Assembly: GCF_001311075.1 (NCBI RefSeq)
Contig: NZ_BBAD01000002.1
Coordinates: 41,769-105,768 of the forward strand
Source of the DNA: Secundilactobacillus similis DSM 23365 = JCM 2765
GTDB taxonomy: Bacteria > Bacillota > Bacilli > Lactobacillales > Lactobacillaceae
DNA: 64,000 nt
Reading direction: 5' to 3'
Numbering within the stretch: the stretch's first letter is position 1; every line of letters begins with the position of its first letter. The position numbers and the translations under genes were made by a program. Below the pieces are notes generated by a model. That model searched no databases. It was not told where the DNA came from and saw only the letters and a program-made list of their open reading frames with translations. This document shows, piece by piece, positions 1-64,000 of this stretch.

Positions 1-64
1 CAGTAAGCGCCTCAACAGCCGTCACCGGAAAAATCTAATTTTCTCATTTAATTGCCATTAATTG

Positions 65-73
65 TGTTATACT
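65..73 (+). promoter_or_regulatory. Extended -10 promoter element before the aminotransferase gene
   Basis: TGT followed by TATACT fits an extended -10 (TGnTATAAT-like). No convincing -35 is seen at 16-18 bp. It lies about 85 bp upstream of the start codon at 159. It is the only promoter-like sequence I see ahead of the gene. Confidence 0.4.
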
Positions 74-158
74 GTTCACATACCCAGTAAAATAAACAAA
101 GGGTGTCACACATAATAAAGTTCATAGCAGTTCACTACATAACTAAGGGGTGTTTCAT

Positions 159-1355
159 ATGACCTACAAATTTTCAAAGCGCGTTCCACAATCCGACACT
201 GATGCTGTTGGCGATATCTTAAAAGTTGCTGGTGATCCAAAAGTCATGTCGTTTGCGGGTGGCTTGCCTGCACCAGAATTGTTCCCAGTTGAACAAGTTA
301 AGAAAGCGGCCGACAAGGTCTTAGATGAAAAGGGCCAATCAGCGTTGCAGTACGGTTCTTCACAAGGCGTGCCAGAATTACGGGACGTGATTTTAAAGCG
401 GCTTAAGGTTGAAGGCATCGATACCGATACGGACCACGTGATGGTCGCAACCGGGTCACAACAGTCGATTGACTTAACGGGGAAGATGTTCATCGATGAG
501 GGTAGTACCGTTATCGTTGAAGATCCGACCTACCTGACCGCGATTGACGTGTTCCGTTCATACGGTGCGCGGTTCGTTGGCGTCGACATGGACGAAGATG
601 GGATGCGGATGGATTCGCTGGAAGAAGCCCTCAAGGCCAACCCAGATACCCGCCTCATCTACACGGTGCCAACGTTCCAAAACCCAACCGGCCGGACAAT
701 GACCTTGGCACGGCGGAAGAAGTTAGTTGAATTAGCCGAAAAATACGACGTCATGATCCTCGAAGACAACCCATACGGCGCCATTCGTTGGGAAGGTGAA
801 AACTTACCAGCCCTGAAGTCCCTCGACAAGAGTAACCACGTCATCTACATGGGCACGATGTCGAAAATCTTCGCACCTGGCTTACGGTTAGGCTGGGTCG
901 TTGCTGACCCCAAGTTGATCAAGAAGTACACGATGATGAAGCAGTCCGCCGACTTACATACGGACAGTTTCGCCCAGTACGTTGCCGCGGAGTATTTTGC
1001 CGAAAACGACATCAACGAACACATCGCCGCCATCACTGCACTCTACCACAAGCGTGAACAGATCATGGTGAACGCCGTTGATAAATATTTCCCAGAAGGC
1101 GTCACCCACAGTAATCCTGAAGGTGGCATGTTCCTCTGGGTCATGGTTCCCGGCGTTGAGGACTCACAAAAGTTGTTTGACGCAGCCCTCAAACGCAACG
1201 TGGCTATCGTGCCTGGTGATCCATTCTTCGGTAACCAAACGATTCCCGGGACGTTCAGAATGAACTACTCGAACACGCCGGAAGATAAGATTGAAGATGG
1301 CGTAAAGCGCTTGGCTGAAGCCATTGAGGAAGTTATGGCGGATGGTGAGAAGTAA
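159..1355 (+). CDS. PLP-dependent aminotransferase, fold type I (2-aminoadipate/aromatic aminotransferase-like)
   Basis: The 398-residue protein is a full-length class I/II aminotransferase. A glycine-rich LPAPELFP region near the N-terminus, the YTVPTFQNPTG segment, EDNPYG and the SKIFAPGLRLGW segment (with the PLP-binding lysine in SK) are all visible. These are hallmarks of the MocR/LysN-like aminotransferases that transfer amino groups from aromatic, branched or 2-aminoadipate donors to 2-oxoglutarate. It has no N-terminal DNA-binding domain, so it is an enzyme rather than a MocR regulator. The start at 159 is chosen because AAGGGG ends eight bases upstream; an in-frame GTG at 150 overlaps that site. 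It is monocistronic, with its own terminator. The exact substrate cannot be decided from sequence. Confidence 0.88.
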   Translation: MTYKFSKRVPQSDTDAVGDILKVAGDPKVMSFAGGLPAPELFPVEQVKKAADKVLDEKGQSALQYGSSQGVPELRDVILKRLKVEGIDTDTDHVMVATGSQQSIDLTGKMFIDEGSTVIVEDPTYLTAIDVFRSYGARFVGVDMDEDGMRMDSLEEALKANPDTRLIYTVPTFQNPTGRTMTLARRKKLVELAEKYDVMILEDNPYGAIRWEGENLPALKSLDKSNHVIYMGTMSKIFAPGLRLGWVVADPKLIKKYTMMKQSADLHTDSFAQYVAAEYFAENDINEHIAAITALYHKREQIMVNAVDKYFPEGVTHSNPEGGMFLWVMVPGVEDSQKLFDAALKRNVAIVPGDPFFGNQTIPGTFRMNYSNTPEDKIEDGVKRLAEAIEEVMADGEK

Positions 1356-1389
1356 CTGTTAGTTTTAAGAATTAGTTGAATAATGCGAA

Positions 1390-1436
1390 AAGGTCTCGTA
1401 AGTTCTCAGATTGAGGGCCTTGCGAGACTTTTTTTG
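1390..1436 (+). terminator. Intrinsic terminator of the aminotransferase gene
   Basis: GTCTCGTAAG pairs with CTTGCGAGAC (one G-T wobble) and is followed by seven T residues. Confidence 0.85.
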
Positions 1437-1604
1437 ATCACTAGATTCAAGTAATTTCACTATAATAGAAAAGTTCTAAAAACGGTTAATCAATTGATTA
1501 GAGTTGTGATATTATTAATTTGTAAACGGATCGATTTAGTCAGCCACCTGGAGAATGGCTGACGGTTAGAATCGATGCGGTCACCTTTGGAGGGGGATTT
1601 TATT

Positions 1605-4600
1605 ATGAATAAGCATGGGCGTAGTCTAGGTGAAACCAAGACTCATTTTAAAATGTATAAAAAAGGCCGTAACTGGATGGTAGCAGGGGTTGCCATGACG
1701 AGTTTCGGTCTAAGTGTGGTTGGGTTTGGAACCCAGACCGCTAAGGCGGATACGGCGACTACGGACGCTGATGCAACGGCCGTCAGCACCGCTACGACTG
1801 ATAATCAGGAAGTCGCGTTAAAGACGGGGAGCACCAGTCAGGCTGAGTCGACTGGAACGGCGCAAGCAGCAACTAGTTCGACGACTGCTGCGACAAGTAA
1901 GCAAACATCAACGACGGCAGCGTCAACTACTGATGCTGTTAAGACGGTAACCGAAGCGGATGAGAGTGCATCGACAACTGTTGCTAAAGCAACGGCGAGT
2001 GATAATGCCACAACTGCTACAACGCCTGATACGACAACAGCGACAAAGTCTGGATCAACTAATAGTGAGACAGCTAAAGCGACATCAGCAACAGGGACAA
2101 CTGACACTACCGCCAACACGGATAACCAAATAACAGCGACGAGCGCTTCAGTTGAAACGCCAACGTCAATTCAGGGTAGCGAAACCGTCACTAACTTAAA
2201 GACGGCTGGTGATGCTGCTTTTGAAGCGGCCAAGAAGGTTGCTAGTGAAAATTATAAGACGCTGGGAACGGCGCAGAAAATCGTGCGGATGGCGGATAGT
2301 GCGGTTTATACCCTTGCAAATGGGGATACAATGACAACTGGTGCAGACTTTACTATTAATACCACGCCGACTGGAACGGATATTGCTGATGGGACCTTTG
2401 GTACTAGTCAGTGGCAAGTATCTGATGATGGTATTTTGCATATCGGTGCGGGCGAACTGGGTACAAGCCACGCAACGTTAAGTCGTTCGAATGGTTATTA
2501 TACCTGGTCAGCTAGTAATTGGACTATTTTTCAAGATGATATTAAAGCAATCGATATTGAAGAAGGGGTAACTGCATCAGTTGATGCGAGCTATTTGTTT
2601 GCATCATTAGCGCACGTCACATATATTAACGGCTTGAAGAATTTGGATACTTCGAAAACGCAGAATTTTACAAGAATGTTTGCGGGTGTTAATGATATTA
2701 GTGGTGTAGATGTAAGTACCTTTGATACCTCATCGGCCACTACTTTGTCTGGGATGTTTGCCGGTGATGGAAATCTTTACTCGGTAAACGCTAAAAACTG
2801 GGATGTCTCTAAAGTCACTGATTTTTCTTACATGTTTAGTTACACTGGGATACAATCTCTAGATCTATCAGGTTGGAATACAAGCAGTGGGCGCTCGTAT
2901 GACTACATGTTTCAAGAAATGTCGAAGTTAACACAAATCACATTGGGTAGTGGCTTTACGATCACCCTAAGATGCCCACGATTGTCACCAGAGATGATAA
3001 TGATCAACTGATTACACTTGCAGATTGGATTGGTCAAGGAACGGGCACGATATTAGCTCCTCAAGGCCGTGAATTTGTGAATACAACTTACAGCGGCAAT
3101 GCTGCGGATGCCGATACGTACTTTCTAAACACAACTGGTAAGAAAACCTTTCTCTACAATGATACTTCCACGGGTGCAATCATTAAAACTGAAACAGTAA
3201 CGGGGAAGGTCGGTTCTAGCTTAACCTATCAAGTTGCCATTCCAGATGGGTACACAGCAGTCATCGGTGATCCAACGACGTATGATGTTTGGTTTACGGT
3301 TGACGATGGTTATACCCAGTACATCAACATTGATCCAATTACGGAAGAAACGTATACCCAGACGTATAAGAGTTCAGTAACCAAAGCAGATGGTACACCT
3401 GTTGCGACCCAATCTGGGACAACAACTTATGATTTGGTAGTTGTTAAGCCTTCATTAATGGAAACGCTGACGCGTGGGCAAATTGAAGCTATCAATTCGG
3501 TGACTTATGAAAATGAAATTGCTGAAAATGCATCGATTACGGATACGATTCCAGACGGCTATGAAATTAGCGCTGTTCACGTATCCTTAACAGGACCTAC
3601 TGGTGTGGTTGCGATGTACTATAATTATCAAACGCAAGATGCCACAATGACGACAACTAGCATTGATGCTAATGGTCAAAAAACGGTTTTGGATTGGGCA
3701 ACGCTTTTGGACAAAGAAGGCGTGACGGTAGCTCAAAATAATAAGCAGGCATTGGATCAACTTTTGAAAGTGAATGGTAATCAAGTAACTGTCCCATTTG
3801 ATAAAATGGTCGCGGGTGGTAATTTAGCCTACAGCATCGAATCCATCGCCTACACCATCTCCCCAACCGCGCAAACCCGCACCGTAAACTACATCAACAA
3901 ACTCGACAACACTCAAGTCTCAAGCGACACCATCAGCGGCGTAACGGACGAGAGTGGCACCTACACTGTGACTGCGCCAGCGGGCTATGCCTTAGCACCC
4001 GGTCAAGCAACGGCGATTGCGTACACGTTGGCCGCGGATAATACGGCACCGTTTGAAGTGAGCGTCATTCCAGCAATCAGCAAGTTGCCGGATGAATCCC
4101 AGACGCCAAGTACATTAACGGTCCACTATGTTGATCAAAATGGCAAGCCGGTGTCGTCAAGTGTTGCACAGAATGGCACTATCGGCACCCCATTCACCGT
4201 GACCGCCCCAACGATTTCGGGTTACACGTTAGTTGATCCAAATCAGGCAACGGTTGATGGCACTTACGCTGGTAACGCAATGGCGTTGACGCTGGTCTAC
4301 AAAGCACTTCCAGCAACCACCGGTACTGATACGACTGGCGATGACACCACTGCACCGGCGACAACGACAACCTCGACCACGCCAGCACAAGTCGTCACCA
4401 CACCAACGACCGAAACAACCTCAACGTCTGAAGCTAACGCCAACGTGACGCCGGCAACGGCCGAACCAGAGGCGGTCGTGACGGATAAAAATGCGGCCCA
4501 AGCAACGACCGATAATGGTGAAAAGCCAGTTACCACAACCGATAACGGTAAGACGATTGCCTCAGTTGCAACGATTAACGTGAGTTCGGCAAATGCCGCG

Positions 4601-4774
4601 GCTGTATCGACGAGTTCGAAAACGACTGCCACGAAGGTGACTGCCGCTTCAGCAACCGCTAAGCTACCACAAACCAGTGAAACAACCGGTACGCTTGGCG
4701 CACTGATTGGTGCGGTCTTATTATCAGCTGCCAGTTTGCTGGGCTTTGGCATTAAGAAGCAACGGCGAAACTAA
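1605..4774 (+). CDS. Cell-wall-anchored adhesin: KxYKxGKxW signal, BspA-like repeats, MucBP domains, LPQTS anchor (frameshifted in this sequence)
   Basis: With one base restored near 2968 this is a 1056-residue surface protein. Residues about 12-50 form a KxYKxGKxW-type signal peptide (KMYKKGRNW, hydrophobic stretch, AKAD cleavage region). Residues 50-190 are Thr/Ser/Ala-rich. A BspA/DUF285-like region follows, with repeated LDTSKxxxFxxMFA and DVSKVTDFSYMF units. After the break come two MucBP-like modules (VNYINKLDN..., VHYVDQNGKPV...), a Thr-rich wall-spanning stretch, the sortase motif LPQTS (4664-4678), a hydrophobic helix and KKQRRN. Such proteins bind mucus or host matrix. AGGGGG lies eight bases before the ATG. 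The BspA region continues directly into the downstream frame, so the break is probably a missing base rather than two genes. Confidence 0.85.
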
Positions 4775-4790
4775 ACGAAACAACCAGAAC

Positions 4791-4825
4791 AGAAAGTCCT
4801 AACCGCAGATGGTTGGGGCTTTTTG
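4791..4825 (+). terminator. Intrinsic terminator of the adhesin gene
   Basis: AAGTCCTAACC pairs with GGTTGGGGCTT, with wobbles, followed by a run of five T. Confidence 0.75.
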
Positions 4826-4904
4826 CCGTCATTAAGATTACGCTCAGCCAACAACAAGCCTATAATAAAGTTATCAAAGCGCAGTGACGTAGGAGGTCTC
4901 AGCC

Positions 4905-6065
4905 ATGACACAGAAATTTCAGTTCACAGATGCAGAAAAGGTTCAGTTATTAGCAGATTTAATTGCAATCAAATCAGTCAACGATAACGAAGTAACGGTT
5001 GCGCAGTATTTGCAAAAATTGTTAGCGAAATACGATATCTCGGCGCAGATTTTGCCCGTTGAAGGCAATCGGGCGGATTTAGTAGCCGAAATTGGGAGCG
5101 GTCAGCCAGTGCTGGGCATCTCCGGTCACATGGACGTGGTGTCTGCCGGCGATGAAAGTCAGTGGACGAGTGCCCCTTACACGTTGACTGAGCGTGACGG
5201 GAAGCTGTACGGCCGTGGTGCAGCGGATATGAAGTCCGGGTTGGCCGCGATGGTGATTGCGATGATTGAAATTAAACAGAATCGCCTGTTGAAGCAGGGA
5301 ACTTTGCGGCTGATGGCAACGATGGGTGAAGAAGTCGGCGAGCTTGGCTCCAAGAAGTTCGCGGATGACGGTTATATGGCTGATGTCGATGCGTTAGTGA
5401 TTGGCGAACCTTCCGGCTATGCGATTGGTTATGCGCATAAGGGATCGATTGATATTCGACTCACTTCAACTGGTAAGGCCGCGCACAGTTCCATGCCAGA
5501 ACAGGGCTATAACGCTATTGATCCGCTGATTGATCTGCTGGGCAAGGCAAACCACACCTTTCGGGATACGGACCGTCACAGTGAGCTGATGGGAAAGTTG
5601 CTGTTCAACACTACCATCTTTAACGGCGGCAACCAAGTTAATTCGATTCCGGAAAAGGCAACCGCTGAAATCAACATTCGGACGGTACCGGAATTCAACA
5701 ACGATGAGGTCGCTGAAAAGATGACGGCGTTAGTTGATGAACAGAATGCTAAGGGTGCTGACATTGCGATGGATATCTACATGTCACAACCGTCCATCGA
5801 GACCAGCGGGAAGTCAACCTTAGTGACGTTGGGACAAGAAATCGGTGCGCAGTACGCTGGTGAGGACGTGCCAACCAATGCGATTACGGCGGTGACGGAT
5901 GCGTCCAACATGGTTTACGGGAAAGGATTGGATTATCCGTTGGCGATTTTTGGACCGGGCAGTTTGACGGTCCATCAAGTTAATGAGTACGTTGGTAAGC
6001 AGATGTACCTTGATTTTTCGAAGCTCTATGTGGCTTGGTTTAGTCGGTATTTGAACGAAAATTAA
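4905..6065 (+). CDS. M20-family metallopeptidase/deacylase (ArgE/DapE-like)
   Basis: This 386-residue cytosolic hydrolase belongs to the M20 ArgE/DapE group, which removes acyl groups or cleaves dipeptide-like substrates with two zinc ions. The GHMDVV segment carries the first metal histidine and aspartate, GRGAADMKSG the bridging aspartate, and GEEVGELGSKK the catalytic glutamate pair. A dimerisation domain (AAHSSMPEQGYNAID) and a C-terminal histidine in GSLTVHQVNEYV complete the fold. Length is normal for DapE-type proteins. AGGAGG lies upstream of the ATG. Its annotation as succinyl-diaminopimelate desuccinylase is possible, but lactobacilli often carry several paralogues, so substrate is left open. 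Confidence 0.85.
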   Translation: MTQKFQFTDAEKVQLLADLIAIKSVNDNEVTVAQYLQKLLAKYDISAQILPVEGNRADLVAEIGSGQPVLGISGHMDVVSAGDESQWTSAPYTLTERDGKLYGRGAADMKSGLAAMVIAMIEIKQNRLLKQGTLRLMATMGEEVGELGSKKFADDGYMADVDALVIGEPSGYAIGYAHKGSIDIRLTSTGKAAHSSMPEQGYNAIDPLIDLLGKANHTFRDTDRHSELMGKLLFNTTIFNGGNQVNSIPEKATAEINIRTVPEFNNDEVAEKMTALVDEQNAKGADIAMDIYMSQPSIETSGKSTLVTLGQEIGAQYAGEDVPTNAITAVTDASNMVYGKGLDYPLAIFGPGSLTVHQVNEYVGKQMYLDFSKLYVAWFSRYLNEN

Positions 6066-6079
6066 TAGTATGAATGCAG

Positions 6080-6119
6080 AAAGGGCATCTCATCGTTTTT
6101 TGGATGAGGTGCCCTTTTC
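6080..6119 (+). terminator. Intrinsic terminator after the M20 gene
   Basis: AAAGGGCATCTCATC pairs with GATGAGGTGCCCTTTT around a short T-rich loop; the stem is about 15 bp. Confidence 0.85.
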
Positions 6120-6148
6120 GTGTCGTTAATAAAAATATGCCGGAAATT

Positions 6149-6176
6149 CCGTGATTTTAGTCAGGAGGTGGATTGG
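6149..6176 (+). repeat. Possible degenerate IS605-type right-end hairpin, lacking its own tnpB
   Basis: The segment resembles the right end of the adjacent TnpB element at 7791-7819. Both share a GAxTTTAGTCxGGxGGTGG core with substitutions. It sits upstream of the intact element and may be the remnant of an earlier insertion. Similarity was judged by eye only. Confidence 0.3.
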
Positions 6177-6329
6177 TCGCCGCGTTGCGGTTTTTTTAAA
6201 CAAAAAATTGTGTCATTATTATTAATCGAATCGATCACTTGAAATAGTTCTAAAAATGAGTAATTTCGCATTCCATTCACCCTGAAAATAAATTATATCT
6301 TAAAAGTGATAAAGAGTATTATTTATTAC

Positions 6330-7819
6330 TAATTATTGATATACTCAATTTATACCAGATTGGGGGTGAAAAAACATGAAACAATGAGCAAATTGGCGTA
6401 TCATTACGGTTTAAAAGTACGTATTTATCCAAGTGATGAACAAAAACAAATTATCAAAGTTAACTCAGATGCCAGTCGTTTTATTTATAATCAAATGGTG
6501 GGAATCAACCAAGAAATTCATCAACTAAAGCGAGTTAGTTTGCCCATCGATACTATTCAAATGCGACTGGCGCAACTTGAAAAACGGCGTAATGCCCGTG
6601 AACTTACGAACCATTTTAGCTTTTTAGCGGATCCACAGATCGATAGCTTAACCAAAGCTAATGCGATTCAGAACTACCAAAAAGCTTGGCAGCAGTTTTT
6701 GAAGGTCCATCATGCCGGTGTACCGAAGTTTCATCGTAAAAGTGCCGTTTGGCAATATCAAACAAACTGTCAGTATCCTGGTCAAACAGAAGCTAAGTTG
6801 ACTAATGGCACCGTTCGTTTTGTCAGTACGAATCAGCTAATCGTTCCTAAGTTGGGGAAACTGCGGATTCGTGGTTCTCACAAGCGCCTTTTGAAGCGCT
6901 TATTAGACACTCGAATTGGCACGGTAACGATTATGAAAGATGCTTCGGACCGATTCTATTTAGCCATGCAGTTAGCTTCCGACTGGCCATTCGTGGTCTA
7001 TGAAGAATCGCAACCGGGGTCAGTGGGTATCGATTTAAACATCGAAAATTTCTTAACTGATAGTAACGGGCAGGTAGTCGCTAATCCACGGCACTATCGA
7101 AACAGTAGAAAACGGTTAGCCAAGGAACAACGAACTCTCTCCCGTCGAGCGCGTCGGGCTAAACGCGAACATCGCTCATTAAAGACCAGTCAGAACTATC
7201 AAAAACAACGGCGCCTAGTTGCTCAGTTGCATGATAAAGTGCGGACGCAACGACAACACTTCCTTCATCAACTCTCCACCACACTGATCAAAAGTCACGA
7301 TCTAGTGGTTGCCGAAGAGTTGCGGAGTAAGAACTTGTTGAAAAACCATGCTTTAGCAATGAGCATAAGTGATGTTGGCTGGCGAACTTTTTTAGGGATG
7401 CTGACTTATAAAGCAGCCTTATATGGCACGACTTTTATGACCGTTAATCCACGTAATACAACACAGACTTGTTCTAAATGTACGTTTGTGATGGGTACGG
7501 AAGGTACTAAGAAGTTAACCCTAGATCAACGGAAATGGCAATGTCCTCGTTGTCAAACAGAACATATTCGTGATTGGAATGCCGCACAAAATATACTGAA
7601 TAAAGGACTCAAAAAAATCAAATTAGCCTGAATCAAGGCGGTTCCTATGGCAACCTGGGAACCTAAACGGCGTTGGTAATTAGATGACCTCCACTTAGCG
7701 ACCAACGGTAACTAAGCGCGTTATCCGTATCTACGCAAATTGTGGTTCGAAACCAGAGTAACAACCGTCAAAACTGGTTTTGGCTCACAAGCCCCTGACT
7801 TTAGTCGGGGGTGGTTGAC
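6330..7819 (+). mobile_element. IS200/IS605-family element carrying tnpB only
   Basis: The element holds one tnpB gene and no visible tnpA. Its right end is well marked by the hairpin CCCCTGACTTTAGTCGGGGG followed by TGGTTGAC, a form common to IS605-type right ends in lactobacilli. The left end is not well defined; AT-rich DNA with a TTGAT at 6336-6340 precedes the gene and is offered only as a tentative boundary. Elements of this type do not make target duplications. The right flank enters an open reading frame that has lost its start. Confidence 0.7.
6376..7631 (+). CDS. tnpB: TnpB, RNA-guided nuclease of an IS605-type element
   Basis: TnpB proteins are RuvC-type nucleases guided by an RNA from the element's right end. 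All three catalytic acidic positions are visible: GSVGIDLNIENF (RuvC-I Asp), VVAEELRSKNL (RuvC-II Glu) and RDWNAAQNIL (RuvC-III Asp). A CSKC...CPRC zinc finger lies between the last two. An Arg/Lys-rich N-terminal domain (YHYGLKVRIYPSDEQ) precedes them. The open frame begins at ATG 6384. A better-spaced ATG at 6376, seven bases after GGGGGTGA, leads to a stop after three codons unless one base is missing near 6381; with it, the protein is 418 residues. This fits the many other single-base losses in the window. The protein appears intact and potentially active. Confidence 0.88.
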
Positions 7820-7840
7820 CTGAAGACGCGATCCAAAACT
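7600..7840 (+). ncRNA. Candidate omega-RNA (TnpB guide RNA) covering the tnpB 3' end and right end
   Basis: About 190 bases lie between the tnpB stop and the right-end hairpin, rich in local inverted repeats and without coding potential. In characterised IS605-type elements this part is the scaffold of the omega-RNA, whose guide is copied from the DNA just beyond the right end. Here the guide would begin near 7820. Boundaries are inferred from family knowledge, not from a promoter or a processing site. Confidence 0.5.
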
Positions 7841-9105
7841 TTATGGCTGACCACGACTTAGAATCATCGATCATTAGCTACAGCGAAAGCCGACCTGATT
7901 TATTACAAACGGGTCAAGCTGTGACGTTGTTATCGTCAGAACGCCGCCGACTAACGAGACGTCAAAATCGATATCAACTTTATGATATCTACGGCGTTTG
8001 CACGGTCGATGGCGTGGCCTTGCCTGAGTTTCAAGCCGCTTTGGAGAAGGGCGTTGATCTTGATGCTGTCGAACATTGGTCGTACGATGTGCCGAACCCT
8101 GATGTGATTATTCGACTCGTTCAAGCCGTTAACCAGCAAGGTTTTAAGGTTTACGGCGCTCGTCATGAACAGCTTGCCACTTGGGATGTGACTGACGAGG
8201 AACATTTGAAACGCGCATTGAGCAAACAACGCACCGTTGATTATGATTAACTCATTCGAATTGAGCCGGGCGAGGCGGCCAATCCGACGGCCGAAACAGT
8301 GATGGTCGACCTTGGCGATCATCCCGTCATGACGCGCTACGAACCGAGTGAAGTTCGTCGCATGATCTACGAAGAAGACTTCTATGACGTCCGTGATGCA
8401 ACCGGTCACGCTGTCTTAACTGCCATTCCACTCGCTAGTCTGGGAGCCGTTCTGTTGTGCCTGCTGTTAAGCATGCGTCCTGAAACGATTGCGCGCTTAC
8501 TATTATGGCCACGACTTTCCGCTGAAGAAGTCGAAACTGCTGCCCTAATCTACCACGAAGACTATTGCTCTGCTGAACGTGAAGTGACGACCGTGTCTGA
8601 TCTCCACTTAATGGCCCACTTGCCAGTCGTTAAAGACGATGCGCACGTGACGACCTATTTTCAATTTCACCATGAAGTTAACAATGAAGCATACGGCCCA
8701 ATCAGCAACGCCATTTTGAATGAAGACTTGCTGACCACGCCGAACCGAACCTACCACAGCCAATACGATGACGTTGCCCAAGTCGACCGCCAATTGACCG
8801 ACTGGTTGGTGCGGACGGCCTTTCGTGCCGATATGTTCATTGAACGCATCGAACGCCGAAAGATTGGCACATTTAATATTCATAAAATTTGCGTTGACGA
8901 CGCCGGCAACCTTGGCGAATTTGAAGGCAAGGACCGCTGGTATGGCGAAGATTATCCACATTCGACGGTCTTTAACGTGATTGAACGTAACCTTGAAGAA
9001 CTTGAACGCTACGACCTAACGTTTGAAGCGCTCGTGACCTACGTGCTGAGTAAGCCGGAGGTCGCGTTGCCGAAACCAGAGACGTTGATGACGTTACCAG
9101 CCTAA
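7820..9105 (+). pseudogene. Unrecognised gene, 5'-truncated next to the IS element and split by an in-frame TAA
   Basis: I do not recognise this family. The frame is open from the right end of the IS element itself (7820), reads EDAIQNF before the first ATG at 7843, and runs to TAA at 8248-8250. It then continues in the same frame (first ATG at 8299 region) to 9105. Sequence on both sides of the TAA reads as ordinary coding (LIRIEPGEAANP...), so this is one gene with a nonsense codon or a base-call error. No left part of the gene is found to the left of the element. The only notable segment is hydrophobic (about 8410-8510, AVLTAIPLASLGAVLLCLLL). The remainder is acidic and soluble-looking. 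Confidence 0.55.
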
Positions 9106-9281
9106 TTCAAAAAACGCGTACTGAGATGATCAGTGCGCGTTTTTTGAATTGATCAACCATGTTCTGTTGACACCGTTTTTCACAATGGTATGGTAAACTT
9201 AATTTTGATTTTTACATGGTTAGACAACGTTTCAGACTGTGAAGAATCACTTTGGTTAAGTTATTTGGAGGCGTAAGAGAA

Positions 9282-10679
9282 ATGAAAACAAAACCAAACG
9301 GTGCCCCTAAGCTGCAGCGGTCGATGACGGCTGGGCAGATGGAAATGATTTCCTTGGGTGGCGCGATTGGCGTGGGGCTCTTTATGGGGGCCACCTCGAC
9401 CATTAAGTGGACGGGACCGTCCGTCCTGTTGGCCTACATGTTTGTGGGGTTGATCCTCTACATCGTCATGCGGGCGTTGGGGGAAATGATTTACGTGAAT
9501 CCGGGAACCGGGTCGTTTGCGGATTATGCGACCGAATACGTGCATCCGTTAGCCGGGTATTTGGCGAAATGGGCGAACGTGTTTGAGTATATCGTGGTTG
9601 GGATGTCTGAAGTAGTGGCAGCGACTGCTTACCTGCACTACTGGTGGCCGCACCTGAACGATTTTGCGGTGGGGTTGATCATTATCGGGTTTCTGGTAGC
9701 GGCCAACCTTGCGAGTGCCAAGGCGTACGGGTCGCTGGAGTTTTGGTTTGCGATGATCAAAGTGGTGACGATCATTGCAATGATTATTCTCGGCCTATTG
9801 GTGATCCTCTTTGGTATCGGCAATGGCGGCCATCCCGTGGGCTTCGGCAACCTCTGGCAGCACGGCGGTTTCTTCACCGGTGGTGTGACCGGGTTCTTCT
9901 TCTCGATGTCGATCATCGTCGGCTCGTATCAGGGGATCGAACTCTTGGGCATCTCCGCTGGTGAAGTGGCCAACCCGCAAAAGGCGATTATCAAATCCGT
10001 GAAGTCGGTGCTCTTCCGGATTCTGATCTTCTACGTGGGTGCGATTTTCGTGATTGTAACGATCTATCCGTGGAACCAACTCAGTAGCGTAGGCTCGCCG
10101 TTTGTGTCGACCTTTGCGAAGGTTGGCATCACGGCTGCCGCATCGATCATCAACTTCGTGGTGCTGACGGCGGCGCTTTCCGGTGCGAACTCGGGGATTT
10201 ATTCCTCTAGCCGGATGCTGTTTAAGTTAGCGCACGAGGGCGATGCTCCCAAGATTTTCGGACGGTTATCCAAACGCGTGGTTCCGGATGCCGCAATTTT
10301 AGGTATCTCAGGCGGCATCCTATTAGGCTTCATCTTGGACATCTGGGTCTCAGCCACCGGCAAATCCACCGCGGACCTCTTCGTGGTGGTGTTCAGTTCT
10401 TCCGTGCTCCCCGGAATGGTGCCGTGGTTCGTGATCCTGCTTGCTGAATTACGGTTCCGCCGGCATAATGCACTGATTATGGAAGACCATCCGTTCAAGT
10501 TACCGCTGTACCCAGCCTCGAACTACTTTGCGCTGGTGATGTTGGTGGTCATTGTGATCTTTATGGGCATCAACCCGGATACCCGAGTTTCAGTTGGCGT
10601 TGGGGCGGCGGTCCTGATCGTGGCAACTGGCTGGTACCTGTTCCGGCACCGGCATGACCAACCTGATGCGAATGACTAG
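9282..10679 (+). CDS. Amino acid permease, APC superfamily (LysP/ProY-like)
   Basis: This 465-residue protein has about 12 membrane segments and the signature of the amino acid transporter family: SLGGAIGVGLFMGATSTI in the first helix and the GSYQGIELLGISAGEVANPQ segment in helix 6. Such proteins import amino acids with protons. ATG 9282 is chosen because GGAGG ends ten bases upstream. The C-terminal tail is hydrophilic. Substrate cannot be assigned; D-serine/D-alanine/glycine, lysine and proline carriers are all close in this family. It shows no frameshift. Confidence 0.87.
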   Translation: MKTKPNGAPKLQRSMTAGQMEMISLGGAIGVGLFMGATSTIKWTGPSVLLAYMFVGLILYIVMRALGEMIYVNPGTGSFADYATEYVHPLAGYLAKWANVFEYIVVGMSEVVAATAYLHYWWPHLNDFAVGLIIIGFLVAANLASAKAYGSLEFWFAMIKVVTIIAMIILGLLVILFGIGNGGHPVGFGNLWQHGGFFTGGVTGFFFSMSIIVGSYQGIELLGISAGEVANPQKAIIKSVKSVLFRILIFYVGAIFVIVTIYPWNQLSSVGSPFVSTFAKVGITAAASIINFVVLTAALSGANSGIYSSSRMLFKLAHEGDAPKIFGRLSKRVVPDAAILGISGGILLGFILDIWVSATGKSTADLFVVVFSSSVLPGMVPWFVILLAELRFRRHNALIMEDHPFKLPLYPASNYFALVMLVVIVIFMGINPDTRVSVGVGAAVLIVATGWYLFRHRHDQPDAND

Positions 10680-10698
10680 GTAAACTTTGGAGGTTAAA

Positions 10699-11234
10699 AT
10701 GGACGACTACGTACTCTTGCTTCGCGGCGTTAACGTGGGTGGTAATCGCCGGGTCGTGATGGCTGAGCTAAAGGCACAGTTAGCGGCGCTGGTGCGACGA
10801 CCGTGGTGAGTTACATTAATAGCGGTAATTTGATTTTCAGCTATGATGGCGATGCAACTAAGTTGGTGGCTGATGTGCTGGCCGCGCATTACGACTTTTC
10901 AATCGACCACTTAGTGTTGACGAAGGCGGCTTATTTGGCTGAAATCGCGCAAGCGCCGGATTGGTGGCAGGCGGCGGACGACCGGCGGCACAACGCGTTA
11001 TTCAAACTACCGGGGTATCAGATTGAATTTGACGCTGATATTTTGAGTAGCTTGACCGACTTGGACCAAGCGGTGATCACCGACCACGTGATTTTCTGGT
11101 GCGCGCCGCAAAAGGTGCATTACCACCAGTCGGCGTTTGCGAAGCTTATGGGCACGCCGTTCTACAAGCAGGTGTCGATCCGTAATCGGAACACAACGGT
11201 GAAATTGGCGACCTTATTAAATGAACGTGACTAA
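10699..11234 (+). CDS. DUF1697 family protein (one base missing)
   Basis: MDDYVLLLRGVNVGGNR is the typical N-terminus of DUF1697 proteins, followed by the SYINSGNLIF motif and a FWCAPQKVHYHQS stretch. The function of the family is unknown. The first frame stops after about 35 residues, and the next begins in another frame at LAALGATTVVSYINSG; restoring one base near 10791 gives 178 residues, the normal size. GGAGG precedes the ATG. It follows the permease by about 20 bases and may be co-transcribed with it. Confidence 0.8.
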
Positions 11235-11236
11235 TC

Positions 11237-11276
11237 AAAAACGACTCCTCGAATGTGTTTCGGGAAGTCGTTTTTT
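11237..11276. terminator. Bidirectional terminator between convergent genes
   Basis: AAAACGACT pairs with AGTCGTTTT, with inner pairing TCGAA/TTCGG; T-runs occur on both strands. It serves the DUF1697 gene and the convergent proline iminopeptidase gene. Confidence 0.75.
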
Positions 11277-11278
11277 AG

Positions 11279-12157
11279 TTAGTCGTTTTGCGTTAACCAG
11301 TTATCCAAAACGCTGATAAATTCATCATGTTGATCCAACAGCGCAAGGTGCCGGCTGTTCGCAAACAGGTGCCACTTAGCGCCCGGAATGTGGTCAACCA
11401 CGGACTTCGCAACCAGTGGTGTGCAAAGGTCGTCGGTCCCGCTGGTCACTAAAACGGGCACGTGGATCTTATGCAGGTCATCGGTCACGTCGTAGTCACT
11501 GATTGTCCCGTTTTCGGTAAATTCATTGGGGCCTTCAGCAATCAAACTAGCACGCTTACCGTTGGTTGGCCGACGGAGCGGTTCCGGTGAGTTTTCATCG
11601 GGATCGTCCCAGCAGTAACGCTCCATGTAGCGGTCGTTGGCAGCCAGGTATTTTGGCCCGCTGAAATTACCGGTTCGTTCTGCTTCGGCAATGGCGGCGC
11701 GGTCTTCGTAGCTGAGGTAGGAGATCAGGCGGTGCTGTTCTTGCGTCCAGAGCTTGATGGAAGCCGGGGAGCCGTCGATCATGACACTCTTGATGCCCTC
11801 TGGGTCAAACTGTGTCAGGTAGTACATTTCCAGCATGCCACCCCAGGATTGCCCCAGCATGTGCACTTGGTCTAAGTGGAGGTATTTGCGTAACGCAATT
11901 AACTCTTCCGCCCAAGTTTCCTTGACGTAGATGCTTTCATCTTCGGGAAGCGAGGACTTGCCACAGCCCACTTGGTCGTACATGATCAGCTGACGGCCAG
12001 TTTTGGCGTAGTCGTCGATCAGTTCAAAGTAGTTGTGCGATGACCCGGGGCCACCATGAATCAGTAATAACGGCGCCTTGTCTGGGTTGGGTTCCCCCAC
12101 GATGCGGTAGTAGGTCTGGTACTCGTGAAACGGCATGTAACCTTCTTGAATCTTCAA
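11279..12157 (-). CDS. pip: Proline iminopeptidase (S33 family)
   Basis: This 292-residue alpha/beta hydrolase releases N-terminal proline from peptides. The oxyanion segment LLIHGGPGSSHNYF, the nucleophile elbow GQSWGG, a C-terminal aspartate in SGTDDLCTP and the histidine in SRHLALLDQ form the complete S33 set. The start is TTG at 12157, with AAAGGA about eleven bases upstream; homologues begin with the same KIQEGYMPF-type segment. An internal ATG (MPFHEY) is less likely. It fits the peptide-scavenging metabolism of lactobacilli. Confidence 0.88.
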   Translation of the reverse strand: MKIQEGYMPFHEYQTYYRIVGEPNPDKAPLLLIHGGPGSSHNYFELIDDYAKTGRQLIMYDQVGCGKSSLPEDESIYVKETWAEELIALRKYLHLDQVHMLGQSWGGMLEMYYLTQFDPEGIKSVMIDGSPASIKLWTQEQHRLISYLSYEDRAAIAEAERTGNFSGPKYLAANDRYMERYCWDDPDENSPEPLRRPTNGKRASLIAEGPNEFTENGTISDYDVTDDLHKIHVPVLVTSGTDDLCTPLVAKSVVDHIPGAKWHLFANSRHLALLDQHDEFISVLDNWLTQND

Positions 12158-12283
12158 AATGCAGTCGGTCCTTTCTTGATAAATTCAGTGTACCACGCTG
12201 ACGGAGAGATGCTAGCGGACAATCAAAAGCACCAAGAATTCCCGTTTAAGGCGTTCTTGGTGCTTTTGATTATTGATTGGAAT

Positions 12284-13054
12284 TTACCGGGCAGTCCAGC
12301 CACCATCGGCTTTAATAATGTCGCCGTTCACGAAGGACGATTCATCGCTGGCTAAGAAGACCGCCACGGCTGCGATTTGCTCCGGCTGGCCCATTGGCGC
12401 ATCCATTGAGCCGGCTGCCGCAATGGCTTGACCGCCTAGTGGATCGGGGTCGGTGATTGTGTTGCCGATGTTGGTTGCCACGCCACCTGGCGCGATCGCG
12501 TTGCAACGGATGTTGCCAAAGGTACCGTAAGTGGCAGCGATGTTCTTGGTTAACCCAACCAAACCGTGCTTCGAAGCAGCGTAGGCGGCGCCACCACGAG
12601 CACCATAGAGGCCACCGACTGAGGCATTGTTGATAATGATGCCACCATTTTTCTGATCCTTCATCACGTTGATGGCTTCCCGACAGGCTTGGAATGGCCC
12701 AGTTAAGTTGATGGCAATCACTTTATCCCAGAGGTCATCGGTGACGTTGCCCACGGTTTTAAAGTTGTCCATAATACCAGCGTTATTGACCAGAATATCG
12801 AGTTGACCGTAAGTATTTACGGCAGTTTCGATAAGTGCTTTAATATCAGCTGACTTCGACATATCAGCAACCACGCTGGTAGCTGAATGACCAGATGCGG
12901 TAATTTCAGTAACGACTTCGTCAAGGGTGGTGGCGTTCACGTCGGCGAGCACGACCTTGGCGCCTTCGTTGGCGTAGGCGATGGCGATTGACTTGCCCAT
13001 TCCTGAACCAGCACCGGTGATGATAGCGACTTTATCCAATAAACGAGTTGACAT
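12284..13054 (-). CDS. SDR-family NAD(P)-dependent oxidoreductase
   Basis: This 256-residue classical short-chain dehydrogenase has the cofactor motif TGAGSGMGKSIA at residues 14-25, the NNAG motif (LVNNAGIMDN), the catalytic Ser (NNASVGG) and YAASK. ASP at the end of the second strand (LADVN) suggests NAD preference. The reaction substrate is not evident. AGGAGG precedes the ATG. It is divergent from a TetR regulator, which suggests it is that regulator's target. Confidence 0.88.
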   Translation of the reverse strand: MSTRLLDKVAIITGAGSGMGKSIAIAYANEGAKVVLADVNATTLDEVVTEITASGHSATSVVADMSKSADIKALIETAVNTYGQLDILVNNAGIMDNFKTVGNVTDDLWDKVIAINLTGPFQACREAINVMKDQKNGGIIINNASVGGLYGARGGAAYAASKHGLVGLTKNIAATYGTFGNIRCNAIAPGGVATNIGNTITDPDPLGGQAIAAAGSMDAPMGQPEQIAAVAVFLASDESSFVNGDIIKADGGWTAR

Positions 13055-13092
13055 AGTGATGACCTCCTAAAAGTTAATTTGCTGTTAGCTTT

Positions 13093-13122
13093 ATTATAAA
13101 AGGTCGGGGGAGTACGGTACAA
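13093..13122 (-). promoter_or_regulatory. Promoter of the SDR gene
   Basis: On the minus strand TTGTAC (complement of 13117-13122) and TATAAT (complement of 13093-13098) are separated by 18 bp. It is about 40 bp from the start codon. Confidence 0.7.
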
Positions 13123-13125
13123 TAT

Positions 13126-13150
13126 AGATGCTCATCAGTGAACAGCATCT
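13126..13150. promoter_or_regulatory. Inverted repeat, candidate TetR operator
   Basis: AGATGCT (13126-13132) and AGCATCT (13144-13150) are perfect inverted arms, 11 bp apart. They lie just upstream of the SDR -35 box and inside the divergent promoter region of the TetR gene, where an autoregulatory operator is expected. Confidence 0.5.
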
Positions 13151-13207
13151 GTTTAGTTAACCATACAGATTAAATAAATGATGATTATTTCCGGGACGGT
13201 GATTATA

Positions 13208-13750
13208 GTGAATGATCAAGATTTACGGGTTCGAAAAACCAAGCGGGTGTTGCAACAGACACTTCAAGCGGCACTATTGCAGGAGCCCTTTTCAAAGGTT
13301 ACCGTGAAGGCCCTTTGTGAAACGGCGTTGGTGAACCGGGCAACGTTTTATAAGCACTACCACGATAAGGCGGATCTGTTGTACGACGTATTTAAAGAAT
13401 TGACGGCGAACAGTGACCAGATTTCAGTGGCGGAATTGATTCGTCAGCCATTTTCGGTATTTCCCAAGGTGGTGAAGGCACCGCTATCGGCTATTAATGT
13501 GAAGCAAATGGATGATGCCAGTTTCCAGTGGGTGTTTCGGCAGTATTTTTATAACTACTACATGGAGTGCTTTCAGGACGTGACGTTTAAGTCGGACGTG
13601 CCCAAAGCGTTGTTGTCGTATACGTTGGTGAATAACGGGTTTAGTTTCTTTGAATGGCAACGTGATTTTCAGTTGGATGTGGATGAGGCGCGGATGAATG
13701 CGTACTTTCAGGAGTTGTTTAATGTTGATGCGTTGGAGGTCGAGGAATGA
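13208..13750 (+). CDS. TetR/AcrR-family transcriptional regulator
   Basis: The N-terminus (RKTKRVLQQTLQAALLQEPFSKVTVKALCETALVNRATFYKHYHDKADLL) is a clear TetR helix-turn-helix, with the typical recognition helix NRATFYKHY. The C-terminal ligand domain resembles that of TetR regulators with a C-terminal TetR_C-like domain in Firmicutes. GTG 13208 is taken as the start, giving 180 residues; an ATG at 13178 would add ten residues. It is divergent from the SDR gene and ends at a strong terminator. Confidence 0.85.
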   Translation: MNDQDLRVRKTKRVLQQTLQAALLQEPFSKVTVKALCETALVNRATFYKHYHDKADLLYDVFKELTANSDQISVAELIRQPFSVFPKVVKAPLSAINVKQMDDASFQWVFRQYFYNYYMECFQDVTFKSDVPKALLSYTLVNNGFSFFEWQRDFQLDVDEARMNAYFQELFNVDALEVEE

Positions 13751-13754
13751 GAAT

Positions 13755-13795
13755 GAAAAAGCGGTGCAACTTCTGAGTGGGAGTTGCACCGCTTT
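13755..13795 (+). terminator. Intrinsic terminator after the TetR gene
   Basis: AAAAGCGGTGCAACT pairs perfectly with AGTTGCACCGCTTTT. Confidence 0.88.
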
Positions 13796-13839
13796 TGGTT
13801 TGTTGTGAGGGTGGGGCGACGAGCGTTGCTGTTGTGTTG

Positions 13840-14045
13840 ATTTCGGCGTTTTTTGTGACTATCATTTTCCGGATAATCGGGATGATTGTGAAGTTTGGCA
13901 GCAGGGTATTTTTAGGCAACCACGCCGAAATGCGCTCCGAAAAGCAAAGAGTTGCACACAAGCCCTGCCTACCACAAGTCCCCAAAACCAGGACTTATGG
14001 CAGGCAGGCTTGTGCTCCACTCTTTAACCGCTTTTCTCCGCGCTC
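13840..14045 (-). repeat. Modular intergenic repeat, copy B
   Basis: Read on the minus strand, the copy starts with GCGCGGAGAAAAGCGGTTA and forms a long hairpin (13931-14044) whose centre, AGCCTGCCTGCCATAAGTCC and its partner, is specific to this copy. It then continues into a block bounded by TTTCGGCG (13921-13930 side) and CGCCGAAA (13841-13848 side). It fills the space between the convergent TetR and monooxygenase genes and touches the latter's stop codon. See the findings for the family. Confidence 0.75.
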
Positions 14046-14329
14046 TAGGCGTCCATTCGAATAATCACCGGATCCTGCGTCAAAAAGTCACCAACGCCGG
14101 CTAAGAATTTTTGGAAATGTTCGGTACCGTTGTGTGATTCCACGGCATCGGCATCGCGCCAATGTTCGATGATTTCGTAATCGGTATCGCTGTCGACCTT
14201 CTTGAAGTGGTCGTAGCTGACGTTACCGGCTTCGGCTCTTGAACCCTTGACTAATTCTGCAATGAAGCTTTCGTAAGCGGCTTGCTTACCTGGGATAACG
14301 GCTAATTCTACGTTGATGACTTTCATCAT
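14045..14329 (-). CDS. Antibiotic-biosynthesis-monooxygenase-fold (ABM) protein, putative quinol monooxygenase
   Basis: The 94-residue protein has the ferredoxin-like ABM fold pattern: an N-terminal strand (KVINVELAVIPGK), GNVSYDHFKKV, EIIEHWRDADAVESH and a C-terminal strand. Related small proteins (YgiN-like) act on quinones or heme, but substrate assignments are poor. AGGATG precedes the ATG at 14329. It is a single gene; its stop codon adjoins repeat copy B. Confidence 0.8.
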   Translation of the reverse strand: MMKVINVELAVIPGKQAAYESFIAELVKGSRAEAGNVSYDHFKKVDSDTDYEIIEHWRDADAVESHNGTEHFQKFLAGVGDFLTQDPVIIRMDA

Positions 14330-14431
14330 GACACATCCTTTTCTGTTTGAGTTGAGAAGGGTGAGAACGTCTCAGCCCCTCTCATTAGGGTCATTTTAGT
14401 TGATTTAAGCTTGAAAAGCACTGATTTCCAC

Positions 14432-14474
14432 TAAAAATGACGCGCGTAAACAGGTTACGGGCGTCATTTTAGGA
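14432..14474 (-). terminator. Intrinsic terminator of gldA
   Basis: On the minus strand AAAATGACGCCCGTAA pairs with TTTACGCGCGTCATTTTT, with small mismatches, just after the gldA stop. Confidence 0.7.
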
Positions 14475-14485
14475 TTAATTGTCAA

Positions 14486-15589
14486 TTAACAGTTAGCTTT
14501 AACATAGGTAGCGTAAGCATCAGCTGCCTTCATCGCTTCAACGACGTCTTCTGGTTCAACGGTAAATGGCATTTCTTGCATCGTATCGCCATCGGCACAC
14601 GATAACGTCCCAACTTTCAGTAAGTCTTCATCGCTGACGTTTGGAATGTTGAGGTCGGCGAAAGTGGTTGGCAGGTCTAACTTCAAGTATAGTTCAAGGA
14701 ACTTATCAATTTTCTTTTGATCGGCACCTTCCAAGAAGAGTTGTGACAGGGTCCCGAAGGCCACTTTTTCGCCATGAGACTTCTTGTGAATGTCACCGTG
14801 AAGGGCGGTTAACCCGTTATGGATGGCATGAGCAGCTGATAAACCACCACTTTCGAAACCGACCCCACTCATTAAGGTGTTGGCTTCAACAACCTTGTCC
14901 AAAGCTTTGGATGTAACGTGAGATTTAACAGCAACGTAGGCTTCCATCCCGTATTCAAATAAGGTTTCTTCGCATTTTTCGGCAATCGCATTACCGACTA
15001 AGGTTTGGTTGGCACCTAACATGGTTTTACCTTTGCCTAACGCAACAGCTTGGGCTTCAACGTTAGTGGCCAATGCATCAGCAATCCCTGAAGCAAACAG
15101 AGAAGCTGGGGCACCAGCAACAACTTTGGTGTCAACTAACACAAGGTCGGGGTTCTTGCTGTAGAAGCGGTATTTAGAGAATTCACCGGCTGGGGTGTAG
15201 ATAACGGACAACCGTGAACATGGGGCGTCGGTTGAGGCTAAGGTTGGCAAAATCACAACGGCAATGTGTAAGTCATCGCCAATGGCCTTGGCACTATCAA
15301 GAGTTTTCCCGCCGCCTAACCCAATAATCATTTCAGCGCCAAATTCCTTACCGATACCGCCAACACGGGTAACTTCTTCTTCGGAAGCTTCGCCACCAAA
15401 GACGACCTTCTTAACCGTGATGCCGTTCTTTTCCAAGTAGGCCAAGAAGTCAGTACCAACGATTTTATAAACAATCTCGTCAGCTAACAAAACGGCTTTG
15501 GTACCAAATTTCTTCAAGTGCTCCGCACTATCGTAAAGGGCACCTGGTCCTTGAATGTAAGTCGATGGGCTACCAAAAATCTTATCCAT
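14486..15589 (-). CDS. gldA: Glycerol dehydrogenase
   Basis: The 367-residue protein is an iron/zinc-type group III alcohol dehydrogenase of the GldA branch, which interconverts glycerol and dihydroxyacetone with NAD. The nucleotide segment GLGGGKTLDSAKAIGD is present. The metal ligands are expected at the Asp of GIADALATNVEAQA and the histidines of AAHAIHNG and ALHGDIHKKSHGEKVAFG. AGGAGG lies upstream of ATG 15589. It is divergent from a SorC regulator and a transaldolase-like gene, suggesting a C3 polyol/dihydroxyacetone module. Confidence 0.9.
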   Translation of the reverse strand: MDKIFGSPSTYIQGPGALYDSAEHLKKFGTKAVLLADEIVYKIVGTDFLAYLEKNGITVKKVVFGGEASEEEVTRVGGIGKEFGAEMIIGLGGGKTLDSAKAIGDDLHIAVVILPTLASTDAPCSRLSVIYTPAGEFSKYRFYSKNPDLVLVDTKVVAGAPASLFASGIADALATNVEAQAVALGKGKTMLGANQTLVGNAIAEKCEETLFEYGMEAYVAVKSHVTSKALDKVVEANTLMSGVGFESGGLSAAHAIHNGLTALHGDIHKKSHGEKVAFGTLSQLFLEGADQKKIDKFLELYLKLDLPTTFADLNIPNVSDEDLLKVGTLSCADGDTMQEMPFTVEPEDVVEAMKAADAYATYVKANC

Positions 15590-15748
15590 GATGAATTCCT
15601 CCTAAGGCTTTAATGACTTTATTATGTGATGAATTGTTCAATGTTGAAATGGTTTTGGTAGCTTAAATTATTTCTTTAACGTTAGATTATTGATTTAAAG
15701 GCGTTTATGAAGTGATAGGGCGATTATTTCGATGATAAAAAGCTCAAA

Positions 15749-15785
15749 TGTGCAATTAAACTATTTTAGAATAAAGTGTGCAATT
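15749..15785 (+). repeat. Direct repeat TGTGCAATT in the gldA/SorC spacer
   Basis: TGTGCAATT occurs at 15749-15757 and 15777-15785, 28 bp start to start, in the spacer between gldA and the SorC gene. It may be a regulator binding site. The rest of the 390 bp spacer is AT-rich and has no other clear feature apart from the short frame at 15812. Confidence 0.35.
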
Positions 15786-15811
15786 GTGATAAACTTTAAG
15801 GAGTTACTCTG

Positions 15812-15865
15812 ATGGTAAAGGTTGATATAACAACGAATATGAGCAATCGTTCGAAAAAATATTAA
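15812..15865 (+). CDS. Possible 17-codon small ORF with a good ribosome site
   Basis: ATG 15812 follows AAGGAG by eight bases and encodes MVKVDITTNMSNRSKKY. It could be a leader peptide or chance. There is no similarity I recognise, and the downstream 110 bases are non-coding before the SorC start. Confidence 0.25.
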   Translation: MVKVDITTNMSNRSKKY

Positions 15866-15979
15866 TCCGGATAAGTCATTTTATACAAAGAGATGTTAGA
15901 ATAGGAAATTTTGTTTAGAAATCGTTTTCTTAGCTACATTGTGAAATTGTTATTTACATTTAAGAGAAGGTGATGAGGA

Positions 15980-16936
15980 GTGAAAGCGGAAAAACGGGCG
16001 TTACTTGCTAAAGTGGCCTACCTGTACTACGTCAAAAACCAGACGCAAGCGACCATTGCCAAAGAGCTTGATTTATATCGAACCACGATTAGCCGGTTAC
16101 TCAAACAAGCGCGTGAAACTGGGGTCGTTACGATTCAGATCAATGATTTTAATGCAGAACTGTTTCAGCTAGAAACCACGTTGAAGACGACTTTCGGTCT
16201 ACGTCAGGTCGTGGTGGTCCCCAATTTTGAAGGTGAAACAGTTGCCCAGAAGGATCAACGGTTGGCGGCAGCGGCAGCCCAGTATTTAAAACAAATTATT
16301 CGGCCCCACAATGTTGTGGGGTTCGCTTGGGGCAGCACCTTGTCCGGCATGGTGGGACAGCTAGAACACCCAATGAAAACCGATGCCGTTTTTGTGCCAT
16401 TAGTTGGCGGCCCCAGCCCGTCTAATGCGCAGTATCACGTTAACGGCATCGTATACGATGCGGCTCATCAATTTGGTGGACGGAGTTTATTTGTGGATGC
16501 GGCTGCGGTTCAGGAAACGCAGTATATCCGCGATGGCATTATTAGTTCACAGTACTTTCGGGATATTCAGGATTACTGGCAAAAGCTAGACATTGCAGTT
16601 GTTGGCATTGGCGGCCCCATGACGAAAACGACAAGTCGTTGGCGAGATTTATTACAGCCAGCTGATATTGACCTACTGCGTGAGCGGCAAGCGATTGGGG
16701 ACTGTTGTTGTACGTTTTACGACCGAAACGGCAAGGTGTTGACAGGTGATCTTTTAAACCGAACGATTGCGATTTCCCTTGCGGAGCTGAAACGAGCACC
16801 ACACAGTATCGGGGTCGCTCGGTCACTGACAAAGGCAGCCTCCATCAAGACGTTGATGGAGATGCACGTGTTAAACACATTAGTTACGGATGAAGAAACG
16901 GCGACCCGCATTTTAGCGCTGGCTACCGATCAATGA
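15980..16936 (+). CDS. SorC/DeoR-type sugar-binding transcriptional regulator
   Basis: This 318-residue protein has an N-terminal helix-turn-helix (VKNQTQATIAKELDLYRTTISRLLKQARETGVV) and a C-terminal sugar-phosphate-binding domain of the SorC family, including GFAWGSTLSGMV, FVPLVGGPS and VVGIGGPM segments. Such regulators respond to phosphorylated sugars or polyols. The start is GTG 15980 with AGAAGGTGATGAGGAG upstream. The aldolase gene follows at 11 bases, so both are probably co-transcribed. gldA is divergent and a likely target. Confidence 0.87.
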   Translation: MKAEKRALLAKVAYLYYVKNQTQATIAKELDLYRTTISRLLKQARETGVVTIQINDFNAELFQLETTLKTTFGLRQVVVVPNFEGETVAQKDQRLAAAAAQYLKQIIRPHNVVGFAWGSTLSGMVGQLEHPMKTDAVFVPLVGGPSPSNAQYHVNGIVYDAAHQFGGRSLFVDAAAVQETQYIRDGIISSQYFRDIQDYWQKLDIAVVGIGGPMTKTTSRWRDLLQPADIDLLRERQAIGDCCCTFYDRNGKVLTGDLLNRTIAISLAELKRAPHSIGVARSLTKAASIKTLMEMHVLNTLVTDEETATRILALATDQ

Positions 16937-16946
16937 GGTGAAGATA

Positions 16947-17636
16947 ATGGAATGGTTATTAGATACAATCAACTTAGCAGCAATTGAAAAGGGCGTTCGG
17001 GACTTACCATTGGCGGGCGTGACGTCTAACCCAACGATCGTTCGTCGAGAAGGCAAGGTTGATGACTTTTTTGAACATTTGCGCCAAATTCGCCGGTTGA
17101 TCGGTGATGAACGGACATTACACGTTCAAGCGGTGGGGCAGACAACGGCGGGAATTTTAGCCGATGCGCACCGCATCATGACTGAAGTTGACTCGGCGAC
17201 CTATATTAAGATACCGACAAATGCGGCCGGTTTAGCTGCCATGAAGCAGTTGAAGGCGGAGGGTGGTCACGTGACGGCTACGGCAATTTATAGTGAATTT
17301 CAAGGGCGTTTAGCGATTGCGGCCGGTGCTGACTACCTTGCGCCATACGTTAATCGGATGGTTAATATGAATATCGATGCGAATCAGGTTATTGCGCATT
17401 TGGCAGCTCAAATTGAACGCGACCATGCCGCAACTAAAATCTTAGCAGCTAGTTTCCATACGGTTCAGCAGGTTAACGATGCCTTCACCGCTGGTGCGCA
17501 GGCGGTAACGATGGGCCCGGAACTCATTGACCAAGCTTTGGGGACGCCGGCGATTAACGATGCGGTTGCGCAATTTACAACAGACTGGGAGTCGCTGTAT
17601 GGAGAAGGGAGTACGATTAATCAGCTGCCTGAATAA
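16947..17636 (+). CDS. Transaldolase-like fructose-6-phosphate aldolase (TalC/Fsa type)
   Basis: The 229-residue TIM barrel matches the short transaldolase subfamily: LDTINLAAIEKG and GVTSNPTIVRREG near the N-terminus, IKIPTNAAGLAAMK with the Schiff-base lysine, and TATAIYSEFQG. Members either cleave fructose 6-phosphate to dihydroxyacetone and glyceraldehyde 3-phosphate or act as transaldolases. Next to glycerol dehydrogenase, which makes or uses dihydroxyacetone, the aldolase activity makes sense. ATG 16947 is chosen because GAGGTGA overlaps the previous stop. Length is normal. Confidence 0.85.
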   Translation: MEWLLDTINLAAIEKGVRDLPLAGVTSNPTIVRREGKVDDFFEHLRQIRRLIGDERTLHVQAVGQTTAGILADAHRIMTEVDSATYIKIPTNAAGLAAMKQLKAEGGHVTATAIYSEFQGRLAIAAGADYLAPYVNRMVNMNIDANQVIAHLAAQIERDHAATKILAASFHTVQQVNDAFTAGAQAVTMGPELIDQALGTPAINDAVAQFTTDWESLYGEGSTINQLPE

Positions 17637-17709
17637 ACAAATTAATTAAAGTTATGAGATTTCCCTAAATTTCTAATTCGTTTCCAACGCCTTTATCGTT
17701 TCCGACCGG

Positions 17710-17715
17710 TATAAT
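17710..17715 (+). promoter_or_regulatory. -10 box TATAAT ahead of brnQ
   Basis: A consensus TATAAT lies about 110 bp upstream of the brnQ start. No good -35 is seen. The long leader contains no clear T-box motif. Confidence 0.35.
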
Positions 17716-17823
17716 GTTTTTGAATTATGTAACGGGTCGTTGAATTGGCGTCCAGCACCTGGCATTAGGGTGACAGCAAATGTCGTCAGTAGTTGCCGCT
17801 GGGCGGAGACAAGGAGAAGTGAT

Positions 17824-19169
17824 ATGGAAACTCAGAAACTTAGCACCAAAAACCTGATCTTCATTGGCATGATGTTGTTCGGGATGTTCTTTGGCGCCGG
17901 CAACTTGATTTTTCCGGTGTTCGTGGGGCAACAGGCGGGGACTCAGTTTTGGCCAGCGTTGATTGGCTTTTTGGTCTCTGGTGTTGGCTTACCGCTATTA
18001 GGCGTGGCGGCCATTGGAGTCACTAAGACGGATGGCGTGTTCACGTTAGCCCAAAAAGTTGGGCGGCTATACGCGTACTGCTTTACCATTCTATTGTATA
18101 TGTGTATCGGGCCGTTATTCGCGCTACCTCGGTTGGCTTCAATTTCGTTTGAAGTTGGTCTGAGTCCGTTTATCAGTTCAGCGCATCAAAGTAGTAGCTT
18201 ACTGATTTATTCAGTTGCCTTCTTCCTGATTGCTTGGCTGTTTGCGCGGAAGCCAAGCCAGATTATGGTATACGTGGGTAAGGTGCTCACGCCGGCTTTC
18301 TTAGTGTTGCTGGCCATTTTATTGGTGATGGTCATCATCAAACCGATGGGACATGGACAAGCGGCGGTTGGCGATTACGCTAGTGTGCCGTTAGTTGCGG
18401 GCTTTACGGCCGGTTATTCGACGATGGATGCGCTAGCCGCGTTGGCATTTGGTATCATCGTGGTCAATGCACTTAAGGTCTTGGCGTCACACAACCGGGA
18501 CAAATTGCCAAGGATACGATTCGGGCTGGGAGTCTTGCAGTAGCGCTGATGGCGATTATTTACGGCCTGTTAGCACTACTGGGGCGAAATGCGCTTGGCA
18601 CGTTCTCACGGGCAGCGAATGGCGGCCCGATTCTCGCCAACGTGGCCCACGCCTACTTTGGCAGTTTCGGGAACGTCTTGTTGATGGTGTTAGTCATCCT
18701 AGCCTGTTTAAAGACCGCTATCGGCTTGATTACGGCGTTTGGGGACACCTTCAAGGAACTCTTCCCCAAGGTGCCTTACGCAGTGCTGATTGCGTTAGCG
18801 AGCGCCGTACCGTTAATCTTCGCTAATGTTGGCTTAGATCGGCTATTGTTATTCTCAACGCCAATCTTGTACTTCATTTATCCGTTAGCGATTACGTTGA
18901 TCCTATTAGGGTTACTAACGCCAGTTCTGGGCGAATCACGCTGGCTGTTCGGAACGGTGACGCTGTTTACGGTAATTCCAGCGTTGTTGGATGGGCTAAA
19001 TGCGTTGCCGGCTAACCTACACACTGGTGTTGTCGCGGCAACGTTGAAGTTGGGTGAGTGGTTACCGGGCTTCAGTATCGGTTTAGGTTGGACAGTGCCA
19101 GCCGTTATCGGTGTGATCGTTGGTTGGCTGTTAGCTAAGACGATGACCAAATCAGCAACGGTATCGTAA
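17824..19169 (+). CDS. brnQ: Branched-chain amino acid transport protein BrnQ (one base missing)
   Basis: This is a 12-helix sodium- or proton-coupled carrier for leucine, isoleucine and valine. The N-terminal FGMFFGAGNLIFPVFVGQQAG segment is the family signature. The frame breaks near 18482: VNALKVLASHN should continue as LGVTQPGQIAKDTIRAGSLAVALM in the next frame, so one base is missing well before the visible stop at 18541. The repaired length, 448 residues, is normal. AAGGAGAAG precedes the ATG. It ends at a bidirectional terminator. Confidence 0.87.
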
Positions 19170-19175
19170 TTTAAC

Positions 19176-19217
19176 ACAAAAAAAGCGCTTCTCGATTACT
19201 CGAGAGGCGCTTTTTTG
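19176..19217. terminator. Bidirectional terminator between brnQ and the LysM gene
   Basis: AAAAAAGCGCTTCTCG pairs with CGAGAGGCGCTTTTTT; T-runs on both strands. Confidence 0.88.
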
Positions 19218-19232
19218 AGTTAAATTTAAATT

Positions 19233-19847
19233 TTAGTAACCCCAGGCGCTTAAACCTTGAGTGTTGTACAAGCTAACGGCTGCGTCAATTTGTGATTGAA
19301 CATCGCCGCTGCTGATGTGCATGTTTTGGAATAACCCGTAGGCGCCACTAGTGCTGTTCACAACACCAGATTGCCAGTTTGATTCACGGGTGATGATGGC
19401 GTTCCAAGTTGAAGCAGAAACACCGGTTCTAGCAGCCATTTGGCTTAACACGGCACTTTGTGAGCTGCTGCCGTAGCTTGAGCTGTTTGAAGTGGTCGTG
19501 TTGCTAGTGGTGTTTGATTGCGTTGACGTTGCTGGTTGGCTGTAAGTTGAAGTTGCAGCCTGGTTTGATGACGTAGTGGCTGCCGCATTGTTAGTAGCGG
19601 TAGTCGTACTAGTTGTCGTTGAGCCATCAGGAATCGTCAACTTTTCGCCAGCGATGATCAAGTGGTTGTTGATGTTGTTAGCAGTTTCGATAGCGTTGAT
19701 CGTGGTGTTGAAGTTTTGCGAAATCGCCCAAACTGAGTCGCCTGACTTAACAGTGTAGGTCGTAGATGCACTTGCGCTAGTGCCGGCAAAGAACAAGCCT
19801 AAAGCTGCTGCGGAAGTGGCTAAGATAGTCGTTACTAATTTATTCAA
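19233..19847 (-). CDS. Secreted LysM wall protein with C-terminal transglycosylase-like (Apf-like) domain
   Basis: The 205-residue product has a Sec signal peptide (to about residue 27, SASA), one LysM domain ([30 protein letters not shown]...), a Ser/Thr/Asn-rich linker and a C-terminal domain ending in AWGY with [22 protein letters not shown]. This organisation matches aggregation-promoting factor and related extracellular wall proteins of lactobacilli. A muralytic role is plausible but not proven. The start appears to be TTG 19847, eight bases after GGAG on the minus strand. The 5' leader contains an inverted repeat (TGTGTCG at 19891, CGACACA at 19915). Confidence 0.85.
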
Positions 19848-19999
19848 GAATATACACTCCTATTATTTAGAACCAAATCGGTCTCTTCAATGTGTCGATC
19901 AATATCAATCAACACGACACAGTCTACAGGCGGGGTGTTACCCTCGAATGTCAGTGACCTTAAGAACGTGCGTCAGACTATGACAATATTTCAAAATTC

Positions 20000-20014
20000 T
20001 GTAATTTTTGTAAT
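20000..20014 (+). promoter_or_regulatory. Tandem TGTAAT hexamers upstream of the LysM gene (WalR-box-like)
   Basis: TGTAAT occurs at 20000-20005 and 20009-20014. WalR boxes are two TGTWAH hexamers separated by five bases; here only three T separate them, in a T-run where a base loss would go unnoticed. The neighbouring gene is the kind WalR controls. Confidence 0.3.
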
Positions 20015-20153
20015 ATTGCCAAATTCAGGTCTAAAACCGGAGAAAGTGGTTGATAGCACTATCGAAAACGGTTAATTATGGGTAAAAGTGTATCGTACTA
20101 TATTAAATATGTTACTGATTATCATTTTTTAGTGATGTGGTGTTCGGGGGTAG

Positions 20154-20255
20154 TGTGCGGAGCACTATTCGGCGTAGTGGCCAGAAAGGACGTGGTTGAC
20201 AAATACCTGAAACCTCAGGAACCCTAGAAAGAACAAGTTTAGGTGGCGCCGAATT
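20154..20255 (+). repeat. Modular intergenic repeat, copy F (hairpin-less)
   Basis: The outer arm GTGCGGAGCA (20154-20163) passes directly into TTCGGCGTAGTGGCCAGAAAG and the block ends at GCGCCGAAT (20247-20255). The hairpin body present in copies A-E is absent. The rest of the spacer to the cyclase gene (20256-20567) holds a short frame at 20293 (about 30 codons, gene-remnant-like) and a 10-bp perfect stem at 20425-20453 (GCGTGGGGAC/GTCCCCACGC). Confidence 0.65.
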
Positions 20256-20567
20256 TCGTTGCCTGAAAGTTCGAGCGTCTTGCCGATTTGTAATGGCAAC
20301 AGTCAAGGCAGTACTTGGCGGCGCGTACCGCGACGGTAATCTGCAGCAGGTTGCCAACGACTTAGGCTGGATGACTCATGAATGATTTGCGTTAGTTTCA
20401 CTTTTGACGCCAATACCACATCCGGCGTGGGGACTAGTTACTCGTCCCCACGCTTTGTGCTAATATATAAACTATAAGCGACAGTTTGTGAAAAACGTTT
20501 TTGAAAAAACGGAGTCTGTGGTGCGGGCGTAATTCAGGCCTGCATCCTTACTTGTAGATGTACTGGA

Positions 20568-21707
20568 GTGAAGCAGTTTATGGTTGTAACCGGGAGTATT
20601 ATGACATATCTATTGACGCTGGGCAGCGGCTTGTTGGTGATGGTCGGCGCAATTTCGTTTCTTTACTGGTTGAATGCCAGTACAGCAACCCCGTTTGTCA
20701 TCGCGCATAACCGAATGCTGACGTACATCGCTGGGGGCGTGTTCCTGGTCTTTCTAGTCGCGCAGATTTGGCGCGACCCGGGCGCAGGACCATATCTGGT
20801 CATGTTGATCGTCACGCTGTACATGGTCAACCTGCAGCAGGGAATTCGTTGGCCAGCGCTTCTCAGCGCAGTGCTGATCGTAGTGCTTTATCTTTGGCTC
20901 GGCGCGCGGGTGTCGGTTTTTTCCGCGGTCGGTGTGGTGCTTGCGGTCGTGCTGATCTTCTTAACACAGCGGTTCGCGCGGCAAATGACGCAACACCTCA
21001 CTATGAATGTCATTGCGCTGGTTGTATTTGGTGTGGCAGTACTGGTTAGTGATGTCAATGTGGCTGAAACCGACTCGCTATTCTGGGCACAACAGCTGGT
21101 GACACTGTTGGTGCTTGGCACTTTGTCTTTGACCTTCGATGAACTCATGCGCGCAACCCGGCAGCGGACGGATAAGCTGCACGCGCTGAGTACGATTGAC
21201 GAGCTAACCGGCGTGCAAAACTTCGGCACGTTCAATAAGGAACTCGACCAACTATTTGCTCAATTTCAAAAGGACGGCAAGCAGTACTCCGTTTTTGAAG
21301 GCGACCTCGATCATTTCAAACACATCAACGACACGTACGGCCATCCGGCGGGTAACGTGGTCTTGCGGCAGCTGGCTCTGGAGCTCGATTCGTTCGCTGT
21401 GACCTTACCGTTTCCCGCGACCGCATACCGGCTGGGTGGCGAGGAGTTTGCCATCATCGCCCACACGCAGTTGACCCACGAACAGGCGGTGGCGATTGGT
21501 GAACGGTTCCTGTATTTGCTGACGTTGGTGCGATTCCCGGATGCTGATCCGAACCTGACCATCACGTGTTCAATTGGACAGGCACGTGTGGAGGCTGGCG
21601 ATTACAGTGCCAATGACGTGTACAAGAAGGCTGACCGTAACCTGTACGCCGCCAAGCAGAGCGGGCGTAACTGTGTGCGGGCGCAGGGGGATGCGGCGAC
21701 CGAGTAA
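20568..21707 (+). CDS. Membrane-bound diguanylate cyclase (GGDEF)
   Basis: The 379-residue protein has about six N-terminal membrane helices and a C-terminal GGDEF domain starting near ALSTIDELTGVQNF. The active-site loop reads GGEEF, accepted in active cyclases, and DLDHFKHINDTYGH carries the first metal aspartate. It would make cyclic di-GMP from GTP. No I-site RxxD is obvious before GGEEF. No phosphodiesterase or PilZ protein is visible in the window. The start is uncertain; GTG 20568 and an ATG at 20580 are possible. Confidence 0.82.
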   Translation: MKQFMVVTGSIMTYLLTLGSGLLVMVGAISFLYWLNASTATPFVIAHNRMLTYIAGGVFLVFLVAQIWRDPGAGPYLVMLIVTLYMVNLQQGIRWPALLSAVLIVVLYLWLGARVSVFSAVGVVLAVVLIFLTQRFARQMTQHLTMNVIALVVFGVAVLVSDVNVAETDSLFWAQQLVTLLVLGTLSLTFDELMRATRQRTDKLHALSTIDELTGVQNFGTFNKELDQLFAQFQKDGKQYSVFEGDLDHFKHINDTYGHPAGNVVLRQLALELDSFAVTLPFPATAYRLGGEEFAIIAHTQLTHEQAVAIGERFLYLLTLVRFPDADPNLTITCSIGQARVEAGDYSANDVYKKADRNLYAAKQSGRNCVRAQGDAATE

Positions 21708-21728
21708 CGGGTTTGAAATTAAGCTACT

Positions 21729-21773
21729 AATAAAGGCACCACGGACGTTTGCGGTCCGCGGTGCCTTTATTAG
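21729..21773. terminator. Bidirectional terminator between the cyclase and acyltransferase genes
   Basis: AATAAAGGCACCACGGA pairs with TCCGCGGTGCCTTTATT; T/A runs on both sides. Confidence 0.85.
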
Positions 21774-21810
21774 TGTTGGATTTGTTGGGTGTTTTTTTCA
21801 AGCAAATTAA

Positions 21811-23028
21811 TTATTTAGATTCCAACGCTTTGCGTGCCGCTCTCGCTTTCGCCGCATCCCGGTTCTTCTTCAAAATGTGCCACTGTGGTCGGCCAATGAA
21901 GATGCCGAATGGCGGCACTTTATAACAGAAGAGCGCGATGAGGAAGGAAACCGCTAACGCGAAGGCGTAGCCAACGGGAATGAGTAGTAGGAAGCCCCAA
22001 TCAGGCAGGTTGAAGTAACTGACGATTCGGGTCAAGATGTTGAGCCCCAGCGTTTGGTCAAGGTAGATCCCGAAACTGATGGTGGCGCCAGTTTTGATGA
22101 AGGCTTCAAACCAAGGCCAGATGCCGTGTTCGCGCCAGTACGCGTAGCATTTACCAATCCAAAAGACGAAGATGATCATCAACGTATCGTAAACCAGCAT
22201 GTAGGGTTGGTGAGGCGACAAGGCTGCGGCGCTGCTGAAGCCCATGATCTTGGTGTCCCAAGTGTAGTAGAGCACCGTTCCCAGCCCCATTGCGATGGTG
22301 AACGTGGCGATGAGTTTAATGTGGCGCTGGATAAACGCCCACATATCATTGTAGTGCAACATGGTGTACGTCCCGAAGATGAAGAAGAACTGGTAGGTGA
22401 AGACGTTGACCCCGTAGGATTGGAACCACCAGAGCCAGTGGGTTTTGTCGATGTGTGGATAGACGTATTTGATTACAAACATCAAGATCATCTGAATCGT
22501 AAAACTGATGCCGAGGATCCAGTTATGATAGTTATACAGCCGTTTGAACAGCGTGACGATCAGCGGATAGATGATGTATAACTGCAGCGTGATCAGGATA
22601 TAGTAGAGGTAGAAACGATCACCGTGGATGATGGCATCGAAGTAGGTTTGGCTGAACACTGAGAGATTGGCCAGATGGGGATCAGAGAAGACCATCATGG
22701 CTAATAATAGGAAGAAGTTCCACAACAGGTACGGCCAACCGGAACCGGCGAACCGCTTTTTGAAGAAGGTTGGCCAGTCGTTTCGGTTGTAGTAACTCAA
22801 CGTCAGCACGAGGCCGGTCATGAACATGAAGCCCATTCGGGTAAAGTGCAACATCAAGTGGGTCGACAGCAGGGCCAGATGTTCCCAGCCCGTTGAACTC
22901 ATCTCGTGAAGAAAAACGGTGGTGGAATGGTTTAATAACACCCCGAAAATGAAGAAGATCCGCATAAAGTCGACCTCATAAAGGTGTCGACGCTTCTTTT
23001 TTTGCGCTTGAACAGCTTGAGCTTGCAA
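21811..23028 (-). CDS. Membrane acyltransferase, family 3 (OafA-like)
   Basis: The 405-residue protein has 10 or more membrane segments and the N-terminal pattern of Acyltransf_3 enzymes: DFMRIFFIFGVLLNHSTTVF contains the conserved His (LNHS) and the FMTGLVL segment follows. These proteins O-acylate wall polysaccharides, exopolysaccharides or peptidoglycan. Basic residues flank both ends. The substrate is unknown. It lies convergent to the first diguanylate cyclase; a link to cyclic di-GMP-controlled polysaccharide is an inference only. Confidence 0.8.
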   Translation of the reverse strand: MQAQAVQAQKKKRRHLYEVDFMRIFFIFGVLLNHSTTVFLHEMSSTGWEHLALLSTHLMLHFTRMGFMFMTGLVLTLSYYNRNDWPTFFKKRFAGSGWPYLLWNFFLLLAMMVFSDPHLANLSVFSQTYFDAIIHGDRFYLYYILITLQLYIIYPLIVTLFKRLYNYHNWILGISFTIQMILMFVIKYVYPHIDKTHWLWWFQSYGVNVFTYQFFFIFGTYTMLHYNDMWAFIQRHIKLIATFTIAMGLGTVLYYTWDTKIMGFSSAAALSPHQPYMLVYDTLMIIFVFWIGKCYAYWREHGIWPWFEAFIKTGATISFGIYLDQTLGLNILTRIVSYFNLPDWGFLLLIPVGYAFALAVSFLIALFCYKVPPFGIFIGRPQWHILKKNRDAAKARAARKALESK

Positions 23029-23218
23029 CGTGTGTCACTCCGATCTTTAATTGACTATCAATAATGAGTTAATGATTTAAAAATTGCTGAAACGATAACC
23101 TATCAAGGCTACCAATGGTAACTTAAAGTGAGCTTAAAACGGGCGTAGCCGTCAAGGCCCTTAACTGACCATGCGGCTAACATGATAACAAAGATTACAG
23201 CGAGAAACTAGTCCTAAC

Positions 23219-24679
23219 TCACAGCGGATTTTCAGATTGCGTGTTAAAATGCGTCAAAATCTGCGTTAACCGGGTCCGAAGCTCTGAAATTTGCGTTTTT
23301 GTGAAGTAGGCAACTCCCAGCCGGATGTGGTTCTGGTGGGCCCCAAACAAGAAGTCGGGGCGAACGAGCACTTGGTGCGTTAAAAACTGGTCGTAGTCTG
23401 CGGCGGTGAGCGACCGATTAACGTTTAACTGCACCCAAAAGCTGCTGCCATCAACGGTTGGCTGCTGATACGTTAATTGATCGTCATCGGCTAGTGGTTG
23501 GAGCGCTGTATGGAGCCACTGCGTTCGTTGACGGAGTTGGGCGGTTTGCTGGTTGACCTGGTCAGCGAGATTGGGTTGGGCGAGGAACTGAGTGGCGATA
23601 AGTTGAGGGAAAATACTCATACCGGCTTCCATTTGCTGGCGAATGTCGGCTAAGCGCGTTACCAAGGAAGCGGGCGCCAGCAACCAGCCGATTCGAGTAT
23701 GGCTCCCAACAAGGGACGACAGTGAGCCAACGTAAAGCACGTTATTAGGATCCAACGCCTTCAGTGGCACGATTGGTGACGTTGGGTTAAGGGCGTTGCT
23801 AATGCCAAAGGGGTCGTCTTCCACGATTGGCAGTTTTAGTTGCTGGCAAACTTTGATCAGTGCGCGGCGTTTGGCAAGGGGCATCGCCATCCCGGTTGGA
23901 TTTTGACCATTGGGGTTCACGAATAGGAAGCGAAAGTGGTGCTTATAGTAGGCTTTCTGCAATGCCACGAGGTCGAGACTGCCATCTGGTTGGAGCGGGA
24001 TGCCAAATACCCGGATGCCGGCCACTTGAAAGAGCGCCAGTTGGTAGAAGTAGGAGGGCTTTTCAATCGCAATTGCGTCCCCGTAAGATAGGAGGCCTTG
24101 CGTGATGAGGTAAAAGGCTTGTTGGGCGCCTGAAGTGATGAGAATTTGATCGGGTTGAATAGCTTGCTGGAGCAGGGGAGTTAGGTGCTGAACGAGTTGC
24201 CGTTTGAGGACTGTTGCGCCACTTAAATTAACGCTGGTTTCTTGGTCGATCAGCTGTTCAGCGGAAACGTGATTGAGTGAGATTGGCAAAGCCAGTTCTG
24301 GGGAGATGTTAAAGTGGGCCAGATTAATGACATCGGGTTCGGTTTCCATCGCCCGTAAGCGAGTCAGGTAATTGGCGGGATCGCCGAACCGGTTCGTGGA
24401 CAGGTAGTTCTGCCAGTTCACGTTTTCGGGGAGCACGCCCCACTTGTCGGTGCTGACCCAGGTGCCACTACCGACCTTGCGAACGAGGAGCCCGTTACTG
24501 ACCAGTTCGTTGAGGGCGTGCTGAATCGTTGAGCGGTTCACCACGAGTTTTTCGGCCAATTGCCGTTCAGCGGGAAGTTTTTCGCCGGGAAGCAGGGCGC
24601 CGGTTTCAATGGCGTGGGTGATCAGCGCGATGACGCGTAAGTAGAGTGATTGATGGGTTGCGGGTAATTGCCAGTTCAT
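23219..24679 (-). CDS. pdxR: MocR-family regulator PdxR of vitamin B6 synthesis
   Basis: The 486-residue protein joins an N-terminal GntR winged helix (GEKLPAERQLAEKLVVNRSTIQHALNELVSNGLL) to an aminotransferase-like domain containing NPNGQNPTG, EDDPFG and the SLSSLVGSHTRIGW segment, in which the Schiff-base lysine of enzymes is replaced (SLSS rather than SK). PdxR proteins sense PLP and activate pdxST. Its divergence from pdxS, with palindromic half-sites between, supports this role. ATG 24679 follows AAAGGAT on the minus strand; upstream in-frame ATG 24718 has no ribosome site. Confidence 0.85.
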   Translation of the reverse strand: MNWQLPATHQSLYLRVIALITHAIETGALLPGEKLPAERQLAEKLVVNRSTIQHALNELVSNGLLVRKVGSGTWVSTDKWGVLPENVNWQNYLSTNRFGDPANYLTRLRAMETEPDVINLAHFNISPELALPISLNHVSAEQLIDQETSVNLSGATVLKRQLVQHLTPLLQQAIQPDQILITSGAQQAFYLITQGLLSYGDAIAIEKPSYFYQLALFQVAGIRVFGIPLQPDGSLDLVALQKAYYKHHFRFLFVNPNGQNPTGMAMPLAKRRALIKVCQQLKLPIVEDDPFGISNALNPTSPIVPLKALDPNNVLYVGSLSSLVGSHTRIGWLLAPASLVTRLADIRQQMEAGMSIFPQLIATQFLAQPNLADQVNQQTAQLRQRTQWLHTALQPLADDDQLTYQQPTVDGSSFWVQLNVNRSLTAADYDQFLTHQVLVRPDFLFGAHQNHIRLGVAYFTKTQISELRTRLTQILTHFNTQSENPL

Positions 24680-24698
24680 ACGGATATCCTTTCTAAAA

Positions 24699-24732
24699 TT
24701 GGGTGGTAAAAATACCAACCAATTGGTGGTTT
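24699..24732. promoter_or_regulatory. PdxR operator candidate in the pdxR-pdxS spacer
   Basis: TTGGGTGGTA (24699-24708) and TACCAACCAA (24713-24722) form a near-perfect palindrome. A third half-site, TTGGTGGTTT, follows directly at 24723-24732 in direct orientation. MocR regulators commonly bind such mixed direct and inverted repeats. Confidence 0.6.
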
Positions 24733-24792
24733 TTATTATCTGTCTTCCAGCCTAACATAAACTTAAAATTTAAGCGCTGGAGGGATTCAATT

Positions 24793-25677
24793 ATGACAGA
24801 AACTGGAACAACAACTGTAAAACGTGGTATGGCACAAATGCAAAAGGGTGGCGTCATCATGGACGTTGCCAATGTCGAGCAGGCTAAGGTGGCGGAAGCA
24901 GCCGGCGCCGTTGCCGTGATGGCCCTTGAACGGGTGCCCTCAGATATTCGCGCCGCTGGCGGGGTTGCCAGAATGTCTGACCCCGCGATGATCAAGTCGA
25001 TTATGGACGCGGTGACGATTCCTGTGATGGCCAAGGTTCGAATCGGCCACATTGCCGAAGCGCGCATCTTGGAAGCCATTGGCGTTGACTACATTGATGA
25101 AAGTGAAGTCCTAACCCCAGCCGATGACCAGTACCACATTAAAAAAGACGATTACACGGTGCCGTTTGTTTGCGGCTGCCGCAACCTTGGTGAAGCCCTT
25201 CGGCGAATTGGTGAGGGTGCCTCAATGTTACGGACAAAGGGGGAACCCGGGACCGGCAACATCATTGAAGCGGTTCGGCACATGGAAAAGGTCAATCAAC
25301 AAATCAGCCACGTGGTTGGGGCTACAGAGGCCCAGTTGATGACGATTGCGCGGGATTTGCGGGCGCCTTACGACTTGGTGAAAGAAGTTCATGACACTGG
25401 GAAGTTGCCCGTAGTTAACTTTGCGGCTGGCGGTGTCTCAACCCCAGCAGATGCCGCGTTGATGATGAATTTGGGCGCCGATGGCATCTTCGTTGGGTCA
25501 GGGATCTTTAAGTCTGAGAACCCAGCGAAATTTGCGAAGGCTATTGTGACCGCTACGGCGCACCCAACCGATTACGCGTTGATTGCCAAAGTATCGGAGA
25601 ATCTCGGTAACCCAATGAAGGGCATCGAAATCTCAACGTTGACGGATGACCAAAAGATGGCTGACCGCGGGATCTAG
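24793..25677 (+). CDS. pdxS: Pyridoxal 5'-phosphate synthase subunit PdxS
   Basis: This 294-residue TIM barrel makes PLP from ribose 5-phosphate, glyceraldehyde 3-phosphate and ammonia delivered by PdxT. The [29 protein letters not shown] segment carries the first catalytic lysine, and [11 protein letters not shown] the second. [16 protein letters not shown] and GIFVGSGIF are strongly conserved. ATG 24793 follows GGAGGG. The gene is intact and followed by pdxT after 15 bases. Confidence 0.95.
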
Positions 25678-25692
25678 TGAGGGGATGACAAC

Positions 25693-26253
25693 ATGAAAAT
25701 TGGCGTATTAGCGTTACAGGGCGCTGTGAGTGAGCACCTGGCGCAACTGCAACAGTGTGGCGTAACGGGCCGACCAGTAAAAACACCGGCTGACTTAGCC
25801 GGGTTAGACGGGCTAGTGTTGCCCGGTGGTGAGAGTACTACGATTCGGAAGTTACTGGTGCGCGAAAACCTGCTGGCACCACTGCAAGAACTCGTTAAGC
25901 AGGGCTTTCCAATTTTCGGGACCTGTGCGGGGTTGGTATTGTTAGCGCAACCCGAATCGTTAAATGGCATTAAAGGCACCATGATTCGCAACGGGTTTGG
26001 TCGCCAGCGAGAAAGTTTTGAAGCCGACATTAACGTGGCGGGCTGGTCAAAACCATTTCATGGCGTTTTCATAAGAGCACCGTATTTTGAAACTGTTGGT
26101 GATGCTGCCAAACCGTTGGCAACGTTGCCGGATGGTCGGATTGTTGCCGCGGTTCAGGGTAACATCTTAGTAACCGCGTTCCATCCAGAACTGACGGCGG
26201 ATCACCGGTTCCATCAGTACTTTATTGATCAGTTAGTTAAGACGGCTAGTTAA
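25693..26253 (+). CDS. pdxT: Pyridoxal 5'-phosphate synthase glutaminase subunit PdxT
   Basis: The 186-residue class I-type glutaminase hydrolyses glutamine to feed ammonia to PdxS. MKIGVLALQGAVSEHLAQL and GLVLPGGESTTIRKLL are typical, the nucleophile is the Cys of GTCAGLVLL, and the His-Glu pair is in FHPELTADHRFH. It forms an operon with pdxS. Confidence 0.95.
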   Translation: MKIGVLALQGAVSEHLAQLQQCGVTGRPVKTPADLAGLDGLVLPGGESTTIRKLLVRENLLAPLQELVKQGFPIFGTCAGLVLLAQPESLNGIKGTMIRNGFGRQRESFEADINVAGWSKPFHGVFIRAPYFETVGDAAKPLATLPDGRIVAAVQGNILVTAFHPELTADHRFHQYFIDQLVKTAS

Positions 26254-26263
26254 GGTTTTTATT

Positions 26264-26310
26264 TTGAAAACACCCACTAAATTCTTATCGAACCGGTGGG
26301 TGTTTTTTTG
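26264..26310 (+). terminator. Intrinsic terminator after pdxT
   Basis: AAAACACCCAC pairs with GTGGGTGTTTT, followed by a T-run. Confidence 0.8.
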
Positions 26311-26358
26311 CGGCCTGATTTAGCGGCACGTCACGGTTAAACGAATTTATGAAATCGC

Positions 26359-26386
26359 TTGAAATATATAATCAGTAGCGTATATT
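26359..26386 (+). promoter_or_regulatory. Promoter of the second diguanylate cyclase
   Basis: TTGAAA (26359-26364) and TATATT (26381-26386) are separated by 16 bp, about 80 bp upstream of the start. Confidence 0.5.
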
Positions 26387-26464
26387 AAAGGGTAGACATG
26401 ATATATACGACCGGTTTAGTCGGGATGACGACCGGATAGGCGTTACCGCTAAGGAGCACACGAG

Positions 26465-27599
26465 ATGTACTATGAATTTCAATTTGGTAATCTCTTCCTG
26501 ATACTGGGCGTCATTGCCCTTTCAAAGTGGCTGGAAGATAAGTTAATATCGCAACACACCCGTCAGTGCTAGTGGACACAGTATTGGCAAGCTTTCTCTT
26601 TGCGATGCTGCTCTTTTTGCACACTGAAGTCGTGACCTTTAAAAATATTGGGTCGGGCGCCTATTCATTTGATTGGACGTTTTTGAACATTCAATTGATA
26701 CTTTACATTTTTATGGCCGTCACAGTTCGATCCAGTGTTGGTCGGGGATTCTTGATCGGCGTTGGTCTGCTATTCTACTGGGAGCGGGGCTTCTTTTCAT
26801 ATTGGTATTCATGGCCGACATTGATTGCGGCCTTGGCCATTGCAATGGTGATTTCGCACTTTGGTGAGCAGTTGCTTAAGCACGTTTGGCAAATTTACCT
26901 GAGTGCGGTGGTCATGTGCATTCCTGTTTGGATCGCGGTTGGGACCGCAACTGACGGTGATCAGCTTGGTGACTGGGCCGTTAACTTCGCCATCTTTAGT
27001 GGCCAGTTTATTTTAGTCAACGCCTTTAACGTTCGGTTGCGGCGAGATATAATCGCGAACTGATGCTGACCAAGCAAGCTAATTTTGATGATTTAACCGG
27101 GATTAAGAACTTTCGGGCCTTCAATAATGATTTGAGTCAACAGTACGATGAGTTCAAGGAAACCCAGAATCAATTTATTCTAGTCATGATGGATATTGAC
27201 CACTTTAAAGCCATCAATGACACTTATGGTCACTTGGTTGGCAATTCTGTCCTCAAGCAAACTGCCACGGCGCTTAATGAGTTGGCGAAAGAAGCCGATC
27301 CGGATGCCTATGCCTATCGGGTTGGCGGTGAAGAATTCGGGATTTTGCTACCAGTTAAACCTGGTGATGAACTCTGGACACGACGGTTGTGTCAACAGAT
27401 TCAAACGAAGATTCGGCAACAGCGGTTGATGCTACCGAAAACAACGATCAACTGGACGATTTCGATTGGTTGTGATTATAGCAGTCTTAAAGATGAAGGC
27501 TGTTTGGAAATTTATCGCCGAGCGGATAAGAACCTCTATCATTCGAAGGAAAATGGTCGTGATGCGATTACGATTCAGGGGACGATGATGGAAGGTTAG
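26465..27599 (+). CDS. Membrane-bound diguanylate cyclase (GGDEF), two bases missing
   Basis: Read with one base restored near 26562 and one near 27057 this gives 378 residues, almost the length of the cyclase at 20568. About six membrane helices precede a GGDEF domain beginning at FDDLTGIKNFRAF. The loop is GGEEF and the metal site MDIDHFKAINDTYGH. The two cyclases share architecture but differ widely in the membrane part, so they probably sense different signals. AAGGAG lies eight bases before ATG 26465. If the breaks are real, only the cytosolic GGDEF part (from 27063) would remain. Confidence 0.8.
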
Positions 27600-27612
27600 T
27601 GTGCGAAAATAG

Positions 27613-27905
27613 TGTGCGGAGCGAGGCGGTTAGAAGGCGGCGTGGAAAGGGCTCTAAGTTAAACTACCGGGTTTTGGTAGTTTGGCTTAGAGCCTTTTCA
27701 CATAGCTTTTTGCCTCGCGCAGCACGACTCGACGAAGTCAGAAGCCTATCTGCCATTCGGCGTGGTGGCCAGAAAGTGCGTGGTTGACAAGCTCCAGTCA
27801 CTTAAGGAACCCCGGAAATAACAGTTTAAGCGATGCCGAATTTTGTAGTCTGAGCGCGCCAGTTTTCATGCGGTTTTGGCAAGCGAAGCGCCGACAAACA
27901 GCCAA
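27613..27905 (+). repeat. Modular intergenic repeat, copy C (all three modules)
   Basis: Starts 14 bases after the cyclase stop. The hairpin (27613-27725) has GTGCGGAGCGAGGC and GCCTCGCGCAGCAC outer arms and a private stem, GGCTCTAAGTTAAACTACC with its partner. The second block runs from ATTCGGCGTGGTGGCCAGAAAG (27753) to GATGCCGAAT (27841). A third block, TTTTCATGCGGTTTTGGC...GACAAACAGCC (27862-27903), recurs only in copy E. Confidence 0.75.
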
Positions 27906-28037
27906 CACCTAAATCGCGTTAACCTAAACACAAACGTTAGTAACACCCTAAAGAATATTTCCAACAATCTCATCTAATTTCAGAATACCACCCACTCGAT
28001 TGCTGGACGAAATTCTAGTTTCAATCCAGAATAATTC

Positions 28038-28090
28038 TACATCTTGTATTTATGGCGAGTATTTCGACTGAGTTGACCACAATATGTAGT
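28038..28090 (+). promoter_or_regulatory. Candidate NrdR boxes upstream of nrdD
   Basis: TACATCTTGTAT (28038-28049) and ACAATATGTAGT (28079-28090) resemble the ACAnnATATnnTGT-like NrdR box and lie about 70-120 bp before nrdD. Their spacing, 41 bp, differs from the usual near 31 bp, so this is tentative. The rest of the spacer (27906-28037) shows nothing I can name. Confidence 0.35.
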
Positions 28091-28160
28091 TGAACCCAAC
28101 CGTAAAAGTCGCTATGATGGTCGTAACTGTTAATTGAGATGAGAGATGGGAGTGGATACC

Positions 28161-30358
28161 ATGCAAGAACCAAAGACTAGGGGAATTGCGACTTTGAGCG
28201 TTGTGAAGCGCGATGGTCGGCACGTGGAATTTGATTTAGCAAAAATTGAACGGGCCATTGAACGGGCGGCCAAGTCGACGACCGCGGCGTTGACGCCGGA
28301 TGATCAACACGATATTGATGACGTGTTGGGGGCCGTTTTAACTGAAGTCACGAACCGGTTCCAGACCGACGTTAAGATTTACGAACTCCAAAACATTGTG
28401 GAGCACGAACTGATTGAACGGCAACAGTTCGATTGGGCGAAAGCTTACATTAACTACCGGACGCAAAAGGACTTAAAGCGTAATCAAGCGACCGATATCA
28501 ACTTCACGATTCAAAAGCTATTAAAAAAGGATTCAACGGTGGTCAACGAAAACGCCAATAAGGACAGCAACGTGTTCAACACGCAACGCGACCTGACAGC
28601 GGGGACAGTTGCCAAGGCGATGGGGCTGAAGATGTTGCCGCCAAAGGTTGCCAATGCGCACTTGAAGGGTGACATTCACTGGCACGACTTGGACTACCAA
28701 CCATACAGTCCAATGACTAACTGTTGTTTGATTGATTTTAAGGAAATGCTGAACCATGGTTTCAAAATTGGCAACGCCGAAGTTGAACCACCACACTCCA
28801 TTCAAACGGCCACGGCTCAAATGTCTCAAATTATCGCTAACGTTGCCTCTAGCCAGTATGGTGGCTGTTCAGCTGACCGGGTCGACGAATTGTTGGCACC
28901 ATTTGCGATGAAGAACTACGAGAAACACTTAGCGGATGCTAAGGAATGGATCGATGGTGCCGAGCGCCAAGCTGAATTTGCGAAGGAAAAGACTAGAAAA
29001 GATATCTACGATGCGATGCAGGCGTTGGAGTATGAGATCAACACGCTTTATTCATCTCAAGGCCAAACGCCATTTACCACCCTTGGTTTTGGGTTAGGTT
29101 CGAACTGGATCGAACGTGAGATTCAAAAATCGATTTTGAAAGTGCGAATCGGTGGCTTGGGTCAAGAAAAGCGGACAGCCATTTTCCCTAAGTTGGTCTT
29201 TTCAATTAAGCGGGGGTTGAACCTCGATCCTCAAGATCCCAATTACGACATCAAACAGTTGGCGGTGGAATGCGCGACGAAGCGGATGTACCCCGATGTG
29301 TTGATGTACGACAAGTTGGTTGAACTGACCGGCTCCTTTAAAGCGCCAATGGGTTGCCGGAGTTTCCTTCAGGGTTGGCAAGATGAACAGGGTAACGAAG
29401 TCAATGCCGGGCGGATGAACTTGGGCGTTGTGACGCTGAATTTGCCACGAATTGCACTTGAATCGAAGGGTAATCAGGATCGGTTCTGGTCAATTTTAAA
29501 CGAACGCTTGGCCATCTGTAAGGAAGCGCTGGTCTTTAAAGTGAACCGCGCCAAGCAAGCGACGCCTGAAAATGCACCGATTTTGTATCAATACGGGGCA
29601 TTTGGCAAGCGCTTGACCCGGGAACAGTCGGTTGATGAACTCTTCAAGAACAAGCGGGCTACGGTTTCGTTGGGCTACATTGGCTTGTACGAAGTCGGGA
29701 CGGTGTTCTTTGGTCCTAACTGGGAGCACGATGCTGAGGCGAAGGCCTTTACGTTGCAGTCGTCAAAGCGCTCTACGATAACTGTGAACAGTGGAGTGAC
29801 GAGTACGACTACCACTTCAGCGTTTACGCAACACCGGCTGAAAGTTTGACGAACACCTTCTGCCAAGCCGATATTAAGAAGTTTGGCCGAATCAAAGACG
29901 TGACGGATAAGGAATACTATACGAACAGTTTCCACTACGATGTTCGGAAAGCACCAACGCCGTTTGAAAAAATTGATTTTGAAAAAGTTTACCCGCCATA
30001 CAGCTCAGGTGGGTTTATTCACTACTGCGAATACCCAAACCTGAAGCAAAACCCTAAGGCGCTAGAAGCCGTGTGGGATTACGCCTACGACCGAATTGGC
30101 TACCTTGGGACTAACACGCCAATCGATCAGTGTTTTGAATGTGGCTTTAAGGGTGAATTTAAACCAACTGCCCGGGGCTTTGAATGCCCACAGTGTGGCA
30201 ATCACGATCCCGCAACCTGTGATGTTGTAAAGCGGACCTGTGGCTATTTAGGCAATCCAAACCAACGGCCAATGGTTCACGGCCGCCACGTTGAAATTGC
30301 CAGTCGGGTCAAGCACATGACGTTGGGTAATGACCAAAACGACATTGCGCGGCAGTAA
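28161..30358 (+). CDS. nrdD: Anaerobic ribonucleoside-triphosphate reductase (one base missing)
   Basis: The class III reductase makes deoxyribonucleotides without oxygen using a glycyl radical. An ATP-cone domain (SVVKRDGRHVEFDLAKIERAIERA) is followed by the catalytic barrel (PYSPMTNCCLIDFKEML...). After the break come a CFECGF...CPQCGNHDP zinc site and the glycyl-radical motif KRTCGYLGNP. One base is missing near 29755, where the frame should continue as AVVKALYDNCEQW; repaired length is 732 residues, normal for the family. ATG 28161 is chosen because GGGAG lies eight bases upstream. nrdG follows at 14 bases. Confidence 0.92.
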
Positions 30359-30372
30359 TCAGGAGTGATGAG

Positions 30373-30957
30373 ATGACAACGGAATCAGTTAAGTTACCAC
30401 GAAATCCCGAACCCAAGGAGTGGTTGGCTAGTGAGTTGAGCGACCAACGGATCGCGAGCTATAAGCCGTTTAACTTTGTGGATGGCGAAGGGGTTCGGTG
30501 CAGTCTCTACGTGAGTGGTTGTAAGTTCAACTGCCCGGGGTGCTACAACAAAGTGGCGCAAAACTTCCACTTTGGCCAACCCTACACGCAGGAACTGGAA
30601 GATCAGATTATTGCTGATTTGGGTCAGTCTTACGTGCAAGGCCTCACGTTATTGGGTGGCGAACCATTTTTAAATACGCAGGTTTGCCTGAAACTATGTC
30701 GCCGAGTTCGCGAAGAGTTTGGTGATACCAAGGATATCTGGAGCTGGACCGGCTACACCTGGGACGAACTCAAGCAGGAGTCTGAGGATAAGCGAGAACT
30801 CTTGCAGTTATTGGATATCTTGGTTGATGGTCGGTTCTTACAAGCTAAGATGGACCTGACTCTCCAGTTTCGTGGGAGTAGTAACCAACGGATCATTAAT
30901 GTCCCAGCGTCGTTAGCAACGGGTGACGTTGTGTTGTGGGATAAGTTAATCAAATAA
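30373..30957 (+). CDS. nrdG: Anaerobic ribonucleotide reductase activating enzyme
   Basis: This 194-residue radical SAM enzyme installs the glycyl radical on NrdD. The CKFNCPGCYNK segment is the CxxxCxxC iron-sulfur motif of the family; TLLGGEP follows. The gene is intact and co-transcribed with nrdD. Confidence 0.93.
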   Translation: MTTESVKLPRNPEPKEWLASELSDQRIASYKPFNFVDGEGVRCSLYVSGCKFNCPGCYNKVAQNFHFGQPYTQELEDQIIADLGQSYVQGLTLLGGEPFLNTQVCLKLCRRVREEFGDTKDIWSWTGYTWDELKQESEDKRELLQLLDILVDGRFLQAKMDLTLQFRGSSNQRIINVPASLATGDVVLWDKLIK

Positions 30958-30965
30958 TCATTGTT

Positions 30966-31003
30966 AAAAAACGGGCTGCTCATCATTTGGTGAGCAGCCC
31001 GTT
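30966..31003 (+). terminator. Intrinsic terminator after nrdDG
   Basis: AAACGGGCTGCTCA pairs with TGAGCAGCCCGTTT. Confidence 0.85.
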
Positions 31004-31162
31004 TAGTCGTGGCAAGTCAAAATAATGCTGATAGACAAGTCAAATATTAGTGACGAAAACGGCTAATATTTGCGCAATTTTAGTGCCATTTTGGCAAACT
31101 CGGCGGGAGGACTTTGCATTTTAAGGGTCACAAGTTACACTTAGCACAAAGAGGTGGAGACG

Positions 31163-31762
31163 GTGCTGCAGGTAATTTTGACGGGAATCTTATCGTTTGT
31201 AAGTTCGGATTTAGATGACATTATTGTGTTGACGTTGCTGTTTACGCAGCGCCGGAAGTACCGAACGGGGCATATTATAGCGGGTCAGCTATTAGGGATT
31301 GGCAGCTTGGTGCTGATTAGCTTGCTGATCAACTACGGTCTAGGGTTAGTGGCAACGTCCATCTTGAAGTGGATTGGGATTCTACCGATTATTTTAGGGG
31401 TTAAATACTGGTACGATTACTACTACCAAAGCAAATCCGATAACGAAAACATGCCCGAAACAGTGGTTGCCCAGCATTCAATGATTGGCAACATACTGGG
31501 AATTTGCCTGCTCACCATCTCAAACGGTGCGGATAATATTGGTATCTATGTGCCATTGTTCACGCAGTATAGCAACTGGGAGCTTGGGGTGATCATTGCG
31601 GTTTATGGCGCGATGACCTTGGTTTGGTGTTACTTCGGCTATCGGTTGGCCAGCCTGCCAGCGTTGCAGGTGCGAATTGAGCGTTACCGGCGCTGGTTGA
31701 TTCCGCTGATTTTTGTGTTGTTGGGTATTTATGTGCTGTTTAAAAACGGCGCCTTTAATTAA
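31163..31762 (+). CDS. CadD-family cadmium resistance/permease protein
   Basis: The 199-residue integral membrane protein has five or six helices, and the N-terminal GILSFVSSDLDDIIVLTLLF with the TISNGADNIGIYVPLF segment match the CadD family, which exports or binds cadmium or related divalent cations. GTG 31163 is preferred to GTG 31154 for its spacing from GAGGTGG. Whether cadmium is the true substrate here is unknown. It is a single gene with its own terminator. Confidence 0.8.
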   Translation: MLQVILTGILSFVSSDLDDIIVLTLLFTQRRKYRTGHIIAGQLLGIGSLVLISLLINYGLGLVATSILKWIGILPIILGVKYWYDYYYQSKSDNENMPETVVAQHSMIGNILGICLLTISNGADNIGIYVPLFTQYSNWELGVIIAVYGAMTLVWCYFGYRLASLPALQVRIERYRRWLIPLIFVLLGIYVLFKNGAFN

Positions 31763-31767
31763 ATGGG

Positions 31768-31807
31768 TAGCGCTGATTAGAGAATTTTTCAATCAGCGTT
31801 TTTTTGA
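31768..31807 (+). terminator. Intrinsic terminator after the cadD-like gene
   Basis: AGCGCTGATTAG pairs with AATCAGCGTT, followed by seven T. Confidence 0.8.
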
Positions 31808-31879
31808 TTCGTTTTTAAGTTCAGTTTCAGTTAACTTAGGCATAATGTCACTATTACTAATAGAAGGTGACGGTTAAAC

Positions 31880-32890
31880 ATGAAGGTAAAATGGTTACTA
31901 ACACTACCGATTCTGATGTTAGGTTTAGGATTGGCGGCCTGTTCCACGACGCAATCAAAAAGTAGTGCAAGCAGTAGTTCTAGTGGCAATTCAGCTAAAA
32001 AAACGAGTCAGACAACGATGACGAAAACGAGTACGGATGACAGTAAGGCTGATGGTTCGCTCAAAACGGTGTTATCGGAAACAAAGTCTAAATTCAAACA
32101 GTTATCGTACAAGGATACAAAAACTGGGGTCACGTTAAAGTATAACCTGTACGTTCCGGAAAACTATAACAAGAACAAAGCGTATCCGTTGGTCAGCTTT
32201 ATCCATGATGATTCCGTCACTGGTAAGTCGACGGTGAGTGGGCTTACGCAAGGGTATGGTGGCGTCATTTGGGCGACACCGTCTGAACAAGCTAAGCACG
32301 CGAGTTTTGTCGTTGATCCGGTATTTAGCACCTCAACCGTCTCTGGTGGTATGGGGCAATCGGGGTCGGCCGTGGTGAAGAAACAGGTTCAAACGTATCT
32401 GGATCTGCTGAAATCGCTGGAGAAGCAGTACAATATTGACCAGAACCGCCTGTATGGTACTGGTCAATCCATGGGTGGGATGACGATGTTCTACTTGAAT
32501 TCGCACTACCCGAAGTTATTTGCGGCAACGTTATACGTTTCCTCGCAATGGGATGTGAAACAGTTGGCGGCGTTGAAACACCAAAAGTTTTTCTACATTG
32601 TTGCGGGTGGCGATAGCACAGCGGTTTCAGGACAAAATTCGTTGATCAAATACCTGAAGCAGAGTAACGTTGCGTATACGCATCGCACCTTATCCGCCAC
32701 GGCAAGCGCTAAAACCAAAAATCAGGTGATCAATCAGATGTTGGCGAAAAAGGCGAATGCCAACTTTATCACTTGGACAAGTGGCTCTGTGTTAACAAAT
32801 TCACAGCAAGCGATGGAACACATGGCATCGTTTGATTACGGCTATACGGTCCCATCTGTTCGAGACTGGCTGTTTAATCAGCGTAAGTGA
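31880..32890 (+). CDS. Lipoprotein with alpha/beta hydrolase (esterase/peptidase-like) domain
   Basis: The 336-residue protein starts with a lipoprotein signal peptide (lipobox LAAC, Cys at about residue 21) and a Ser/Lys/Thr-rich linker. The hydrolase domain begins near KTGVTLKYNLYVPENY and resembles predicted PHB-depolymerase-like esterases. The nucleophile elbow is GQSMGG; an Asp in GGDST and a His in EHMASFDY could complete the triad. It would be anchored on the outer face of the membrane. The natural substrate is unknown. Confidence 0.8.
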   Translation: MKVKWLLTLPILMLGLGLAACSTTQSKSSASSSSSGNSAKKTSQTTMTKTSTDDSKADGSLKTVLSETKSKFKQLSYKDTKTGVTLKYNLYVPENYNKNKAYPLVSFIHDDSVTGKSTVSGLTQGYGGVIWATPSEQAKHASFVVDPVFSTSTVSGGMGQSGSAVVKKQVQTYLDLLKSLEKQYNIDQNRLYGTGQSMGGMTMFYLNSHYPKLFAATLYVSSQWDVKQLAALKHQKFFYIVAGGDSTAVSGQNSLIKYLKQSNVAYTHRTLSATASAKTKNQVINQMLAKKANANFITWTSGSVLTNSQQAMEHMASFDYGYTVPSVRDWLFNQRK

Positions 32891-33005
32891 TAAGGTTGAG
32901 TTTATTCCGTAATTATGCGGTATCACTAATTTAAGGTGCGAAACTGGCAAAATGGGATTTAATCATTAATTTTGTGAAAAAACTACTAATCTAATCGAAA
33001 ATTAA

Positions 33006-33034
33006 TTGCTTTAGCAAGTTTCTCGTGATAATAT
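33006..33034 (+). promoter_or_regulatory. Promoter of the HbpS-like gene
   Basis: TTGCTT (33006-33011) and TAATAT (33029-33034) are 17 bp apart. Confidence 0.6.
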
Positions 33035-33071
33035 GAGCATATTCTTTAATACGAACTTGGAGGAGACCAAA

Positions 33072-33539
33072 ATGAACAAACAAGATTTTACCGAAATTGC
33101 CCAAAAGCACTACGATGCCATGACTGAATTGTTTGAACCACACAAGATGTTGAGTGCAATCGATGCCGGAATCGCTAAAGCCAACGAACTTGGCGTTGGG
33201 GTAACGTTCTGCATTATGAACGCCGACCGCGTGGTTCAAATGTCATACCATTTACCAAACGCCAACTTGGTAAGTGTTCAATTGGCACCTAAAAAGGCTT
33301 GGTCAGCTATCTCAATGAAGCAACCAACCAAGGAAGTTAGCTCAGAGATCCAACCAGGCGCCCCATTGTACGCAATGGAAACCATGTTGGATGGCGACTT
33401 AGTATCCTTCGCCGGTGGGATCCCATTGGTATTCGGCGAACAAATCGTTGGTGCGATCGGTGTCAGCGGTGGATTGGTTGAAGAAGACCAAGCAATCTGT
33501 GAAGCGACTGTAGCTAAGTTTATGGAATTAAGTGACTAG
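33072..33539 (+). CDS. HbpS/GlcG-like (DUF336) heme-binding-type protein
   Basis: This 155-residue protein has the GlcG/HbpS (DUF336) pattern: a central FCIMNADRVVQMSYHLPNANLVSVQLAPKKAWSAI core and GIPLVFGEQIVGAIGVSGG near the end. Family members bind heme or act in corrinoid/diol metabolism. It is monocistronic. GGAG lies upstream of ATG 33072. The stop codon directly touches repeat copy D, which may act as its terminator. Confidence 0.78.
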   Translation: MNKQDFTEIAQKHYDAMTELFEPHKMLSAIDAGIAKANELGVGVTFCIMNADRVVQMSYHLPNANLVSVQLAPKKAWSAISMKQPTKEVSSEIQPGAPLYAMETMLDGDLVSFAGGIPLVFGEQIVGAIGVSGGLVEEDQAICEATVAKFMELSD

Positions 33540-33540
33540 A

Positions 33541-33748
33541 GCGCAAAACGAAGCGCTTTGAGCGTGGAGTATAAGAAGAGCCAAGCAGTATTGCCCGGGT
33601 TTGGGGCAATACTGCTTGGCTCTTCTTATATGCAACGCTCAGCTTCGTTTTGCGCATTTCGGCGTGGTGGCAAGAAGGCGGTTAGGCAACCAACCTTCAC
33701 TTAGGTAACCAGAACTCCAAGAAATACCAGTTTAAACTAAGCCGAAAA
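33541..33748 (+). repeat. Modular intergenic repeat, copy D
   Basis: An almost perfect hairpin of about 55 bp per arm (33541-33655) begins one base after the HbpS stop. The outer arm GCGCAAAACGAAGC pairs with GCTTCGTTTTGCGC and the centre, AAGAGCCAAGCAGTATTGCC with its partner, is private to this copy. The second block runs from TTTCGGCGTGGTGGCAAGAAG to AAGCCGAAAA (33740-33748). No third block is present. Confidence 0.78.
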
Positions 33749-33918
33749 CAACGTAGACGGAAAGCACGTCGCCGGCACCACAATCTACCAACAACAGCAA
33801 TCAACATACACTGAATAACCAAATGAATCGCGCTATACAGGCCATAATTCATCGGTTTCAAGCCGTCACCCACAATGTGTTACACTAAACCCAACGACCA
33901 AAAAAGGAGTCTTCAACC

Positions 33919-34719
33919 ATGCTACCCAAACTCATTGCGACAGACATTGACCACACCTTCTTAACGGATGCAGGCCACTACGATCATCAACGCTTCACCA
34001 AGATTTATCAGCAGTTAGCTGATCGAAACATTCGGTTTGTGATCGCGAGTGGGAACCAGAAGTACCACCTAACGAATCTATTTCCGGACTATCCGGATTT
34101 GATTTACGTGGCGGAAAATGGCGCGTACGTGTCTGATCGAACGCAGGCGTACGCGTTGACCACGTTTAGTGATGACGTGGCTAGTGAAGTGATTTCACGG
34201 TTAACGGCTGATTCGAAGTACCATTTTTCAATGTGTAATCCTGAAATGGCCTTCATTCGTAAAACGGAGCCAGAACCGGTTTTGGCAACGGCTCGTAAGT
34301 TCTGCGACCGGTTAACGTTGGTGGATGATCTTCAAGACTCAGCACATCACATCGTGAAGTTCACGTTAAATGCCCCTGCAGATGAGTTAGCGGCCCTGTA
34401 CGATGACGTTAAGCAACTGTTAGGGCCGTTGGTGGCACCGATGACGAGTGGGCACACGAGTATCGATCTCGTTTATCCCGGCGTGAATAAGGCAACTGGT
34501 CTTCAAACGTTGGGGGATAAGTTAGGCATCAGCACCGCTGAAATGTGGGCGTTTGGCGATGATCGTAACGATGTGCCAATGCTGGCTGAAGTTGGCCGCG
34601 GAATTGCGGTTGCGAACGCTGTTCCGGCCGTTCAAGCGGTGAGTGATGATACGGCGCCGGCTGCGAATGAGCAGGGCGTCTTGCAGTATTTGGAGCAAGC
34701 GTTGGCGGCAGAAAAGTAA
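33919..34719 (+). CDS. Cof-type HAD-superfamily phosphatase
   Basis: The 266-residue protein has the Cof-type HAD motifs: IATDIDHTFL (nucleophile Asp), FVIASGNQ (motif II), a lysine in VNKATGLQTL, and FGDDRNDVPML (motif IV). Such phosphatases act on sugar phosphates, flavin or PLP. The specific substrate is not evident. AAGGAG precedes the ATG. Confidence 0.87.
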   Translation: MLPKLIATDIDHTFLTDAGHYDHQRFTKIYQQLADRNIRFVIASGNQKYHLTNLFPDYPDLIYVAENGAYVSDRTQAYALTTFSDDVASEVISRLTADSKYHFSMCNPEMAFIRKTEPEPVLATARKFCDRLTLVDDLQDSAHHIVKFTLNAPADELAALYDDVKQLLGPLVAPMTSGHTSIDLVYPGVNKATGLQTLGDKLGISTAEMWAFGDDRNDVPMLAEVGRGIAVANAVPAVQAVSDDTAPAANEQGVLQYLEQALAAEK

Positions 34720-34731
34720 TTAATTTTATTA

Positions 34732-34783
34732 AAAAAACCGGTCTCCCGGCTTTCAGAAATGAAAGTCGGGAGACCGGTTTTTA
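34732..34783. terminator. Terminator between convergent HAD and adenosine deaminase genes
   Basis: AAAACCGGTCTCCCGGCTTTC pairs with GAAAGTCGGGAGACCGGTTTT; the same structure serves both strands. Only parts are quoted here; the stem is about 20 bp. Confidence 0.88.
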
Positions 34784-34796
34784 GTTTGGATTCGGG

Positions 34797-35812
34797 TTAG
34801 TTCGCCGCAACATAATCATCAATCTCAGCCAAGTAAAGTGCCTTAGCTTCATCGCTGATCCAAGAAGTCTCAAACGAGTTTTTAGCAAGGCGGACAACTT
34901 GATCCTTAGTGAGGTTGAACTTATCAGCAATGGCGTAGTAGTTATCACTGATGTAGCCGCCGAAGTAGGCGGATCATCGGAATGGATCGAAACCTTGACG
35001 TCTTTAGCCAAGAGTTCGAGGACTTCCTTTCCCTTCATTTCGGGTGACACAAAGGCGTTAGAAAGTGGGCAAGAGGTCATGCCGATGTTGTGGTTGGCCA
35101 CAAAGTCGACCAGATCTGGATCTTCAACAATGTTGGTACCGTGGTCGAGTCGTTCAACGCCCATGATTTCAAGCGCTTGGCGGATATGTTCAATAGAATC
35201 TTTTTGGTCGATGTCACAGTGGGCGGTTAAGTGTAAGCCGGCTGCAGCAGCGTCTTCGTACTGACGAGCGAATTTCAGAGGTGGGTTGTTGTGTTCATCG
35301 GAGTCGAGACCGATGCCCACGAATTTATCCTTATAAGGAAGGGCTTCTTCAAGCGTCTTGCGTGCGGACTCTTTAGAAAAGTCGCGCAGGAAGCACATGA
35401 TCAGCGTGGCATCGATGTTGAGCGCCCGAGCGTCCACCGTCGCGCGGTACAAGCCGTTGATCACCGTTTCAAATGCAATGCCACGGCTGGTATGGGCTTG
35501 TGGGTCAAAGAAAATTTCGACGTGGCGGATGTGGTTCTTAGCGGCTCGTTTTAGATAATCAAAGGCCAAGTCGTAGAAGTCCTGTTCGTGTTGCAGGACG
35601 TTCATTGCGGGGTAGTAGACCGCTAAGAAGGAAGCTAAGTCATCATATTGATAGGTGGCCCGCACGTCTTCGATGCTCGATTGGCCAATGTCAACGTGGT
35701 TGCGTTTGGCTAACTTCAACTTAAGTTCGGGTTCAAGGGTTCCTTCAATGTGTAAATGCAATTCGGCTTTTGGTAATCCCTGGGTAAAGGCCGGCGTCAC
35801 TTCGGTGCTCAT
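34797..35812 (-). CDS. add: Adenosine deaminase (one base missing)
   Basis: It converts adenosine to inosine in purine salvage. The metal motif is LHLHIEG, with the catalytic His-Glu region TAHCDIDQ, the Asp in VERLDHGT and SIHSDDP. One base is missing near 34970: SIHSDDP should continue as AYFGGYISDNYYA and end in DDYVAAN with TAA at 34797-34799, giving 338 residues. The open frame instead runs to 34781 with a foreign tail. ATG 35812 is chosen for TTGGAGG nine bases upstream. Confidence 0.9.
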
Positions 35813-35858
35813 ACTGAATGCCTCCAATGATATTGTTTGTTTTTTAAATTACATATTC

Positions 35859-35886
35859 AGTGTAACACGTAAATCAAACTAGTCAA
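35859..35886 (-). promoter_or_regulatory. Promoter of the adenosine deaminase gene
   Basis: On the minus strand TTGACT (complement of 35881-35886) and TACACT (complement of 35859-35864) are 16 bp apart. Confidence 0.6.
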
Positions 35887-35889
35887 TCC

Positions 35890-35939
35890 GATAAAACACG
35901 AATATTGATGTTGTGTTAATTAAAAATATATGGCATAAT
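35890..35939 (+). promoter_or_regulatory. Promoter and possible PurBox of the purine permease gene
   Basis: TTGTGT (35911-35916) and CATAAT (35934-35939) are separated by 17 bp. AAAACACGAATATT at about 35893-35906 resembles half of a PurR box (AAAACCGAACATT-like). The PurBox call is weak. Confidence 0.5.
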
Positions 35940-35982
35940 ACGAACTGTACTTAACAAACAGACGAAGGGGATCATCACGCTC

Positions 35983-37335
35983 ATGCAAAATTTAAGTAAC
36001 GGTGCGACAAGTAATGGGAGTTATCTTGACCGGACCTTCCATCTTTCCGAACAAAACACCACGGTGGGTCGCGAACTCTTAGCCGGCCTGACTACGTTCG
36101 TGTCTATGGCTTACATTTTATTCGTTAACCCAATCATCTTAGGGGCTGCTGGGATGGACAAAGGGGCCGTCTTCACGGCCACCGCACTTTCAGCAATTAT
36201 TGGTTGTTTATTGATGGCGTTTCTTGCCAACTACCCAATCGCCATTGCACCAGCCTTGGCGATAACGCGTTCTTTACCTTTTCCGTTTGTTTTAGGAATG
36301 GGCATTCCTTGGGAAAAGGCGATGGCCGGCGTATTCGTTGCGTCCGTGCTGTTTACAATCTTATCCTTCCTGAAAGTTCGGGAAATCGTGATCGATGCGA
36401 TTCCAAAGGATTTGAAACTGGCGATGGCTGCTGGGATCGGTATCTTTATCGCATTCGTCGGGATGCAAGGGGGCGGCTTGATCGTTGCGGATAAGTCATC
36501 CCTCGTTGCGATTGGCTCATTTACGGTGCCAACGACTTGGTTAACCATTTTCGGGATTTTCGTGATTGCCATCTTAATGGCTAAAAAAGTGCCAGGTTCC
36601 ATCTTTATCGGGTTAGTAGCAACGGCCGTTTTAGGTTTAGCGACCGGTTTGATTAAAGCGCCAAGCAGTATCATTTCACTGGCACCTAGCTTGAAACCAA
36701 CCTTTGGCGTTGGGGTCGAGCACTTACCAAGTATCGCTGATCCGCAAATGTGGGCGGTTGTGCTGATCTTCTTGTTGGTGGCCTTCTTTGATACGGCCGG
36801 TACGTTGATCGGTTTGGCCCAACAAGCGGGCATCATGAAGAACAACAAGATGCCTCGGATTGGCCGCGCTTTGATGGCGGACTCCATTTCAATGTTGGCC
36901 GGTTCCGTTATGGGGACGACGCCAACAGCTGCCTACGTTGAATCATCTGCCGGGATCGCCGTTGGTGGCCGGACTGGCTTGACGTCGTTGACGACTGGGA
37001 TCTTGTTTGCCTTCAGTATGTTATTCTCACCACTGTTGACCGTTGTGACCGACCAAGTGACCGCACCTGCGTTGATCGTAGTTGGGGTGCTGATGGTTTC
37101 TGCTTTAAGTGAGATTCACTGGAACCAATTTGAAATTGCCTTGCCTGCCTTCCTGACGGTGATCGGGATGCCGTTGACCTACAACATTTCATACGGGATC
37201 GCCTTTGGGTTCTTAACTTACCCAATCTTGATGACCGTTGCTGGCCGGCGCAAGGAAGTCAACTACATCATGTGGATCATGCTCTTCGTATTCGTACTCT
37301 TGCTGTACGTCTTGAACGTGATTCCAAAGTCATAA
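35983..37335 (+). CDS. NCS2/AzgA-type purine permease (hypoxanthine/guanine/adenine)
   Basis: The 450-residue protein has 12-14 helices and AzgA/PbuG features: an N-terminal ELLAGLTTFVSMAYILFVNP, FFDTAGTLIGLA in the middle, and TPTAAYVESSAG. It would import purine bases with protons. The segment after ANYPIAIAPAL is odd: ten residues read ITRSLPFPF where the family has a GDNAFFTFSV-like helix, which is present in the next frame between about 36258 and 36287. This points to a base lost and a base gained (or two lost) around a short stretch. It is divergent from adenosine deaminase. Confidence 0.85.
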   Translation: MQNLSNGATSNGSYLDRTFHLSEQNTTVGRELLAGLTTFVSMAYILFVNPIILGAAGMDKGAVFTATALSAIIGCLLMAFLANYPIAIAPALAITRSLPFPFVLGMGIPWEKAMAGVFVASVLFTILSFLKVREIVIDAIPKDLKLAMAAGIGIFIAFVGMQGGGLIVADKSSLVAIGSFTVPTTWLTIFGIFVIAILMAKKVPGSIFIGLVATAVLGLATGLIKAPSSIISLAPSLKPTFGVGVEHLPSIADPQMWAVVLIFLLVAFFDTAGTLIGLAQQAGIMKNNKMPRIGRALMADSISMLAGSVMGTTPTAAYVESSAGIAVGGRTGLTSLTTGILFAFSMLFSPLLTVVTDQVTAPALIVVGVLMVSALSEIHWNQFEIALPAFLTVIGMPLTYNISYGIAFGFLTYPILMTVAGRRKEVNYIMWIMLFVFVLLLYVLNVIPKS

Positions 37336-37479
37336 TCAAACTTGTTTTTTAACCGAATGAGGCGCCGTCAAACGACTCATTTGGGTTCAAATACGGCTCG
37401 GTAAGCCGCCCAAAATACCTTGATGACACTACTTTAACGTGACGAGATCGCCACAAAAAAGAAATGAGAGGTTTTTAAA

Positions 37480-39257
37480 TTGACAACAGTTGAACAACTA
37501 GGACGCTACATTGATGCCGGGGCAGCCAAGCTCCCCGCAGACTTAGTGATCGAAAACGGCACTTTGGTAAACGTGAACACGGCAGAGTATTACTTGGCCG
37601 ACGTTGCAGTCTACCAAGGTAAGATCGTGGCAGTGGACGCTGACGTGAGTGCTTACGTGGGGCCTGAAACTCGGCATGTGGACGCTACCGGGAAGTATTT
37701 GGTACCCGGTTTGATCGACGGTCACATTCACGTGGAATGCAGTAAGCTGAGCCTGACTCGGTTTGCGCAGGCGGTTGTGCCTCACGGGACGACCAGCATC
37801 GTGTCCGGCCTAGACGAGTATATTTCAGTTGTTGGGGTTGCCGGGTTAGACGAACTCTTTACCGAAATCGACCAGAGCGCCATGAAGGTGTTCTGGGGGC
37901 TGCCATACAAAACACCGTACACCATCCCAACGTCAACAATTTCCTACAACGTCTCAGCAGCGGATCATGAGCGGATCCAACCCCAAGAAAACTGTTACGG
38001 CGTCTGGGAAACGGTGCGTGAAGCCATCCAGATGAAGGATGAAGATACTTTAAAAGCGATTTTAACGGCGCAAAAATACCATAAGCCGTGTTCGGTTGTT
38101 CACCAATGGCAACCGGCATCGACTTGAACGAATTTCTCATGAGTGGCGTTCACGTGGACCACGAAAGCTATTCTCACGAAGAATTCTTGGAAAAGGCGCG
38201 TAAGGGGGTTCACGTGGTCATTCGTGAATCATCCGTAACCAAGTTCTTAAAGGAAAATATCCGAGCCATCACTGAAGGTGCGGCTGGCGTTGCCCGGCAC
38301 ACGAGTTTTTGTACTGATGACGTCAACGCCCGCGACATTTTAGATTACGGGCATTTGGATCACATGGTTCGACTTGCGATTAAAGCTGGCGTATCACCAA
38401 TGACCGCTATTCAAATGGCTTCGTTAAATAGTGCTGAAGCTTACCACATCGACGATACGGTTGGCTCCATTGCGCCAGGTAAGGACGCTGACATTCTGTT
38501 AGTTGACCAACCCGGTACTTTCAACGTTGAAACAGTCATCAGCAAGGGCCAGTTAGTGTCCGAAAATAACGAAGTGGTTGCTAGTTTCCAACCACCAAAG
38601 CGGAGCGCGACCCTTCAAGGTAAGTTGCAGCATGAGTTATTGAAGCCGGCTGATTTTGACTACCAAGTTGACTTAGCCGATGGTACCGCAACCGTTGAAG
38701 CCATTCATAGTGTTGGCCCGTTTGTCAGAAAACGCCAAGACGTTGAGTTAGCAGTCAAGAACGGCGTCGTTCAACCCGACGTTGCCAAGGATACGGCACT
38801 GGTTTCGGTAATCGAACGTTACGGCATTAACGGCAATCAATCTCGCGGATTCTTACACGGCTGGTCGATCAAACGTGGCGCCGTCGCAACCTCAGCGTCA
38901 CCGGATGACAATAACTTGGTCGTTGCCGGTGTGAACACCGATGACATGGCGTTAGCGGCCAATACTCTGATCGAATGCGGCGGTGGTCAAGTCGTCGTGG
39001 TTGACGGGAAGGTTGTGGCCTTGCTGGAATTACCAATTGGTGGCATCACCACTGATTTGACACCTGCTGAATTAGCGGCTAAGGAAATCGAATTGAAGAC
39101 GGCTGCGGAACAGCTTGGCAGCGAACTGCCAGATCCATTGTTCTACCTGTCCTTCTTACCAATTACTGCGATTCCGGACCTTGCCATTACTGATGGCGGG
39201 AACGTGGACTACACGAAGTTGGCTTACTTTGATCCGATTTTGGAATTAAATAAATAA
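37480..39257 (+). CDS. ade: Adenine deaminase (one base missing)
   Basis: This 592-residue amidohydrolase converts adenine to hypoxanthine. The metal site GLIDGHIHVECS, the central MSGVHVDHESYSHEE and HTSFCTDDVNA regions, and the C-terminal SRGFLHGWSIKRGA are typical of the Ade family. One base is missing near 38087, where KYHKP should run on as VFGCSPMATGIDLNEFL. The start is TTG 37480 after GAGAGG. It follows the purine permease after 144 bases without a clear terminator and probably works with it and adenosine deaminase to funnel purines to hypoxanthine. Confidence 0.9.
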
Positions 39258-39340
39258 CTAGAGAGCAATCGACTTATCCGGTCGGTTGCTTTTTGTTGTC
39301 GCTTGTGTCCAGCGTAAGCATTGGGCGGATTTTGGGTGAA

Positions 39341-39526
39341 GGCTGTTTGTCATCGCTTCGCTCGCCAAAGCCGCATAAAAATCAGCGCTCTCTGGCCACC
39401 ACGCCGAATGGTGCTGCGCGAGACTGAGAGCTGCATGTAAGGCGAGTCCGGTAAACCCGCCAGACCCGGGCGCCTTCACCGGACTCACCTTACACACTGC
39501 TCTCAACCCGTCTCGCTCCGCACACT
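39341..39526 (-). repeat. Modular intergenic repeat, copy E
   Basis: Read on the minus strand: GTGCGGAGCGAGACGGGTTG starts the hairpin (39411-39523) with a private centre GGTGAGTCCGGT...ACCGGACTC. After ATTCGGCGTGGTGGCC it passes directly to the third block (TTTTTATGCGGCTTTGGC...GACAAACAGCC, 39341-39383) shared with copy C; the body of the second block is missing. It fills the 350 bp spacer after ade. Confidence 0.7.
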
Positions 39527-39607
39527 TGCTAGTAACCCCAACATTGACGACCGGGTTACTAACGCGTATACTAGCTAATTCAAACTGATTAACGGGGGTT
39601 ATTAAAA

Positions 39608-40162
39608 ATGACAACGACGATTTCGGTTCGTCAACTTGCGACAACGGCAATGATGACGGCATTACTAGTGGTGTTAGGGCTATTTCCGGGGATTCCGTTG
39701 GGACTCATTCCAGTCCCCATCGTGTTACAAAACTTAGGCATCATGTTAGTGGGGGCTTTACTCCGTGCGCGGTTTGGCACGATTTCAGTGGGGTTGTTAT
39801 TGCTGATGGCGTTTATCGGCTTACCAGTCCTTTCTGGTGGTCGTGGGGGTGCGGCGGTGTTTTTCGGTCCAACTGGTGGTTATTTAATTGGTTGGTTGCT
39901 GGCGCCAGCTTTGATCAGTGGCTTGTCGACAATTTGGCACGCCCGTGAAACCCACGGGTGGTGGCGTGAATTGGTGATCATACTGTTAATTGGCGTCGGA
40001 CTGGTTGACCTGATTGGGTCGTTATGGCTGGCGGGACAGTCGCACATGACGCTTTCAACGGCGTTGTTGTCAAATGCTGCCTTTTTACCTGGCGATATCC
40101 TAAAAGCGATAATTGCAGTTTTGCTAGCTCGGCGGTTACGGCCAGTGCTAAAATTGGCTTAA
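39608..40162 (+). CDS. bioY: BioY biotin transporter (ECF S component)
   Basis: This 184-residue protein of six helices binds biotin for the energy-coupling factor transporter. The GGRGGAAVFFGPTGGYLIGW motif is the family signature. The start ATG 39608 follows GGGG. It forms an operon with birA 18 bases downstream, matching the use of imported biotin. Confidence 0.92.
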   Translation: MTTTISVRQLATTAMMTALLVVLGLFPGIPLGLIPVPIVLQNLGIMLVGALLRARFGTISVGLLLLMAFIGLPVLSGGRGGAAVFFGPTGGYLIGWLLAPALISGLSTIWHARETHGWWRELVIILLIGVGLVDLIGSLWLAGQSHMTLSTALLSNAAFLPGDILKAIIAVLLARRLRPVLKLA

Positions 40163-40180
40163 GTAACGGAGGATGAATCA

Positions 40181-41159
40181 ATGACACAGACAACCAAACA
40201 GCAAATTTTAGCCGAATTATTAAGTCACCCCGGTGACTGGCAATCTGGTGATCAACTCGCAAGTGACGCCAATATTTCCCGGGAAAGTGTTTGGAAGGCA
40301 ATCAATGGTCTTCGGAAGCAGGGCCATCAAATTGAAAGCCGGCGGAGTTTAGGGTATCGCTATCTTGGCAGTGATCGGCTGGATGCGGATGCCATTCAGC
40401 ATTACGCTGACGGTCACTTTTCGGGTGACTTACGAGTGATGGATGAAATCAACTCCACTCAAAGTTGGGCGAAGCAGGTGTTGAGTGAAACACCAGAGTT
40501 AGGCACAACGGCGTTCTTTGCGGAACAGCAAACGCAGGGGTATGGCCGACGTGGCCGGGCGTTTTATTCGCCGAAAGAAACTGGGTTATATATGAGTTTA
40601 GTTTTACCAAATCCATATACGGATATGCCGCAGCCGGGGTTATTGACGACCGGCGTAGCGGTATCGGTGGTTCGCGTATTGTCACAGTTTTTTCCTGAAA
40701 AGCCGTTCCAGTTGAAATGGGTCAACGATATTTATCTAGAGGGCAGAAGGTTTGCGGTATTTTAACCGAAACTAGCCTTGAACTCGAATCGACGTCATCG
40801 ATGGCGTTTGTGATTGGGGTTGGACTCAATTTAAGTACGGCGTCTTTCCCGGATGAAATCAAGCAAAAGGCACGGGGCATTGCGCCAGATGGTCAAGTTG
40901 ATCGGAATCGGTTGGCGGCGGCGTTGATCAGTCAAATTCAGACGGATTGTGGTACCTACATGACTGGTGCATTGATGCCGGTTTATCGTGAATGGTCTGG
41001 CGTGATTGGTAAACCGGTCACGTTGAAAGTTGGGTCTCGAACGGTGACCGGTATCGTACAAACGATCGATGATCAGGGCCAGCTTGTGTTAACCGATGAC
41101 GCCGGGCAAGTGACGGCCTATGGGAGCGGTGAAGTGACCAAGGTGAATCTGGTGTCTAA
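40181..41159 (+). CDS. birA: Biotin-protein ligase/repressor BirA (one base missing, stop codon also lost)
   Basis: The N-terminal winged helix (SDANISRESVWKAINGLRKQGH) suggests biotin-dependent repression as well as ligase activity. Catalytic residues lie in TAFFAEQQTQGYGRRGRAFYS and KWVNDIYLDGQKVCGIL. The frame breaks after 40740 at DIYL; repaired, it continues to GSGEVTKVNL. The gene should stop there, but the frame reads on into the CHY zinc finger gene. With a second base missing near 41153 the stop is TAA 41157-41159 and the protein has 326 residues, normal for BirA. Confidence 0.88.
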
Positions 41160-41163
41160 GTCA

Positions 41164-41463
41164 GTGTTGATTGCGGGACGGCTGACGGATGACGCTGGTC
41201 GGTGCCGGCATTATCACTTGGAAACGGATGTTGTGGGACTGAAGTGCGCGCGGTGTCAGACGTATTTTGCCTGCTATCAGTGCCATGATGAGTTAACGGA
41301 TCATGCGTTTGTACCGAGTCCGAAAACGGAACAGGTTGCGATTTGTGGTGTTTGTGGGCAGCGGATGACGTATGCGGTTTATGCGGTGGGGCATTGTCCG
41401 GCTTGTGGACATGGGTTTAATCCGCGGTGTGCGGTGCATGCGGGGATTTATTTTGGTGATTGA
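41164..41463 (+). CDS. CHY zinc finger family protein
   Basis: The 99-residue protein is dense in zinc ligands: CRHYH, CARC, CYQCHDELTDH, CGVC, CPACGHGFNPRCAVH. CHY zinc finger proteins bind several zinc ions; bacterial members have no settled function. GTG 41164 (reading MLIAGRLTDDAGRC) is taken as the start because homologous proteins begin so. As given, its frame is continuous with birA. See findings for fusion versus base loss. Confidence 0.8.
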   Translation: MLIAGRLTDDAGRCRHYHLETDVVGLKCARCQTYFACYQCHDELTDHAFVPSPKTEQVAICGVCGQRMTYAVYAVGHCPACGHGFNPRCAVHAGIYFGD

Positions 41464-41570
41464 GGAAAAGTGGTTTCGGATTGAGTGCTCTTTTGGGAGT
41501 GCCGGTTTGAGATCACTTTTTTTGTTGGCGATAGTGAGTGGTGATGGTGACGTGCATTGCTGTTATGTGG

Positions 41571-41776
41571 TTTTCGGCGCTATTTGGATTGGGGATTTAG
41601 GAGAATCGGTTTTGGTGTGGAGTTTGGTGACGGAAGTTGTTTTAGGCAACTGCGCCGAAACGTGCTCCGCAAGGCAGAGAGTTGCGCATAAGCGACTTCC
41701 ACCACAAACCCCAAAAACCGGGGTTTCTGGCGAAAGTCACTTATGCTCCACTCTCTAACCGCCTTGCTCCGCACTC
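41571..41776 (-). repeat. Modular intergenic repeat, copy A
   Basis: Read on the minus strand: GAGTGCGGAGCAAGGCGGTT opens a hairpin (41662-41774) with a private centre, TGACTTTCGCCAGAAACCCC and its partner. The second block runs from GTTTCGGCGCAGTTGCC to GCGCCGAAAA (41571-41580). It lies between the CHY gene and the padR promoter; 41464-41570 holds nothing I can name. Confidence 0.75.
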
Positions 41777-41785
41777 TAAAAAAAC

Positions 41786-41814
41786 TTGCACAATAGGTCA
41801 AAACGACCTATACT
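41786..41814 (+). promoter_or_regulatory. padR promoter with embedded operator
   Basis: TTGCAC (41786-41791) and TATACT (41809-41814) are 17 bp apart. The spacer holds a perfect inverted repeat, ATAGGTC (41793-41799) and GACCTAT (41805-41811), and a further half-site CGACCTAT occurs at about 41828-41835. A repressor bound here would block RNA polymerase. Confidence 0.75.
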
Positions 41815-41845
41815 TAATCAGTCGTTACGACCTATGGAGGTGCGA

Positions 41846-42406
41846 ATGTACGAATTATTAATTTTAGGGGTATTAACGTCCCGAGATATGTCCGGCTATA
41901 AACTGCGGTGCGTGCTGGAAAGTGCGTTGGTACCGCGGCGGCCGGTTTCTAACGGCGTGATGTATCCAGTACTTAAAAAACTGGCGGAACAGGGATTTAT
42001 CGTCTTTGTGGATCAGCCCAATGACCCGCGAGGAAAGCGATTGGCGCACATTACCGAAGCAGGGATGGATCGGGTGCAGGAGCTGATGCGCCAACCCGTT
42101 GCTGAAGATGGGAAACGCGAATCGATTTACCGGTTCAAGTTTCGGGGGATGTCAGCCGTTGATGTGGCGACTCAGGAACGGATTTTAGCTGATTACGAAG
42201 CTAGTAATCAAACTGATCGCAACGTTTATCAAGAAGTTTGGGAACATTTACAAGATAAGTTACACCAATCCGATGCGCGCCACGATGCGTTAACGTGGGG
42301 CTGTCGGTCACTCGAACTAGGAATCGCCATCTGTGATGCAAAGCAGGCGTGGATCGACCAGTGTCGGGTAGAAATGAGTCAAGGGGGCAAACATGGCAAC
42401 AACTAA
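41846..42406 (+). CDS. PadR-family transcriptional repressor
   Basis: This 186-residue protein has the PadR winged helix (LLILGVLTSRDMSGYKLRCVLESAL... VMYPVLKKLAEQGFI) and a C-terminal coiled-coil dimerisation domain. PadR proteins repress nearby exporter or detoxification genes until a phenolic or drug ligand binds. The start ATG 41846 follows GGAGGTG. It overlaps the exporter gene by 14 bases, and an operator lies in its promoter, so it probably represses both. Confidence 0.87.
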   Translation: MYELLILGVLTSRDMSGYKLRCVLESALVPRRPVSNGVMYPVLKKLAEQGFIVFVDQPNDPRGKRLAHITEAGMDRVQELMRQPVAEDGKRESIYRFKFRGMSAVDVATQERILADYEASNQTDRNVYQEVWEHLQDKLHQSDARHDALTWGCRSLELGIAICDAKQAWIDQCRVEMSQGGKHGNN

Positions 42407-43946
42407 ATCAACGAAACAATGGATCGCCTTAGCTGCAATGGGCTTGGGGGTCTTCATGGGCTTACTGGACGTCACGGTCGTTAACGTGGCGCTGCCAACA
42501 ATGGTTACGGATTTTAAAACCACTTTTACGGACCTGCAGTGGGTGTTAAATGCCTACACGCTGGTCTACGCCGTCAGTTTGATGATCATGTCCAAACTGG
42601 GGGATATGTATGGTCGGAAGAAATTTTCTTAGGGTCACTGATCTTATTCGTGCTGGCATCAGCTGTGAATGGGATGGCCAGCAATTTATTAATTCTAGAT
42701 ATTGGCCGAGGCGTTCAAGCCATTGGTGGTTCCGGTATGATGTCGCTGTCGATGGCTTGGTGGCATCGAACTTTGAGGGCCGTGACCGGGGCTTAGCACT
42801 GGGCATTCTAGGTTCCATTATCGGGATGTCATCAGCGTCAGGACCGTTAATTGGTGGTTACCTGGTCGAACACTTCGGCTGGCCATCAATTTTCTACGTC
42901 AACGTACCGTTTGGCATTATTGCGGTGATCCTGACCGTGATTTACGTGAAGGAAACGCCAAGCTATGGTAAAAATCAAAAAGTCGACTTGGTGGGCATGT
43001 TCCTCTCGGCCGTTGGATTGTTTGCGGTCATCTACGGTTTAATCGTCAAAGAAGGGCATACGCACTGGGGTTGGTTAGACTTACGTGTCAGTGGCTGGCT
43101 ATTAGGCGGTGTTGTGGTACTGATCATTTTTATCGTAGCAGAAGCGCACATCAAAGAGCCAATGGTTAATTTACAAATGTTCAAGAAACCCCACTTTGTT
43201 GGGGTGGTTATCGTGGCATTTGCGTTAGGCGCGGGGATCTACTCCTTCAACACGTTCCTGACGGCGTTGATGCAGAACTACATTGGTTATTCAGCACTCA
43301 AACCGGGGTTCGGCAACTGACCATCAGTATCTGGTCGCTGATTCTGGGTCCCATTGTGGGAATCCTGAGCGCACGGTACTCGAAGAAGTGGATGATTACC
43401 ATCAGCTTGTTGGTTGGGAGCATCGGCTTCGTCCTAATGGCCCGGGCAATTGGTCCTGCAGTCACGTTCGCTGGTCTATGGCCCGGTATGGTCCTGATGG
43501 GAATCACCAACGGGATGGTTAATCCGTTGTTAAATACCGCCGGCATGGAAGGCGTCCAACCGCATGAAATGGGGATGGCGTCTGGTTTGCTAAACGTTTT
43601 TCGGCAACTGGGAACGACAGTTGGCGTGGTTGGCCTAGGCTTGATTCAGGATAGCCAGTACGAAACTTACCTGAACGGTCATCTCGGTCATCTCGGCATG
43701 CCAACCGCGGCCGTTGATGGCCTTAAAAAAGCGTTGGTCGATGCTGGACCGTTTTCGGGACACACGATTGCCTTTGCCGATCGGGTGCAACACGCGCCAT
43801 TCGCGCATGCGTTCCAGCAGGTGGTCATCCGCGCTTACGACCACGGTATGACCTCGCTAACGATTGCGGCGGCGGTCATTGTCCTGATTGGGGCAATTGG
43901 TGCGGGATTATTGCTGCAACGAAATCCGAAATCAACGGAATTATAA
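42393..43946 (+). CDS. DHA2 (14-helix) multidrug MFS exporter, EmrB/QacA type (three bases missing)
   Basis: The protein has the DHA2 marks: LLDVTVVNVALPTM in the first helix, GDMYGRKK (motif A), and LGSIIGMSSASGPLIGG (motif C). Three bases are missing near 42624, 42755 and 43302, where GRKK, SLSM and SALK change frame into IFLGSLILF, LVASNFEGR and GVRQLTISIW. Repaired length is 518 residues. It would export drugs or phenolics in exchange for protons and is probably controlled by PadR. If the breaks are real it is a pseudogene. Confidence 0.83.
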
Positions 43947-43956
43947 AATAATCGTG

Positions 43957-44003
43957 AATGGCGTCATTACAGACGAAAAACCTGTAATGACGCCATTTTT
44001 ACG
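43957..44003 (+). terminator. Intrinsic terminator after the exporter gene
   Basis: AATGGCGTCATTACAG pairs perfectly with CTGTAATGACGCCATT, followed by five T. Confidence 0.9.
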
Positions 44004-44118
44004 TTGCATGTAACCCGGGAAATAACCACGAAATTATGGAGAATCACCCATGCTTAGAAGCTTAGCTAGGCAAATTCAGTTGGCTGTCGTATTCTAAAAT
44101 CAGCAAGGGGGAGAAAAA

Positions 44119-44742
44119 ATGAAATTTGGTGAACGACTTAAACGAGAGCGGGTAGCACAGCAGTTAACCCAACGAGAAATGGCAGCGCAACTGAACGTTT
44201 CTCGACAAACCATTTCGAGCTGGGAAACGGGCAATAGTTATCCGGATATCGATCGCTTAATTCAACTGAGTGACGTCTACCAGATTTCGTTGGACGTGTT
44301 ATTAAAGGAGGACTCGGGGATGAAGGAGTATTTGAAGAAACAAGAAGTGATGGACGAAATTAAACCCATCGTGAAATTGACAACGGTGATCGACTTGATT
44401 TTTATTGCCATTTTACTGGTCATTCCGGTGCACGGTATCGCTGGTGGTTTGGTGATGCTGATGGGCTTGCTGAACATTGCGGTCTTACAGCGCATTCAGC
44501 GGTTTCAAGAGGCGGTTACTGGGGAACGTTGGGTGAACCGATGGTCTACGCGTCGTCTGTGGCTGATGTTGACGACTGGCGTTTTATTAGTGGTGGCGTT
44601 GGGTGTCGCGGGAATTACTGGCTGGCAGTGGACGAGTTGGGTGACTAAGCTGGTCATGGCCGCCGGGGTAACGCTGGCCGCGCTGGTGGTGCTGGAGATC
44701 ACGTATCGGGTGGATGTGAAGCGGCACACTGAAGAAAAATAA
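44119..44742 (+). CDS. XRE-family regulator with C-terminal membrane helices
   Basis: The 207-residue protein has an N-terminal HTH_XRE domain (FGERLKRERVAQQLTQREMAAQLNVSRQTISSWETGNSYPDIDRL) and four hydrophobic helices after residue 90. Such fusions are common in Firmicutes and sense membrane or envelope signals; the target is unknown. AGGGGGAG precedes ATG 44119. There is no terminator I can see before the next promoter at 44810. Confidence 0.82.
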   Translation: MKFGERLKRERVAQQLTQREMAAQLNVSRQTISSWETGNSYPDIDRLIQLSDVYQISLDVLLKEDSGMKEYLKKQEVMDEIKPIVKLTTVIDLIFIAILLVIPVHGIAGGLVMLMGLLNIAVLQRIQRFQEAVTGERWVNRWSTRRLWLMLTTGVLLVVALGVAGITGWQWTSWVTKLVMAAGVTLAALVVLEITYRVDVKRHTEEK

Positions 44743-44809
44743 TTTGAATTTAAAAATTGTTTTCCTATAATTAAGCACTTAATTTGTCAGCCTTGGGTCA
44801 TAACGATGG

Positions 44810-44838
44810 TTGAATAGTAATGATGTAAGCGCTATACT
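44810..44838 (+). promoter_or_regulatory. Promoter of the cobalamin adenosyltransferase gene with cre site
   Basis: TTGAAT (44810-44815) and TATACT (44833-44838) are 17 bp apart. TGTAAGCGCTATAC (44824-44837) matches the CcpA cre core (TGWAAnCGnT) and overlaps the -10. Confidence 0.75.
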
Positions 44839-44850
44839 GACGGTAATAAG

Positions 44851-44908
44851 TTGGCAAGGGCGCCAAATGATGACTCAGGGTTGAGTCGTTATTTGGTGCT
44901 CCTTTTTT
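44851..44908 (+). promoter_or_regulatory. EutV-type antitermination site before the adenosyltransferase gene
   Basis: A hairpin TTGGC-AAGGGC-GCCAA (44851-44866) has a six-base loop with A1 and G4. Its 3' half is shared with the terminator stem GGCGCCAAAT...ATTTGGTGCTCC followed by six T (44858-44908), so the two are exclusive. Only one hexaloop is visible here; the usual upstream partner is not seen. Confidence 0.6.
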
Positions 44909-44929
44909 AGTTGTAAAGGAGGACTTGAG

Positions 44930-45490
44930 ATGCAACTCTATACGAAAGTTGGCGACAAGGGCACCACGAAATTGGTTGGCGGCGGAACCGTCAGCAAAGA
45001 TTCTGATCGTGTGTGGGCATATGGCACGATTGATGAATTAAATACCTTTATTGGCTTGGCTGCCACTAAACTTGATTCAAAGGAACAAGATATTCAAGCG
45101 GAACTGCTGCAGTTGCAACACTGTTTATTTGATTTTGGGAGTGATCTTGCCAATCCCAACCTCAATGATGACACGATGCGCTTTAACCCAAAGTACGTTG
45201 GATGGTTAGAAAGTAAGATTGATCAGTATCAGGATGAGCCACCGGCTATTCAACGGTTTATCTTACCTGGTGGCAGTGAGCAATCGGCCTTGTTCCAGGT
45301 ATGCCGGACGATCACGCGGCGAGCGGAACGGCAGATTGTGTCACTGAATTGGTCAGTAACCTTACCAAGCGAGATGTTGAAGTTTATTAACCGATTATCC
45401 GACTATTTTTACGCACTGGCGCGGGTGGTTAACTATCGACAGGGGACACCTGAAGTTTTCTATGAGCATGGTAATCAGGTTTTTCATTAA
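44930..45490 (+). CDS. PduO-type ATP:cob(I)alamin adenosyltransferase
   Basis: The 186-residue enzyme makes adenosylcobalamin, the cofactor of EutBC. MQLYTKVGDKGTTKLVGG is the family's ATP site, and FILPGGSEQSALFQVCRTITRRAERQIV with LNRLSDYFYALARVVN (here INRLSDYFYALARVVN) matches the C-terminal active-site region. AAGGAGG precedes ATG 44930. It opens the eut locus and has its own promoter, cre and EutV-type terminator. Confidence 0.92.
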   Translation: MQLYTKVGDKGTTKLVGGGTVSKDSDRVWAYGTIDELNTFIGLAATKLDSKEQDIQAELLQLQHCLFDFGSDLANPNLNDDTMRFNPKYVGWLESKIDQYQDEPPAIQRFILPGGSEQSALFQVCRTITRRAERQIVSLNWSVTLPSEMLKFINRLSDYFYALARVVNYRQGTPEVFYEHGNQVFH

Positions 45491-45602
45491 TAACTAGACC
45501 AATTATTAATTTAGTAAATTAGTGAATTGTGCGAAACTTATCATATCAACAAATAACGCCAGTCAAAGTACTAATAGTAGTTGTAGCACAAAATAGTGTT
45601 AG

Positions 45603-45631
45603 TAGACAAATTTGTATAAAAATGGTATTCT
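45603..45631 (+). promoter_or_regulatory. Promoter of the EutX-like RNA
   Basis: TAGACA (45603-45608) and TATTCT (45626-45631) are 17 bp apart; TGG before the -10 makes it an extended element. Confidence 0.55.
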
Positions 45632-45647
45632 AAAATCAACAATTGAA

Positions 45648-45745
45648 TGAAAAGGCTTACTAAATGGAAACCGGTGTAATTCCGGTACGGACCCGCCACT
45701 GTGATTAGTAGTGGTATACTACTATCAGTCAGATCTTTTTAGTAA
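45648..45745 (+). promoter_or_regulatory. Cobalamin (AdoCbl) riboswitch
   Basis: GGAAACCGGTGTAATTCCGG, then ACGGACCCGCCACTGTGA, contains the B12-box GCCACTG and the conserved upstream hairpin. It lies inside the EutX-like RNA. Confidence 0.9.
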
Positions 45746-45762
45746 GCTACTTATGAGAAGTG

Positions 45763-45796
45763 ACATTTTGCCTCGTGGAAAAGGCGAAATGTTTTT
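45763..45796 (+). terminator. Early terminator of the EutX-like RNA
   Basis: ACATTTTGCCT pairs with AGGCGAAATGT and is followed by five T. It lies between the riboswitch and the EutV-binding hairpins. Confidence 0.8.
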
Positions 45797-46004
45797 CATG
45801 TCAATTCAACCTGCACAATGGGGTGCGGGTAACGTAAACAATGGCGTTTATGGTGGGGTCGCAGCGATGCGGCTCTTTTTTAATTGAAAAAGTTGGCAAA
45901 CGAGGCTGGGGTTAGCCCCTGAGGCTCATTTTTTTAGCGAACAGGTGTTAACCGCGTAGTGACGGCAATTGCTTTAATTTTGCTTGTGATGGCTTTCCCA
46001 ATCA

Positions 46005-46033
46005 TTTAGTGAGTTATATATTAATGCACTAAA
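46005..46033. promoter_or_regulatory. Inverted repeat upstream of the eutG promoter
   Basis: TTTAGTG (46005-46011) and CACTAAA (46027-46033) lie just before the -35. It may be a regulator site. The stretch 45882-46004 contains a GC-rich short hairpin near 45904-45925 and nothing else I can name. Confidence 0.35.
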
Positions 46034-46039
46034 AAAACG

Positions 46040-46068
46040 TTGACACCAATTCATGTAAGCGCTATATT
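46040..46068 (+). promoter_or_regulatory. eutG promoter with cre site
   Basis: TTGACA (46040-46045) and TATATT (46063-46068) are 17 bp apart. TGTAAGCGCTATAT (46054-46067) repeats the cre of the adenosyltransferase promoter at the same position relative to the -10. Confidence 0.8.
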
Positions 46069-46094
46069 TAATACGTAAATAAAATTGATAATTC

Positions 46095-46166
46095 GTACAA
46101 TGGCGTACACAAAAAAGCGATGGTGCTTTAGTTCATACTATTTAGTATGGCCTAAAGCACCTTTTT
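46095..46166 (+). promoter_or_regulatory. EutV-type antitermination site before eutG
   Basis: Hexaloop 1 is GTAC-AATGGC-GTAC (46095-46108; A1, G4). Hexaloop 2 is AAAGC-GATGGT-GCTTT (46114-46129), with G4 kept but G at position 1. Hexaloop 2 overlaps the 5' arm of the terminator GGTGCTTTAG...CCTAAAGCACC plus five T (46122-46166). Confidence 0.72.
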
Positions 46167-46208
46167 CATTTTTATTTATTAATCGAAAGTGTAAAGGAGG
46201 TTATGCGA

Positions 46209-47348
46209 TTGGAGAAAATACAGTTTAAAACACAGATCTGGTCTGGTGACGGGGCGTTATCCGGCTTGGAAGACATCCATGATCAGCGGATCTTTGTTGT
46301 AACTGATCCATTTATGGTTGAATCAGGCAGTTTGAGTAAGATTACCGACCATCTTGAAGCTAAGAATGAGTTGTCGATCTTCTCGGATATCCAACCTGAT
46401 CCGCCAATTACCAAGATTACCAAAGGAATCGCCGCACTTCAGGAATTTAAAGCAACGTTGTTGGTTGCTGTTGGCGGTGGTTCAGCGATTGATGCAACGA
46501 AGGCGATGAAGTATTTCGCCAAACAAGCATCACACGGTGAAGTCGACCTCGATTTGATTGCGGTGCCAACAACGAGTGGGACCGGATCGGAAGTAACCAA
46601 CTTCGCAGTCATTACCGACAGCGAAAAGGGCATCAAATACCCGCTGGTAACTGATGAGATTTTACCAAAGATTGCCTTGCTAGACGCTAACTTGGTTGTC
46701 TCAGCACCACAACATATCACAGTTGATACGGGGATGGACGTCCTAACGCACTGTTTGGAAGCTTACGTTTCAATTAACGCCAACGATTTCTCGGACGCGT
46801 TAGCAGAAAAGGGATTCCGGATGGTGTTCGAATACCTACAACGGGTAAGCGATGACGGTTCTGACTTGGAAGCTCGCCAGAAGATGCATGATGCGTCATG
46901 TATCGCCGGAATGGCGTTTAACCTCGTTAACCTGGGATTGAATCACGGTATCGCGCACGCAGCTGGTGCCCAGTACCATATCCCACACGGTCGACTGAAC
47001 ACAATTCTCATGCCACACATCATTGAATTCAACGCTGAAATGGAAAAGGGTATCATGGAAACACCAAACCAGGCTGCCATCAAGTATGCAAAGTTAGCAC
47101 GCTTTCTTGGCATTCGCGGATCCAACCCCAAGATTGCGGTTCGTAGTTTGATCAACCACATTATCCAATTCCGTAAGAAGTTGAACATGCCAGCAACTTT
47201 CCAAGACTACGGTATCAGCCATGAGCTCTTCGAACAAACGAAGCACGAAATTGCTGAAGCTGCCCTCAAGGATGGCACAACGGCTGCTAACCCTCGGGTA
47301 CCAAGCGCTGATGATGTGATCAAGATTTTGGAGACAAGCTACTCTTAA
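46209..47348 (+). CDS. eutG: Iron-type alcohol dehydrogenase EutG
   Basis: This 379-residue group III dehydrogenase reduces acetaldehyde to ethanol and recycles NADH in the microcompartment. AVGGGSAIDATKAMKYF is the nucleotide site and GTGSEVTNFAVITD the family core. Metal ligands fall in VDTGMDVLTHCLEAYVS and LNHGIAHA...IPHGRLN. AGGAGG sits only two bases before ATG 46203 but eight before TTG 46209, so TTG is preferred. The role as EutG rests on family and place. Confidence 0.88.
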   Translation: MEKIQFKTQIWSGDGALSGLEDIHDQRIFVVTDPFMVESGSLSKITDHLEAKNELSIFSDIQPDPPITKITKGIAALQEFKATLLVAVGGGSAIDATKAMKYFAKQASHGEVDLDLIAVPTTSGTGSEVTNFAVITDSEKGIKYPLVTDEILPKIALLDANLVVSAPQHITVDTGMDVLTHCLEAYVSINANDFSDALAEKGFRMVFEYLQRVSDDGSDLEARQKMHDASCIAGMAFNLVNLGLNHGIAHAAGAQYHIPHGRLNTILMPHIIEFNAEMEKGIMETPNQAAIKYAKLARFLGIRGSNPKIAVRSLINHIIQFRKKLNMPATFQDYGISHELFEQTKHEIAEAALKDGTTAANPRVPSADDVIKILETSYS

Positions 47349-47413
47349 AACTAACGCCATTGTGAAAAATCGCTTAAATGAGAAATGTTGATGAATTGTA
47401 ATTTTTTTATTAC

Positions 47414-47467
47414 TTGATAGGAACAAGAATGTCAGCTAACATGGCAGAATAAATGGAAGCGTTTCGA
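47414..47467 (+). promoter_or_regulatory. eutVW promoter with downstream cre
   Basis: TTGATA (47414-47419) and TAACAT (47437-47442) are 17 bp apart. TGGAAGCGTTTCGA (47454-47467) resembles a cre and lies at the transcript start, a roadblock position. Confidence 0.5.
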
Positions 47468-47535
47468 TATCAACCATGTGCTTCTGATAGTAACTGAAAA
47501 GTTGATTTTAACTATGGCGATAAGGGGTGGTTATC

Positions 47536-48103
47536 GTGAATGAACGAATTGTAATTGTTGATGATGAACCGATTACTCGGTTAGACATTCGAGATATTTT
47601 GGAACAGGCAGGGTATGAAGTTGTTGGCGAAGCGGGTGATGGGTTTGAAGCCATCGATGTGTGCCAACGGCAAAAGCCTGACCTGGTCATCATGGATATC
47701 CGGATGCCATTGTTGGACGGATTAAAGGCCGGCAAACGAATTATTGAAGATCAGTTGACTCAGTCGATTATTTATCTCTCTGCTTACAGTGATGAAGCGG
47801 ATACGGATACGGCTGGGCGAATTGGGGCAGTTGGTATTTAGTAAAACCATTATCAGAGCGGTCCTTGCTCACAACCATTCACGTTGGCTTAGCGCGAGTT
47901 GAGCACAACCGGCAGCTTGCGAGAAGGTTGAAAAATTGTCAGTGAAGTTGGAACAACGTAAAGTGATCGAACGCGCCAAGGGTGTTTTAATGGCAGAAAA
48001 CAACATGACCGAAAACGCCGCTTACAAGATGCTTCGTGATCTGAGTATGACCAAGCGTTGCCCAATGAACGACATTGCCGAACTGATCGTGACTGATGCC
48101 TGA
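47536..48103 (+). CDS. eutV: Response regulator EutV with ANTAR domain (two bases missing)
   Basis: EutV binds nascent RNA hairpins to prevent termination. The receiver domain (residues 1-120) has IVDDEPITR and the phosphoacceptor Asp in VIMDIRMP. The C-terminal ANTAR domain is RKVIERAKGVLMAENNMTENAAYKMLRDLSMTK. Bases are missing near 47835 (GAVG should continue YLVKPLSERS) and near 47933 (NRQLA to KVEKL); the repaired protein has 189 residues. GTG 47536 is chosen for AAGGGG. Its stop overlaps the eutW start. Confidence 0.88.
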
Positions 48104-49532
48104 TGACTGAACTAGCAGATCTTTGCCATAAGTATACGAGTCTAACGGATACTGATATTGCAACCTTAGTGGCCGAGACGAAGCTGATTGAACTTAATCC
48201 AGCGTATCGTGACTTTGACGTTTTTATCGACGCGCGTAACGAATTAAACAATCAAGCCATTGTGATTTACCATAAGCCTCCTACTAGTGTGCCTTCGCTT
48301 TATCGCAAGAAGGTCGTCGGCCAGGATGCACTTAGAACTAACGAACCCGGCGTGTTTCATACGCTAGAGACCAAGCTTGATTCCGTTGGGTTATTAGCAG
48401 AGACGCAGGAACACCGTTTGATCCAGCAGAAAATCTATCCTATCTCCCGAAATAATAGGACGATTGGGGTTACGATCGTTGAATCGGACGTTTTGGATGA
48501 CTTTAAAGTTCAAAACCTCGAACTTAAGTACAGTAACGTGTCAGCAACGATTCAGATGTTGGGACGTCTGGACACAACGATTACGGACCAGTTGGCGGAC
48601 GCCATTTTGTGTTTTGACAAGAGCGGTCGGTTAGTACTTGCCAACCATACAGCGTTGACGGTGTACAAACAGGTCGGTTATATCGGTAACATCGTTGGCC
48701 AAGTTTACGATAATTTGTCGTTAGACGGGTCGGAATTCAAAACAGTGTTGAAACAGTTACAAGGCGTTTCAGAGGACGAGCAGCCATTAACTTATAACTT
48801 TAGTTATCTGAACTACTACTTTACTACCAGAAAGTTCTGGAATCGCAAGAATCAGCAAGTTGTCATTCTGATTCAGGATAAGACGGATGTAAAGATGAAA
48901 GAAGCTGAGATCATTTCCAAATCGGTTGCGATTCGCGAGATCAATCACCGGGTTAAGAATAACTTGCAGTCGGTGATCTCATTACTACGGATCCAACAAC
49001 GCCGATTAAAGAGTGCGGAAGCGAAAAAAGTCTTAACTGAGAGCGTCAGTCGCATCATGGCGATTGCCTCGACTTACGAATTAATGTCGAAGCAGTTGGG
49101 TGATGAGACGAATCTGCAAGCCACGATTCAACTATTAGTTTCCCACTTTGTCCAACTTAACGATGAAACCGGAAGTTGGATATAACGACTGATATTGATC
49201 CTAAGATCACCGTAGACAGTGATCAGGTCGTGACCATTTCAATAATTGTTAACGAATTATTGCAAAACGCCGTGTCACACGCCTTTCCAGAAGAACAAAC
49301 CACACCGCCTAACAACGTGTTGGTTGAAGGAAAGGTTAACGATGAAATCATTACGATGCGCATCAAAGACAATGGCGTGGGCTTCGACCTCGATAATACG
49401 CGTCCTGGCAGCTTGGGGTTAACCATCATTCGGAGTTACGTTAAGGATAAGTTGTTGGGTAAATTGAAAATTGAATCGACAACACAAGGAACTGAAGTTA
49501 GTTTCTCGTTTGATCAAAAACCACAACATTGA
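48103..49532 (+). CDS. eutW: Sensor histidine kinase EutW (one base missing)
   Basis: This 476-residue cytosolic kinase phosphorylates EutV when ethanolamine is present. The N-terminus is a sensing domain, followed by a PAS-like domain (AILCFDKSGRLVLANHTAL) and a HisKA_2-type dimerisation helix with phospho-His in REINHRVKNNLQSVISLL. The HATPase part (IVNELLQNAVSHAF, IKDNGVGF, GLTIIRSYV) lies after a base loss near 49172. Repaired length is normal. The last codons and stop are part of an ANTAR hairpin for eutA. Confidence 0.88.
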
Positions 49533-49640
49533 CGTTGTGGCAGTAGCAATGGGGCTCAAGATCAAACCATTTTCTAGCATGAACCAATTTTTGAATTGGA
49601 TCGTGTTTTGAAGCTGGTTTGACCTTGAGCCCCATTTTTT
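49521..49640 (+). promoter_or_regulatory. EutV-type antitermination site before eutA
   Basis: Hexaloop 1 is CCACAAC-ATTGAC-GTTGTGG (49521-49540) and spans the eutW stop codon. Hexaloop 2 is AGC-AATGGG-GCT (49545-49556). Both loops have A1 and G4. The terminator arms GGGGCTCAAGATCAAACC (49551-49568) and GGTTTGACCTTGAGCCCC (49616-49633), followed by TTTTTT, overlap hexaloop 2, so EutV binding would prevent the terminator. Confidence 0.85.
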
Positions 49641-49658
49641 CGGAAGGAGGGAGGTTTT

Positions 49659-51092
49659 ATGAAAGACGACACGATACTGAGTGTTGGGATCGACTTAGGG
49701 ACATCCACAACTCAGTTGATTCTATCGCGACTCACGATTAAAAACTTCGCGTCAGCATTTTCAGTGCCCAGAATTAATATTGCTAAGAAAGAGGTTATTT
49801 TCCAGAGTGATATTATCTTCACTCCTCTGGCCACCCAAACTGAAATTGACGCCGAGGCGATTAAGAAGTTTGTTGCTGATCAATATCAAAAAGCAGGTAT
49901 CTCCAAGCAAGACATCCAAATGGGTGCCGTGATCATCACGGGGGAAACGGCGCGGAAGCAAAATTCCAGTGCCGTGACCCACGCCTTGAGTGGCTACGCC
50001 GGCGACTTCGTGGTTGCGACGGCCGGCCCCGACCTAGAAAGTATCATCGCTGGGAAGGGTGCTGGTACCAACGTGATTGCCAAGAAGACTCGCAAGAACG
50101 TGGTCAACATGGATATCGGTGGGGGAACTAGTAACCTGGGACTCTTCAACGATGATGATGTGCTCGATACCGCTTGTTTCGATATTGGTGGTCGTCTGAT
50201 TAAAGTCACACCAGAGACTCACGAAATTACCTATATTTCACCCAAAGTTAAGCAATTAATTCAAGAACTTCACTTGGATATCCACGAAAAAACAGTGGCG
50301 ACTAAGGAACGGTTACAACCAATCATTGACGTGTTGACGCAAGTCCTCGAAAACAGTATTGGTTTAGGGAATAAGAGCCCCTACTTCGACCTGTTCGTAA
50401 CGAACCACGCCTTACATCCAGAGTACTTGGTTGACGGCGTTACCTTCTCCGGTGGCGTTGCCGATTGTCTGAATGAAATTTTACCAGCTGATGAATTCCG
50501 CTATGGTGACATTGGCGTCTTGCTGGGTCACGCCGTTGCGCAGTCCGAAATTTTCAAACAAAAGACTGTCTATCCTTCCGTCGAAACGATTCGTGCAACA
50601 GTCGTGGGTGCGGGATCACACACAACGGACGTGACTGGGAGCACGATTGCCTATACTGACGGCATCCTTCCCCTACGTAACTTACCGATCCTTAAGATTG
50701 CGAAGGGCGATGAGGGGCTTGAAGCGGATGATTTAGCAACCCGGATATCCGAAAAGATTAAGTGGTATCAAGTTCAAAATGAACTGAACAACGTTGTTTT
50801 AGCCTTGGTTGGCAAGCGCAGCCCAACCTTCTCAGATATTCAACGTTATGCAGCCGGCATTGTCAAAGGTGCTCAAGTTTTAATTGATAAACATGAACCG
50901 CTCATCATCATGGTTCATGAAGATATGGCCAAAGCGCTAGGTCATAGCTTGTTTGCACAGTTACCAGACCGTTATCCGTTTGTCTGCATTGACAGCGTGA
51001 AGGTTGAAAATGGGGATTACATCGATATTGGGGAACCCGTTGCGGGCGGCGAAGTGCTGCCTGTCATCGTGAAAACCTTGGTCTTTGGCTAA
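49659..51092 (+). CDS. eutA: Ethanolamine ammonia-lyase reactivating factor EutA
   Basis: This 477-residue actin/Hsp70-fold protein exchanges damaged cobalamin in EutBC for fresh cofactor using ATP. SVGIDLGTSTTQLILSRL is the phosphate-1 loop, and NMDIGGGTSNLGLF phosphate-2. The gene is intact and starts the long EutV-controlled operon. GGAGGGAGG precedes the ATG. Confidence 0.93.
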   Translation: MKDDTILSVGIDLGTSTTQLILSRLTIKNFASAFSVPRINIAKKEVIFQSDIIFTPLATQTEIDAEAIKKFVADQYQKAGISKQDIQMGAVIITGETARKQNSSAVTHALSGYAGDFVVATAGPDLESIIAGKGAGTNVIAKKTRKNVVNMDIGGGTSNLGLFNDDDVLDTACFDIGGRLIKVTPETHEITYISPKVKQLIQELHLDIHEKTVATKERLQPIIDVLTQVLENSIGLGNKSPYFDLFVTNHALHPEYLVDGVTFSGGVADCLNEILPADEFRYGDIGVLLGHAVAQSEIFKQKTVYPSVETIRATVVGAGSHTTDVTGSTIAYTDGILPLRNLPILKIAKGDEGLEADDLATRISEKIKWYQVQNELNNVVLALVGKRSPTFSDIQRYAAGIVKGAQVLIDKHEPLIIMVHEDMAKALGHSLFAQLPDRYPFVCIDSVKVENGDYIDIGEPVAGGEVLPVIVKTLVFG

Positions 51093-51130
51093 CTGTAAAC
51101 CATCTAACCTGTAAGGGAGGCAACACAATA

Positions 51131-52494
51131 ATGATTTTACAAACAATGTTATCTGATCAATTATTCAGTTTTAAATCCGTTAAAGAAGTTATGGCAAAAG
51201 CAACGAAGAAAAGTCTGGTGATAAATTAGCCGGCGTTGCCGCAGCCGATTCAACAGAACGAGTTGCTGCCAAAATTGTTTTAGCACAATTAACCTTAAAC
51301 GACATTTACAACAACCCAGCAGTGCCATATGACATTGATGCCGTTACTCGGATCATCACCGATGGCATCAACAAGCGAATTTTCAACGAAATCAAGAACT
51401 GGACGGTTTCAGACCTACGCGAATGGTTATTATCAGATTCAACCACCGACCACGAAATTCGTCGGATTCGCCAAGGCTTAACCTCAGAAATGGTTGCAGC
51501 CGTTACTAAGTTAATGACCAACATGGACTTGATCGTTGCGGCTAAGAAGATTCACGTTGAAAAGACTGCCAACACAACTATTGGTCGTCCAGGAACCTTT
51601 AGCTCACGGCTTCAACCGAACCACCCAACCGACAACATCGACGGTGTGATGGCAACGGTTATGGAAGGTTTGAGTATGGGGATTGGGGATGCCGTTATCG
51701 GCTTGAACCCTAACGATGACTCCGTTGATAATGTGGTTAAGATTTTGAACAAGTTCGAAGAATTCCGTGCGCAATGGAACGTACCTACTCAATGTTCTGT
51801 TTTAGCCCACGTTACCACTCAAATGGAAGCCATTCGTCGTGGTGCACCTTCTGGCTTGATCTTCCAATCAATCGCTGGTTCTGAAAAGGGGAACACGGCC
51901 TTTGGTGTCACGGTCGACATGTTGGACGAAGCTTACGACTTAGCCTTACATGAAGGTCAATGCCCAGGTCCTAACGTCATGTACTTCGAAACTGGTGAAG
52001 GTTCTGAATTATCAGCCGAAGCCAACTACGACGCCGATGAATTAACCATGGAATCTCGTTGCTACGGCTTAGCTAAGCGCTACGATCCATTCTTGGTCAA
52101 CACGGTGGTTGGGTTTATCGGACCTGAATACCTCTACGATTCAAAGGAAGTTACTCGTGCCGGTCTTGAAGATCACTTCATGGGCAAGTTACAAGGCATC
52201 TCAATGGGGTGTGACGTCTGCTACACCAACCATATGAAGGCCGACCAAAACGACGGCGAAGACTTAACGGTTCTGTTAGCTGCCGCAGGTTGCAACTACA
52301 TCATGGGTATCCCTCATGCAGATGATATCATGTTGAACTATCAATCAACTGGCTTCCAAGAAACCGCAACGGTTCGTGATATCTTCGGTTACCACCCAAT
52401 CAAGGAATTCGAAGACTGGATGGAATCAATGGGTATTAGCCACAACGGTAAGTTAACTGACCGCGCCGGCGACGCTTCAATTTTCTTAAACTAA
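51131..52494 (+). CDS. eutB: Ethanolamine ammonia-lyase large subunit EutB (one base missing)
   Basis: EutB holds the active site that splits ethanolamine to acetaldehyde and ammonia using adenosylcobalamin. The frame begins MILQTMLSDQLFSFKSV, breaks near 51203, and continues as NEEKSGDKLAGVAAA. Typical segments are GRPGTFSSRLQPNHPTDN, VPTQCSVLAHVTTQMEA and MGCDVCYTNHMKADQND. The repaired length, 454 residues, is that of known EutB proteins. eutC follows 18 bases later. Confidence 0.93.
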
Positions 52495-52512
52495 AAAAGA
52501 AGGTGATATGAC

Positions 52513-53429
52513 ATGAATGAACAAGATTTAAAAGCAATGATTGAGAACATTTTGTCAGACGTAACTGCGGGTAACACTTCAGACAACAACACGTCATCAC
52601 AAGCAACGGCAACAACGACGGATACGAGTTCGGAAGTTTCCGGAGAAGTATTGGACGATATCACCAAGATCGACTTAAAGAAGCAATTCTTAGTACCCAA
52701 TGCTGCTGATCGTGATGGCTATCTTAAAATCAAGTCATTTACACCAGCTCGTTTAGGGATGTGGCGTGCCGGGTCTCGTTACAAGACCGCTTCAGTCCTT
52801 CGCTTCAGAGCTGACCATGCCGCTGCTCAAGACGCTGTCTTCAGCGACGTTGATCCAGAATTACCAAAGGAAATGGGCTTCCTTGAAACCCAAACAACCT
52901 GTGAATCAAAGGATGAATACTTAACTCGTCCTGATCACGGCCGGAAGTTCTCTGATGAAATGGCGGCTAAGATCAAGAGTGGTGTTAAGCAAAACGCTAA
53001 GATTCAAATCGTTGTTGGTGACGGCCTAAGTTCAGCCGCAATTGAAGCTAACGTTCGTGAAATTATTCCAGCCATTCAACAAGGGTTAAAAGTTTACGGC
53101 TTGGGATTTGAAAACAAGGACGTCATCTTCGTCAAATACGCTCGGGTTGGCGCTGAAGACCATATCGGTGATTTAACTGGCGCAGACGTTGTCTGCATGC
53201 TCGTCGCGAACGGCCAGGGTTAGTTACTGCTAAGTCAATGAGTGCTTACATTGCCTACAAACCAACTGTCGGCATGCCTGAAGCAAACCGGACCGTTGTT
53301 TCCAATATCCATGACGGTGGGTTACCAGCCGTTGAAGCAGGGGCTTACATTGCTGAACTGTTAGATAAGATGGTTCGCTTGAAGAAGTCCGGGATCGACT
53401 TGAAGACCGCTGAAAACGCTGGTGCTTAA
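52513..53429 (+). CDS. eutC: Ethanolamine ammonia-lyase small subunit EutC (one base missing)
   Basis: EutC forms the lyase with EutB and contributes to cobalamin binding. The N-terminal 50 residues are a flexible Ser/Thr/Asp-rich stretch, suited to targeting. Core segments are [29 protein letters not shown] and [16 protein letters not shown] base is missing near 53206: CMLV should continue [18 protein letters not shown]. The repaired protein has 305 residues. Confidence 0.92.
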
Positions 53430-53464
53430 CCCCGTTATCGGATAACGGAAGGAGGAATTACAAA

Positions 53465-54121
53465 GTGAAGAACGATTTACTTAAAGCTAATGTCCTGAGT
53501 ACCCGGTTGATTCCTAACGTGGATGCCGCATTGGCCAAAGCCCTAGATTTACCAAGTCACATCAAGAGTCTGGGTCTCATCACATCAGACTGTGATGATG
53601 TTACCTACGTTGCCTTGGACGAAGCGACGAAAACCGCTGCCGTTGAAGTTGTTTACGGTAAGAGTATGTACGCTGGTGCCGGCAACGCCTCGACTAAGTT
53701 AGCCGGTGAAGTTATCGGGATCCTTGGCGGGCCTAACCCCGCTGAAGTTCGAAGCGGGTTGGATGCTTGCGTTCGGGTGATTGAAGAAGAAGCCCATTTT
53801 GTAAGCGCTAACGAAGACGATAGTATCGTCTACTTTGCACACACGATCTCAAGAACTGGGAGTTACCTATCAGAGGTTGCCGGTGCTCAAGAGGGTGGCG
53901 CAATTGCTTACCTGATCGCACCACCATTGGAATCCATTTACGGATTAGATGCTGCGATGAAAGCAGCCGACGTCCAAATGGGCGTTCTCTACGGTCCTCC
54001 TTCGGAAACCAACTTTGGTGGGGGCTTATTGACGGGGTCTCAATCAGCATGTAAGGCAGCCTGTGACGCATTTGCCACAGCCGTTAAACAAATTGCTGCT
54101 GACCCAACCGGAATCGATTAA
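53465..54121 (+). CDS. eutL: Microcompartment shell protein EutL
   Basis: The 218-residue trimeric shell protein has two BMC domains in tandem with a permuted order. SDCDDVTYVALDEATKTAAVEVVYGKSMYAG and FGGGLLTGSQSACKAACDAF are characteristic. EutL has a gated pore for large molecules such as cofactors. GGAGG precedes the start, and eutK-like follows at 14 bases. Confidence 0.9.
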   Translation: MKNDLLKANVLSTRLIPNVDAALAKALDLPSHIKSLGLITSDCDDVTYVALDEATKTAAVEVVYGKSMYAGAGNASTKLAGEVIGILGGPNPAEVRSGLDACVRVIEEEAHFVSANEDDSIVYFAHTISRTGSYLSEVAGAQEGGAIAYLIAPPLESIYGLDAAMKAADVQMGVLYGPPSETNFGGGLLTGSQSACKAACDAFATAVKQIAADPTGID

Positions 54122-54135
54122 GGATGTGACTGAAA

Positions 54136-54854
54136 ATGGCAGTGGAAAGCCTTGGCATGATTGAAGTACGGGGTTTCCTTGGCGCTGTCGTTGCAGCCGA
54201 TGCGGCACTTAAGGCCGCAAACGTTCAGTTAAGTGATATGCCGATTACGCGCGGCGGATTGGTCACCGTGTTATTAACGGGAGACGTTGCTGCAGTCAAT
54301 GCGAGTGTGGATGCTGGGGTTGCCATTATCGAAGACTTCAACTGCTTAATTTCACAACACGTGATCGCACGAATGGATAATCAAACGGCAGTGATGGCGC
54401 AGCACCATTGCCAGATGATCCAGATCCGAAGCCGGAAGCGCCAAAACCGGTCGTCGATCAACCAGCACCACTAGCTGAACCTCAAATCGATGAGCCAAGT
54501 TCGGTCACTGATTCGGACGCACAAGCAGACGCACCGAAAACTGAAAACGCATCTGCACAACCCGAAGCAGTACCAGAGAAACCACAAGCAAGTAAGCCAA
54601 CGGTTTCAGCAAAACCTGAAGCCAAACAACCAGCTACTCAGACCAGCAGTACCCCTCAAAAGCCAATTACCGGTGATGAGAAGACCTGGGTAACTGATAA
54701 ACAAGAACTTGAAAAGATGCGGGTCGTCGATCTTCGTCGGCAAGCTTACCGCATGAACATCAAGACCTTAACTAAAAAGCAAATTAAGATGGGCAACAAG
54801 AAGACGCTAGTCCAGGCTATCTTAGATGATTTGCAAAGGAGGGATAACACTTGA
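54136..54854 (+). CDS. EutK-like shell protein: BMC domain, Pro-rich linker, SAP/Rho_N-like tail (one base missing)
   Basis: Residues 1-85 are a standard BMC domain (LGMIEVRGFLGAVVAADAALKAANVQL). A base is missing near 54400. There follows a Pro/Glu/Ala-rich linker of about 90 residues (PDDPDPKPEAPK...), then about 45 basic residues, LEKMRVVDLRRQAYRMNIK and KMGNKKTLVQAILDDL, which have the pattern of a SAP or Rho N-terminal helix-extended-helix fold. E. coli EutK also joins one BMC domain to a small nucleic-acid-binding-like tail, but of a winged-helix type. Nucleic acid or protein binding is thus possible. It overlaps eutE by four bases. Confidence 0.8.
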
Positions 54855-56341
54855 ATCTAGTTGATAACGATTTAGCTTCCATCCAGGAAGTACGGACGCT
54901 GTTACACGCTGCTACCAAGGCACAACAACAATTTGGCCGGTTCTCACAAGAACAAGTTGACTCTGTCTGCAAAGCCATTGCCGATGCAGGTGTTGCAGCT
55001 AGTAAACGACTAGCCAAAATGGCACAAAAGGAAACTGGTTTTGGGATTTGGCAAGACAAGGTGATCAAAAACGTCTTTGGTTCCAAAACAATCTACGAAA
55101 AGTACCGTGATTTAAAGACGGTCGGTATCGTTGAAGAACATCCGGAATTAAAGACGATCGATATGGCCGTGCCAGTCGGTGTTATCGCCGGGTTGATTCC
55201 ATCAACTAATCCAACCTCATCAGTGTTTTATAAAGCATTGATCGCGGTTAAAGCGGGGAACGCCATTGTCTTCTCGCCACATCCAAATGCTAAGAACTGT
55301 ATTTTGGAAGCCGTTAAAGTCGTTTCCGACGCTGCTACTGCGGCTGGGGCACCTGAAGGTTTAATTTCAGGCATTACCCGCCCAACGTTGGAAGCAACCG
55401 ATGAATTGATGAAACATAAGGAAACCAAGTTGATCTTGGCAACTGGTGGGGGCGCGATGGTTCACGCCGCATACTCATCAGGAACCCCAGCCTTGGGTGT
55501 TGGCCCAGGTAACGGCTCAGCCTTTATCGAAAAGAGTGCCAACGTGGCCCAAGCTGTTAAACGGATCATGGATTCTGAAACCTTTGACAATGGGACGATT
55601 TGTGCATCAGAACAATCGATCATTGCTGAAGATGCCAACAAGGTTGAAGTTCGTGCCGAACTGAAAAAGCAGGGCGGTTACTTCTTAAACCCTGATGAAG
55701 TAGCGAAGTTATCGAAGTTCATCCTTCGCGGTGACAACACGATGAACCCGCAAATCGTTGGGAAGTCCGTTCAACAACTTGCCGACTTAGCCGGTTTGAA
55801 CGTCCCAATGGAAGCGCGCGTCTTGATCGTTGAAGACCAACCCGAAAACGTTGGCCCACAAGATCCATTCTCACGTGAAAAGTTGACCCCAATCGTGGCC
55901 TACTTTGAAGTCGCAGATTGTGCGGCAGCTGCTGATTTGACTGTCAAATTATTGACGAATGAAGGTGCCGGTCACACGGCCATCTTACATTCGGAGAACC
56001 AAAAGGTGATTCGTCAGTACGCAGCTAAGGTACCAGCTTCTCGGATCCTGATCAACACACCAGGAACCTTGGGTGGTATCGGGGCCTCAACGAACCTCAA
56101 CCCAGCCTTAACGTTAGGTTGTGGGGCCGTTGGTGGTAGCGCAACTTCAGAAAACGTTAGCCCATTGAACTTGCTGGATGTGAAGCACGTTGCGACCGGC
56201 GTTCGGGAAATCGAAGAAGTTAAGCGCGAAGTTGCTGAGGTAGCACCAACTGGTGTTACTGCAGCACCAAGTACCACCCCAGTTGATCAAAAACAACTGG
56301 TTGATGAATTAGTGCGTCAGGTTTTAGCTCAAATTCAATAG
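54851..56341 (+). CDS. eutE: CoA-acylating acetaldehyde dehydrogenase EutE
   Basis: The 496-residue enzyme converts acetaldehyde to acetyl-Co[31 protein letters not shown] and [14 protein letters not shown] (catalytic Cys) are typical. A Pro/Thr-rich linker then leads to a C-terminal amphipathic helix ([17 protein letters not shown]) that looks like an encapsulation peptide placed at the C-terminus rather than the N-terminus. The start is TTG 54851 inside the previous gene's stop region, with AAAGGAGG upstream. Confidence 0.92.
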
Positions 56342-56367
56342 CTTACATTTAAAAGGAGGACATTATT

Positions 56368-56672
56368 ATGTCAAACGAAAACGCTCTCGGAATGATCGAA
56401 CTAAAGGTTTAGTTGGTGCAATTGAAGCTGCCGATGCCATGGTTAAAGCTGCTAACGTTACTTTGATCGGTAAGGAACAAATTGGTTCAGGGTTGGTAAC
56501 GGTTATGGTTCGTGGTGATGTTGGTGCCGTTAAGGCTGCTACTGATGCCGGTGCTGCTGCTAGTGAAAAAGTTGGCGAATTGATTTCTGTCCACGTTATC
56601 CCACGTCCACACAACGAAGTTGAAGGGATCTTACCTCACTTATCCGATGCTGCTGGTGAAACCTTAGATTAA
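56368..56672 (+). CDS. eutM: Major shell protein EutM (one base missing)
   Basis: The 101-residue hexameric BMC shell protein begins [11 protein letters not shown], then a base is missing near 56400 (should read [24 protein letters not shown]). AAAAGGAGGA precedes ATG 56368. It tiles the facets of the compartment. The rest is a typical PduA/EutM sequence with [14 protein letters not shown]. The short upstream frame would not be recognised as coding without the repair. Confidence 0.92.
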
Positions 56673-56712
56673 TCAGTGATCACGGTAAGTCGTCCATGAA
56701 AGGAGGTGCCTC

Positions 56713-57372
56713 TTGGGTAAATTACTAACTGAAAGCTCAGTGAGACAGTTGATGCGGGTCAACAAATTGACCGACCAAGATCAACTGACCTTGCCAAGAG
56801 GTACTATTCTGACCCCAGCGGCCCGCGGATTTTTGACCGAACACCAGATTAAGGTCAACTTATCCGGCACGGAAACCAGTGAGGTTAGAATTCAAGAAGC
56901 TGAAAAGCCGAAACCGAACCCGTGGCTTCAAACGATTCAGGTGACTCATCAGCCAATTGATTTTAATCAATTAACCTATTATGGCACTCCGTTAGTTCAC
57001 TTACAGTCCGCTTTAAGAGATCAGTTATTGCGATGGCTAACGATTCTCGGCGAAACAACCGGAGAATTGAATCAAACGATCGTCACCGATATTACCACCT
57101 TTGTTAATTCACTCACGACGACGACGTTTGAAGAGATCCTCACTAACGAGGAGTATGCGGTAGATGATTTGAAACTGGCAGAGGTGAAACTTCCTGAAGT
57201 TTCAACCTTCAGTATTTCGAATCTGCAGCTCAGCTTAGGGCTGGTTGCCGATGCGTTAGCAAACTACTTAACCGTTCAGCCGGACTTAAAACAATCGGCT
57301 TACTACCAAGCAGTGATTACATGGCAAACCATGATTCAGGACTGGACACAGTCACTAATAGAGAGTAGGTGA
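56713..57372 (+). CDS. eutT: EutT-like cobalamin adenosyltransferase
   Basis: The N-terminal 45 residues (LLTESSVRQLM...LPRGTILTPAARGFLTEHQIKVN) match EutT enzymes, and the remainder is a helical bundle of adenosyltransferase type (LQSALRDQLLRWLTILGETTG). Cys residues of the metal-binding HxxxCC region found in enteric EutT are absent. The locus also has a PduO-type enzyme, so this one may be redundant or altered in role. The start is TTG 56713 after AAAGGAGG; it overlaps eutD by four bases. Confidence 0.65.
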   Translation: MGKLLTESSVRQLMRVNKLTDQDQLTLPRGTILTPAARGFLTEHQIKVNLSGTETSEVRIQEAEKPKPNPWLQTIQVTHQPIDFNQLTYYGTPLVHLQSALRDQLLRWLTILGETTGELNQTIVTDITTFVNSLTTTTFEEILTNEEYAVDDLKLAEVKLPEVSTFSISNLQLSLGLVADALANYLTVQPDLKQSAYYQAVITWQTMIQDWTQSLIESR

Positions 57373-58001
57373 AGACAACGCAGAATTTAAATGAATTAGT
57401 TGAAGACATTGTAACCGAATTACGTAAGAAGACCTCGTTTGAAGTTGAGGCTTCGGCCCGCCACATCCACTTGGATCAGGCGACAATCGATGGGTTGTTT
57501 GGGAAGGGTTATCAATTAACGCCTAAACGACCACTATCCCAACCGGGCCAGTTCGTCAGTGAAGAACGCTTAACGATTCAGGGACCCGCAGGCCAAATCG
57601 AGAACGTTGCGATTCTTGGTCCTGCCCGGAAACAATCACAAGTTGAACTGTCATTGACGGATGCCATGACGTTAGGTGTGAAAGCACCATTACGCGAAAG
57701 TGGTCATCTTGACCAGACGCCAGGTGTCACGTTGATTCACGATAACCAACAGGTCACCATTCCACTTGGGGTGATGATCGCGCAACGTCACATTCATATG
57801 ACGCCAGCTGATGCCCAGTTATTTGGGGTTAAAAATAGCGATATCGTCAGCGTCAAAATTGGCGGCGATCGCGGTTTAACGTTTGATAACGTGGTCATTC
57901 GGGTGAGTGATCGGTTTGCTACCCGGATGCACATCGACTTTGATGAAGCCAACGCTTGTGGCCTAACCAAGGGAACGCGGGGAACACTTTATAAAAAGTA
58001 G
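57369..58001 (+). CDS. eutD: PduL-type phosphotransacylase (EutD role)
   Basis: This 210-residue enzyme converts acetyl-CoA to acetyl-phosphate inside the shell. Two zinc-binding barrels are visible: VEASARHIHLDQ and MIAQRHIHMTPADAQLFGV, plus RMHIDFDEANACGL. The N-terminus (LNELVEDIVTELRKK) is an amphipathic helix typical of encapsulation peptides. It is unrelated to the Pta-like EutD of enteric bacteria. GTG 57369 overlaps the eutT stop. Confidence 0.9.
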   Translation: MKTTQNLNELVEDIVTELRKKTSFEVEASARHIHLDQATIDGLFGKGYQLTPKRPLSQPGQFVSEERLTIQGPAGQIENVAILGPARKQSQVELSLTDAMTLGVKAPLRESGHLDQTPGVTLIHDNQQVTIPLGVMIAQRHIHMTPADAQLFGVKNSDIVSVKIGGDRGLTFDNVVIRVSDRFATRMHIDFDEANACGLTKGTRGTLYKK

Positions 58002-58010
58002 GTTTTAAAA

Positions 58011-58634
58011 ATGCAGTCTGCTGAAATAGAAAGAATCATTCAAATCGTCACGGACCGGGTTTTAGCGCAACTTGAAGTCGTTACCCAAGACAGTATTCTG
58101 TTTCAGGACAAAATTGAAGCGTATCCTGCACCGTATGTCGAAAAACTTTCAGCTGACTTCCATTTCGAGTTTGGACAAAAGCAGGATAGCGATGCTATCC
58201 TGCTTTGTCTTAGTCAGATGACATTACAGCAGTTACTCGCCGTGGCGAGTCTGACTGCCATTGATCCAGAAACGACCCAAGTCATCGACTTTTTGTTGAA
58301 AGGCAAGCCAGTTTGGATTTTGGCAGCGGCACCACAACTGGGACCGTACCGAAAGCAGGCAAAGTACGCGGTGTGGCATGAATTACAACTGGCACTCCAA
58401 AAAGTGGCCAAGTTTAACATTCACTTTATCAAGGATGATGTCGCACTAACGCAACGACTGAAAACATTGCCGAAGCAGTCACAAGTCATGGCGTCAGCAC
58501 CAATCAAACGCCAGTTTATCACCCAACTTACGCTCCAACAACGGTGGCAAAATAAGCAACCGTTGCTGAACGAGGGTGAGGTGTTAACGGACTTGGCTGC
58601 TGAATGGGCCCGTGATCATCGGCTCAAAGTTTAA
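58011..58634 (+). CDS. Uncharacterised eut-locus protein with encapsulation-like N-terminus
   Basis: I cannot name the product. The 207-residue protein begins with an amphipathic helix (EIERIIQIVTDRVLAQL) that resembles encapsulation peptides and the N-termini of EutD and EutQ here. The rest has a flavoprotein-like or PduM-like pattern (LLCLSQMTLQQLLAVASLT, KPVWILAAAPQLGPYRK), with no conserved metal or nucleophile I can point to. It lies between eutD and eutH, a place held by small uncharacterised eut proteins in other Firmicutes. A luminal structural or flavin role is a guess. Confidence 0.6.
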   Translation: MQSAEIERIIQIVTDRVLAQLEVVTQDSILFQDKIEAYPAPYVEKLSADFHFEFGQKQDSDAILLCLSQMTLQQLLAVASLTAIDPETTQVIDFLLKGKPVWILAAAPQLGPYRKQAKYAVWHELQLALQKVAKFNIHFIKDDVALTQRLKTLPKQSQVMASAPIKRQFITQLTLQQRWQNKQPLLNEGEVLTDLAAEWARDHRLKV

Positions 58635-58726
58635 CCGAATTTGTTTGGCTGACAACTTGGTGAGCCAAACAGCAATTATTGATTTTAACGTTTGTAACGC
58701 GTGTTTGGAAGGGGGCAGTTTAGATT

Positions 58727-59854
58727 ATGGGAATTAATGAAATAATTATGTATGTCATGGTGCTCTTCATGATTTTAGGCGCCGTTGATAAGATGCTCGG
58801 TAACAAATTCGGCTTGGGTGAAAAGTTCGAAGAAGGGATCAACTCCATGGGGGCTTTGGCGCTCTCCATGGTCGGGATCATCATCTTGGCGCCCATCTTG
58901 GCCAAGATTTTATCACCAGTTGTTGTGCCAGTTTACACGGCGTTAGGTGCTGACCCATCAATGTTTGCGACGAGTTTGATTGCGCTTGATATGGGTGGCT
59001 TCCAATTAGCCCAACAAATGGCCGTTGATCCACAAGCTGGGATGTTCGCAGCCGTTATCCTCGGCTCAATGATGGGACCAACCATCGTGTTCTCAATTCC
59101 AGTTGCGTTAGGAATCATTGATAAGAAGGATCACCGTTTCTTGGCAACCGGCGTGTTGTCAGGGATGATCACCATTCCAATTGGCTGTTTCGTTGGTGGT
59201 TTGCTGATGGGTATGCCATTGATGATGATTTTGAAGAACCTTGTGCCAATCATCTTGTTTGCCGCTTTGATCGCATTAGGGCTTTGGTTCAAACCGGAAG
59301 GCATGATCAAGGGATTCTCCATTTTCGGTCAATTGATCGTGATTATCGGGACCTTAGGGTTAGCCATTGGTGCCATTCAATCAATGGTTGGCATTAAAGT
59401 TATCCCTGGTATGGGGAACGTTCGTGAAGGTATCCAAGTTGTTGGTGGGATCGCAATGACCTTAGCCGGTGCATTTACGCTGGTTTACGTGATTACTAAG
59501 GTCTTCCGCAAGCCATTGATGGGCTTAGGGAAGGCGCTTGGGATGAACGAAACGGCGGCTGCCGGTTTGGTTGCTACGTTGGCCAACAACATTCCAATGT
59601 TTGAAATGATGAAGGATATGGATGACCGCGGTAAGATCATCAACGTTGCCTTTGCCGTTTCTGCAGCCTTCGTCTTTGGGGATCACTTAGGGTTTACCGC
59701 TGGGGTAGCCAAAGAAATGATCTTTCCAATGATTGTCAGCAAGTTAGTTGCCGGGATTACAGCCATTGCAGTCGCAATGTTTATGGCTAACCGGGTGTTA
59801 GGTAAAGAAGATAAGAAAGCCGAAGAAGGAGACGTGATTGCAGATGAACATTGA
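58727..59854 (+). CDS. eutH: Ethanolamine permease EutH
   Basis: This 375-residue carrier of about 10-11 helices imports ethanolamine. LALSMVGIIILAPILAKILSPVV, ALDMGGFQLAQQMA and NETAAAGLVATLANNIPMFEMM are typical of EutH. GGAAGGGGG precedes the ATG. Its stop overlaps the eutQ start by 11 bases. Confidence 0.93.
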   Translation: MGINEIIMYVMVLFMILGAVDKMLGNKFGLGEKFEEGINSMGALALSMVGIIILAPILAKILSPVVVPVYTALGADPSMFATSLIALDMGGFQLAQQMAVDPQAGMFAAVILGSMMGPTIVFSIPVALGIIDKKDHRFLATGVLSGMITIPIGCFVGGLLMGMPLMMILKNLVPIILFAALIALGLWFKPEGMIKGFSIFGQLIVIIGTLGLAIGAIQSMVGIKVIPGMGNVREGIQVVGGIAMTLAGAFTLVYVITKVFRKPLMGLGKALGMNETAAAGLVATLANNIPMFEMMKDMDDRGKIINVAFAVSAAFVFGDHLGFTAGVAKEMIFPMIVSKLVAGITAIAVAMFMANRVLGKEDKKAEEGDVIADEH

Positions 59855-60285
59855 TCGTGAACAGGTTGAAGCCATTATTCGGAAAATTGTGTTGGAAAAG
59901 TTAGGGACCAATAAAACTACGACCCCAGATGCTGATCAGCATTGACCTGCCTAATTGGAGTGTGTCGGAAGCTGACAGAATGGATACGGGAAATCCAAGT
60001 GATCAAGTTTACACCAAGGATTTCTTTGACCTGAACGAAAGCCCCCGTCTTGGTGCCGGGTTAATGACCATGAAGGAAAGTACCTTCGATTGGACCCTTA
60101 ACTACGACGAAGTGGATTACGTTGTTTCCGGTGAACTCAGTGTGATTGGGAAGAACGGGACTGCTACGGCGGGTCCTGGCCAAATCATCTTGATTCCTAA
60201 GGGCAGTCAAATTAAATTCTCTGCACCAAAGGAAGCTCGGTTTATCTATATCACTTATCCTGCCGACTGGGCGAACCAAGCTTAG
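59844..60285 (+). CDS. eutQ: Acetate kinase-like cupin protein EutQ (frameshifted)
   Basis: EutQ makes acetate and ATP from acetyl-phosphate in the compartment. The first 20 residues (REQVEAIIRKIVLEKL) form an encapsulation-type helix followed by a Thr/Asn-rich linker. The frame changes near 59932 to SIDLPNWSVSEADRM and the cupin domain (DTGNPSDQVYTKDFF...YDEVDYVVSGELSV...IILIPKGSQIKF). The shift equals one extra or two missing bases, unlike most others in the window. Repaired length is about 147 residues, which is shorter than enteric EutQ. Confidence 0.85.
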
Positions 60286-60383
60286 TGACAATCAGGGGTT
60301 AACGTAGTGTGCGACCAACGAGTGGTGCGACAACTGTTAACGCAGGTGAGTGACGGCATCAGGTTGTTGAGGGGGTATGAATA

Positions 60384-60752
60384 ATGGTAACAGATTCATC
60401 ACAGGAACATCGAACTGAACCGGAACGGATGATTCAAGAGTACGTTCCCGGCAAACAGATCACCCTAGCGCACATTATCGCTAATCCGGATAAGGATATT
60501 TTCGAAAAATTAGGGTTAAGTGATACGAACACTGCATTGGGGATTCTAACCATTACGCCCAGCGAGGCGTCAATTATTGCTAGTGATATCGCGACGAAGG
60601 CCAGTAGTGTCAGTCTAGGATTCATTGATCGCTTCAGTGGTTCCGTTGTCGTGTGTGGAGAAGTGTCAGAAGTTGATGCTGCTCTACGCGAAGTCGTGAC
60701 TAAGTTGCAGGATATTCTTGATTTCTCAGTTTCGACCATTACCCGAACCTAG
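60384..60752 (+). CDS. eutS: Shell protein EutS
   Basis: The 122-residue protein is a circularly permuted single BMC-domain shell protein of the PduU/EutS type. [19 protein letters not shown] and [39 protein letters not shown] are typical. The bent hexamer may form shell edges. GGGGG lies eight bases before ATG 60384. The 98 bases between eutQ and this gene hold nothing I can name. Confidence 0.9.
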
Positions 60753-60778
60753 GGAAACTACAATCAGTGAGGCGAAAG

Positions 60779-61635
60779 ATGATGACGATTAAAACGCAAG
60801 TTGATCTTAAACAAGTCAATCAGCAACTCCAAGCATTTGCGACCGTTGTGAACGGTAACCACCCAATCCGGGAAGTAACGGCTGACGAACAGCTACGAGT
60901 CGGCGTGGATCTTGGGACCTCGTCAATTGTGTTGACGGTATTAGATGAACAGAATCAGCCGCTATATGGTGCATTTGAATACGATAACGCCGTCCGCGAT
61001 GGTATCGTGGTCAACTTTATCGAATCAGTGCAGATTTTAAAGCGGTTGAAGCAAAAGGCGGAAGACGTGTTAGGGGTCACCCTAACCACGGCCTGTGGTG
61101 CTGTGCCACCGGGAACGGGACATGGCAGTGCTAAAATCGTGACGAACGTAATTGAATCAGCCGAGTTTGAGTGTCGCGAAATAGTTGATGAACCAACTGC
61201 TGCGGCGCAGTTCCTGCACATGCAGGATGGCACCGTAGTTGATATTGGTGGTGGGACAACGGGAATCAGTGTCTTTGAGCACGGTCACCTCAACGAAGTG
61301 CTGGATGAAGCAACTGGTGGGTTCCATATGACCTTAGTGTTAGCGGGTTACCACCACGTTGATTCGGCAGAAGCGGAGTTAATGAAGCGTGATGAAAGCA
61401 AGGAAGGCGAAGTGTTTGCGGTCATTCGGCCAGTTGTCGAAAAAATGGCATGATCACTAAAACTGCAGTGACAACGGAAGTTAAGCAACCCGTTATCGTT
61501 GTTGGCGGGGCGATCAATTTCAAACAGTTCATTCCAACTTTCAGTAAAACGCTAACGTTACCCGCCTATAAACCGGATTTTCCACAATTCGTGACACCAC
61601 TAGGTATTGCAATGTACGATCATGAACCAGAATAG
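60779..61635 (+). CDS. eutJ: EutJ chaperone-like protein (one base missing)
   Basis: The 285-residue protein has an actin/Hsp70 ATPase fold (VGVDLGTSSIVLTVLD, VVDIGGGTTGISVF) and is thought to aid assembly or activity of eut enzymes. A base is missing near 61450 (VEKMA should continue into ITKTAVTTEVKQPVIVVGG). ATG 60779 is chosen after GAGGCGA. Confidence 0.88.
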
Positions 61636-61656
61636 TTAAAGGAAGCGGCAGATGCC

Positions 61657-61929
61657 ATGTATATGGGAAAAGTCGTTGGCAGCGTTGTTTCAACGCAGAA
61701 GGATCCGTCACTAGTTGGTCGAAAGTTAATGATTATTCAACCAATTAATGCGGATGGTCAAACGGTGCGTCACGAAGAGGTGGCTGCTGATACAGTAGGT
61801 GCCGGGATTGGTGAGTACGTCCTCTATGTTCGGGGGGCTGGTGCTCGAAATAGTAGTCCTCAAGGTGATCCGCACGCTGATGTGATGGACGCTGCAATTG
61901 TCGGGATCATTGACCGATTTGATAGTTAA
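61657..61929 (+). CDS. eutN: Shell vertex protein EutN
   Basis: This 90-residue pentamer caps compartment vertices. MGKVVGSVVSTQKDPSLVGRKLMIIQPI and GAGIGEYVLYVRGAGARNS are typical of EutN/CcmL. AAAGGAA precedes ATG 61657. It is the last recognised eut gene. Confidence 0.93.
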   Translation: MYMGKVVGSVVSTQKDPSLVGRKLMIIQPINADGQTVRHEEVAADTVGAGIGEYVLYVRGAGARNSSPQGDPHADVMDAAIVGIIDRFDS

Positions 61930-61984
61930 TGGTGTCGGTAGGACGAAAGCCCGCGCACGGTAACGTGGTTTAACATTCTTGGGT

Positions 61985-62084
61985 GGGATAAGCCAGTGGT
62001 TTATCCCCTCAGATAAGCGAATAAGCCGGTTGGTTTATTGGTTTATCTGAGAGAAATGGGTGAGTCCCCAACGTCGATGTTGGG
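61985..62084 (+). promoter_or_regulatory. Three tandem hairpins between eutN and the reductase gene
   Basis: Hairpin 1 is GGGATAAGCC-agt-GGTTTATCCC (61985-62007). Hairpin 2 runs from CTCAGATAAGC to GTTTATCTGAG (62008-62051) with about 18 paired bases. Hairpin 3 is CCCAAC-gtcgat-GTTGGG (62067-62084). None has a T-run, so ordinary termination is not indicated. Confidence 0.6.
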
Positions 62085-62112
62085 TCAACTAAATGCCATG
62101 GAGGAATGCCGT

Positions 62113-63092
62113 ATGGATCAGTTAAGGCAGAGTTATACCTGAAATTAGGGATCATTTTACGTAATCGGTTGGTGATGGCACCAATGAATGCTCAGTTATC
62201 AGCTGGTGGCCGAGTGACTGAAAAGGACGTTGAATTTTATCGCGAGCGGAGTCAATCGGTTGGCTTATCGATTATTGGGTCGGGCTATGTCTCAGCTTCT
62301 GGCAACTCAGGCTTTGGAGCGGTTAGCTGTGCATCGGATGACGCTATCGAGGGGTTAAGTCAGTTGGCTCAGGCCATTCATTCGGGTGGCAGTCGGGCTA
62401 TCTTACAGTTAGTTCACGCTGGTCGGATGACCAATCGGTTTGTGACGGCTGGACATGACGTTGTTGCGCCAAGTGCGATTCAAGCGAAGCACGGTCAAGT
62501 CGACATTCCAAGAGAACTGACGCGGGATGAAATTATTCAGATCATGCAGGACTTCGTTGACGCAACTCGGCGAGCGATTCAGGCTGGATTTGATGGCGTT
62601 GAAATTCACGGTGCCAATACGTTTTTATGCCAGCAGTTTATGTCACCAGCCTCTAATCAGCGTGACGATGAATTTGGCGGTCCGTTAGTCAATCGCATTC
62701 AGTTTCCGGCGATACTGACTCGGTTAGTTGTCCAAGAAGCGAACGCTGCTAATCGGCCCTTTGCGGTTGGTTACCGAATCTCGCCCGAGGAGGCTGAACC
62801 AGGTGGTCTAACCCTAGAGGACAACCTGTTTTTGATGCAAATTCTTGAGCGGTTGGGCATTGATTATCTGAGTTTATCGTTGCACCACTATGACCAACGG
62901 CCGCAAACGAGTTCACGACTGGCAACTTGGACGGTTGCGGATATTGTGAAGTCAACCAGTCAGGTACCGGTGATGATTGCTGGCCATATCCGCACCAAAA
63001 CGGATGTTGCGACCAGCAACGCTGATTTAATTGGGATTGCGACCCCAATCGTCAGTGAACCAACGTGGGCGCAACGGCTATTGAACGACTAA
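62113..63092 (+). CDS. Old yellow enzyme-type NADH:flavin oxidoreductase (one base missing)
   Basis: The 326-residue FMN barrel starts MDQLRQSY, then a base is missing near 62139 before LKLGIILRNRLVMAPMN. LVHAGRMTNR and GFDGVEIHGANTFLCQQFMSP are family motifs. It reduces activated C=C bonds or related groups; the substrate is unknown. GGAGGA precedes ATG 62113. It follows the eut operon in the same direction and may or may not share its function. Confidence 0.85.
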
Positions 63093-63112
63093 ATAAGATG
63101 GGAGGTTGTGAG

Positions 63113-63897
63113 ATGGCAACGCAGGCAATTTCATTAACGGGTGGCGTTAACTTTCGCGACCTCGGCGGGTATCTGACGCGAGATGGCCGTCAAACAAAGT
63201 GGCATAAGCTTGTTCGAGCCGGGACTTGGCAGAGTTAACGATTGCTGACGAGGTGAAGTTAGCAGATTACGGGATTACGGTGAACGTTGATCTACGGTCG
63301 TCGGCTGAGCTTCGGCAATATCCGGATCGGATGATGACGGGAACCCGCTATATTCACTTGCCCGTTCTCGATGATGATGAAACTGAGAGTACTGAAATTA
63401 GTGAACAATTACAGCAGGTGTACGCGACGAATCCAGAGGGTGGTTATTTACGGATGCTGGACGTTTACCGCGATTTAGTGATCAACCCGCAAGCTCAGCG
63501 GACCTACCATCGCTTTTTAGCCTATTTAGCGGCTCATGGAAAGGATGAAACGGTGTTGTTTCACTGCTCAGCCGGTAAAGATCGGACTGGGATGTGTAGC
63601 ATCCTATTGTTGTTTGCGTTAGGTGTTAGTCCAGAGTACATTGAAGCGGATTATTTAATGACCAATCCATTGTCGGTAAAACGCGTTCAATGGCGGGTAG
63701 CCGAGGCGCGGCAGGCGAATATGTCGCCGGCGTTTATTAACTCAGTGTGTGATTTATCGACCGTTAAGCTGGATTATTACCAACGAGCGATGTCGTTGAT
63801 CAATGAAGAATACGGGGGCATACAGGCGTATTTACACACCGTTGTAGGCATTACGGATAGCATGATTGGGGAACTGAAACGAGCTTACTTAAAATGA
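63113..63897 (+). CDS. Protein tyrosine/dual-specificity phosphatase (one base missing)
   Basis: The active-site loop is HCSAGKDRTGM (Cys nucleophile, Arg), with an N-terminal GGVNFRDLGGYLTRDG typical of the tyrosine phosphatase-like family found in lactobacilli and Listeria (LipA-like). A base is missing near 63232, where LVRAG should run into LAELT. Repaired length is 261 residues. There is no signal peptide, so it is cytosolic. GGAGG precedes ATG 63113; it is translationally close to the reductase gene. Confidence 0.87.
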
Positions 63898-63898
63898 C

Positions 63899-63950
63899 AA
63901 AAACGTTATTGCATAGAGCGGATTGGCGCTGATGCAATAACGTTTTTTTA
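63899..63950 (+). terminator. Intrinsic terminator after the phosphatase gene
   Basis: AAAACGTTATTGCAT pairs with ATGCAATAACGTTTT, followed by T residues. No gene is visible in 63951-64000. Confidence 0.85.
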
Positions 63951-64000
63951 GTGTATAAGGGTTATCAGTTTGTGTTTCATCTATAGTTGCTATCGTTTGT

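Follow-up and report, generated by a model that had tools for sequence, protein, structure and literature searches.

The sequence at positions 45639–45881 on the + strand of the window is very probably a noncoding RNA of the EutX/Rli55 type, gated by adenosylcobalamin (AdoCbl) and predicted to sequester the response regulator EutV. The window is the whole stretch of DNA analysed, 64,000 nt from Secundilactobacillus similis DSM 23365 = JCM 2765 (GCF_001311075.1, contig NZ_BBAD01000002.1, positions 41,769–105,768, forward strand), and the RNA sits in it between eutT (upstream) and eutG (downstream), near eutVW. EutX of Enterococcus faecalis and Rli55 of Listeria monocytogenes were reportedly described in two primary papers of 2014. 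These RNAs carry a riboswitch and an EutV site on one molecule, which AdoCbl shortens at the end of the aptamer, according to the accessible sections of PMC5821096. These sequence features of the type are found here: an aptamer at the predicted 5′ end, a terminator-like last aptamer hairpin, tandem hexaloops with A at position 1 and G at position 4, the absence of overlap between hexaloops and terminator, and a eut cluster with EutVW. An EutX/Rli55-like element had been proposed at this site in a first-pass annotation, and that reading is supported by the aptamer family, covarying hexaloops, a separate late terminator, the gene context and co-occurrence with EutV. All parts named there are found in place, with coordinates that are off by a base or two at most.

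The AdoCbl riboswitch model RF01482 matches over its full length at 45639–45797 (+ strand) with 79.9 bits and E = 3.7e-13, the gathering score being 50; a covariance search with the Rfam cobalamin model had been proposed as a check in the first-pass annotation. The B12 box GCCACTG on which that annotation relied falls inside the match. Apart from a lower-scoring, overlapping match of the same clan, this is the sole Rfam match above gathering score in the 64-kb window, and at E ≤ 0.001 it stands alone in the genome. Of 11 Rfam matches listed for 45500–46220, ten are sub-threshold (e.g. ciliate telomerase RNA, microRNAs) and were judged to be chance. The element thus resembles the RF01482 family in giving a full-length match above gathering score, but differs from it in its expression platform, the predicted target of which is a decoy instead of a gene.

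The predicted AdoCbl-stabilised early terminator (45762–45797, + strand) is seen in the Rfam model and in a terminator scan. The hairpin occupies 45762–45793 and is followed by a T run. It had been placed at 45763–45796, and can now be equated with the last hairpin of the aptamer itself (12 pairs, then the T run, in the Rfam model), with no added piece 3′ of the aptamer. The hairpin has a delta G of −18.2 kcal/mol and is followed by five T; the values in 11 lactobacilli range from −11.6 to −19.3 kcal/mol, and two comparators folded from other families give −9.7 and −11.1 kcal/mol. The stable early terminator of the window might halt transcription without ligand as well. The aptamer of Furfurilactobacillus rossiae has no T run after it.

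Two ANTAR-type hexaloop hairpins follow on the + strand, both seen in the fold, in a hexaloop scan and in covariation. P1 (45809–45830) begins eleven bases past the aptamer and has arms ACCTGCAC/GTGCGGGT with the loop AATGGG at 45817. P2 (45833–45852) has arms CGTAAAC/GTTTATG with the loop AATGGC at 45840, and the two loops are 23 bases apart. The first-pass annotation had these loops, with A1 and G4, correctly; its two stems of seven pairs hold for P2, whereas P1 has eight pairs, one more than claimed. The late intrinsic terminator (45855–45881, + strand; terminator scan, fold and covariation) is clear of P2. It has nine pairs at 45855–45876 and then a run of six T, in agreement with the final terminator claimed at 45856–45881. 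When 45798–45890 is folded, P1, P2 and the late terminator stand side by side at −34.2 kcal/mol, as against a shuffle mean of −21.5 (z = −4.5); one of 200 shuffles folds as well as the native sequence. A terminator scan of 45450–46300, which overlooked the eutG leader terminator, gives three sites (shuffle mean 0.5), one of them on the − strand; the two on the + strand are the early and late terminators. On both strands of the window a scan for tandem ANNGNN hexaloops gives three candidate pairs, and P1/P2 is the only pair with two AATGG loops.

A predicted promoter of the RNA's own, read from the sequence, lies at 45603–45631 (+ strand) and consists of a weak −35 TAGACA and an extended −10 TGGTATTCT. 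All 11 lactobacillar elements have an extended −10 (TGnTAnnnT) 15–19 bases 5′ of the aptamer; in three of them it was read by eye, as the script had reported a match farther from the aptamer. Of shuffled sequences, 13% are expected to contain the pattern at some place within a stretch of this length (55 bases). An extended −10 at the same place in all 11, together with a predicted promoter belonging to eutG, would fit a transcript separate from eutG.

A search with EutA yielded 10 named loci (eight from Lactobacillaceae, one from an Enterococcus MAG and one from Streptococcus), and the AdoCbl aptamer is present in all of them. The plan of aptamer, two hexaloops and late terminator is found in 11 of 11 aligned Lactobacillaceae elements (window, L022–L029, L034, L037). 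The species that share it with the window are Lentilactobacillus dabitei, L. diolivorans, Levilactobacillus wangkuiensis, L. angrenensis, L. faecigallinarum, L. brevis, F. rossiae and Bombilactobacillus mellis; the genomes G033 and G170 share it as well. Over 11 distinct sequences, 93.8% of cells in P1, P2 and the late terminator are paired, as against 79.7 in shuffles, and 15 of the 22 pairs show changes on both sides (8.6 in shuffles). On four of five measures not one of 500 shuffles attains the native value; on the fifth (further pair types) two of 500 do. Kinship among the 11 sequences inflates covariation counts, but the control in which the structures are slid along the alignment retains kinship, and there pairing falls to 26–47%. 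G is at position 4 in all 22 decoy loops and A at position 1 in 21; the exception is P2 of L. brevis.

Among 397 Lactobacillaceae genomes RF01482 is found in 16 at E ≤ 0.001 and in 10 above cut-off, with stricter filters by which weak matches may be lost, and an ANTAR match at E ≤ 0.001 is found in 21. Ten of the ANTAR matches score 67.7–80.4 bits and 11 score 21–25 bits; four of these 11 genomes clear the Pfam cut-off (28.7–33.8 bits) once neighbouring pieces are counted. The same 10 of 397 genomes carry both the above-cut-off RF01482 match and the strong ANTAR (EutV) match. One of them, G261, has the element on a 6.7 kb contig, where it is like the enterococcal L030; it is probably contamination, and its locus, L033, was left out of the alignment. 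The genome of the window is alone among the 15 listed for its genus in having an RF01482 or ANTAR match. The eut cluster probably moves as a unit, and therefore the co-occurrence is not independent proof of function. Genome G033 has a second RF01482 match of 52.8 bits (L048).

The genes 3′ of the RNA are eutG, eutV, eutW, eutA, eutB, eutC, eutL and more microcompartment genes; the genes given with coordinates below are on the + strand. Upstream, eutT (44930–45490; TIGR00636, 204 bits) encodes a PduO-type cob(I)alamin adenosyltransferase, the type of enzyme that makes AdoCbl. Downstream, eutG (46203–47348) is an iron-containing alcohol dehydrogenase by family resemblance, under the EutG equivalog cut-off. 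Protein matches place eutV (47524–48094, a REC-ANTAR response regulator in several frames in the assembly), eutW (48085–49532, a sensor histidine kinase in two frames), eutA (49659–51092, ethanolamine ammonia-lyase reactivase) and eutB (51101–52494, ethanolamine ammonia-lyase large subunit in two frames). Promoters are predicted from the sequence for eutT (TTGAAT-17-TATACT, 44810–44838, with a cre-like box TGTAAGCGCTATA embedded at 44824) and for eutG (TTGACA-17-TATATT, 11/12, 46040–46068, with a cre-like box embedded at 46054). A segment of about 150 bases (45882–46040) separates the decoy terminator from the eutG promoter and contains additional hairpins and a short reading frame for a hydrophobic product. 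It is single copy in the genome and its origin was not found. The eutG promoter lies within about 50 bases of the decoy in 8 of 10 relatives, by eye.

In three + strand leaders of the window a hexaloop hairpin does overlap a terminator. The eutG leader carries the tandem hexaloops GTAC-AATGGC-GTAC and AAGC-GATGGT-GCTT (46095–46128, hexaloop scan; the second loop starts with G), and the 5′ arm of its terminator (46122–46166) overlaps the second hairpin. The eutA leader carries CCACAAC-ATTGAC-GTTGTGG and AGC-AATGGG-GCT (49521–49556, hexaloop scan), and its terminator (49550–49640) likewise overlaps the second hairpin. The eutT leader shows a single hairpin, TTGGC-AAGGGC-GCCAA (44851–44866), that overlaps the 5′ arm of a terminator with a T run (44859–44908). 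A scan of the window and eight named Lactobacillaceae loci, in which some known leaders are unlisted, gives 69 terminators, 11 of them with a hexaloop of the form C[ANNGNN]G at their 5′ arm. Ten belong to the leaders of eutG, eutA or eutT, and the eleventh is the late terminator of the window, the loop of which can be read in this way. A third hexaloop in that late terminator (loop AGCGAT) is by eye absent at the same spot in the aligned relatives and was set aside as chance. A G at loop position 1 occurs in three hexaloops (the second of eutG in the window, the second of the L. brevis decoy and the first of eutA in L. angrenensis). In B. mellis (L029:6581-6650) the eutG leader seems to be without the second hexaloop and terminator, with the first hexaloop and the decoy kept.

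This geometry bears on the reading of the element as an ordinary cis-acting AdoCbl riboswitch for eutG, in which the hexaloops and late terminator would be an EutV-run antiterminator and read-through would be under joint control. The element does lie upstream of eutG on the same strand, and the same idea came first to the authors of the E. faecalis work, according to the accessible part of PMC5821096. However, P2 and the late terminator form together without overlap, unlike the hairpins of the eutG, eutA and eutT leaders, and eutG has a near-consensus promoter 3′ of the late terminator as well as hexaloops and a terminator of its own. In a scan of the window and L022–L031, the terminator arm starts 12–15 nt after the start of the second loop, past the hairpin, in 8 of the 9 lactobacillar decoys scanned (L026 was missed), and in the four eutG leaders reported with a terminator (one from Enterococcus) it starts −3 to +3 nt from that point. 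The overlap that marks an antiterminator leader is thus not found for the second hexaloop of the decoy. The helices of P1, P2 and the late terminator are mutually compatible in fold and alignment, and since hairpins and late terminator do not overlap, binding of EutV should not open the late terminator. Control of eutG in cis is very unlikely.

It is also very unlikely that the RNA is a remnant, left without a partner in a strain whose eut cluster is decaying. What speaks for decay is that L. angrenensis reading frames match 16 genes of the window, of which 5 span more than one frame (eutV, eutW, eutB and eutC among them); in six relatives this holds for 1 of 95 gene matches. The query frames extend from one stop codon to the next, and a short leading piece may therefore be sequence from upstream of the gene. 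The split-frame genes are at 37480–39257, 40181–41463, 42393–43946, 47524–49532 and 51101–53223 and include, besides the eut genes, adenine deaminase, birA and an MFS exporter, which are broken too. In the same genome rpoB is likewise broken, its six matches falling on open frames of 320, 459 and 894 codons, one with an internal TGA, and rpoC gives three matches. Because these two genes are essential and unlikely to be dead, sequence errors are the likely source of the frameshifts. The frameshifts in eutV, eutW, eutB and eutC are thus probably sequence errors, true eut pseudogenes in this strain being a lesser possibility. The three helices of the decoy show no broken pair. The first-pass annotation had written of clean signals, but the eutV and eutW frames are not open in the assembly, most likely through sequence errors. 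The ANTAR piece of the window (47930–48091) scores 74.5 bits. The intact EutV of L. brevis matches E. faecalis EutV (6wsh) end to end with E = 7.5e-77 and keeps R142, K143, E146 and Y164, with K147 changed to R; these positions were transferred by counting, the residue numbers being those in the accessible text of PMC8934654.

It is exceedingly improbable that the element is a plain B12-dependent attenuator, controlling no gene, that happens to be followed by random hairpins. Short hairpins are common and ANTAR loops fix just two bases, but covariation over 11 sequences, the fold z of −4.5 and the co-occurrence with EutV speak against chance.

As an EutX/Rli55-type decoy, the RNA would be driven by the predicted promoter just 5′ of the aptamer. 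With AdoCbl bound, the last aptamer hairpin would stop transcription near 45797 to give a short RNA of ~160 nt free of hexaloops. Without AdoCbl, polymerase would reach the late terminator near 45881, giving an RNA of ~244 nt with two strong hexaloop hairpins. These would bind phosphorylated EutV, the long RNA acting purely as a decoy with no read-through. EutV would be free of the decoy when ethanolamine is present, EutW is active and AdoCbl is present, and would then bind the terminator-overlapping hexaloops before eutT, eutG and eutA, so that transcription proceeds into the cluster. EutT makes AdoCbl, and the loop would thereby reinforce itself. If this reading is true, the eut genes are on only when ethanolamine and AdoCbl are both present.

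An AANGGC hexaloop overlapping a terminator (stem length 4–6 pairs, by eye) precedes 7 of 8 intact lactobacillar eutT genes that adjoin the decoy; B. mellis is without it. In L. diolivorans and F. rossiae no close eutT accompanies the decoy. In L. dabitei (L022:1-219) the eutT leader is kept before an apparent truncated eutT remnant in the orientation opposite to the decoy. By eye, a single pair of the stem covaries, at one split of the tree, which makes for modest evidence of the hairpin. The predicted −10 of the window lies 12 bases before the hairpin, too close for a first hairpin to fit in between. The eutT leader is apparently a candidate single-hexaloop ANTAR target.

Cre-like boxes were judged against the general cre consensus. 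By the strict pattern, a box lies within the eutG promoter at 8 of 11 loci (window, L022–L027, L037) and within the eutT promoter in the window, L023, L024, L025 and L028; L. brevis has one before eutG that is one base off the pattern. The strict pattern gives none in the decoy promoter of the window; a near-match occurs in the decoy promoter of G033. That the window has boxes in the promoters of eutT and eutG and none in that of the decoy suggests catabolite repression of the targets, not of the decoy.

A fuller scheme can be put forward only tentatively. The circuit may be a compact, self-reinforcing version of EutX in which EutV would lift termination at eutT by way of one hexaloop, with no hairpin for recruitment, the AdoCbl made by EutT would shorten the decoy and more EutV would be freed in turn. 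This would form a two-key latch for the ethanolamine microcompartment, with catabolite control of the CcpA type acting on the promoters of eutT and eutG, which have the cre boxes, and not on that of the decoy.

The RNA is like EutX/Rli55 in its AdoCbl aptamer with a last hairpin that acts as terminator (here predicted), in an EutV site on the same transcript untied to an antiterminator (again predicted) and in its location between eutT and eutG with EutVW as partner. It is unlike them in that the hexaloops of the 11 lactobacilli begin 14–23 and 39–47 nt past the aptamer, with a plain terminator next. In other families of the order the first hexaloop begins 38–171 nt past the aptamer at 16 of 17 RF01482 loci measured, and the remaining locus has no hexaloop by the rule of the scan. 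These 17 are from 30 loci fetched among 92 genomes of the order with a match, L114 and 12 further loci of genus g47 having been left out. Which of them are from Listeria or Enterococcus is our assumption. Two of the loci from other families, L102 and L110, have three hexaloops before the eutG leader. The decoys of genus g47, outside Lactobacillaceae (L087, L092, L101), show a T run ~29 bases after the aptamer and an extra hexaloop ~44 bases before the next one.

The eutG and eutA leaders of the window resemble the ANTAR antiterminator leaders of E. faecalis eutP, eutG, eutS and eutA, as given in the accessible part of PMC3369931, in that the hexaloops are tandem and the second overlaps the terminator. 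The eutT leader differs from these in showing one hexaloop. In the same part of that paper E. faecalis eutP requires both hexaloops, and the corresponding part of the EutV structure paper (PMC8934654) has contacts to one hexaloop at a time. On whether a single hexaloop is enough for ANTAR antitermination, the genetics (two hairpins; PMC3369931) and the structure (one hexaloop; PMC8934654) differ, and the eutT leader would offer a natural test. What is new here is the compact lactobacillar form with hairpins that avoid the terminator, together with eutT, eutG and eutA leaders in which hexaloops overlap terminators, that of eutT apparently single. The compact form offers a small model of riboswitch-controlled protein capture. 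Among the open-licence papers listed by the searches, none describes the lactobacillar version in its title or opening abstract, and Lactobacillus is unmentioned in the main text of PMC5821096, PMC3369931 and PMC8934654.

EutV sites beyond eut were sought in 9 genomes with a model (R1) built from 21 decoy and eutG sites and scored on the best 150 of about 1,050–1,950 first-look candidates per genome. Among these best 150 candidates per genome there are 28 matches at E ≤ 1, and the 17 below E 0.01 are all decoys or eutG leaders. The 11 weaker ones comprise three eutA leaders, by distance from the eutG leader, one B. mellis eutG leader remnant, and seven that were rejected because they lie inside genes or, by eye, have no overlapping terminator. 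R1 recovers 5 of the 9 eutA leaders found by the hexaloop scan, none of which is in the training set (that of the window is missed), so that weak sites could be missed. In L. brevis all three matches among the best 150 candidates are at eut, and no regulon outside eut is seen there.

L. brevis ATCC 14869 carries the same RNA (L028). By RNA-seq, ethanolamine plus AdoCbl alters the expression of 116 of its genes, ethanolamine alone that of 14 and AdoCbl alone that of none, according to the accessible sections of PMC11086012, of which section 9 does not name the 14 genes. The table for ethanolamine plus AdoCbl includes eutT, G, V, W, A, B and C; eutH is unchanged by qPCR, and pdu and apf rise too. 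The authors of that 2024 study propose a novel sensing mechanism as EutR is absent, and a riboswitch is unmentioned in PMC11086012. With the same RNA present in this strain, the response to ethanolamine plus AdoCbl has a ready explanation: EutVW and the decoy would yield an AND gate like that of L. brevis. The rise of pdu and apf would need another explanation or a weaker site, since L. brevis has no R1 match outside eut among the candidates scored. A match to cbiC is absent in L. brevis, L. wangkuiensis and G033; it is present in the genome of the window and in 5 of 8 others searched, and these cbiC-bearing genomes may make B12.
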